DNA from: Prevotellaceae bacterium
Lineage (GTDB): Bacteria; Bacteroidota; Bacteroidia; Bacteroidales; UBA932
Length of the DNA stretch: 41,593 nucleotides
NCBI GenBank assembly: GCA_031277925.1
Contig: JAITLJ010000153.1
Span: 1 to 41,593, forward strand
Reading direction: 5' to 3'
Shown here: positions 1 to 41,593 of the stretch, in pieces
Numbering within the stretch: position 1 is the first letter of the stretch
How the letters are laid out: each line of letters opens with the position of its first letter
The notes under the pieces: generated by a model
Seen by the model: only the letters and a program-made list of their open reading frames with translations
What the model was told of the DNA's origin: nothing
The model's database searches: none
Made by a program: the position numbers and the translations under genes

Positions 1-2
1 TA

Positions 3-533
3 TCGGCTATAATTGGCGTTGTGCTTGGTATATTTGCATATTTGTCGGGAAACGTAATTTACGCCGGATATTTAAACATAATGTATATTCCAAACTCCGG
101 CGAACTTGTAATTTTTATGGGAGCGTTTATCGGAGCGCTCACAGGATTTTTATGGTATAATTCCTATCCTGCTCAAGTATTTATGGGCGATACCGGAAGT
201 TTGGCTATTGGCGGAATAATTGCCGTTTTTGCGGTAATGGTGCGCAAAGAACTGTTGATTCCTATTTTATGCGGAGTGTTTTTTGCCGAAAGTTTATCGG
301 TTATGATGCAAATGATATATTTTAAATATACAAAACGAAAATATGGAGTCGGACGCCGAATTTTCAAGATGACGCCTTTGCATCATCATTTTGAAAAACA
401 GGGCTATGCAGGAATAAATGCAATAATTCAAAAACCTAAAAATCCAATACCCGAATCAAAAATTGTAGTAAGATTTTGGATTATAACATTATTACTTGCC
501 GTAATCAGTATTGTAACATTAAAATTAAGATAA
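3..533 (+). CDS. mraY: Phospho-N-acetylmuramoyl-pentapeptide-transferase, 5'-truncated by the window edge
   Basis: Frame is open from base 3. Contains MraY motifs [10 protein letters not shown] and PLHHHFE, and lies directly upstream of murD. Confidence 0.95.
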
Positions 534-539
534 TTATAT

Positions 540-1874
540 ATGAAACGAATAGTAGTTTTAGGAGGAGGAGAAAGTGGAATTGGCTCGGCGGTTTTAGCCA
601 AAACAAAAAACTTTGATGTATTCCTTTCAGATAAAGGAAAAATAAACGATGAATACAAAAAAGTTCTTAAACAGTACAAGATTGATTTTGAAGAAAACAG
701 GCATACCGAAGAAAAAATATTTAACGCCGATGAGATTATAAAAAGCCCGGGAATTCCCGACAAGGCGCCTGTTGTTCTAAAATTGAAAGAAAAAGGAATA
801 AATATAGTTTCCGAAATTGAATTTGCAGGGCGTTACTGTGATGCAAAAAAGATATGTATCACAGGCAGCAACGGCAAAACAACTACGGCAACGCTTATAT
901 ATTTTCTTTTGAAAAATGCAGGAATAAATGTCGGATTGGCAGGCAATATCGGTAAAAGTTTTGCCTTACAGCTTGCAACAGAAAATCATGATTATTATGT
1001 TTTGGAATTAAGCAGTTTTCAACTTGATGGAATGTATGAATTTAAAGCCGATATTGCTGTTTTGTTGAATATAACACCCGACCATTTAGACAGATACGAT
1101 TACAAATTGGAAAATTACGTTCGGTCAAAGTTCAGAATCACACAAAACATGAATGGTGATGATTGCTTTATATTTTGCGCCGATGATAAAATAACAATGG
1201 CTCATATAGAAGAAATAGTCTTGAAAGCAAAAATGTTGCCATTTTCACGAAAAACAAACATTAATCAAGGCTCTTATACCGAAAACGAATCGCTGTTTAC
1301 TAAAATAAACAACAATACTTTTTCAATGTTAATAGATGATCTGTCGCTGAAAGGCAAACACAACATTTACAATTCAATGGCGGCTGCAATTACAGGCAAA
1401 GTGCTTGATATAAAGAACGAAGTTATACGCCAAAGTCTTTCAACATTCAAAGGCGTAGAACATCGTTTGGAATTTGTGCTGAATATTGGAGGAATAAAAT
1501 TCATAAACGATTCAAAAGCAACAAATGTAAATTCCGTCTGGTACGCATTGGACAGTATAAACGGCAAAATAGTGTGGATTGCAGGCGGAACCGACAAAGG
1601 CAATGATTACAGCGAAATTGTGGATTTGGTAAAAGAAAAAGTACAGGCAATAGTTTGTTTGGGAGTTGATAATTCAAAAATCATCTCATATTTCAAATCT
1701 ATGGTTCCCGTTATTGTAGAAACCAATTCGGCAAAAGATGCTGTGGAAAAATCTTATGAACTTGCCTATCCGGGCGACACCGTTTTATTGTCTCCGGCTT
1801 GTGCTAGCTTCGATTTGTTTGAAAATTACGAAGACAGAGGCGAACAGTTCAAAAAAGCAGTCAGGAACTTGTAA
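540..1874 (+). CDS. murD: UDP-N-acetylmuramoylalanine--D-glutamate ligase
   Basis: 444 aa; Mur ligase ATP-binding motif ITGSNGKTTTATL, NITPDHLDRY, NDSKATN; dcw synteny. Confidence 0.95.
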   Translation: MKRIVVLGGGESGIGSAVLAKTKNFDVFLSDKGKINDEYKKVLKQYKIDFEENRHTEEKIFNADEIIKSPGIPDKAPVVLKLKEKGINIVSEIEFAGRYCDAKKICITGSNGKTTTATLIYFLLKNAGINVGLAGNIGKSFALQLATENHDYYVLELSSFQLDGMYEFKADIAVLLNITPDHLDRYDYKLENYVRSKFRITQNMNGDDCFIFCADDKITMAHIEEIVLKAKMLPFSRKTNINQGSYTENESLFTKINNNTFSMLIDDLSLKGKHNIYNSMAAAITGKVLDIKNEVIRQSLSTFKGVEHRLEFVLNIGGIKFINDSKATNVNSVWYALDSINGKIVWIAGGTDKGNDYSEIVDLVKEKVQAIVCLGVDNSKIISYFKSMVPVIVETNSAKDAVEKSYELAYPGDTVLLSPACASFDLFENYEDRGEQFKKAVRNL

Positions 1875-1885
1875 TATGAAAAGAC

Positions 1886-3289
1886 ATGGAACAGTTGTTG
1901 AATAAAATATATTTTCGAGGCGATAAAATTATTTGGAGAATAATCGTATTTCTGATTTTAATTTCGGTGCTTATAATATTTGCATCGGCAGACAGTTTGG
2001 CAGCGAAAGATGGATATCGAAAAGGCGCTTATTTTTATTTAATTCAGCATCTTGCATTTTTGTCTGGCGGCTTTATACTGATATATATTTGCCATCGTCT
2101 TCCTGTTTCCATGTATAAAAATTTTGCAACTTTGGCGCTTATTATCAGCATTGGTTTGCTTTTGTGCACATCGCTGTACGGATACGAAACCAATGAAGCC
2201 AAACGCTGGATTTCAATTGCCGGTATAAGATTCCAATCGGCTGAAATTGCAAAAATAAGCGTTGTTTTATACCTTGCAAGCGTTTTGGAAGATAATGTTT
2301 TCGATGAGTTTAAAGATGTTATAAAAAAAATTGCATTACCGGTTGGAACAGTTTGTCTGCTTGTTTTTATTGAAGGAACATCAATAGGGTTATTATTTGG
2401 AGTTATTTGCATATCAATACTTTTTATTGGCGGTTTGAAATTAAAATTTTTACTGAAAATATTAGGACTTGCATTAATAATTCTGGTACTGTTGTGCTTG
2501 TCGGGAATTACAATCGGCTGGCCTAAACGCATAGCCACTGCGGCAGGCAGATTAAGCGATTTTTCTTTTGCCGTAACAGTATCGGCGCTTGGAATGACAG
2601 GCATATTAATACTTCTTTTTGTAAGTTCAAAACTAAAACATTTGCTTAAAATATTCGGACTTGCATTGGCAGCATTAGCGCTGCTGTTTGTTTTGGGACT
2701 CGCATTCCATTGGTCGCCTGTCGTTAGAGTTGTAGATAAAATGGAAAATATATTTAAAAAAAATGACGTTGAAACTGTCGGAATAACGCAGGCTGACAGA
2801 GGAAAAATCGCCGTTGCTTCGGGCGGTTTTGTAGGCAAGGGACCGGGAAACAGTACTCAACGTTATTTATTGCCATTATCTTACAGCGATTTTGTTTTTG
2901 CAATGATTATCGAAGAATACGGACTTGTTGCAGGAATAATTGTTCTGCTGGCATACATGATATTGTTGTATCGAGCGGCAATGATAGCAAAAAAATGTAC
3001 ACGAATATTTTCGTCCGTTACTGTTTTGGGATTAATGTTGGTAGTAGTTTTTCAAGCTTTGGTAAATGCAGGAGTTTCCGTAGGAATTTTTCCCGTAACG
3101 GGACAAACATTACCTTTCGTAAGTCATGGCGGAACATCAATATTGTGTACGGGAATCGTTTTTGGAATAATATTATCGGTAAGCAGAGCGGCAAATAATC
3201 AGGAAGAAATATCAAAGCAGAAAAATGACGAAGATAAAAAATATACGCCAAATTATACCAACGAAAAAATAAGTGAATATAATGAATAA
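1886..3289 (+). CDS. ftsW: FtsW/RodA/SpoVE-family lipid II polymerase/flippase, with an internal duplication
   Basis: 467 aa, multi-TM; conserved C-terminal PVTGQTLPFVSHGGTSIL motif; between murD and murG. Confidence 0.9.
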   Translation: MEQLLNKIYFRGDKIIWRIIVFLILISVLIIFASADSLAAKDGYRKGAYFYLIQHLAFLSGGFILIYICHRLPVSMYKNFATLALIISIGLLLCTSLYGYETNEAKRWISIAGIRFQSAEIAKISVVLYLASVLEDNVFDEFKDVIKKIALPVGTVCLLVFIEGTSIGLLFGVICISILFIGGLKLKFLLKILGLALIILVLLCLSGITIGWPKRIATAAGRLSDFSFAVTVSALGMTGILILLFVSSKLKHLLKIFGLALAALALLFVLGLAFHWSPVVRVVDKMENIFKKNDVETVGITQADRGKIAVASGGFVGKGPGNSTQRYLLPLSYSDFVFAMIIEEYGLVAGIIVLLAYMILLYRAAMIAKKCTRIFSSVTVLGLMLVVVFQALVNAGVSVGIFPVTGQTLPFVSHGGTSILCTGIVFGIILSVSRAANNQEEISKQKNDEDKKYTPNYTNEKISEYNE

Positions 3290-4388
3290 AAAAATAAAAA
3301 TAATTATCAGCGGAGGAGGCACGGGTGGACATATTTATCCAGCTGTGTCAATTGCCAACACATTAAAAAAACGCGTTGCCGATATTGAAATTCTGTTTGT
3401 TGGAGCTGCGGGACGAATGGAAATGGAAAAAATCCCGACAGCTGGCTATAAGATTATAGGATTGCCTGTTGCAGGATTACAACGCAGACTGACATTAAAA
3501 AATTTTGCCGTGCCGTTTAAATTCATAAAAAGTTTGAACTGCGCAAAAAAAATAATAAAAGATTTTGCGCCCGATGTTGTTGTCGGAGTCGGAGGATATG
3601 CAAGCGCTCCAACTCTGTACGCCGCATCTAAATTGGGGATAGCAACACTTATTCAGGAACAAAATTCTTATGCAGGATTAACCAACAAACTGCTGGCAAA
3701 AAAAGCAAAAAAAATATGTGTGGCTTACAGCGGAATGCAAAAATTTTTTCCTGCAACAAAAACAGTTTTGACCGGAAATCCTGTCAGGCAAGATTTATTT
3801 AACGTAAAAAATCTGGAAAAAGAGGCTCATGAATTTTTCAATCTCGACAAATCTAAAAAAACTCTGCTTGTTGTTGGCGGAAGCCTTGGCGCTCGCACAT
3901 TAAATACCGTTATACTTAAAGAACTTAACAGAATTAACAACAACAATGTTCAACTTATATGGCAAACAGGAAAAAATTATTTTACACGGGCTCAAAACGA
4001 AGTTTCCTATTCGACGCTGACCAATACAAAAGTTTTTGAGTTTATTTACAGAATGGATTTGGCTTTTGCTGCTGCCAACATTATCATATCGCGCGCAGGA
4101 GCAGGAACAATTTCGGAACTTTGTGTTGTTGCAAAACCTTGTATTTTGGTTCCATCTCCAAATGTGTCGGAAGACCATCAAACAAAAAACGCAATGGCCT
4201 TGGTGAACAAAGATGCCGCTGTAAAAATAAATGATGAACATGCTCAAAACGACTTAATTGATACTGTTTTACAATTATTAAGCAACGAAGAAAAAATGAA
4301 CAGTCTTGGAAATAACATATCAAAACTTGCAATGCCAAATGCCGCCGAAAATATTGTTGATGAAATTTTAAAACTTGTTGAACAATGA
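3273..4388 (+). CDS. murG: UDP-N-acetylglucosamine--N-acetylmuramyl-(pentapeptide) pyrophosphoryl-undecaprenol N-acetylglucosamine transferase
   Basis: 371 aa; GGGTGGHIYPAVSIA, GGSLGA, SRAGAGTISEL. The true start may be the internal ATG a few codons downstream (MNKKIK). Confidence 0.95.
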   Translation: MNIMNKKIKIIISGGGTGGHIYPAVSIANTLKKRVADIEILFVGAAGRMEMEKIPTAGYKIIGLPVAGLQRRLTLKNFAVPFKFIKSLNCAKKIIKDFAPDVVVGVGGYASAPTLYAASKLGIATLIQEQNSYAGLTNKLLAKKAKKICVAYSGMQKFFPATKTVLTGNPVRQDLFNVKNLEKEAHEFFNLDKSKKTLLVVGGSLGARTLNTVILKELNRINNNNVQLIWQTGKNYFTRAQNEVSYSTLTNTKVFEFIYRMDLAFAAANIIISRAGAGTISELCVVAKPCILVPSPNVSEDHQTKNAMALVNKDAAVKINDEHAQNDLIDTVLQLLSNEEKMNSLGNNISKLAMPNAAENIVDEILKLVEQ

Positions 4389-5761
4389 AACAAAACGCTG
4401 TATATTTAATCGGAATTGGAGGAATCGGGATGAGCGCTTTAGCCCGATATTACAACTGTTGCGGATTTTTTGTTGCAGGTTACGACAAAACAAAATCAAC
4501 GCTTACCCAAGAACTCGAAAACGAAAACATACTTATACACTATACGGATGACGTTTCATTAATCCCCGAAAATTGTAAAGATGCCGAAAATACTTTGGTT
4601 ATATATACTCCGGCAGTGCCGAAAGAACACAGCGAACTGAATTATTTTTTATCAAACAGGTTCAATGTTATAAAACGTTCAAAAACGCTTGGTTTGATTG
4701 CAAAAAATAAACATACGCTTGCTGTTGCAGGCACGCACGGAAAAACGACCGTATCAACGCTTCTGGCTCATATATTGACAGTTGCCGCCGACGGCTGCAA
4801 TGCATTTTTAGGTGGAATTTCCAAAAACTACAATTCAAATTTATTGCTGTCGAACAGCGAAAATTTAGTTGCCGAAGCAGATGAGTTCGACCGCTCGTTT
4901 TTACAGATATTTCCAAATGCAGCAGCAGTTACGGCAACCGATGCCGACCATTTGGATATCTACGGAAATATTGAAGAAATGCGCAAGGCTTTCGGCAAAT
5001 TTGTTGCTCAAATCAAAGATGGTGGAACGCTTATAATTAAAAAAGGAATTGAAATCGAACTGCCTAAAAACAACATCAGTATTTATACTTATTCGTACAG
5101 CGAACCTTGCGATTTTTATGCATCCAATATCAAATTGCACAATGACTCATGTTACGGTTTTGATATTAATTTGCCGAATAACAAAAAAATATGTAATTGC
5201 AAACTTGGAGTTCCCGGATGGATTAATGTTGAAAATGCAATTGCTGCAACAGCATTAGCATGGACTGTTGGCTTTGATGAACAAAAACTGAAAGACGCTC
5301 TTGCAGGTTTTATTGGCGTAAAACGGCGTATGGACGTACAAATAAATACAAAAAAACTTGTATATATCGACGATTATGCACATCATCCCGAAGAACTTAC
5401 AGCAACAATAACATCAATAAAAAACATGTTTGCAGGACGAAAAATAACTGCAATTTTTCAACCTCATTTATATACGCGAACACGCGACTTTGCCGACGGT
5501 TTTGCAAAAAGCCTGAGCCTTGCAGACGAACTTATTTTGCTTGATATTTATCCTGCGCGCGAACTTCCGATAGACGGAATAACATCAAAAATTATTTTTG
5601 ATAACGTACAGTGCAAAGAAAAAATATTGTGCAAAAAAAATGAATTATTAAAAATAGCAGACAAAAAACAATTTGACGTAGTAATAACTTTGGGCGCAGG
5701 CGATATTGATTTGTTTGTCGAACCGATAACAAAAATGTTAAATAAAAAATTAAATATCTAA
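4385..5761 (+). CDS. murC: UDP-N-acetylmuramate--L-alanine ligase
   Basis: 458 aa; GIGGIGMSALA, AGTHGKTTVSTLLAH, DDYAHHPEE; ATGA 4-bp overlap with murG. Confidence 0.95.
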   Translation: MKQNAVYLIGIGGIGMSALARYYNCCGFFVAGYDKTKSTLTQELENENILIHYTDDVSLIPENCKDAENTLVIYTPAVPKEHSELNYFLSNRFNVIKRSKTLGLIAKNKHTLAVAGTHGKTTVSTLLAHILTVAADGCNAFLGGISKNYNSNLLLSNSENLVAEADEFDRSFLQIFPNAAAVTATDADHLDIYGNIEEMRKAFGKFVAQIKDGGTLIIKKGIEIELPKNNISIYTYSYSEPCDFYASNIKLHNDSCYGFDINLPNNKKICNCKLGVPGWINVENAIAATALAWTVGFDEQKLKDALAGFIGVKRRMDVQINTKKLVYIDDYAHHPEELTATITSIKNMFAGRKITAIFQPHLYTRTRDFADGFAKSLSLADELILLDIYPARELPIDGITSKIIFDNVQCKEKILCKKNELLKIADKKQFDVVITLGAGDIDLFVEPITKMLNKKLNI

Positions 5762-5778
5762 TATTAAATATAAATACA

Positions 5779-6555
5779 ATGAACAAAACACTAAAATATA
5801 TCTTGGCAATTTTTACGGCGGCGGCAATCGTTGCCTATTTGCTGATGGCTTTTGTTTTTGTAGATAACAAAGAGCAGACTTTGGTTTGTAAAAATATTAA
5901 CATAAGCATAACCAACGACGACAAATTTTCGTTTGTCGATGCCGAAAATATCAAATCTGTACTGCTGAACTGTGGAGAAAAAATAATTAATGAACGTTTA
6001 GATAAAATCAATACATACAAAATAAAACAAATTTTAAGCAAAAACAATGCAATCAAGTCAATAAATGTTTTCACAACCATAGATGCAAATCTAAATGTCG
6101 AAATCGAACAAAGACAGCCTGTTGTGCGAATACAATGCGAAAATATGCGTTGCTACATAGATGATACAGGATATATATTTCCTCTTGTCGCATCAAAACC
6201 CGATTTACATCTTCCTGTTGTTACGGGAATAATACCGACAGCCTTACAAAACGGTTTTGCCGGTTATATTCCAAAAAACAGAAAATTTTTAAACCAGTTG
6301 TATGAATTTGCTGTTTTTCTGAAAAAAAACACATTTTGGAACGATATGATAGAGCAAATTAACATAACAAACAATCAGGTAGAACTTATTCCTCTGTTTG
6401 CCGAACATCTCGTAAAACTCGGCAGCTTAGACAATTTCAAACCCAAATTGAACAAACTGCAAAAATTTTACAGATATGCAATGCCTGCAATAGGTTGGGA
6501 TAAATATAAATTAATAAATATAGAATATAAAAATCAAATAATTTGTAAAAAATAA
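5779..6555 (+). CDS. ftsQ: FtsQ-like cell division protein (POTRA/FtsQ)
   Basis: 258 aa, N-terminal TM segment, located between murC and ftsA; weak sequence motifs, so the call rests on synteny and size. Confidence 0.8.
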   Translation: MNKTLKYILAIFTAAAIVAYLLMAFVFVDNKEQTLVCKNINISITNDDKFSFVDAENIKSVLLNCGEKIINERLDKINTYKIKQILSKNNAIKSINVFTTIDANLNVEIEQRQPVVRIQCENMRCYIDDTGYIFPLVASKPDLHLPVVTGIIPTALQNGFAGYIPKNRKFLNQLYEFAVFLKKNTFWNDMIEQINITNNQVELIPLFAEHLVKLGSLDNFKPKLNKLQKFYRYAMPAIGWDKYKLINIEYKNQIICKK

Positions 6556-6559
6556 AGAT

Positions 6560-7864
6560 ATGGAAAATTACATTGTTGCAATTGATCTTGGAACAACAAA
6601 AATTGTTACCTTGATAGGAGAAAAAACAGAATCAGGACGTTATAGAATTTTGAAAAGTTATGAACTTCAATCGACAGGAATTGTACGCGGCGAAGTAGAA
6701 AACCTGAAAGATGTAACAGAATTGATTAAAAAGTCCGTTGATGAATTAAGAAAAGAATCGGAATTTGAAATTTCCGAAGTTTATGTGGGAATTGCCGGAC
6801 AACATATAAGATGCATGTGCGAAAGCGTAAAAGAATTGCGTAATAACGAAAAGGCTCAAATTACACAGGATGAGATTGATGCATTACAGCAAAAAATGTA
6901 CTCGGTGCGAATGGAACCGGGCGAAGAAATTTTACACGTTATTCCGCAAAGTTTCAATGTTGACGACAAAATGGATATAAGAAAACCTGTCGGTATGCTG
7001 GGTAAGGAATTAACAGGAAATTACCACATTGTATTGGGAAGAACCAATGCAATTGACGTTATCAAAGAATGTTTGAACAACGAAGAAGTAAAACTCAATC
7101 TGAATCGCTTGATTCTTGAACCGCTTGCTTCGGCTGCCGCTGTCCTCAATGACGAAGAAAAAGAACTGGGAGTTGCTCTGGTTGATATTGGCGGAGGCAC
7201 AACCGATTTGGTTGTTTATTATGATAATATAATTCGCCATTCTGCTGTGATTCCTTTTGGCGGAAATATTGTTACCAAAGACATAAAAGATGGCTGTAAA
7301 ATATCGCAGGAAACAGCGGAAAAAATCAAAATAAATTACGGAACATGCCTCGGACATTTATCTTCGGAAAATATATATATTTCTATTTCAGGTAAAAATA
7401 TCGAAGACAAAAAAGAAATCTCAACCAGAATCCTGTCAAAAATAATTGACGCGCGTATGGAAGAAATTCTCAGTGCCATTATGTACGAATTGGAACTGTC
7501 GGGATTTTTAAATAAGATAAATGCAGGAATTGTATTCACGGGCGGCGGCTCTCTGCTTACAAATTTCAAACAGTTTGCCGAATTGAAAACAGGATTGAAA
7601 GCCCGCATAGGAAAACCTGTTTATTTAAGCAGCGACACAGGAAAGCATTTTGCCCAACCATTTTATTCAACCGCAATAGGACTTGTTATTAAAGGTGTTG
7701 AATATGAAAAATTAAAAAAAACAAAAGAGCAAATTCCCGCTTCAAAACAGGAGGAAATTGTTATAAAACAAAAAAACATAAAAGCCAAGACTAAAAAACA
7801 GTCTAAAATTAAAGAATTTATAGAGGAAATCAGTAACATGTTTACTAATAACGACACAGTATAA
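6560..7864 (+). CDS. ftsA: Cell division protein FtsA
   Basis: 434 aa; VAIDLGTTKIVTLIGE, VDIGGGTTDLVVY, GIVFTGGGSLL. Confidence 0.95.
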   Translation: MENYIVAIDLGTTKIVTLIGEKTESGRYRILKSYELQSTGIVRGEVENLKDVTELIKKSVDELRKESEFEISEVYVGIAGQHIRCMCESVKELRNNEKAQITQDEIDALQQKMYSVRMEPGEEILHVIPQSFNVDDKMDIRKPVGMLGKELTGNYHIVLGRTNAIDVIKECLNNEEVKLNLNRLILEPLASAAAVLNDEEKELGVALVDIGGGTTDLVVYYDNIIRHSAVIPFGGNIVTKDIKDGCKISQETAEKIKINYGTCLGHLSSENIYISISGKNIEDKKEISTRILSKIIDARMEEILSAIMYELELSGFLNKINAGIVFTGGGSLLTNFKQFAELKTGLKARIGKPVYLSSDTGKHFAQPFYSTAIGLVIKGVEYEKLKKTKEQIPASKQEEIVIKQKNIKAKTKKQSKIKEFIEEISNMFTNNDTV

Positions 7865-7876
7865 AAAAATAATATT

Positions 7877-9328
7877 ATGGATGAAGATATTGAATTTATC
7901 CCCGATTGGGATATGTCGCAAGGAGCGATAATAAAAGTTATTGGCGTTGGCGGCGGCGGCAATAACGCCGTAAACTATATGGCAGAACAGGGAATTACCG
8001 GCGTTAACTTTGCAATATGCAACACCGACGGACAAGCATTAAAAAACAGCCCGATAAAAACAAAAATTCAACTCGGATGCGCACTTACTCGCGGACGCGG
8101 CGCCGGCTGTGATCCTGAAATTGGCAGACAGGCGGCTATCGAAAGTATTGAAAATATTAAAACCGCTCTCAGCGACAATACCGAAATGGTTTTTATCACC
8201 GCCGGAATGGGCGGCGGAACAGGAACAGGAGCCGCTCCTGTTATTGCAAAAGTCGCAAAAGAAATGGATATTTTGACGGTAGCGATTGTTACGCTTCCGT
8301 TCAAAGACGAAGGACTTGAACCACGCCGCAGAGCAGTTGCAGGAATAAATGAACTGAAAAAATGCGTAGATTCATTGCTTTTAATCAGCAACGATAAATT
8401 ATACGAAATGTATGGAAATCTGTCGGTGCGCGATGGATTTAAAAAAGCTGACAAAGTATTGGCAAGCGCAGCAAAAGGCATTGCCGAAATAATTACAAAA
8501 GCAGGATACATAAACGTCGATTTTGCCGATGTAAAAAAAGTAATGAAAAACAGCGGCGTAGCATTGCTGGGAACAGGATATGGCGCCGGCGCAAAACGCG
8601 CCATTGACGCCGTTGATGCGGCGCTTAATTCTCCGCTTTTAAATAACAACTCGATAGCCGGAGCAAAAAACATACTTGTAAATATCACTTCGAGCGAAAC
8701 AAAAGAATTGAAATTTTCCGAACTCCGCGAAATTATGAACTATATTCAACGCGAAGCAGGAACGGTTGAAAACATCAAACGCGGCGTTGTTTACGACCAT
8801 TCGTTTGATGATGAAATAAGCATTACGATTGTGGCAACAGGATTTGAAATGAAAGATATTCCCGACCTCCACATCCCAAAACCTCCAAAAATTGTTGATA
8901 TTGACGAAAATATGGAACAGCAAAAAATTGATTTTGAAATTGTAAAACCTAAAAACGAAGACGAAGACTATAAATTCAACGAATCGGAAATAGAAGTAGA
9001 TGACGCCATTGAAGAAAATGGAGAAGATGATTATACGGATGACATTCAATTAACAGTAAAAAATGAAAATTCGGGATTGGAAAATGATTTTTTTAATGAA
9101 AAAACAAATAATGATAACAGTAAAATTGAAAAAAAGCAATTAACAGGATTAAATAAACAAGAAACTTTACAGTTCGAAAATGAACCGGCATTTATGCGCA
9201 AAAACATCGTTATTGAAACTCAATTACAATCAAATCAAGACGTTGGGAACAAAGCATTTGAAAAAAATAAAGATAACAAATTCGTTTTGCGCCAAAATAA
9301 TGCATATTTAAATCCGGAAGTAGATTGA
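7877..9328 (+). CDS. ftsZ: Cell division protein FtsZ
   Basis: 483 aa; IKVIGVGGGGNNAVNYM, GMGGGTGTGAAPVIA tubulin signature; C-terminal PAFMRK peptide. Confidence 0.97.
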   Translation: MDEDIEFIPDWDMSQGAIIKVIGVGGGGNNAVNYMAEQGITGVNFAICNTDGQALKNSPIKTKIQLGCALTRGRGAGCDPEIGRQAAIESIENIKTALSDNTEMVFITAGMGGGTGTGAAPVIAKVAKEMDILTVAIVTLPFKDEGLEPRRRAVAGINELKKCVDSLLLISNDKLYEMYGNLSVRDGFKKADKVLASAAKGIAEIITKAGYINVDFADVKKVMKNSGVALLGTGYGAGAKRAIDAVDAALNSPLLNNNSIAGAKNILVNITSSETKELKFSELREIMNYIQREAGTVENIKRGVVYDHSFDDEISITIVATGFEMKDIPDLHIPKPPKIVDIDENMEQQKIDFEIVKPKNEDEDYKFNESEIEVDDAIEENGEDDYTDDIQLTVKNENSGLENDFFNEKTNNDNSKIEKKQLTGLNKQETLQFENEPAFMRKNIVIETQLQSNQDVGNKAFEKNKDNKFVLRQNNAYLNPEVD

Positions 9329-9369
9329 TTTGTTAAAATATTTTAACAGTAAATATGAAATAGATTAAT

Positions 9370-9377
9370 TATCTTTG
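9370..9377 (+). promoter_or_regulatory. Candidate Bacteroidota -7 element (TAnnTTTG) for the downstream TPR lipoprotein gene
   Basis: TATCTTTG, ~48 bp upstream of the ATG at 9425; no clear TTTG at -33. Confidence 0.4.
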
Positions 9378-9424
9378 TGCCATAAAAATAAATAAATGAA
9401 TAATTATTAATTAACAGTAAAGTT

Positions 9425-11110
9425 ATGAAGAATAAATTAACATTTGCCGCTACTCTCATACTCGTTTTAGGTATGATGTCATGCAGTAGCCCTCTAAAAA
9501 TGAAAAAAGCAGCAAAAGATGTAAATGTTGCTTGTGTTCCAACACAATTGGAGATTAAAGGAAATGTGATTGAAGCAGAATGGACTGCAACGTTTCCCGA
9601 AAAGTATTTTAATAAAAAAGCAGGTCTGCAATTGTTGCCCGTACTTGTTTATCAAGGTGGCGAAGTTGCCGGTACAGTAAAAAGATTACAAGGAGAGAAA
9701 GTCTATGACAACTACGAAGTAATCAAAAACACAGGCGGAAAAACAAATCAAAAATTAAAATTTGATTATGTTCCCGGAATGGAAAAATGTCATTTGGAAT
9801 TACGTGCAAAATTATTATATAAAAATAAAGAATATGATTTTGACGAACCATATCCATTGGCAGATGGCGCTGTTTCAACAGCATTACTTGTTGACAGAAG
9901 TGGAGTAGTAGAATTACAAAAAGATAACTATAAAAAATTCACTTACAGTCAAAAAGAGGCACAAATAAAATACGACTGGAATAAATCGAATGTGAAAAAA
10001 GACCAGTTGAACAAAGATGACATAAAAGAATTGAAAGCCTTTGTCGATAACGCTGTTGCCGATGGCAATAAAGTCGAATATCAGGGAATGGAAATATCGG
10101 CTTATGCATCACCCGAAGGTAAACTCGAACGCAACGAAACATTATCAACGGAAAGAGGAAAAACAGCAAACGACGCATTTGCTAAATTATACTCGAAAAA
10201 AGAAACACAACCATCAGGAAATATCGAAATGAAATACACAGCCGAAGACTGGGAAGGTTTCCAACGATTGGTTTCTGCATCAAATATTGATGATAAAGAG
10301 TTGATTTTGCGAGTATTGTCGATGTATCAAGATCCTGTTGTTCGCGAAAAAGAAATCAGAAATATGTCAAAAGTTTTCTCTGTACTCGAAGAAAAAGTTT
10401 TACCGGAATTACGGCGTTCGGTTTTAACAGCAAAAGTTAAAGTAAACAACTATAGCGACGAAGAACTTCTCGCTCTTGTTGGTACACAGGGAATTGACAA
10501 TCTTGATGCCGATGCGCTTTTATATGCCGCAACTTTGTTGAAAGATGATGATTATGAAACAAAATCCCAAATTTATAAAAAAGCAGCAGACAAATACGAA
10601 GACGACCGCGCAATTAACAATTACGCCGCCATGCTTCTGAAACAGGGAAAAATCGACGAAGCAAAAAAAGTACTGGATGCCGTAAGTAAAAAGAACAGTG
10701 AAATTCTTAATAATCTCGGCATTGCCCAATTGTGCAGCGGAAATGCAACAGATGCAGCAAAATCGTTTTCACAGGCCAATTCAACATCTGCAAAACAAAA
10801 TCTTGCCGCCATATCCATAATCAATGGCGATTATACATCGGCAGCAACAACGCTGGAAGGAACAAACCTGTTCAATGAAGCGCTGGCAAAATATTTGAAC
10901 AACAATTTGAACGGAGCAAAAAGCGTTTTGGAAAAAGTAAAAGATACAACAGGAAAAGCATCTTACCTTAAAGCCGTAATTGCTGCAAAAGAAGGAAATA
11001 CAAGCAATATAACAAATTACCTTTCAGATGCATTTGCAAAAGACGCAACATTAAAAGCAAAAGCACAAAATGATATATCATTTGAAAAAGTTAAAAATCT
11101 TATTCCATAA
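9425..11110 (+). CDS. Outer-membrane-associated TPR lipoprotein, Bacteroidota conserved type
   Basis: 561 aa; lipobox-like LGMMSCSS; ISAYASPEG OmpA-like region; C-terminal TPR-like repeats. Confidence 0.7.
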   Translation: MKNKLTFAATLILVLGMMSCSSPLKMKKAAKDVNVACVPTQLEIKGNVIEAEWTATFPEKYFNKKAGLQLLPVLVYQGGEVAGTVKRLQGEKVYDNYEVIKNTGGKTNQKLKFDYVPGMEKCHLELRAKLLYKNKEYDFDEPYPLADGAVSTALLVDRSGVVELQKDNYKKFTYSQKEAQIKYDWNKSNVKKDQLNKDDIKELKAFVDNAVADGNKVEYQGMEISAYASPEGKLERNETLSTERGKTANDAFAKLYSKKETQPSGNIEMKYTAEDWEGFQRLVSASNIDDKELILRVLSMYQDPVVREKEIRNMSKVFSVLEEKVLPELRRSVLTAKVKVNNYSDEELLALVGTQGIDNLDADALLYAATLLKDDDYETKSQIYKKAADKYEDDRAINNYAAMLLKQGKIDEAKKVLDAVSKKNSEILNNLGIAQLCSGNATDAAKSFSQANSTSAKQNLAAISIINGDYTSAATTLEGTNLFNEALAKYLNNNLNGAKSVLEKVKDTTGKASYLKAVIAAKEGNTSNITNYLSDAFAKDATLKAKAQNDISFEKVKNLIP

Positions 11111-11138
11111 AACGGGATAAAATCCGAGCACAAACGAA

Positions 11139-11172
11139 GAGATTGCCTCAAAAAAAGGTAATCTCTTTTTTT
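11139..11172 (+). terminator. Rho-independent terminator of the TPR lipoprotein gene
   Basis: agagattgcct-caaaaaa-aggtaatctct stem-loop followed by a T run. Confidence 0.75.
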
Positions 11173-11434
11173 ATATAGTCGCTCCTTAAAAACTGTGAAA
11201 ATAGTCGCTCCTTACGAATAAAAAAAGGACAAAGCTAAAACATTAAAAATTTCGGACAATTATTTCTTTCTGTTAATTTTGTATCAAGACAAAAGAAGAT
11301 AAAGAAAAAAGTTTATATTTTGCCGAATTTTTGCCTGTCTCTATATAAAACTCGGTATTTTTATTCGATAATTTATGCTTACAATTTATTAATAATGAAC
11401 CGTTTCAACCCTTTTTAAGGAGCGACTATATAAA
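11170..11434. repeat. Element A copy 1: interspersed non-coding repeat bounded by a perfect 21-bp inverted repeat
   Basis: tttatatagtcgctccttaaa (11170-11190) is the exact reverse complement of tttaaggagcgactatataaa (11414-11434). The interior matches copies at ~15545 and ~25056 on the opposite strand. Confidence 0.85.
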
Positions 11435-11444
11435 TGAAATCCTG

Positions 11445-12188
11445 TTAATAAAATTCAGGGGCAATTTTTTTATGTCCGTCAGTAATCAATTTTTGCACTT
11501 TAAGCGTCATATCCTTTATGCTTGTTGATTCTATTTCCACAACCGAAATTTCAGGGAGAATTTTAATATGAAATTTATGTTTTGTTTTTAATAAAATTCC
11601 GGTTTTCGGCAAAACGGCAAAAGCGCCATCCAATACTACCGGAAGTATTGGCGTTTTGGTTTGTTTTGCAAGCAAAAATGCGCCTTCTTTAAACCGTTGA
11701 ACCTGTCCATTCTTTGTGCGAGTTCCTTCGGGAAACATTGCAATACTTGCTCCGCATTCAAGCCATTTTTTGCTTTTGCTCAACATTTTTTTTGCACTGT
11801 CGCTTCTGCCGCGTTTAATCAAAATATCTCCGTGAATATAAAGCATTTGACCAATAATTGGAAGTGATAAAACTTCACGTTTCGAAATCCATTTAAATAC
11901 ACATGGAACATAATACATTAAGCCTATATCTATAAGCGACTGATGATTGGAAACAATGATGTACGATTTGTTTTTATCAACTAATTCTTTGCCTGTGGAT
12001 ATGATTTTCCAAAATGGATTGATATGGACAAAACATTGATTAGTCCACCATTTCGATAACTTATGCACTATAAATCGCCGTCTATCGAAAGGATAAAAAA
12101 TGATAAGAGCAATTGCCGACAAAATCAAAAATATTATTGATAAAACAATAAAATATAAATAGACTGTTATGTTGTATATTATTTTCAT
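11445..12188 (-). CDS. 1-acyl-sn-glycerol-3-phosphate acyltransferase family protein (PlsC-like)
   Basis: 247 aa; acyltransferase motifs NHQSLID and FPEGTRTKNG. Confidence 0.9.
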   Translation of the reverse strand: MKIIYNITVYLYFIVLSIIFLILSAIALIIFYPFDRRRFIVHKLSKWWTNQCFVHINPFWKIISTGKELVDKNKSYIIVSNHQSLIDIGLMYYVPCVFKWISKREVLSLPIIGQMLYIHGDILIKRGRSDSAKKMLSKSKKWLECGASIAMFPEGTRTKNGQVQRFKEGAFLLAKQTKTPILPVVLDGAFAVLPKTGILLKTKHKFHIKILPEISVVEIESTSIKDMTLKVQKLITDGHKKIAPEFY

Positions 12189-12303
12189 ATAAAAACTGAT
12201 TTTTATTTATGTTTAAATATTATTATTTTATTCATTCGGTTCTTGTTAAAATACAATATAATAAATACAGAACCAAACTTAACAGATAGGATAAAATTAT
12301 ATT

Positions 12304-13584
12304 TTACCACGCAAACAATGGAAAATCAATCATCATTTTATTTACTCGTGTGCGAACGTCTGTTATAATTTTATCATCTTCCGGCGCAGAAAGTACGCAG
12401 TCGATAAAATCAACTATAACAGGAATATGTTCATCTTTCAAGCCTCGCGTTGTTATAGCCGGCGTTCCTATGCGTAAACCGGAAGTTTGAAATGCCGAAC
12501 GGCTGTCAAATGGAACCATATTTTTATTCACCGTAATGTCTGCAGACACTAAAGCTTTTTCGGCAACTTTTCCGCTAAGCCCAGGAAACTTTGTTCGCAA
12601 ATCTATCAGCATCGAATGATTATCAGTTCCGCCCGAAATAATGTTGTATCCTTTATTAATAAATGCTTTTGCCATAATATCTGCATTTTTCTTTACCTGC
12701 GTCTGATATATTTTATATTCGGGCAAAAGAGCTTCGCCAAAAGATACGGCTTTTGCTGCAATAACATGTTCGAGCGGTCCGCCCTGTATTCCGGGAAATA
12801 CTGCAGAATTTAATAATTGCGACATCATTTTTGTTGTGCCTTTGGGCGTTTTCAATCCCCATGGATTTTCAAAATCTTTTCCCATAAGAATAATTCCGCC
12901 ACGCGGTCCGCGCAAAGTTTTATGTGTTGTAGATGTTACAATGTGAGCGTATTTCAAAGGATTATCCAGTAATCCTGCGGCAATCAATCCAGCCGGGTGC
13001 GCCATGTCGATCATTAAAACAGCATTTATTTTATCTGCAATTTCACGCATTCGTTTATAATTCCATTCGCGCGAATAGGCAGATGCGCCGCCTACAATCA
13101 TTTTAGGTTTGTGTTCGAGTGCAAGGCGTTCCATCATATCATAATCAACTCGACCATTTTCGGGCGAAACGCCGTAAGCCACAGCATTATACCACAATCC
13201 CGACAAGTTTACAGGCGAGCCGTGAGAAAGATGTCCGCCGTGCGACAGGTCTAAACCGAGAAAAGTATCGCCGGGTTTGAGTATTGTCATAAAAACAGCC
13301 ATATTCGCCTGTGCGCCTGAATGTGGCTGAACATTAGCATATTCGGCATCGAAAATTTTGCATAATCTGTCAATGGCAAGTTGTTCGGTTTGGTCAACAA
13401 CTTCGCATCCGCCGTAATATCTTGCGCCCGGATAACCTTCGGCATATTTATTGGTAAGTACCGAACCCATGGCTTCGAGTACCTGTGCGCTCACAAAATT
13501 CTCGGAAGCAATAAGTTCTATGCCATGTGTCTGACGATCTTTCTCTTTAGCGATCAAGTCAAAAATCTGTATATCTCTTTTCAT
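12304..13584 (-). CDS. glyA: Serine hydroxymethyltransferase
   Basis: 426 aa; [44 protein letters not shown]. Confidence 0.97.
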
Positions 13585-13619
13585 TTTTTTAGTTTTTATA
13601 ATAAATTCTATTATTTTTA

Positions 13620-13627
13620 CAAAGGTA
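13620..13627 (-). promoter_or_regulatory. Candidate Bacteroidota -7 element (TACCTTTG) for glyA
   Basis: Reverse complement of caaaggta, ~36 bp upstream of the glyA start; matches TAnnTTTG. Confidence 0.5.
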
Positions 13628-13802
13628 ATAAAAATATCACAACTTTTTCGTTAAGATAATATTCAAATTCAAAATTCAGATAAACAGTTATTTATTATGA
13701 ATAAGATTTATATTCAAATAAGAAAACAGCAAAAAGTGGCAATTTTGCCTATAATTATCTGTTAATCAAATATTAATCGGTGATTAAATAAATATATTAT
13801 TA

Positions 13803-14468
13803 TTATGCATCTACAAAATACCTGATAATTTCAAAAAGTTTGCTGCTGTGTACAACATAACTTCCGTGATTTTCGCCTTCGACTATTTTAAGTTTACTGT
13901 TTTGAATTTGCGCTGCTATGTTTAGGGTGTGCTTTTCTTTTATCACATCTTGCTGTCCTGCCAAAACAAGCGTTGGCGTTTTTATTTGCTGCAATTCGCA
14001 ATCGCTGATATGCGGCTGAAATATCAGCATCTTTATTTTTTTGTTGCGCGTGAAAAAATATATTATTTTAAACAGCAGCATCCATTTACTTTTCAATCCT
14101 TGCGGTGTTACGTTTGCGCCGCTTATAATCAGTTTGTCCAATAAATCAGGATGTTGCGCAGCGATGATGATGCCTGCAATTCCTCCGTCGCTGAAGCCGT
14201 AAAAAACAGGTTTTACAAGCTCAAGTTGTTTTATAAATTCAACCAAATCGTCGGCAATATCCTGATAATTATATTCGTTGACCTTAGCGCTGTTTCCGTG
14301 TCCGCGCGTATCAATTGCATATACGCAAAATTTTTGGCTCAACAAATCAATTATTTTATCAAATATTTCATGACTTTCGCCGTTGCCGTGAGTTAAAATA
14401 AAAGGTTGTCCGCTGCCTGTTTTTTTGTAAAATAAATCAACGCCGTTAACATGTATTTTCATAATCAA
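13803..14468 (-). CDS. Alpha/beta hydrolase
   Basis: 221 aa; LTHGNGES, nucleophile elbow GFSDGG, terminal EGENHGSYV. Confidence 0.85.
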   Translation of the reverse strand: MIMKIHVNGVDLFYKKTGSGQPFILTHGNGESHEIFDKIIDLLSQKFCVYAIDTRGHGNSAKVNEYNYQDIADDLVEFIKQLELVKPVFYGFSDGGIAGIIIAAQHPDLLDKLIISGANVTPQGLKSKWMLLFKIIYFFTRNKKIKMLIFQPHISDCELQQIKTPTLVLAGQQDVIKEKHTLNIAAQIQNSKLKIVEGENHGSYVVHSSKLFEIIRYFVDA

Positions 14469-15374
14469 TTATTTTATCTTCATCATGTCGAAACCGCGTC
14501 CGTAAACGCCCGTAACATTTGATTCCGATATAAACGCATCTTTGTCTATACTGTTTATTATTTGATGAATTTGTTTCATATCTTTTTTTCGTACAATTAC
14601 AATAAGCACATTGCCTTCTTTTTTTGAATACCAGCCAATTGAACGCAAAGCCGTAACGCCGCGCGATGCTTCATTATTGATTCTGTCGGCAATTTCTTCG
14701 TATTTTGATGAAATTATAAGTATCTGCACCGATTGTTTTGAGCCGGAAAGCAACAAATCAACCGAATACGAAAATACTGCCATTGTTACATATCCGTAAA
14801 CTATTGTTCTGAAATCAAAATTGATAAAAAAAGACGAACCTATAATAATCAAATCGGCATAAAGGAAAACTTTTCCGGGCGAGATATTTCGATATTTATT
14901 AACTATCATTGCCACAATGTCGGTGCCGCCGGCGCTTCCTCCGTTTTGAAAGGTAATTGCAATTCCGAATCCGCTGATAATTCCGCCAAGTATGGCGCAA
15001 ATCAGTTTATCGCTTTCTTTGAACGAACTTGTGATAAATTCAGGTTCGGGCAGAACGGCAAGCATGATAAATGTAAATGCAATTCCGTAAATCGTTTTTA
15101 CTCCAAAACTGTTTCCAAGTATCTTGAAACCAATTATCAGCAAGATAGAATTTAAAATAAAAAAAGAATAACTTACAGGAATAAATTCACCCGAAAGATA
15201 ATATACAACAGTTGCTATGCCGGTTGCTCCTCCGCCTACAATTTCGTTGGGAATGAGAAAGGCAACCCAAGCCAATACATACAAAAACAAACCTGTCGTA
15301 ATTCCGATATATGAACGAAGTTCTTTGAAAATTCTACTTTTTGATGCAATCATAATGTCAATAATTTTATGCAA
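14469..15374 (-). CDS. YitT family membrane protein (DUF161 plus C-terminal DUF2179-like domain)
   Basis: 301 aa; multi-TM; GGATGIATVVYYLSG, FQNGGSAGGTDIVAMIVNKY, C-terminal GVYGRGFDMMKIK. Confidence 0.85.
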   Translation of the reverse strand: MHKIIDIMIASKSRIFKELRSYIGITTGLFLYVLAWVAFLIPNEIVGGGATGIATVVYYLSGEFIPVSYSFFILNSILLIIGFKILGNSFGVKTIYGIAFTFIMLAVLPEPEFITSSFKESDKLICAILGGIISGFGIAITFQNGGSAGGTDIVAMIVNKYRNISPGKVFLYADLIIIGSSFFINFDFRTIVYGYVTMAVFSYSVDLLLSGSKQSVQILIISSKYEEIADRINNEASRGVTALRSIGWYSKKEGNVLIVIVRKKDMKQIHQIINSIDKDAFISESNVTGVYGRGFDMMKIK

Positions 15375-15544
15375 AATTATATTTTTTGCACAAAAATATT
15401 ATTATTTCACCAATATTTCCGCATTTTTTTATTTCCGCATATTATTTTCCATAAATTATCAAATAAAAAATCTGCAAATAACTTTATGATAAAAGTCTGT
15501 AAAACACCACTGTTGTCCGATTAAAAAAAATCCGTTTCGATATA

Positions 15545-15810
15545 CACAGTCGCTCTTTAATAAATATTGAAACTGTTTATTATTAATGAGTTATGTGGCA
15601 AATTATCGAATAAAAATACCGTGTTTAATATAGATACAGGCAAAAATTTGGCAAAATACGAACAATTTTTTCTTTATCTTCTTTTGTCTTGATGCAAATT
15701 AACAGAAAGAAAAGATGTTCCGTTAGAGGCAGTTTTTTTCATCTTTGCACTAAATAACTGTCAGAAATTTTAATGTTTTATTATTGTCATTTTTTTATTC
15801 GTAAGGATAT
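15545..15810. repeat. Element A copy 2 (long form)
   Basis: cagtcgctctttaataaatattgaaact...aattatcgaataaaaataccgtgttt...cttttgtcttgatgcaaattaacagaaagaaaa...ttttttattcgtaagga. Same order as copy 3, with ~40-50 bp extra in the interior. Confidence 0.8.
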
Positions 15811-15951
15811 CATCGCAAACAAGGTCAGTTTGCAGCCGAAATAATGCCTTTTTTTGCAGAAAAATACCCGAAAATCGGTTGAATTTTCTGTGCTGCACAA
15901 ATATTAGAGCGTTTTGTTCTATTTTGATTTTCGTTTCAGTCTTTATTACAG

Positions 15952-16046
15952 TAATATCAAAGCGCTATCAAAACAGACTAAAAAATAATGGTATTTTATT
16001 GATATTCAATCTGTATAAATTACAGTTTGATGGCGTTTTGGTATAA
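15952..16046. repeat. Element B copy 1 (uninterrupted)
   Basis: taatatcaaagcgctatcaaaacagac...tattgatattcaatctgtataaattacagtttgatggcgttttggtataa; matches B2 and B3. Confidence 0.75.
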
Positions 16047-16543
16047 GTTATCTTGCGCCGCTTTTCAAACAGGTTGCCTGCTTACATTTTTTGAGTTTTT
16101 GCACAAAAAATTAAAACATTTTGTAAGTTAACCATTAAAGTTTTCTTTGGCGGGATTCGTTTTTGTGGCATTATTTTATATATTTTGACACTATAAAATT
16201 GCTTGTTTTTCTTATTTTCATTTCACAATTTTAAACTGTTCACAGTACAAAAATCAAACGTAAAGGCAGGATATTTCAAGGATTTTTCAAAATAATTACA
16301 ATTATAATATATTAATATCCAAATTATTACATAAATAAAATACAGTTTTTGCTATATAGTGAATGTTTATTCATATAAAGAAACTTCATGTCTAAATTTG
16401 CAAAACGCATAGTTGCATTTTCATGTTGAATCATCAGCACATTACGATTTAAAACAAATTTTAAATTCCACACTGTATTTGTTATATTAATTTTATACTT
16501 TTGCGAAAATTTTAGTAACATCACAAACATAAATTATTATTAT

Positions 16544-17449
16544 ATGAAGAAATTATTGTTATTGTTTTTGCTGGTTGGACAATCTGTATTTGCACAGCAG
16601 ATTGAGATACAATCAACCAAATTGGTTAAATCGACGGAATCGGGCGATTTTTATTTTGCCCTGTTTAGTCCCAAAGGAACATATTTGCTCACATCTTCTG
16701 CAAATTATGCAGGATTAAGACAAATTATGTTGGCAACACAGGAAGTGAAAATTTTGACGCAGGAGCCGGGAGCCGGTTATGATGTCAAAATAAGCGCTGA
16801 TGAATCAACAATTTTGTTTAAGAAAACAGAATTTATAAAAAATTTGCGTTATACTTCTTTGTATCAATACTCGTTTACCGATAATAAAACGGTAAAAATA
16901 GAAAACGCTGTTCGCGAAAAACTGACTCCTGCATTTGCACAAAACAAACCTGTTTTTGTGAAAAATAAAAGTTTGATAAAAAGCGCAAATGTTATCGATT
17001 CAGAAATAACGCCATTCATTAACATTGAAGACAAAAAAATGGCGTTATACAAAGGAAACAGCAAAAAAATTCTTACGCCAAGCGGTGAGAATGAAAGTTA
17101 TTTTTGGGCAAGCGTATCGCCGGACGGCAAACATATTGTTTATACAACAGCCGCCAAAGGCACTTTTGTTTGCAATATCGATGGCTCAAATCCTGTATCG
17201 CAAGGCAAACTGAATGCTCCCGTATGGTTGAACAATCAATGGATTGTAGGTATGGACGACATTGACGATGGATCGGTTGTTTTGTCGTCTTCGCTTGTTG
17301 CTGCAACCATAGATGGAAAAGTACGTCAAATCTTGCCTGCGCCTTCGATTAAAATTGCCATGTATCCTGCGGCATCACCCGACGGAAAACAAATTGCGTT
17401 TAATACCGAAAAAGGCGAAATTTATTTAATGAACATCAACATAAAATAG
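16544..17449 (+). CDS. Secreted PD40/TolB-like beta-propeller protein
   Basis: 301 aa; signal peptide MKKLLLLFLLVGQSVFAQ; repeats such as ASVSPDGKHIVYTT and AASPDGKQIAFNTEKGEIYLM. Confidence 0.8.
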   Translation: MKKLLLLFLLVGQSVFAQQIEIQSTKLVKSTESGDFYFALFSPKGTYLLTSSANYAGLRQIMLATQEVKILTQEPGAGYDVKISADESTILFKKTEFIKNLRYTSLYQYSFTDNKTVKIENAVREKLTPAFAQNKPVFVKNKSLIKSANVIDSEITPFINIEDKKMALYKGNSKKILTPSGENESYFWASVSPDGKHIVYTTAAKGTFVCNIDGSNPVSQGKLNAPVWLNNQWIVGMDDIDDGSVVLSSSLVAATIDGKVRQILPAPSIKIAMYPAASPDGKQIAFNTEKGEIYLMNINIK

Positions 17450-17460
17450 GAGACCGGAGT

Positions 17461-20400
17461 ATGAAAAAACTCATATTATTATTTTTATTTGCATTTTTTG
17501 CAGGTAATGTCATATCACAAACCGATTTGACAGGTATAAAAATATACATCAATCCTGGACATGGAGGCTATGACAGCAACGATCGCAATGTACTTACAAT
17601 TCCGTTTGAATACGGCGATACGCTGGGTTTCTACGAATCAAAATCCAATTTATGGAAAGGTCTTTATCTGCGCGATTTGTTATTATCTCAAAATGCTACA
17701 GTTATGATGTCGCGCACGCTCAACAGAACGCAGGACGACAGAGTATTATCAACTATTGTTGCCGAAGCCAACGCTTTTGAACCTGACGGATTTTTATCTA
17801 TACACAGTAATGCAAACGAGTCGGCAGATAACAGTACAAATTATCTGTTGTTTTTATATTCAGGTACAGATGCTGCATCCATTACTCCCGGCACCAAAGA
17901 ATATGCTACGGCATGTTGGCCCTTTATGCTTGACAATCAACTGACATCTTGGAGTTCTACATCAGTGCGGATAAGAGGAGATTGCGATTTTTATGGCGGA
18001 TCATGTCCATATTTGGGCGTTTTAAAAAATTTGGTTTACAAAGCCTTTCTTTCAGAAGGATCGTTTCACGATTACAAACCTGAAACTCACAGGCTTTTGA
18101 ATCGGGATTACTGTAATCTTGAAGGATACAGATTTTTTCAGTTTTTTCACAGTTATTTTAATGCCGACATGCCGAATACAGGAACCATAGGAGGCTGGGT
18201 GAAAAGCGAGAACGAAAAAATGTCGCATGGGCGTTACAAATTCAGAGCAGGAAGCCCCGACCAGTGGAAACCATTGAACAATGCAACGGTAAAACTGTTT
18301 GATGCAACAGGAATCAATGAATTGCAAACATACATAACCGATACGGTGTATAACGGCATTTTTGCTTTCTACAACCTAACGCCCGGTAACTACAAATTGA
18401 AATTTGAAGCCACCGACTATATAACCGACACCGTTATCGATGTAACTGTTGAAGCAGGTAAAATAGCATACGCAAAAGTTCAACTGTACAATACAAATAT
18501 ACCTGTGCCGCGCGACTATGCAGATGATTATCCTGAACCTGTACAGCCAGGAGGAGTTGTTGCATTGAATAATTATGAATTTACTCAGGTAAACAATCAG
18601 CAACCTGCATGGTTGACCGATGCAACCAGCATCAAAAGGGCAATCTATCGCAACGACAAAATTTATGTGCTTACAACCGAACCGAAAATATATGTGTACA
18701 ATGCAATAAATTACGCATTTGTAAAGGAATTGGATTTAACCGGAATTTCGGGAGGAACACATTCAATAATCAGCGATATAGCATTTACTGCCGATAATTA
18801 TTTGCTTGCCTGCAACAAGGAAAACATTTCGTTGCCCGAAACAAGCGGACGCTATTTTAAGGTTTACACATGGAATGATGACAATTCTGCTCCGACTTTG
18901 CTTTTTGAAACACAAAATCAGGGAAGATGGACAACAGGAACAGTCGGAGAAACGTTTACGGCAAGCGGACCGCGCTGGAATGTGCGAATATATACCACAG
19001 CCGTAACAACAGGCTCATCAAAACAAATTCGCATAATGGCGCTCGAATATTGCGACACGATCCCTAATATCGGATATAAATTTATGCTGAATACAACAAA
19101 TTATACGGAAGCCTTATGGGGACAGCATCCTGTATTTACGATTTCACCTTCGGGCGACCGCGACCATATCTATCTTGACAGCGAAATACTGCTACCTCAT
19201 GAATATCAATTCGACTGGTCGAAACCCGATAGAGATTCACTGGTTCTTAAAGCCACATTTACAGAAAAATTTGGATATACAATCAACGCCATAGCTCGCG
19301 GAAGCGTTTATTTCCGTCATGCTCATCACATATTTTGGGCTACTCCTGTTTGCGAATCTTCGGCTGCTCAGGTAGGAGTTGTTTTGTTTGATGTTACAGA
19401 AGGATTGAATCAGGCGGTTAAAATATCGGAAAAATACCCAGATACAGGACTGGGCACAACATCTGCAACATATATGATGGCAGGAGCAAAAGTTGATAAT
19501 TATGATATTGAACTTTTAATTATGGCAAAAAATCAAGGTATTGCACGATACAGAACAACGCCCACTCCTGTACGCGCAAATATTTATGCATCCGAACTTA
19601 CATACAGCGGAAACAATAAATTTCAGTTCACTTTGAACGAAAATGCCGAATCTGTTGTCATAAATATTTATGACGAAAACTTTCTTAATGTTGCTTCGCA
19701 TAATGCAGGCGCACTGACGAAAGGCGTAAATATTGTAGAATATGACTTTGCTTCGTCATTGCTCAATGGAACATATTCGTGGGAAGTTACGGCAAAAGCA
19801 AGTTCGGTTGACAGACCCTCGTTAATTTCCGATAATTCATCGCAATTCCAATTTTATTCGCCGCGCGGCGTATCCATCGACAACAGTTTCAACAGTCCTT
19901 TCTTTGGACGAATATATGTATCCGAAGCTGCGGGCGGCACTGTGGCAGGCGGACGCACAACACAAAGAGGCATTTATATCCTTAATGCGGCTTGTGTTGA
20001 TACAACAAATCAGCAAAATACAAGTTATACCGGCGGAGTAACATGGCTTCCAACAGTTGAAACAGGCTATCAATATGGACCTTTGCACTTGCATGTAGCC
20101 TCAGACGGAAAAGTATATATTCCCGATTCGCATTATAACAATTCCGGCGTTTGGATAATGGATCCTGCAAATCCTTCGGCGGCGTTCATTCCCGTATTCG
20201 GAGGAACACGTAACAATGCAACAGGCGAAGTATCTGACGGAGGCACAGTGATACACAATCAAATTCCAAGTTGCTACGTGCTGGGAGAAGGAGCATCCAC
20301 GCAATTATTCATATTGAACAGAATAAGCAGTCCAGTTTCGGCTACAATAAACCGCTACGACATTGGCGAGTTGAGTTCGCCGTGGACAACTGCTCCGAGC

Positions 20401-23361
20401 AAGGTAATAAGCCTTGAAACATATTTCCAAAATGCTTACGGAACTATCGAATACGATGGAAACGGATGGTTTGCATCTCAATACAGAGCCGATGGCACTT
20501 CCGGCACTGCAGTCCCGCCGCTGATACACATTAATGCTTCGGATTCTATTGATTATAATAGCGCTAACGACCTTGAAGTTTCGGATGACGGCGCTACCGA
20601 ATATAAAATATTAGGCTCAAACAGAGGAGGAATGGCAGTTAGCCTCGACGGAAAATTATTGGCTATTGGTACAAAAGTGGGAATGGTAAGAGTTTTTGAA
20701 ATTAATTACGTACCTGACGGAGTTTCTAATCTGATTCTAAAATATGAACTGGCAACAGGAACAAACGCACAAACTCATGATGTTGCATTTGATGTTGCGG
20801 GAAATCTTTATATAGTAGATAATATTACAGAACGACTGAAAGTATTTACCTTACCCAAAGCTGACAACAGTTTTACTACTCCGGCTCCGAACTCCGCAAT
20901 GTTAACTGTTGATGCTACGCCAATAGATGAGGCTAATATTTATGCATCCGAGTTGAGTCTTTCTACTGTTGATTCCGTAGAATATACATTTTACTATACT
21001 TTGAATGCAAAAGCATCATCGCTTGTCATTCACATACTGGATAACAGCAATCAGGTGATAAAAAATATTCCTGTTACAGCGGCAGCCAACCGCACATTAG
21101 GAGCGCATCAGTTTACAACTAATATTACTGATTTGCAGGCAGGCGTTTACAAATGGGCGATAACTGCAACAGGCGCGTACAGATTGAACAGCGACACAGA
21201 TCCCACAAAGGTATCAAACGATGACGCTGAATTCAAGTTCTATGATCCTCGCAGCGTAGCTGTTGATAACAGTTTTGAAAGTCCTTTCTTTGGGCGTGTA
21301 TATATCAATGATGCACAGGGAACAGGAGCAGGCAGCGCAGGCGAAGGTATTTTTATTTTGAATGCTGCTTTGTCAGATATAACACATCAAAATGGTAATG
21401 GATATAAAGGAGGAATATCGTGGATGGCTACAAGCAGTCCGTTCCGTGCAAGCGTTGCTCCTGATGGAAAAGTATATATAACAGACTGGAGCGATGCCCA
21501 TGCGGGTATTTGGATGATGGATACCAAAAATCCGTCTGCAGCATTCACTCAAGTATTCGGAGGAACTGATATTGGCGGAGGCTTACATGCTTCAAGCGGC
21601 ATAAATATTCACGGGTCTATTTCTCATTGTTGGGTAATAGACACAGGCGTTAATACAAAACTGTTCACTTTTGACGAAGATTATGTTGATGCAGCAGTAA
21701 CAAATACAGGCAGCCTGTTACAATACAATATAGGCAACTTAACGAGTCAATGGGAACAGGCGCCAAGCGCTGTCATATATAATGATGGATTATACGGAAA
21801 TTTACAGCAAAATATGAATTCATGTATTGTTCCTGATGGACGTAACGGTTGGTGGATTTCGCAAAATAGAGCTACCAACAACGCTGCAATACCATCGCTG
21901 GTGCATCTGACCGCAGCAGGAGTTTTAACCAACTTCGGAACAAATACGGATATTCCCAATTCGACTCAGGCAGGACTGGCTGTCAACATGGATGGTACGC
22001 TGATTGCCGTAGGTTGCCAAAATGCAGTAAGAATATTTGATGTTACTTTTGATGGTGCAAATGTTCCTTCAATAACATTGAAATATACGGTTTCTACAAC
22101 GCTTGGCGTGAATACTCACGGTTTGGCTTTCGACCACGTAAACAATGTATATGTTACAGCAAGCGCAAACAGTACAGTTTTGGCAACTCGATTAGGAATT
22201 TGGGCGCTGCCAAAGACTGACAACAGTTTTACAACTCCGGCATCATTAAAATCGCTTATAATTGTTACAGCCACAAGCAAGCCTGTGGTAGAAAGCACTG
22301 TTCCTGCAAACGGAGCAAATAATGTTTCAATAAATCTTAATACCGTATCAATAACATTCAATAAAAAAATGAATTCATTGATAACAGGACTAACCGAAAT
22401 CCATTTTGGCGCAAATATTGCAGGAACATTCACTTCGTCATACTGGTCGGCGGATAACAGAACTATTATTTTAACCTGTACAGGTACGCTTGATTACAAT
22501 ACAAACTATACATTGCACATTAGCGGATTTACCGACGATACAGGTGCAATAATGAGCGATACCGTCTTTAATTTTACAACAGAACAGAAACCTCTTCAAA
22601 AAGTAACGCTGTTTGTTAATAAAGATTTGATTCCATGGACCGATCATGCTAAAACCTTTACATTAAGGCAAAGTGGACAGGTAAAATTTATCGGAACAGA
22701 TAATTTTGATGGAAGCGTAACCTTTGAAGATGTGGAAGATGGTTTATATCGCTTATATGATGGCGAAAATGATATCAAAGACCAGGTTGTTTACGGAACA
22801 ACAGGTTTCGGATTATCATATTTTACAGTAATGTTTGGTTTGCAAAACAGCGGAAAGGCAATAAATTCAACAATAGATGCAATTTACGATGGAAACGCCA
22901 TTGCAAGAGGCGATATTGTACAGGGAGGAAAAAAACTGACATTACAGGCAAAAGGCGACGGAGCAAGTTCTTATACATACACATGGCGAGGAACATGGAA
23001 AGGAAATGCAAACAGTAACATTGACGGAAACATCCTTATAACCGATGCGCTTGATAATATTGTAGATGTTCATTGTACAATAAACGGTTTGAGCGATGAC
23101 ATTATTTTGCCCCGAGTTGTAACGCCAAATGCAGATGGCGAAAACGATTTCTTCTACGTACACGGATTGGAATTATATCCGCAAAACGAGCTGAGAATCT
23201 TCAACCGTTCAGGTACAGAAGTATTCAGATCTAAAAATTACAGAAATAACACGTGGGATGGCAGCAATCTGCCCGATGACGTTTATTTCTTCAGCCTTAG
23301 CCTGATAGATGCAAACGGAGCAATTACAACAAAAACAGGATATGTGCATTTGAAAAAATAA
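17461..23361 (+). CDS. Giant secreted N-acetylmuramoyl-L-alanine amidase (Amidase_3), with a CarboxypepD-like domain, duplicated beta-propeller region, Ig-like (Big_5) domain and C-terminal CHU_C T9SS type-B sorting domain
   Basis: 1966 aa; signal peptide; INPGHGGYDSND, FYESKSN, LSIHSNA, SEGSFHDY catalytic motifs; VVESTVPANGANNVSINLNTVSITFNKKM; C-terminal VVTPNADGENDFFYVHG...LRIFNRSGTEVFRS..NNTWDGSNLPDDVYFF. Confidence 0.9.
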   Translation: MKKLILLFLFAFFAGNVISQTDLTGIKIYINPGHGGYDSNDRNVLTIPFEYGDTLGFYESKSNLWKGLYLRDLLLSQNATVMMSRTLNRTQDDRVLSTIVAEANAFEPDGFLSIHSNANESADNSTNYLLFLYSGTDAASITPGTKEYATACWPFMLDNQLTSWSSTSVRIRGDCDFYGGSCPYLGVLKNLVYKAFLSEGSFHDYKPETHRLLNRDYCNLEGYRFFQFFHSYFNADMPNTGTIGGWVKSENEKMSHGRYKFRAGSPDQWKPLNNATVKLFDATGINELQTYITDTVYNGIFAFYNLTPGNYKLKFEATDYITDTVIDVTVEAGKIAYAKVQLYNTNIPVPRDYADDYPEPVQPGGVVALNNYEFTQVNNQQPAWLTDATSIKRAIYRNDKIYVLTTEPKIYVYNAINYAFVKELDLTGISGGTHSIISDIAFTADNYLLACNKENISLPETSGRYFKVYTWNDDNSAPTLLFETQNQGRWTTGTVGETFTASGPRWNVRIYTTAVTTGSSKQIRIMALEYCDTIPNIGYKFMLNTTNYTEALWGQHPVFTISPSGDRDHIYLDSEILLPHEYQFDWSKPDRDSLVLKATFTEKFGYTINAIARGSVYFRHAHHIFWATPVCESSAAQVGVVLFDVTEGLNQAVKISEKYPDTGLGTTSATYMMAGAKVDNYDIELLIMAKNQGIARYRTTPTPVRANIYASELTYSGNNKFQFTLNENAESVVINIYDENFLNVASHNAGALTKGVNIVEYDFASSLLNGTYSWEVTAKASSVDRPSLISDNSSQFQFYSPRGVSIDNSFNSPFFGRIYVSEAAGGTVAGGRTTQRGIYILNAACVDTTNQQNTSYTGGVTWLPTVETGYQYGPLHLHVASDGKVYIPDSHYNNSGVWIMDPANPSAAFIPVFGGTRNNATGEVSDGGTVIHNQIPSCYVLGEGASTQLFILNRISSPVSATINRYDIGELSSPWTTAPSKVISLETYFQNAYGTIEYDGNGWFASQYRADGTSGTAVPPLIHINASDSIDYNSANDLEVSDDGATEYKILGSNRGGMAVSLDGKLLAIGTKVGMVRVFEINYVPDGVSNLILKYELATGTNAQTHDVAFDVAGNLYIVDNITERLKVFTLPKADNSFTTPAPNSAMLTVDATPIDEANIYASELSLSTVDSVEYTFYYTLNAKASSLVIHILDNSNQVIKNIPVTAAANRTLGAHQFTTNITDLQAGVYKWAITATGAYRLNSDTDPTKVSNDDAEFKFYDPRSVAVDNSFESPFFGRVYINDAQGTGAGSAGEGIFILNAALSDITHQNGNGYKGGISWMATSSPFRASVAPDGKVYITDWSDAHAGIWMMDTKNPSAAFTQVFGGTDIGGGLHASSGINIHGSISHCWVIDTGVNTKLFTFDEDYVDAAVTNTGSLLQYNIGNLTSQWEQAPSAVIYNDGLYGNLQQNMNSCIVPDGRNGWWISQNRATNNAAIPSLVHLTAAGVLTNFGTNTDIPNSTQAGLAVNMDGTLIAVGCQNAVRIFDVTFDGANVPSITLKYTVSTTLGVNTHGLAFDHVNNVYVTASANSTVLATRLGIWALPKTDNSFTTPASLKSLIIVTATSKPVVESTVPANGANNVSINLNTVSITFNKKMNSLITGLTEIHFGANIAGTFTSSYWSADNRTIILTCTGTLDYNTNYTLHISGFTDDTGAIMSDTVFNFTTEQKPLQKVTLFVNKDLIPWTDHAKTFTLRQSGQVKFIGTDNFDGSVTFEDVEDGLYRLYDGENDIKDQVVYGTTGFGLSYFTVMFGLQNSGKAINSTIDAIYDGNAIARGDIVQGGKKLTLQAKGDGASSYTYTWRGTWKGNANSNIDGNILITDALDNIVDVHCTINGLSDDIILPRVVTPNADGENDFFYVHGLELYPQNELRIFNRSGTEVFRSKNYRNNTWDGSNLPDDVYFFSLSLIDANGAITTKTGYVHLKK

Positions 23362-23370
23362 ATAAAGAGT

Positions 23371-23415
23371 AATAAAGAGTGAAAGCCATTAACCGGTTTT
23401 TACTCTTTATTTCAA
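23371..23415 (+). terminator. Hairpin between the giant amidase gene and porP (terminator or attenuator)
   Basis: aataaagagtgaaa...tttttactctttatt: 10-bp perfect stem downstream of the stop codon. Confidence 0.55.
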
Positions 23416-23468
23416 CTGATTTTACTAATTAAAATTAAAATAAATTATATCAAAATTAAAATAAGAAT

Positions 23469-24407
23469 ATGAAAAAGATAATATTAATAATCAGCATATT
23501 AATAATTGTGAGTACAAATAAAGCCGAATCACAGCAAATTCCGCTTTTTTCACAATACATGTTCAATGGCACATATATCAATCCTGCATATACAGGCAGC
23601 AGAGAAGCGCTGTTTGCAAATTTACTGTATCGCAAGCAATGGGTTGGATTTGAAGGTGCGCCACAAACAGCAATGTTTAACATTGAAAGTAATTTAGCGC
23701 GCGGCTCAAATATTGGTTTCATTTATGTTAACGACCAAATCGGAGCCAACTACACAAACAGTTTTATGGCTCAATATGCATTCCGCTTCAAAGTAAGCAA
23801 CACGGGACAGTTAAGTTTCGGTTTATCGGGCGGATTTGTAAACTACGGAGTAAACAAGTCTAAACTTACAAGTTATAATGATAATATTGATCCCAAATTA
23901 CTCAATACCGATAATATCTGGAAACCGGGTATTGATGCCGGAGTTTACTTTGATATGAAAAACTTTTTTGCCGGATTCTCCGCTTTGGGAATAGTGTCGA
24001 GCAAAGCCGATAAAGAACAGACAATGCATATAATACGTGCAAAAGCAAATTATTTCCTTACGCTCGGCGGCAGTATTCCATTAAGCGACAAAGTTAACCT
24101 GCTTCCATCTGCTTTATTAAAAAGTGATTTCCAAAATCCCGTTAATGTAGATATAAATGCAATGCTACAGGTTAACGATAAATTTTGGATTGGAGGAAGT
24201 TATCGCACAGGTGTTTTGTGGTTTACAGATGTGGACAAAGAAACACGACAGTATGATGCAATATCGCTGATTCTTGAATCTTTTGTTACCGACCGCATCC
24301 GTTTAGGCGTTGCCTACGACTTTGATTTAACAAAAATATCAAACGACAACAACGGAAGTATAGAACTTTCTATCGGTTATTATTTCACAAAACCTAAACG
24401 AAAATAG
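23469..24407 (+). CDS. PorP/SprF family type IX secretion system membrane protein
   Basis: 312 aa; QQIPLFSQYMFNGTYINPAYTGSREALFANLLYRKQWVGFEGAPQT, typical of PorP/SprF. Confidence 0.93.
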   Translation: MKKIILIISILIIVSTNKAESQQIPLFSQYMFNGTYINPAYTGSREALFANLLYRKQWVGFEGAPQTAMFNIESNLARGSNIGFIYVNDQIGANYTNSFMAQYAFRFKVSNTGQLSFGLSGGFVNYGVNKSKLTSYNDNIDPKLLNTDNIWKPGIDAGVYFDMKNFFAGFSALGIVSSKADKEQTMHIIRAKANYFLTLGGSIPLSDKVNLLPSALLKSDFQNPVNVDINAMLQVNDKFWIGGSYRTGVLWFTDVDKETRQYDAISLILESFVTDRIRLGVAYDFDLTKISNDNNGSIELSIGYYFTKPKRK

Positions 24408-24428
24408 CTCTTTGCACAGCAACAAACG

Positions 24429-24465
24429 AAAAGGATGATTATAAAAAATCATCCTTTTTGTTTTT
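24429..24465. terminator. Bidirectional Rho-independent terminator between convergent porP and the DUF2007 gene
   Basis: aaaaggatgatt-ataaa-aaatcatcctttt stem with T run on the + strand and A run on the left (T run for the - strand). Confidence 0.8.
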
Positions 24466-24882
24466 ATCTCCGGTTTTGAAATGTTTTTTACATTTATTGC
24501 AATAATAAATCTTTTTATTGTAAAAAGGCAAGGACTGTAAGAAAAACATTGCAACGATAAAAAAAGTATTTGCTTTGTCGCGGTTTATTCCATAACTGAC
24601 ATCGCCGGAATTGCAATACGGACAAATAAAAGAAATGTCATCTGCCTCGTCTGTTTCTTCGCTCGGAATTATATCCAAACCCAATATCATCAAAGCCTGT
24701 TCTTTATCTTTTTCCCAAACCCGCAAATTCACATAATCCAAAGGACGCGAGTACAGATAATTTTCATTATCAACAAAGCACTGAATATCAGCAGCATCAA
24801 GTTTAGACTTTGCAAGATTGGCTTCTGCCGCAGCAGTGAATTTTGCTACTATTACAAACGTTTCGTTATTTTTTGTTTTCAT
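24439..24882 (-). CDS. DUF2007 domain-containing protein with C-terminal zinc-ribbon/TM region
   Basis: 147 aa; FVIVAKFTAAAEANLAKSKLDAADIQCFVDNE is DUF2007-like; CPYCNSGD and CNKCKKHF cysteine pairs. Confidence 0.75.
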   Translation of the reverse strand: MKTKNNETFVIVAKFTAAAEANLAKSKLDAADIQCFVDNENYLYSRPLDYVNLRVWEKDKEQALMILGLDIIPSEETDEADDISFICPYCNSGDVSYGINRDKANTFFIVAMFFLQSLPFYNKKIYYCNKCKKHFKTGDKNKKDDFL

Positions 24883-25023
24883 TTTTTTACTTTTTATTTG
24901 TAAAGATAATAGTTTTCTCCGTCACCTTACTAATTCCGCAAATAATAATTTTGAATTTATTGTAAATCATATAAAAACGATAAGAACATATTTTTTTGTA
25001 TTTGCAATATTCTATATCATTCC

Positions 25024-25346
25024 TTATACCAAAACGCCATCAAACTGTAATTTATATAGTTACTCCTTAATAAATACTGAAACCATTTATGATTAATAAG
25101 TTGCTGGCGTAAATTATCGAATAAAAATACCGTGTTTTATATAGATACAGGCAGAAATTCGGCAAAATATGAACTTGTTTCTTTATCTTCTTTTGTCTTG
25201 ATACAAATTAACAGAAAGAAATAATTGTTCGAAATTTTTAATGTTTTAGCATTCTCCTTTTTTTATTCGTAAGGAGCGAGAATTCAAATTGAATATCAGC
25301 AAAATATCATTATATTTTAGTTTGTTTTGATACAGTTTGGGTATAA
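25024..25346. repeat. Element B copy 2, interrupted by element A copy 3
   Basis: ttataccaaaacgccatcaaactgtaatttata [A] aattgaatatcagcaaaatatcattat...acagtttgggtataa; the two halves join to match B1 and B3. Confidence 0.8.
25056..25282. repeat. Element A copy 3 (short form)
   Basis: tagttactccttaataaatactgaaacc...gaataaaaataccgtgttttatatagatacaggcag...cttttgtcttgatacaaattaacagaaagaaa...ttttttattcgtaaggagcga. Confidence 0.85.
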
Positions 25347-25350
25347 TTTC

Positions 25351-26751
25351 CTAAATTTTCAGTTTTATTTTCATTTTGCCGAGTATCCATGTTGCGCCTG
25401 TTACGGCAAATGCAAATGCTATCGATTTAATCAGTCCGCCGACGCCCGAACGTGTAAATTCGGGATAGATAATGGCGGCAAGCGAAACGACGCTGTACCA
25501 AACCGAAGGAATGATGTAACATGTAAGAGTGCTTGTGCCTGCCGGTTTTATAATGTCGAACCACGCTTTTTTGTTTTTAATATCTGTCAACCAATATATA
25601 AAAATCAGCAGCGCAAATGAAATCGAAATACAGTAAAAAATCCATGTGCATGTTTCCTGTAATTTTGAGATTATAAAATATTTGTGTGCAACAGTTGCCG
25701 CAGCAAACATTAATACTGCAACTGCAAAGTATGATGAACATAATTTTCCGAAATTCTGTTTGCTCTGATTGTTTTGCATCAGCAACGATGCAATAAGTCC
25801 CGCAAAGGCAAGCGATTGAAAACTTCCATTGCCGGGAATAAAGCCTGCAATTCCGGTATCTGCGGCTAATCCTGTGTTTGCGGCAATGCACAAAAGCGTG
25901 AAAAATATCCACGCAATTATGTTTGGTAAAAATTTGTTTTTTGTAAATATAAAAATAACAGCCGTATAAAAATATGTCCAGCCGATCAATCCAAGTATCT
26001 GCCACCAGCCCGGGCGCAAACCAACCAAACCATCGGCATTTGCGCCTTTAAATAAAAAAAGATAAAATATCGTTATAGAGATTAACGTATTTATTAATAA
26101 TTTGAATTTGTTGCGGTTGCGTAAAAATTTTACAGTTATCGTACCAAATGTGCAAATTGCAATTATCAAGTATTGAAAAATATATTGAGCGCCACCTGAA
26201 AATCCAACTGAAATAAAACCAGAAGCAATTTGACTTTCTCCGTTTGCCGGTTTGCCTGTAAATATCAGCGCAAGCGTTGCAAGTATTATCCATCCGCAAG
26301 TTTGCAGCGTCGAAAATATTTTTTTTACAGTTTTTTCGGCATGAGGATAAACATTCCAAATCATAAAAAAGGCGACAACAGACAATATTTTCAGCCATTC
26401 GGGCGCAATACCTATTGTGTTTGCCGTAGCAGTAAAATCATTCATCGAAAACAGTCCCATAGTCAAAAGCGCAACTGTTCGCTGTGCTGTGTGAACAAAT
26501 ATTTGCAACCGCGAATCGCCTTTGCCGATTCTGTTGTTCACGGCAAAAGGTATTGACAGGCCGACACAAAACAAAAAGCAGGGAAAAACAATATCAGAAA
26601 GTCCGAGCATGTCTTCGTTTTTTGTGGCATGATGCAACCAGTGCGGAACAGTATCGCCGAGCGCTGGAATATCATTAACAAAAATCATTAAAAGCATTGT
26701 CAGCGCTCTGAAAATGTCTATTGATGCTATGCGTATTGCTTGATTTTTCAT
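25351..26751 (-). CDS. DUF5009 / heparan-alpha-glucosaminide N-acetyltransferase-like membrane protein
   Basis: 466 aa; RIASIDIFRALTMLLMIFVND, multi-TM; SDIVFPCFLFCVGLSIPFA. Confidence 0.8.
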   Translation of the reverse strand: MKNQAIRIASIDIFRALTMLLMIFVNDIPALGDTVPHWLHHATKNEDMLGLSDIVFPCFLFCVGLSIPFAVNNRIGKGDSRLQIFVHTAQRTVALLTMGLFSMNDFTATANTIGIAPEWLKILSVVAFFMIWNVYPHAEKTVKKIFSTLQTCGWIILATLALIFTGKPANGESQIASGFISVGFSGGAQYIFQYLIIAICTFGTITVKFLRNRNKFKLLINTLISITIFYLFLFKGANADGLVGLRPGWWQILGLIGWTYFYTAVIFIFTKNKFLPNIIAWIFFTLLCIAANTGLAADTGIAGFIPGNGSFQSLAFAGLIASLLMQNNQSKQNFGKLCSSYFAVAVLMFAAATVAHKYFIISKLQETCTWIFYCISISFALLIFIYWLTDIKNKKAWFDIIKPAGTSTLTCYIIPSVWYSVVSLAAIIYPEFTRSGVGGLIKSIAFAFAVTGATWILGKMKIKLKI

Positions 26752-26772
26752 GCGATTTCGATTTTAATATCA

Positions 26773-26964
26773 TTAAACAATAAAATCAGCGCCGTTTTTT
26801 AATTCTTCGCCACATTCACGGCAATAAAACCCAATAAACGGAGAATCAATAAATACTAATTCATCCTTTATGACTTCATATATGCTGTATCGGTTAAATT
26901 GCGAAACAAATTCCGTTGAACCGTATTTGCAAGATTTGATTTTTTTATTTTGCGATGATTTCAT
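26773..26964 (-). CDS. Small protein with partial zinc-ribbon-like motif (hypothetical)
   Basis: 63 aa; C-terminal FYCRECGEELKNG; not overlapped by other genes. Confidence 0.45.
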   Translation of the reverse strand: MKSSQNKKIKSCKYGSTEFVSQFNRYSIYEVIKDELVFIDSPFIGFYCRECGEELKNGADFIV

Positions 26965-26985
26965 AGCGCTGCGATTTTGTTAAAA

Positions 26986-27132
26986 TTATACTGTTCTAAT
27001 CATTTGAATCAATAAGTTTGAATTGCCACAGTGAATAATTATTATCTCTTTTTTCAAAGAAAAGACTTTTAACCTGTTTGTTTCCGCTTCTGTTTCTACT
27101 CTTGCAGTATTAATTTCTGATATTGCAATCAT
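26986..27132 (-). CDS. Candidate 48-aa small ORF upstream of the zinc-ribbon-like ORF
   Basis: Read by eye: MIAISEINTARVETEAETNRLKVFSLKKEIIIIHCGNSNLLIQMIRTV*. Not in the supplied ORF track because of its size. Confidence 0.25.
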   Translation of the reverse strand: MIAISEINTARVETEAETNRLKVFSLKKEIIIIHCGNSNLLIQMIRTV

Positions 27133-27183
27133 GTTCTTTGTTTTATTCTAGACAAAGCAAATTTGTTTATATGTATAAATTTT

Positions 27184-29331
27184 TCATTTCACAAGTTCAA
27201 GTTCATTTATCAGCCGTTTTGCTCCTGCAAGTTTGTCGATTATAAACAGTGCGTAGCGAATATCAATGGAAATATTGCGGCAATAGTTCGGGTCGAACAT
27301 AATGTCGCTCATTGTTGATTCCCAGCAGCGGTCGAAATTCAATCCTATTAACTGTCCGTATGCGTTCAAAACGGGACTTCCCGAGTTGCCGCCTGTTGTA
27401 TGATTGGACGCCAAAAATGCAACCGGCAGTTCGCCTTTTGTATTTTTATATTCGCCAAAATCTTTTGTCGAATTAAGTTCGGCAAGTTGAGCGGGAATTT
27501 TATAGTCGGCTACATCTTCTTTGCGGCTTTTTTCAATCACGCCATCCAGCGTTGTATAATGTTTGTAAACTGTTCCGTCAACAGGCGAAAAGCCTCCGAC
27601 CTTTCCGTATGCAATACGTAAAGTTGAATTTGCATCGGGATACAGGTTTTTGTCGGTTTGCATTTCCATTTGTCCGCGCATAAAAAGTCGCTGTTTCAAT
27701 GCCAGCGTTTTATTGAGGTCTTGCAGTCTGGGCGAAATATTTTCTTTATAAAAGTCGGCAAACGATTTATAAAAAACAAGAGCAATATCATTATTAAATT
27801 CTTCTGTTTTTCCATCAATATCAGACAAAAATTCGTTAACCCATGCATGGTTTGCAAGTTTTGTTGCGGTATAAATTCTGTTTGATATTTTTGTGAAATC
27901 GTTGTTGTATTCGGCACAAAGGTTTACTAATGCAGCGGCATGATATTTTTTGTCAATATTGGTAAAATAGGTTTGCATGACTTCGGCAAATATTTTTCTG
28001 TCGGTTTCGAGATTATAGTTTTTGAAAAAATCTGCTGCTGTTTCCTGCAAAGTTTTTATTCTTTTTTGTTTGCCTTCGTCTGTTTTTTCTTTGAAAACGG
28101 AATTCAGTTTTTCGGCAAATCTTATGATTTCAGGCGCCATAACGGCTTCGTTAAAATAATCATTCAACAGCGAATATGTATTTAATTCATTATATATTTC
28201 TTTAAAATCGGCAAGCAGATTTTTATAAACCGCACGCGCTTTGTCATGTTTAATCCATTCGGTAAAACGGTTTTCAAATTCCGTTTTTTTATTCACGGCA
28301 TCCAATCGCTGCAATCCCAGATATTCGCCTTGCCATTTTTTCCATGCGTTTGCAATACTTGCCTGTTTTGATGCGTATTTTATTCGTATTTCGATGTCGT
28401 TTGCCATGTCGGCGTTTATAATATTCAAGCGTTGTGTGCGCAGTTTTATTTTATGCGGATTGTGTTTCAGCAACATGTCAACTGCATACGACGACAAATA
28501 TTCCTGCGTTCTGCCCGGAAATCCGTAGATAAATGTAAAATCGTCTTCGTTGTAACCTTTCAGTGAAATTTTTATATATCGCTTCGGAATATATGGAATG
28601 TTATCGTTCGAATACTGTGCAGGTTTGTTTTCGTTGTTTGCATAAATTCTGAAAACCGAGAAATCACCTGTATGTCGGGGCCACATCCAGTTGTCGGTGT
28701 CACCGCCGAATTTGCCTATTGCATCGGGCGGAGTGCCAACCAAACGAACATCGTTGAAAACTTCGTAAATGTACAAAATGTACTGATTGCCATAATAAAT
28801 TGGCTTTACGATGGCTTCAAATTTTCCGTTATCTTCGGCTTCTTTTGCAATTTTTATCGAACGTGCGTTGACCAAACTGTCGCGAACTTTTTCGATAGTG
28901 CTATCATCAATATCCTGCAAAATTTGCGATGTAACATCTTCCATTCGGTAAAGAAATTTAACATTAAGGTTAGGATTCGGCAATTCTTCGCTGTTCGACT
29001 GTGCCCAAAAACCTTTGTCAAGATAATTATGTTCAACTGAACTGTGATATTGAATTTGGTCATAGCCGCAATGATGATTGGTAAACAGCAGTCCGTTTTT
29101 TGAAACCACAACGCCCGTGCAGCCTCCGTTGAACTGTATTATTGCATCTTTCAAACTCGAACTGTTTATGTCGTAAATATCCTGCGCTGTAAGTTTAAAT
29201 CCTTTTTTCTGCATGTCTTCAACAGTATATTTTTGCAATATCGGAAGCCAGATGCCTTCGTCTGCAAGCGCCGTAAATGTAATTGTAATAATACAAAATG
29301 TAATAAGTAATTTTTTCATAATAAAGGTCAT
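27184..29331 (-). CDS. S46 family dipeptidyl-peptidase, DPP11-like
   Basis: 715 aa; signal peptide; GCTGVVVSKNGLLFTNHHCGYDQIQYHSS, NHTTGGNSGSPVLNAYGQLIGLNFDRCWES. The probable start is the second Met (MKKLLITF). Confidence 0.92.
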   Translation of the reverse strand: MTFIMKKLLITFCIITITFTALADEGIWLPILQKYTVEDMQKKGFKLTAQDIYDINSSSLKDAIIQFNGGCTGVVVSKNGLLFTNHHCGYDQIQYHSSVEHNYLDKGFWAQSNSEELPNPNLNVKFLYRMEDVTSQILQDIDDSTIEKVRDSLVNARSIKIAKEAEDNGKFEAIVKPIYYGNQYILYIYEVFNDVRLVGTPPDAIGKFGGDTDNWMWPRHTGDFSVFRIYANNENKPAQYSNDNIPYIPKRYIKISLKGYNEDDFTFIYGFPGRTQEYLSSYAVDMLLKHNPHKIKLRTQRLNIINADMANDIEIRIKYASKQASIANAWKKWQGEYLGLQRLDAVNKKTEFENRFTEWIKHDKARAVYKNLLADFKEIYNELNTYSLLNDYFNEAVMAPEIIRFAEKLNSVFKEKTDEGKQKRIKTLQETAADFFKNYNLETDRKIFAEVMQTYFTNIDKKYHAAALVNLCAEYNNDFTKISNRIYTATKLANHAWVNEFLSDIDGKTEEFNNDIALVFYKSFADFYKENISPRLQDLNKTLALKQRLFMRGQMEMQTDKNLYPDANSTLRIAYGKVGGFSPVDGTVYKHYTTLDGVIEKSRKEDVADYKIPAQLAELNSTKDFGEYKNTKGELPVAFLASNHTTGGNSGSPVLNAYGQLIGLNFDRCWESTMSDIMFDPNYCRNISIDIRYALFIIDKLAGAKRLINELELVK

Positions 29332-29707
29332 TTTATTTTATAATATTTTTGCTTTTTTAATTTCTTACAGATTTATGATGATTAATGTTAAATGCAAATT
29401 ACGGCAAAAACTTTCAATTATGCAAACAAATACATTATATTTTTCTTTAATAATCAACGTGCAGAAAATTTAACAGGACGCAAAGCAGGCGGCGTTTCCT
29501 CAGGTTGCAAGCCCAAATCGGAGTTGGTGTATAGCGTTGGCTGCTACTGTCCTTTTGCTCGCGCTGTGTTTATTTTTTACTGATGTTTGCACGCTTCGGT
29601 TGGCTGTTTTTGTCGCAAAATAAATTAACAGAAAGAAAATGTTATGCTGTGGATAGAATGTTGGTAAAAATGAAATCTCTTTGTGCATCACGTGCAGATT
29701 TGCCACA

Positions 29708-29792
29708 AATGACTTGAAACACCGCCGCTGCTCCACACGTAAAGCTCGGCGGCGATTATTTTTCTACCAACATTTTGTTCCTGACGGGACAG
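29708..29792 (+). repeat. 85-bp flanking direct repeat, copy 1
   Basis: aatgacttgaaacaccgccg...tttctaccaacattttgttcctgacgggacag, compared with 30258-30342. Confidence 0.7.
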
Positions 29793-29871
29793 ATTTTAGA
29801 TCTTTAAATTCACGGAATAGCCGCAAACAAATATTGATAGAAAAACTGATAAAATGACAAACGCAAAACCT

Positions 29872-30185
29872 ATTTCGACCGAATTTATGCTTTTACTGCG
29901 CATGATTTTGATGATTTCGACCGAATTTATGCTTTCACTGCGCATGTTTTTGATGATTTCGACCGAATTTATGCTTTTACTGCGCATGTTTTTGATGATT
30001 TCGACCGAAATCATGCTTTCACTGCGCATGTTTTTGATGATTTCGACCGAAATCATGCTTTCACTGCGCATGTTTTTGATGATTTCGACCGAATTTATGC
30101 TTTCACTGCGCATGTTTTTGATGATTTCGACCGAATTTATGCTTTCACTGCGCATGTTTTTGATGATTTCGACCGAATTTATGCA
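29872..30185 (+). repeat. 42-bp tandem repeat (VNTR), 7 full units plus a partial eighth
   Basis: Unit atttcgaccgaatttatgctttcactgcgcatgtttttgatg starts at 29872, 29914, 29956, 29998, 30040, 30082, 30124 and 30166 (partial). Confidence 0.97.
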
Positions 30186-30257
30186 AATACGACAATATAC
30201 AAAGCCAAATATTATAGAAGCATAATCGCCAGCGGGCGGGTTGCGCGAAGCATTGCC

Positions 30258-30342
30258 AATGACATGAAACACCGTCGGCAACTCGCGCGAAATGTACGCT
30301 TTCACGCTTCTTTCTACCAACATTCTATCCATAGCGGGACAG
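30258..30342 (+). repeat. 85-bp flanking direct repeat, copy 2
   Basis: aatgacatgaaacaccgtcgg...tttctaccaacattctatccatagcgggacag, same length as copy 1. Confidence 0.7.
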
Positions 30343-30420
30343 TTTTTTCGTCATAGCAAAAATATCTGACGGAAATCTTTAATGTTCTATCATTATCTTT
30401 TTTTTATTTGTAAGGAACGG
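30343..30420. repeat. Right part of a fourth element A copy (long-form type)
   Basis: gttttttcgtcat...tctgacggaaatctttaatgttctatcattatcttttttttatttgtaaggaacgg, resembling the A copy 2 tail gtttttttcatc...ctgtcagaaattttaatgttttattattgtcatttttttattcgtaagga. Confidence 0.65.
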
Positions 30421-30424
30421 CTGC

Positions 30425-31297
30425 TCAAAAATATTTTGCTTCCAAACCTGTAATATCGGTAAGCAGATTGTTTGCCAAACGGCTTGCGCCTATTCTGAAC
30501 AGTTTGTTGTTCTGCCATTTTTCGCCAAGCGTTGATTTCAGTATGTTGTAATATACCAGCGTTTCGGCGGCAGTTGAAATTCCGCCCGAAGGTTTTATTC
30601 CGACATTTCGTCCGCTTTGCGCTTTATAGTCGGCAATTGCCATGCACATTGCACACACGGCTTCGGGCGTTGCCGTATCGTAAAATTTGCCTGTTGATGT
30701 TTTTATAAAATCGGCGCCTCCTTCCATTGCAAGCAATGATGCAATTCTTATAAGCTGCAAATCTTTAAGCGCTCCTGTTTCGAGAATAACTTTTACATGA
30801 GTATCGCCGACAGCTTGCTTTATCTGTTCTATTTCGCTGTAAACAAATTCATAGTTTTTTTCTAAAAAGCGACCGACAGATATTACGATGTCAATTTCGT
30901 CTGCGCCGTTTTCAATTGCCAGCAAACTTTCTTTGATTTTTACATCAATAAAGGTTTGCGAAGCGGGAAAACCTGCGGTAACAGAAGCAATCCGCACATT
31001 TTTGTCGCTAAGGTTTTTGCGCACTGTACTCACAAGAGCAGGATAAACGCATATTGCCGCAACGTTTGGCAAATCGTGATAAACATTAGAAAAATTGCTG
31101 ACCTTTTCCGTCATTTGCCTTATTTGCGATATTGTATCCGTAGTATTTAACGCCGTTAAGTCTATGCTGTTGAAACATTGTTTTAGTGCTTCGGGATTAA
31201 TATTTTTTGCCAATTGCTTTGCTGTTTCAACTGTTGCCGATATTTGTTCTTCATCAACAGAGAGCGAATATTTTTGTGATATTTTTTCCATTGTCAT
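30425..31297 (-). CDS. deoC: Deoxyribose-phosphate aldolase
   Basis: 290 aa; AAICVYPALV, DEIDIVISVGRFL, VILETGALKD, FIKTSTGKF, GIKPSGGI. Confidence 0.95.
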   Translation of the reverse strand: MTMEKISQKYSLSVDEEQISATVETAKQLAKNINPEALKQCFNSIDLTALNTTDTISQIRQMTEKVSNFSNVYHDLPNVAAICVYPALVSTVRKNLSDKNVRIASVTAGFPASQTFIDVKIKESLLAIENGADEIDIVISVGRFLEKNYEFVYSEIEQIKQAVGDTHVKVILETGALKDLQLIRIASLLAMEGGADFIKTSTGKFYDTATPEAVCAMCMAIADYKAQSGRNVGIKPSGGISTAAETLVYYNILKSTLGEKWQNNKLFRIGASRLANNLLTDITGLEAKYF

Positions 31298-31403
31298 ATA
31301 ATTTGATTATTCATAATTTTTTAATTCGTAAAAATATAAATTTTCGCCTTTTCCGTTATACACTGCAAAAGAGAAAAAACATAAATCACTTTACTTTCAT
31401 ATA

Positions 31404-33089
31404 TTATTTATTTATTTTAGCCCAAGTGTCTTTGAGTGTTGCCGTGCGATTAAATACGAGTTTTTCGGCAGTTGAATCTTTATCAACGCAGAAATATCCC
31501 AGCCGCTCAAACTGCACCTTATCAAGAATTTTGAGGTTCTTCAATGCAGGCTCGATAAAAGCGTTTATTTTTTTCAGCGAGTCGGGATTCAAAAAATCTT
31601 TATAATCTTTGCCTTCGGGAATACTATCCATAAAAGGTTCGGTAAACAGGCGGTCGAACAAACGCACTTCGGCTTGCGTTGCGTGTTGAGCCGATACCCA
31701 GTGAACTGTTCCCTGTACCTTGCGTCCGTCCGGCGAATTTCCTCCGCGCGAAGCAGGATCATAAGTGCAATGTATTTCAACAATTTCGCCGTTTTCATCT
31801 TTTACCGCTTCCGTGCATCTTATGAAATACGCATAGCGCAAACGCACTTCGTTGCCGGGCGAAAGGCGAAAATATTTTTTCGGCGGATTTTCCATAAAAT
31901 CTTCTTTTTCTATATATATTATTTTAGAAAAAGGCACTTCATGGCATCCTGCATTTTCGTCTTCGGGATTATTTATGGCTTTCAAATTTTCGGTTTCATT
32001 ATCGGGATAGTTTGTAATTACAACTTTCAACGGATTCAACACAGCCATATAACGGTTTGCGCGCCTGTTCAAATCTTCGCGCAAACACCATTCGAGCAGC
32101 GACAAATCGATAACATTATCGCGTTTTGCCACTCCAACCTTTTCGGCAAACATACGAATACTTTCGGGCGTGTATCCTCTGCGGCGTATTCCGCAAATTG
32201 TCGGCATTCGCGGGTCATCCCAGCCCGAAACATAACTGTTTTTTACAAGTTCCAGTAATTTGCGCTTGCTCATTATGGTATAAGTAAGATTTAAGCGTGC
32301 AAATTCGTATTGATGCGATGGAAATATTTCAAGTTTTTCGATAAACCAGTCGTAAAGCGGACGATGCACATCAAATTCAAGCGTGCAAATGGAATGAGTT
32401 ATATTTTCGATAGAATCGCATTGCCCGTGAGCATAATCGTACATTGGATAAATACACCATTTATTGCCTGTTCGATGATGTTCGGCGTGAATTATGCGGT
32501 ACAGAACAGGATCTCGCAGCAACATGTTAGGATGCGCCATATCAATTTTTGCGCGCAAAACTTTTTCGCCGTCTTTAAATTCGCCTTTGCGCATACGTTT
32601 GAAAAGATCAAGATTTTCGTCGATGCTGCGATTTCGATACAGACTGTCTGTGCCGACAACGCTTATTGTTCCTCGCATTTGGCGAATTTCTTCCTGCGTC
32701 TGGTCGTCAACGTAAGCCAAGCCTTTTTTTATAAGCGTCAAAGCCCATTCATACAGTTGCTCGAAATAGTCGGATGCATAAAATTCGTTTGCCCAGTTAA
32801 ACCCGAGCCAGTTAACGTCTTCCTTGATAGAATCGACGTATTCGGTATCTTCCTTAACGGGATTTGTGTCGTCGAAACGAAGGTTTGTTGTGCCTCCGTA
32901 TTTTTGCGCAATGCCAAAATTCAAACATATTGATTTTGCATGACCAATGTGCAAATATCCGTTTGGTTCGGGCGGAAAACGCGTAAGAATGCTTTTATGT
33001 TTGCCTGTTTGCAAATCGTTTTCTACGATTTCTTCAATAAAATTAAGCGTTTTAGCTTCGTTTTCATTAGATTCTACTTTGCTGTTCAT
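31404..33089 (-). CDS. glnS: Glutamine--tRNA ligase
   Basis: [23 protein letters not shown] class-I HIGH motif, MSKRKL; start chosen at [13 protein letters not shown] rather than the upstream ORF-track Met at 33125. Confidence 0.95.
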
Positions 33090-33393
33090 TTCGATAATAA
33101 AATTTATTAATCCGTAAAAGTACAAAAAAGAAATATATTACAAATAATTTTAAAATTTACATCTGAATACCAGGCATTTTATACATTGAAATTTGTAAGG
33201 CAAAACAATAGTCCTGCTTTTTTTCTGATAAATACGTTAGCAATTCTCCGCGCCGAAAGCGAATAACAAAAGCCTCAACAAAACCGATAAAATTGATTGA
33301 GAGTTTTGCAAGTAATATATTAGCAAGGCGCAGGAATTTGAAGATATTTTTAAAATTTTGTTTATTTAACACCATGAATTAAAGATAATATCA

Positions 33394-33401
33394 TATATTT
33401 G
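33394..33401 (+). promoter_or_regulatory. Candidate Bacteroidota -7 element (TATATTTG) upstream of the DUF4293-like gene
   Basis: TATATTTG, ~46 bp upstream of the ATG at 33448; no clear -33 at canonical spacing. Confidence 0.4.
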
Positions 33402-33447
33402 CACAAATGATTTCAATGTTTTTTTAATACATTAACAATTTAATTAT

Positions 33448-33873
33448 ATGATACAACGAATACAAACAATTTATCTTTTGGCTGTTGCAATATTGCAAAC
33501 GGTAATGCTGTTTTCAAATCAGGCATACGCAATTAACGAAGAAAATGGAGTAAATGAAGTCGCCATCAGTTTGGCTCAAAACTGGCAATGGGCAATATTA
33601 ACAGGACTTACGGCTTTAATTCCGCTGATTACAATTTTTTTGTTCAGAAAGCGCAGACTGCAAATAAGATTTTCGATTATAAATTCACTGTTTTTGCTGA
33701 CTTTACAGATAATTGTTGTTCATACATTAATGCAGATAGCAAAAGAATATGATACGATAATTTATTCGATAAGCGATATTTCGCCTGCAATTTCGTTGAT
33801 ACTGACAATACTTGCAATTCGCTTTATATTTAAGGATGAAGTGAAAATAAGAGCATATAATCGAATCAGGTAA
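33448..33873 (+). CDS. DUF4293 family membrane protein
   Basis: 141 aa; MIQRIQTIYLLAVAILQTVMLF; 4 TM segments; RIQT(I/L)YLL start typical of this Bacteroidota family. Confidence 0.8.
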   Translation: MIQRIQTIYLLAVAILQTVMLFSNQAYAINEENGVNEVAISLAQNWQWAILTGLTALIPLITIFLFRKRRLQIRFSIINSLFLLTLQIIVVHTLMQIAKEYDTIIYSISDISPAISLILTILAIRFIFKDEVKIRAYNRIR

Positions 33874-33879
33874 ACCTTA

Positions 33880-36123
33880 ATGCAAACACACAAACATATA
33901 AATCAATTTTCGGCAATAATAATTTTTATTGTCGGCGTCCTGTTTTTTATGTCATGTTCGGCGAGCAAACAACTTGAAGCAGGCAAATATAAACTTGTAA
34001 AAAATAAAATAGAAATAAACACAAAAAAAATAAACAAATCGGATATAGAACTGTATATTAAACATCAGCCTGTAAAATCTTCAATTTTTAAGAAAAAAAA
34101 CTTTGTTACACTTGATACGGCGCTGGTCGAAAAATCCAAGTCAAACATCAAAATCTACATGAACGAACTTGGGTATTATTCAAACAATATCAGCGATACA
34201 ATAATTTACAGAAAAAATAAAGCCACTGTTGTTTACAGAATTAAAATCGACGAGCCGCTAACAGCAGGGAACATGATTTACGAAATTGCCGACACAAATG
34301 TGCAGCGTCTTGTTTTTGCCGACAGCGTATCTACAAAAATAAGACGCGGAACGGTTTTGTCGCATGAAAATATGGAAGCCGAACGCGAAAGAATTACATC
34401 CGATTTGCGCAACAGCGGATATTTTTATTTCAACAAAACATATATTTCATTCAGAGCCGACAGTTCGGCAGGGAAAAAAAACGTAAAACTTAAATTGATA
34501 ATCGAAAATCCTTCGAGCGCCGACAGTCTGGGACGGCGAATGTATCATAATCACATAAAATATAAAATAAAAAACGTTTATATTTTTACTCGCGCCGATG
34601 CAGGCAGAATATCCAGAGAGCCAAGATTTACGCAAGGATTGGATACCTTAAAAGCTGACGGTATGAATATTATTTACCGTAACTCGCAAACTATAAATGA
34701 AAATTTATTTAAAAGAGTGAATTTGATTTTAGAAAATGATATTTATAATGAACAAAATGTGAATCAAACATACAGTAATTTTGCGAATCTTAATTTATTC
34801 AGAACTCAGCGAATTGAATTTGAGGAAATAAAAGGCATGAAATCAGAGGATGAATTTTCATATTTAAATTGCTTCATTTATTTGTCACCGCTTACAATTC
34901 AAGGATACGATTTGGGACTGGAAATATCGACCAACTCGTCTGAACTTTGGGGAATATCGCCGACATTAGGTTACGTTCACCGTAATTTTCTTAAAGGCGC
35001 AGAACGATTTGAATTGAATCTGTCGGGAATGTATCAGTTCAGAATTGGCAACAAACCTGGTTACAAAAAATCAACCGAACTTGGCGTAAATACTTCGCTT
35101 TACCTTCCTAAATTTCTCATGCCTTTTCAGATTAAATATTTTCAGAAAAATCTTCCGCAAACAAAATTTTCAGCAAATTATTTGCATCAACAACGAAATA
35201 TCTACATTCGCACTATTGCCGGTTTTTCATTCGGATACGACTGGAATTCATCCGATTATGCGCGATTTACGCTAAATCCGATAGAATTAAAAGCCGTGAT
35301 GTTAAAAGACATCGATCAGGATTTTTATAACACAATAAGGAAAGATCCATACGTCAGAAGTTTGTACGAAAATTATTTTTCGCTCGGTTTAAGTTCCAGT
35401 TTCACTCATACAAATCAGTTTGAAACTTATGCAAGGACTACACATTATTTTCGTATAAATTTTGATATTGCCGGAAATTTAATGTCGCTGTTCAATCCAC
35501 TGTTTCAAAGAGACAGCGAAAACAAGCGGTTGATTTTTCGTACGCGTTATTCACAATATGCACGCATAGATTTTACGTTTACGCAAAACAGAATTATCGA
35601 TAAAAACAATAAACTTGTTTATCGCCTTTTTGCAGGAATCGGTCAGGCTTATGGCAATTCGATTTCTTTGCCGTTTGAAAAAATGTTTTATGCCGGCGGA
35701 GCAAACAGTATGCGCGGCTGGCAGGTACGCAGCATCGGCCCCGGCTCGGCACCGCACGATACTTTATTTTTAATTCCAAATCAAGTTGCCGATTTCAGAC
35801 TGGAATTTAATGCAGAATTACGATTTAAAGTGTTTTGGATTCTCGAAGGCGCAGTATTTTTTGATGCTGGAAATATCTGGACTCTTAACAAAGATGACAG
35901 CCGCGAAAGAGCAAGATTTGAATTTGATACATTTTTCAAAACAATCGCTACAAATACAGGAATAGGCGCTCGGTTCAATATCAACAACATATTCACTGTC
36001 AGAATCGACTGGGGTTTCAGAATTCACGATCCAGCATTACCCGACCACCGATTTGTTAAGGTAAAAGACTGGTTGAGCGGCGACAACAATTCATTGCACT
36101 TTGCAATAAATTATCCGTTTTAA
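33880..36123 (+). CDS. BamA/TamA-family outer membrane protein with lipobox (TamL-like)
   Basis: 747 aa; lipobox FFMSCSAS; C-terminal FYAGGANSMRGWQVRSIGPG surface-antigen motif; terminal ...LHFAINYPF. Confidence 0.88.
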   Translation: MQTHKHINQFSAIIIFIVGVLFFMSCSASKQLEAGKYKLVKNKIEINTKKINKSDIELYIKHQPVKSSIFKKKNFVTLDTALVEKSKSNIKIYMNELGYYSNNISDTIIYRKNKATVVYRIKIDEPLTAGNMIYEIADTNVQRLVFADSVSTKIRRGTVLSHENMEAERERITSDLRNSGYFYFNKTYISFRADSSAGKKNVKLKLIIENPSSADSLGRRMYHNHIKYKIKNVYIFTRADAGRISREPRFTQGLDTLKADGMNIIYRNSQTINENLFKRVNLILENDIYNEQNVNQTYSNFANLNLFRTQRIEFEEIKGMKSEDEFSYLNCFIYLSPLTIQGYDLGLEISTNSSELWGISPTLGYVHRNFLKGAERFELNLSGMYQFRIGNKPGYKKSTELGVNTSLYLPKFLMPFQIKYFQKNLPQTKFSANYLHQQRNIYIRTIAGFSFGYDWNSSDYARFTLNPIELKAVMLKDIDQDFYNTIRKDPYVRSLYENYFSLGLSSSFTHTNQFETYARTTHYFRINFDIAGNLMSLFNPLFQRDSENKRLIFRTRYSQYARIDFTFTQNRIIDKNNKLVYRLFAGIGQAYGNSISLPFEKMFYAGGANSMRGWQVRSIGPGSAPHDTLFLIPNQVADFRLEFNAELRFKVFWILEGAVFFDAGNIWTLNKDDSRERARFEFDTFFKTIATNTGIGARFNINNIFTVRIDWGFRIHDPALPDHRFVKVKDWLSGDNNSLHFAINYPF

Positions 36124-36146
36124 AATTTCTGTATAAACTTACTGTT

Positions 36147-37340
36147 TTATTTTGCCGTTTCGTTCACTTTTTTGCGTATCCAAAATACATTTATCAGGCA
36201 TATTATAAATAAAATAGCAAAGCCTGCAGTAAAAGTAAATATTATGCTTGAAGCGATTTTTGCATTGTCGAACAAAATAGAAATCTTTTCTATATACAAA
36301 TTTCTAAAAATCAATACAACAGCAAATGCAAGTAAAAATATAAATACGGTAAGCGATAAACTCAATATTTGATAAGGTTTTGCAATAACAGTGTGCGAAT
36401 ATCCAAGCAAAATAAGATTTTCTATTTTTTCTTTGTTCTTGTAAATCAGTAAACTTATGCTCAATAACATTAGCGATATTGCCAACAATGTAATTATTAA
36501 TCCAATTATCAAAACCGTAATAATTACCAAACGCATAAAATATGCGGCTTTGCCTGTATTTCCTCTGTAGTCGGCTATTTCGTAATTTTTTTCGCCAAAA
36601 TATTTGGCAATCAGCGGATCGCCTGGATTGTAGGTTTCAACAAGGATACGCGATGGTTTTGTTGTGTTTTCGCTTCCAAATTCCGCATTTGCCCATTTCA
36701 AAAATGATTCGGGCGCCAGTATTGTATTCAATTTATCGGAAAAACCGGCGATATGAGCATCAAAATTTTTGGTTTTGCCGTTTCCGTAAATTGTTACGGT
36801 TAATTTTATTTTTTCCACAAGATTTTCCGAAACTTGCGGCAATCCCTGCGATTGAGCAAATCCAAAATTATAAAGCGTAAGATATGTTCGCGGAATGATT
36901 ATCGGAATATAATTATGTTCGCTGCTCCAAGTCCAGTCTTCGCTTTGCACATCAATAAAATCATCGGGAACAGATTCAAAAAACATTTCAGTATAAAATC
37001 GTCCGAAAGTTGATGATGAAACAGTTGCGCGAATACCGAATTTGCTTGATGTAAAAAATCCTGTTTTTTTCACAAAAGCTTGCTTTTGTATGTCGTCAAT
37101 TTCTTTTTCGCTAAATACTGTTGACGACAGCGAAAGCGTGGACAATGCCGAAATTTTTTTGTTTATTACTAAAAAATCGGGATTTAAAAAACTGTCGTTT
37201 GAACTGTAAAGCGGCTTGGTGTCGGCGTAAAACTGAATGCCAAATAAAATTATTGAAAGTCCTGCAAAGCCTGCAAAAACGTAACCGGCAAGTTGAGGAA
37301 CGCTCAAATTTTTCTTTAATAATTTCCACATCAACATCAT
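36147..37340 (-). CDS. ABC transporter permease (FtsX/MacB-like)
   Basis: 397 aa; N-terminal TM, large periplasmic region, three C-terminal TMs; 4-bp overlap with the ATPase gene. Confidence 0.75.
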   Translation of the reverse strand: MMLMWKLLKKNLSVPQLAGYVFAGFAGLSIILFGIQFYADTKPLYSSNDSFLNPDFLVINKKISALSTLSLSSTVFSEKEIDDIQKQAFVKKTGFFTSSKFGIRATVSSSTFGRFYTEMFFESVPDDFIDVQSEDWTWSSEHNYIPIIIPRTYLTLYNFGFAQSQGLPQVSENLVEKIKLTVTIYGNGKTKNFDAHIAGFSDKLNTILAPESFLKWANAEFGSENTTKPSRILVETYNPGDPLIAKYFGEKNYEIADYRGNTGKAAYFMRLVIITVLIIGLIITLLAISLMLLSISLLIYKNKEKIENLILLGYSHTVIAKPYQILSLSLTVFIFLLAFAVVLIFRNLYIEKISILFDNAKIASSIIFTFTAGFAILFIICLINVFWIRKKVNETAK

Positions 37341-37981
37341 AGCAATATTTTATAATTATATTTGAATTTATAAGGTTCGCCGAGCGATGCAACCAGTAAT
37401 GCTGCGTTTTGATTTTTTACTTCATCGGCAATAAGATTGCAGGCTATTGAATAATTTGCTTCGTCGAGATGGCTGAATGCTTCGTCAAGCAACAGGAAAT
37501 CAAAAGGTTGACAGAGCGAACGAATTATGGCAACTCTTTGTTTCTGTCCGAACGAAAGCAGCGATAAGGGCGTATTTATTTTTGCCGTAATATCCATTTG
37601 TTCAAACATTTCTACAATTTGTTTTTTCGTTTTATAATTTGTTAAACGATTTTTTATTTCTACATTTTCAATTGCCGTAAGTTCCGAAAACAAACGAAAA
37701 CCCTGAAAAACAAGGCTTATATGTTTGCTGCGCAATTCTCTTTTTTGAACGGCTTTAAATCTTTTGGCATTTTTTTCGTCAAATAAGATTTCGCCCGAAT
37801 AGTCGTTACGGCGGCAATAGATAAAATCGAACAATGATGATTTTCCTTTACCTGACTCGGAAAAAATCAGATATGCCTTTCCTTTTTCAAAGCAAATATT
37901 TTTAAGCCAAATTTCCGAGCCTGAAACTTCAGACTCGGAAAATATATTGGGCTTTACTGTATTTAATTTTATTGTTTTCAC
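37337..37981 (-). CDS. ABC transporter ATP-binding protein
   Basis: 214 aa; Walker A-like SESGKGKSSL, signature LSFGQKQRVAI, Walker B FLLLDEAFSHLD. Confidence 0.88.
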   Translation of the reverse strand: MKTIKLNTVKPNIFSESEVSGSEIWLKNICFEKGKAYLIFSESGKGKSSLFDFIYCRRNDYSGEILFDEKNAKRFKAVQKRELRSKHISLVFQGFRLFSELTAIENVEIKNRLTNYKTKKQIVEMFEQMDITAKINTPLSLLSFGQKQRVAIIRSLCQPFDFLLLDEAFSHLDEANYSIACNLIADEVKNQNAALLVASLGEPYKFKYNYKILL

Positions 37982-37989
37982 ATTTTTTG

Positions 37990-39615
37990 TTACAATTTAT
38001 CTATAATTAAATTTTCGGCTACTAATTCATCAAATATTTTTAAAAGAATTTTTGAAGCGTAATCATTATCCGTGAATTTCAATTTAAATTCAAAACCATT
38101 TGTATTTATTGTACTTACATTAATTGATTTTAATTTTTCGAGCAAAGGCAAAATCGTTTTTCCTTCCGCCGTCATTCCTAACAATAATTTCAATACTGGT
38201 ATGTCAAGGTTAAGATAAAAATAGCCTGAAGCATCTTTAAGTTCTTTGCCAAAATCTTTTGCAGATGTTATATTTGAACTGTAACCCTTATCAAGGAATT
38301 TTGCCATTAGCGTTGTGTTTGCTGTCAGATATGCAGTATTTTTGTTTACGGCAAAATAAAGAATCATATTTTGTATGTGAAACGAGTAATAACCATCCGA
38401 ATTTTTTGCAAAACCCAAACTTTCAATCAAATCAATTATTTCATTTTCTTTCCCTTCAACAATACCTGTTGCTACTGCAAATTCGGGTATTAAATTTTCA
38501 AGTCCTAACATGCTTCCGATAAAATCGCCGGTTAGACATTCGAGCACAGAAGTTATTTTTGTATCGTACTGTTCTATAAGCATTTTCAGTATCAAATTAT
38601 AATTTGGCATATAGCCTGTATATTGGTCAATAACAACTTCTTCTTCATCTATTACATTTCCATATTCATCAAGTGTTTCAACCTTTGCGGTTGTTGTTTC
38701 TTCCGTTCGATCTGTTTCGAGAGATTTTTTGTAATAGTTGTAAATATCAAGCGGTTTCAGTGCAAATTTCACAGCCAGCAAACTTTGTTCGGGAAAATAA
38801 TTGTACAAATCATTATTAAAATCTGATTTATAGAATTTTCCGAATAATTCGTTTGCTTTTTCGGCAGGTAGCATTTTCCCTGTTGCAACCAGTTCGCCTT
38901 TTTCCGAATTAAGACTTGCCGATATTAACATGTCTTTGTATAAATCAAAATTTGACATTGTCATTTGATCTAATTGATAATATGGATTGTATTTCAAAAT
39001 ATCAATTATGAAATTATATTCCATATATAAATGTGCATCATTTTTGTCGGAATATTCGCTTTTGAACAGTTCTTTTGCCAAAATACTTTTTGATTCATCT
39101 TTGTTGAATATATCTATACCGTTTTCGACAGCGTTAACCGATATTACCGCAATTTCGTCATTCCACTGTATTGTAGCTCCATCCGGCAAATTGATTTGCC
39201 TGTCGTCTATTTCGGTTGTTAACTTGTTCTCTTTCAATAGATTTTCAAATTTTTTCAAATTATCTATCTTAATTGTGATACCGAAATATAAATCCGAATC
39301 ATTTATAGATGCATAAATAAAAATATTATCGAGATTCAGCCCCGAACTGCGCGTGTCGTTCAAAAACTCTTTTACAATTTTTGCTTCGTTATCCGGTGCG
39401 TTTTCAATTTCTTCCAATATAAGCGGATAAAACTTGTATTGTTCCATGTTGTTTAATCCTGCCTTTTCAACAATTTGTTTGGCATTGATTGATAGTACAA
39501 TTGCTGCATTTTCGGGAACAGCAACGAGATGAGGAAACGAGGCGCTTTTTTTCGAGCAACCGACAAGAATTATGCTGCACAGCATAATAATAATTGTAAA
39601 TTTAATTGTTTTCAT
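37990..39615 (-). CDS. DUF4836-like lipoprotein
   Basis: 541 aa; lipobox SIILVGCSKK; HLVAVPENAAIVLSINAKQIVEKAGL typical of the family. Confidence 0.75.
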   Translation of the reverse strand: MKTIKFTIIIMLCSIILVGCSKKSASFPHLVAVPENAAIVLSINAKQIVEKAGLNNMEQYKFYPLILEEIENAPDNEAKIVKEFLNDTRSSGLNLDNIFIYASINDSDLYFGITIKIDNLKKFENLLKENKLTTEIDDRQINLPDGATIQWNDEIAVISVNAVENGIDIFNKDESKSILAKELFKSEYSDKNDAHLYMEYNFIIDILKYNPYYQLDQMTMSNFDLYKDMLISASLNSEKGELVATGKMLPAEKANELFGKFYKSDFNNDLYNYFPEQSLLAVKFALKPLDIYNYYKKSLETDRTEETTTAKVETLDEYGNVIDEEEVVIDQYTGYMPNYNLILKMLIEQYDTKITSVLECLTGDFIGSMLGLENLIPEFAVATGIVEGKENEIIDLIESLGFAKNSDGYYSFHIQNMILYFAVNKNTAYLTANTTLMAKFLDKGYSSNITSAKDFGKELKDASGYFYLNLDIPVLKLLLGMTAEGKTILPLLEKLKSINVSTINTNGFEFKLKFTDNDYASKILLKIFDELVAENLIIDKL

Positions 39616-39662
39616 TTTTTTATTTATTATAATGTTATTTTATTAATTAATCTATGTTTTAT

Positions 39663-40931
39663 TTAAAAAATTCTTTCAAATCCTGTATATTTTTGCAACA
39701 GTTTGGGAATTAATATTCCGTGTTCTGTTTGATTGTTTTCGAGCAGCGCTGCAACGATTCGTGGCAATGCCAGTGCGCTTCCGTTAAGAGTATGCGCCAA
39801 TTGTGTTTTTTTATTTTCGTCGCGGTAACGTAATTTCAAACGACTTGCCTGAAACGATTCAAAATTTGAAACCGAACTTACTTCAAGCCAGCGTTTTTGA
39901 GCCTGCGAATAGACTTCAAAATCGTAAGTAAGCGCTGATGTAAAACTCATATCGCCGCCGCAAAGGCGAATAATTCTGTAAGGCAATTCTAATTGTTTAA
40001 TAATGTTTTCAACATGGTTTACCATTCTGTCCAATGCATCGTACGAATTGTCGGGCAACGAAAGTTCTACTATTTCAACCTTATCGAATTGATGCAGTCG
40101 GTTCAGTCCGCGAACATCTTTTCCGTACGAACCTGCCTCGCGACGAAAACACGGAGTATAGGCAGTCATTTTAATGGGAAAATCAGATTTATTCAAAATC
40201 ATATCTCTGTAAATGTTTGTTACAGGAACTTCGGCAGTCGGAATAAGATAAAAATTGTCGAGTTCGGCGTGATACATTTGTCCTTCTTTGTCGGGCAAAT
40301 TACCGGTACAAAAACCTGATTCTTCGTTAACTACAATTGGCGGTTCAATTTCAAGATAGCCAGCAGCAGTATTTATGTCAAGAAACATCGAAATCAAAGA
40401 TCGCTGCAAGCGCGCCCCTTTTCCTTTATATACAGGAAATCCTGCTCCTGTCAGTTTTACGCCAAGTTCAAAATCGATAATATCGTATTTTTTTGCAAGT
40501 TCCCAGTGAGGCAAAGCCTTATTCATTTCGATAATTGTGCCGCCGCATCGTACTTCTACATTGTCATCTGAAGTTTTGCCTGCAGGAACTGAAACATGAG
40601 GAATATTTGGCAACAAAATTATTTTTTCGGAAAGAAGTTTTTCTACTTCGATTTGTTCGTCCTGCATTTTCTTTGAAATCTCTTTAAGTTCAATGCTTTG
40701 CTGTTTTGCCACATCGGCTTCTGTTTGTTTGCCCTGTTTAAATAATATTCCTGTCTCCTTTGCTATTTTATTTTGTTCTGCAAGATTTGCATCTAATTTT
40801 GTTTGAATTGCCTTTCTGTCATCGTCAAGTTTTAATATTTCTTCGATAATATTTTTGGCATCAAATCCTTTAACGTTTAGTCGTTCGATAATATATGACG
40901 GATTATCCCGTAATTGCTTTATAGTTAACAT
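39663..40931 (-). CDS. serS: Serine--tRNA ligase
   Basis: 422 aa; MLTIKQLRDNPSYIIERL, TAEVPVTNIYRDMIL, PCFRREAGSYGKDVRGLNRLHQFDKVE, NGSALALPRI. Confidence 0.97.
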   Translation of the reverse strand: MLTIKQLRDNPSYIIERLNVKGFDAKNIIEEILKLDDDRKAIQTKLDANLAEQNKIAKETGILFKQGKQTEADVAKQQSIELKEISKKMQDEQIEVEKLLSEKIILLPNIPHVSVPAGKTSDDNVEVRCGGTIIEMNKALPHWELAKKYDIIDFELGVKLTGAGFPVYKGKGARLQRSLISMFLDINTAAGYLEIEPPIVVNEESGFCTGNLPDKEGQMYHAELDNFYLIPTAEVPVTNIYRDMILNKSDFPIKMTAYTPCFRREAGSYGKDVRGLNRLHQFDKVEIVELSLPDNSYDALDRMVNHVENIIKQLELPYRIIRLCGGDMSFTSALTYDFEVYSQAQKRWLEVSSVSNFESFQASRLKLRYRDENKKTQLAHTLNGSALALPRIVAALLENNQTEHGILIPKLLQKYTGFERIF

Positions 40932-41157
40932 TTAGTTTATTATTAAAAAAATGATTTAAAAATCGCGCAAATATACTAAACAAATAATATATAATGATAA
41001 TATAACTCAAAAAAATATTGTTTTTTGCAAAGTTTGATATAATTGTCCATCAACGACTGTAAAAATTGACAGTTTGCGGATAGTTAAATTTAATTTTAGC
41101 CACAAAAGAACACATTTAATCAGTAAATGCAATGTTATACTGAAAGGAAATTGAAAA

Positions 41158-41253
41158 TAAGACCCAAACTATATAAAAACAGACGAAACCATAATGATAT
41201 TTTGCTGATATTCAATTTACATAAATTGTAGTTTGATGGAGTTTTGAGTATAA
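41158..41253. repeat. Element B copy 3 (uninterrupted)
   Basis: taagacccaaactatataaaaacagac...ataatgatattttgctgatattcaatttacataaattgtagtttgatggagttttgagtataa. Confidence 0.75.
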
Positions 41254-41384
41254 AAATGTATTTTTTCTATAAATTTTGTCGAACTTTTTTATTCGGTTGT
41301 GTCTAATCTGATAATTTCATACTACTTTCCTCTGTAAAAAACTTTTTGCATTTGTCTGCGCTTGGAAATTGCAGAATTTTCATG

Positions 41385-41392
41385 TAGTTTTG
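41385..41392 (+). promoter_or_regulatory. Candidate promoter of the vsr-like gene
   Basis: TAGTTTTG (TAnnTTTG), with cTTGG at ~41361-41365 about 19-20 bp upstream; ATG 20 bp downstream. Confidence 0.5.
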
Positions 41393-41411
41393 CAGCGCAA
41401 AATATTACTGA

Positions 41412-41593
41412 ATGGATATTTGGGACAAAAATAAACGGTCGGAATGTATGTCAAAAATTCGGTCAAAGGATACAAAACCCGAATTGGCATTGCGTAAAGC
41501 CCTTTTTGCAAAGGGCTTTCGGTATCGTGTGAATGTTCCAAACCTGCCCGGAAAGCCCGATATTGTTCTGCCGAAATACAAAACGGTTATTTT
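41412..41593 (+). CDS. vsr: Very short patch repair (Vsr) endonuclease, N-terminal part, truncated by the window edge
   Basis: MDIWDKNKRSECMSKIRSKDTKPELALRKALFAKGFRYRVNVPNLPGKPDIVLPKYKTVIF...; the RSxxMSxIRxKDTKPE and LPGKPDIV motifs are characteristic. Confidence 0.88.
   Translation, partial: MDIWDKNKRSECMSKIRSKDTKPELALRKALFAKGFRYRVNVPNLPGKPDIVLPKYKTVI

Follow-up and report, generated by a model that had tools for sequence, protein, structure and literature searches.

The window, as we call the whole 41,593-nucleotide stretch of DNA analysed here, carries an interval rich in repeats between a peptidase S46 gene (27184-29331, minus strand) and a DeoC-family gene (30425-31297, minus strand). 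Elsewhere, it holds an open reading frame of 1966 aa (17461-23361, plus strand). Two inverted ends in the interval, 29646-29670 and 30311-30335, agree at 23 of 25 positions, as the preliminary description had reported, and the internal degenerate end copy (29761-29797) and the 42-bp tandem array (7.5 copies, 97%) that it had described are also present. Exactly two copies of the 17-nt core TGGATAGAATGTTGGTA are present in the window, inverted to each other, while chance would give 0.09 matches with three or fewer mismatches. A third, degenerate arm had been overlooked. Neither of the two open reading frames that overlap the stretch 29600-30430 matches a Pfam or NCBIfam profile, in line with the earlier statement that no recognisable protein is encoded, and a protein-coding reading of the minus strand has been rejected: the minus-strand “protein” is a translated repeat. 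No Rfam family matches the stretch, so a known RNA family has also been rejected. For the earlier suggestion of a nucleoid site or a structured RNA, we found no evidence of the former and none of an RNA from a known family.

The genome of the window is an assembly of 2.15 Mb in 217 contigs and is 84% complete. BLAST of 29600-30430 against this host genome gives 117 matches; the element is therefore not single-copy. A single copy absent elsewhere had been named as counting against the earlier proposal, and this proposal of a dispersed, non-autonomous and probably mobile repeat family proves right. Different parts of the stretch match different places, and the coverage splits into modules, namely 29666-29798 (~37 matches), the array, 30220-30310, and 30311-30425. 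The first module is tandemly arrayed in contigs C139 and C107 with ~175–180 bp per unit. The minisatellite recurs on contigs C37, C55, C152, and C11 with differing neighbours. The 690-bp arrangement of the window is not repeated, as the array copies on C37, C55, and C11 have other neighbours. The parts of the cluster are given in Table 1.

Table 1. Parts of the repeat cluster and further copies of the host repeat in the window
Feature	Position	Strand	Basis or remark
Host repeat, left part (X variant), ending ...AAATTAACAGAAAGAAA	29438-29638	+	Dispersed in own genome; left junction common to 19 uninterrupted copies
Inserted cluster: unit 1, 42-bp array, unit 2 and ~20-nt right tail (TTTTTTCGTCATAGCA)	29639-30360	.	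Filled/empty comparison; right limit uncertain by ± a few nt
Unit 1, complete hairpin-ended element with genus-specific interior	29638-29791	.	Covariance model and single-strand fold
Unit 1 left arm AATGTTGGTAAAAA	29657-29670	-	14 nt
Unit 1 right arm TTTCTACCAACATT	29761-29774	+	Most conserved part in other genera
Unit 1 right outer hairpin TGTTCC-TGAC-GGGACA	29776-29791	.	Single-strand fold
Degenerate arm AATATTGATAGAAA, left end of array segment	29830-29843	-	End intact in C37 copy
42-bp tandem array, 7.5 copies	29872-30184	+	Also on C37, C55, C152, and C11, copy numbers differing
Unit 2, degenerate; left arm AAATATTATAGAAG, right arm intact	30189-30341	.	Weak covariance-model match; right arm exact
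Unit 2 right arm	30311-30324	+	Exact arm match
Host repeat, right part, ...TCTGACGGAAATCTTTAATG...GTAAGGAACGGCTGCT	30361-30425	+	Own-genome copies
Host repeat without insertion, empty site 25222	25057-25281	+	Sits inside another MITE-like repeat (25022-25056/25282-25347)
Second host repeat without insertion, empty site 11262	11167-11435	-	Host-repeat copy comparison
Host repeat with collapsed insertion, one hairpin (TGTTCCGTTAGAGGCAG) and right tail at 15713	15540-15807	+	Host-repeat copy comparison

The part of the stretch that is best kept in relatives is 29759-29792 (TTTTTCTACCAACATTTTGTTCCTGACGGGACAG), which occurs in inverted pairs ~110–150 bp apart. Among the matches listed, 48 of 124 exact motifs have an inverted partner 40–260 nt to their inside, 37 of these at 110–129 nt, and 9 have one on the outer side. 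The units follow a stereotyped plan in which an outer hairpin, the arm AATRTTGGTAGAAA, an inner hairpin, and a short loop are followed by their mirror image. Three to four perfect hairpins are found in 36 of 44 general units, and three or more in none of 440 shuffles. In an alignment of 25 units, 89% of the cells are paired, compared with 35–44% when the partner is slid, and the 94 two-sided changes exceed those of all 500 shuffles. A covariance model built from 25 units, none of them from the genus of the window, matches unit 1 over its full length (50.4 bits, E 3e-11) and unit 2 weakly (14.9 bits, E 0.05). The window therefore contains a clear unit and a degenerate one, separated by the array. 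The single-strand fold of unit 1 gives z = -3.2. Only 1 of 126 motif sites lies inside an open reading frame, though these frames cover 74% of the DNA. A complete unit of ~150–190 bp thus consists of two mirror-image ends, each with the outer hairpin, the 14-nt arm, and, in the general form, the inner hairpin; the genus type has an interior unlike that of the general four-hairpin form. Unit 1 is a member of this family, whose four-hairpin plan covaries and whose location is extragenic.

The cluster sits at one point of another dispersed repeat, between ...AAATTAACAGAAAGAAA and TAATTGTCCGAAATTTTTAATG...GTAAGGAGCGAC. This host repeat is MITE-like, with the ends TAGTCGCTCCTTA and TAAGGAGCGACTA, and the host genome contains empty, filled, and collapsed versions of the same site. 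Nineteen copies are uninterrupted and have 33–36 nt between the landmarks; two of them are in the window. Two collapsed copies (75–76 nt), one of them in the window, have a single hairpin and the tail. Five copies are completely filled: two with one unit (210–211 nt), two longer ones (354 and 391 nt), and the window copy (759 nt). Such a series is a natural record of the gain and loss of units. The copies with one hairpin and a short tail (window 15713 and locus L043) are possibly footprints of excision or of collapse between the ends. The filled and collapsed copies belong to one subfamily of the host repeat (TCTGACAG), from which most of the empty copies (TTGTCCG) are distinct. The filled copies therefore need not all stem from independent insertions, and some may descend from a few insertions that were amplified with the host repeat. 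In a comparison with MITEs of TIR (DDE) transposons, which have terminal inverted repeats and a target-site duplication, inverted ends were present and the bases shared at the host-repeat site were an ambiguous AAA only. In the congeners, the S46 peptidase gene was beside DeoC in none of the recovered loci that were checked by synteny for an empty site.

A MITE-in-MITE arrangement is also present at window 25022-25347, where a 225-bp copy of the host repeat with the ends TAGTTACTCCTTA/TAAGGAGCGA (25057-25281) interrupts a ~95-bp repeat with the ends TACCAAAACG. Other copies of the ~95-bp repeat are found at 15954-16048 and 41152-41251. In locus L023 (178-272), the TACCAAAACG repeat interrupts one of the family's units between TTTCTACTAA and TAATATTCAGTCCC, which gives another filled/empty pair.

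An exact-pattern scan of named genomes finds at least 115 stretches. Among the matches listed, most are in Bacteroidales MAGs (Candidatus Symbiothrix, Azobacteroides, Tannerella, and others), and Bacteroidetes GWA2_31_9, Flavobacterium sp. 7A, Niabella, and MAGs labelled Planctomycetaceae and Brocadiaceae are also represented. Judged by the isolate names, many of the matching MAGs are presumably of termite-gut origin. In the host genome, the covariance model gives 35 matches, in which an element can count twice, once per strand. Of 41 relatives, 24 are without a match; within the genus, 9 of 11 genomes have matches, the host genome included. One genome (G024, 94% complete) has 55 matches. In other genera, the units are found without the host repeat of the window.

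The transposase link suggested in the preliminary description has proved right, as the family is tied to a tyrosine (Y1) transposase whose genes carry the same ends. In two loci, L056 (genome G005, the MAG “Prevotellaceae bacterium Gx485_bin110”) and L160 (a Lentimicrobiaceae MAG), a Y1 transposase gene (~153 aa) lies within an inverted motif pair. Among the 17 closest homologs of L056, about 10 have the motif on both sides, inverted and at near-fixed distances. The pair is seldom found around more distant homologs and is found around none of 7 other Y1 genes. Hairpins, usually two per side, flank most of these more distant homologs as well; their arms have other sequences, which vary jointly at the two ends. 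In a test of this co-evolution, in which upstream ends were compared with the reverse complements of downstream ends, the two ends of one gene match each other better than the ends of different genes do. This holds both for 31 loci, nearly all of the order (sum 547 vs 355 ± 18.5), and for a separate phylum-wide sample of 28 (sum 422 vs 289 ± 15.6), and the observed sum was reached by 0 of 10,000 permutations in each case. The exact motif occurs in 18 of 295 genomes of the order, and 16 of those 18 have a homolog (base rate 144/295, p = 3e-4); the close clade of the homolog is likewise enriched in motif genomes (295 genomes, p = 8e-5). Homologs are found in about half of the 295 Bacteroidales genomes and in 40% of 248 genomes sampled at phylum level. 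Within one genome, the homologs mostly differ widely in identity, as measured against the query. A plasmid search finds distant relatives only, the best being 50% identical (Bernardetia plasmid). The association of the Y1 gene with the ends and their co-evolution are thus observed in relatives of the window's genome.

A remnant of the Y1 C-terminus lies within a motif pair in locus L189, and locus L078 keeps the junction of inner hairpin and ATG while the gene is missing. Both loci point to an origin of the units by deletion from the gene-bearing form. In the window's own genome, no cognate Y1 gene is found at E up to 1, and none is detected in the repeat-rich genomes G006 and G024; the sole intact close-clade Y1 gene of the genus is that of G005. 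Since the host genome and G024 have no detectable Y1 gene, the units can outlast the enzyme or lie apart from it. Eight host contigs (C11, C37, C60, C66, C86, C100, C107, and C139) end at these repeats, where the assembly breaks, and this may influence both the copy numbers and the lack of a detected Y1 gene.

The catalytic residues H55, H57, Y115, and Q119 are invariant in 64 proteins, of which 63 have Y---Q--HH and 60 have D/N-H-x-H. The Pfam match of the Y1 protein is PF01797. Because of these two signatures, the putative enzymes can be assigned to TnpA_Y1 subclass 1.2. Class 2 RAYTs have been rejected, as the class 2 Y motif (YIxxNP) is absent. Subclass 1.2 has been described as being without REPs and generally without terminal structures (Quentin et al. 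2018, PMC6006769). For Bacteroidota, the data here contradict this description.

Based on these observations, we consider it very likely that the stretch is a mosaic cluster of REPIN-like non-autonomous units, mobilised in trans by Y1 (HUH) enzymes of subclass 1.2 and piled up in an unrelated MITE-like repeat. IS608, ISDra2, and TnpA_REP recognise hairpins on single-stranded DNA. By analogy, the Y1 enzyme would recognise the hairpin ends on single-stranded DNA and would mobilise small non-coding derivatives in trans. Such mobilisation in trans has been proposed for REPINs (PMC3116915), and a hairpin-recognising TnpA_REP has been studied (PMC8266576). Related units would very probably have been moved by an IS200-like TnpA_Y1 of subclass 1.2, the genes of which lie between the same kind of ends, and the units look like a gene-bearing element with the gene deleted or replaced. 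In the window, the units and the 42-bp minisatellite would have accumulated at one site of the MITE-like repeat. The cognate gene of this genome was presumably lost or not assembled, and we infer that such an enzyme moved these particular copies.

An alternative, which we regard as unlikely, is that the units are now immobile, either as a structured terminator, attenuator, or RNA element under selection or as passively spread cargo of the host repeat, with a purely ancestral linkage to Y1. The strong hairpins with compensatory change would fit this reading, as would the single subfamily formed by the filled host-repeat copies and the host genome's lack of a detected Y1 gene. However, no Rfam family matches, units occur without the host repeat in other genera, and the ends co-evolve with the Y1 gene across the phylum. 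It is also unlikely that the units are ordinary IS200/IS605 (subclass 1.1) remnants, meaning insertion sequences with internal deletions that moved in their own right and formed no REP-like population. The L056 protein passes the cut-off of the NCBI IS200/IS605 model NF033573 (70.5 vs 55 bits) and falls below that of the NCBI REP-transposase model (39.7 vs 80), and the solved structures that come nearest are those of transposases, 2xm3 for example. IS200/IS605 ends, however, have subterminal hairpins, whereas the ends here are mirror-image double hairpins on both sides; the signature Y---Q--HH defines subclass 1.2, and the non-coding units far outnumber the gene. The single composite ~690-bp transposable element of the preliminary description, delimited by the 25-bp inverted ends, is rejected as highly improbable despite the match between its two ends, since these belong to two separate ~150-bp units that the covariance model delimits (the second weakly), the inverted partner of the motif is 100–130 nt away in most paired copies, the neighbours of the array differ between loci, and the other filled sites hold only 210–391 nt up to the right landmark. 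That description had also made its case depend on the ends delimiting a unit in other copies, and they do delimit the ~150-bp unit but not one of 690 bp.

The preferred reading of trans-mobilised, REPIN-like units can be compared with known systems. REPINs or BIMEs with their RAYTs (TnpA_REP, class 2; Pseudomonas fluorescens SBW25 and E. coli; PMC3116915, PMC2817692, PMC6006769) share short extragenic palindromic units, inverted halves, compensatory changes, clustered or tandem copies, a Y1 gene flanked by inverted cognate repeats, and the co-evolution of gene and repeat. As in REPINs, two inverted palindromic repeats with a spacer are dispersed in extragenic DNA here, and a cognate Y1 gene flanked by the same inverted repeats, with co-evolution, is found in relatives but not in the own genome. 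The differences are that the enzyme here is of subclass 1.2 (Y---Q--HH) and not of class 2 (Y...NP), and that there are two hairpins per half instead of one. Also, GT[AG]G is not found 0–2 nt 5' of the hairpin foot; a GTAG is conserved, at ~9 nt to the 3' side of the outer hairpin and ~28 nt to the 5' side of the inner hairpin. Because a GT[AG]G at the hairpin foot and the class 2 Y motif are lacking, the family is not filed as a member of REPIN/RAYT; its mode of action would nevertheless be of that kind.

The published subclass 1.2 (PMC6006769) has in common with the present enzymes the signature Y---Q--HH, a length of ~150 aa, the occurrence in Bacteroidetes, and a low copy number, but the genes here are flanked by covarying double-hairpin ends, and one clade has many dispersed non-coding copies. 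IS200/IS605 elements (IS608 and ISDra2; subclass 1.1) share the HUH/Y1 enzyme family by sequence and the hairpin ends, and differ from the present system in its symmetrical inverted ends, its many small non-coding units, and its other signature. In Porphyromonas gingivalis, also of the Bacteroidales, MITE464/PgRS and BrickBuilt show a minisatellite of 41 or 23 nt inside an intergenic repeat that is MITE-like, and one MITE nested in another is found as well (PMC4596501). Their ends (GAGACC...) match the IS5 family, while the ends here match Y1-associated hairpins and the array lies between units. In the openly licensed PMC literature, no earlier description was found on the motif letters, on RAYT/REPIN in Bacteroidetes, or on subclass 1.2.

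On a wider scale, we somewhat favour the view that a separate REPIN-like system with double-hairpin ends spans the phylum and has the subclass 1.2 Y1 proteins as its enzymes, and that elements of one clade have also reached other phyla, as seen in Planctomycetota-labelled MAGs, where habitats such as termite guts are shared. A large Y1 group that the main published classification deems REP-less and IS-less would thereby gain a likely target and a function that can be tested. Such a system would also explain a common kind of intergenic repeat in Bacteroidota and the spurious “hypothetical proteins” translated from it, and the end motif would be a simple marker for finding such elements. The motif, and in one case a close Y1 enzyme, is seen in Planctomycetaceae-labelled MAGs (loci L079, L089, L096, L099, L108, L118, L133, L177, and L258), for which transfer between phyla or misbinning is possible. 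In this MAG, Th196P3bin88, the enzyme is 61% identical, and the contigs with the motif have a GC content of 0.48–0.54 and genes including ThuA and cytochrome b. These features do not suggest misbinned Bacteroidales, though misbinning may still have occurred. In congeneric genomes, a separate hairpin repeat, CCTAACAGGTTTCGGAAACCTGTTAGG, adjoins the units (loci L054, L056, and L074).
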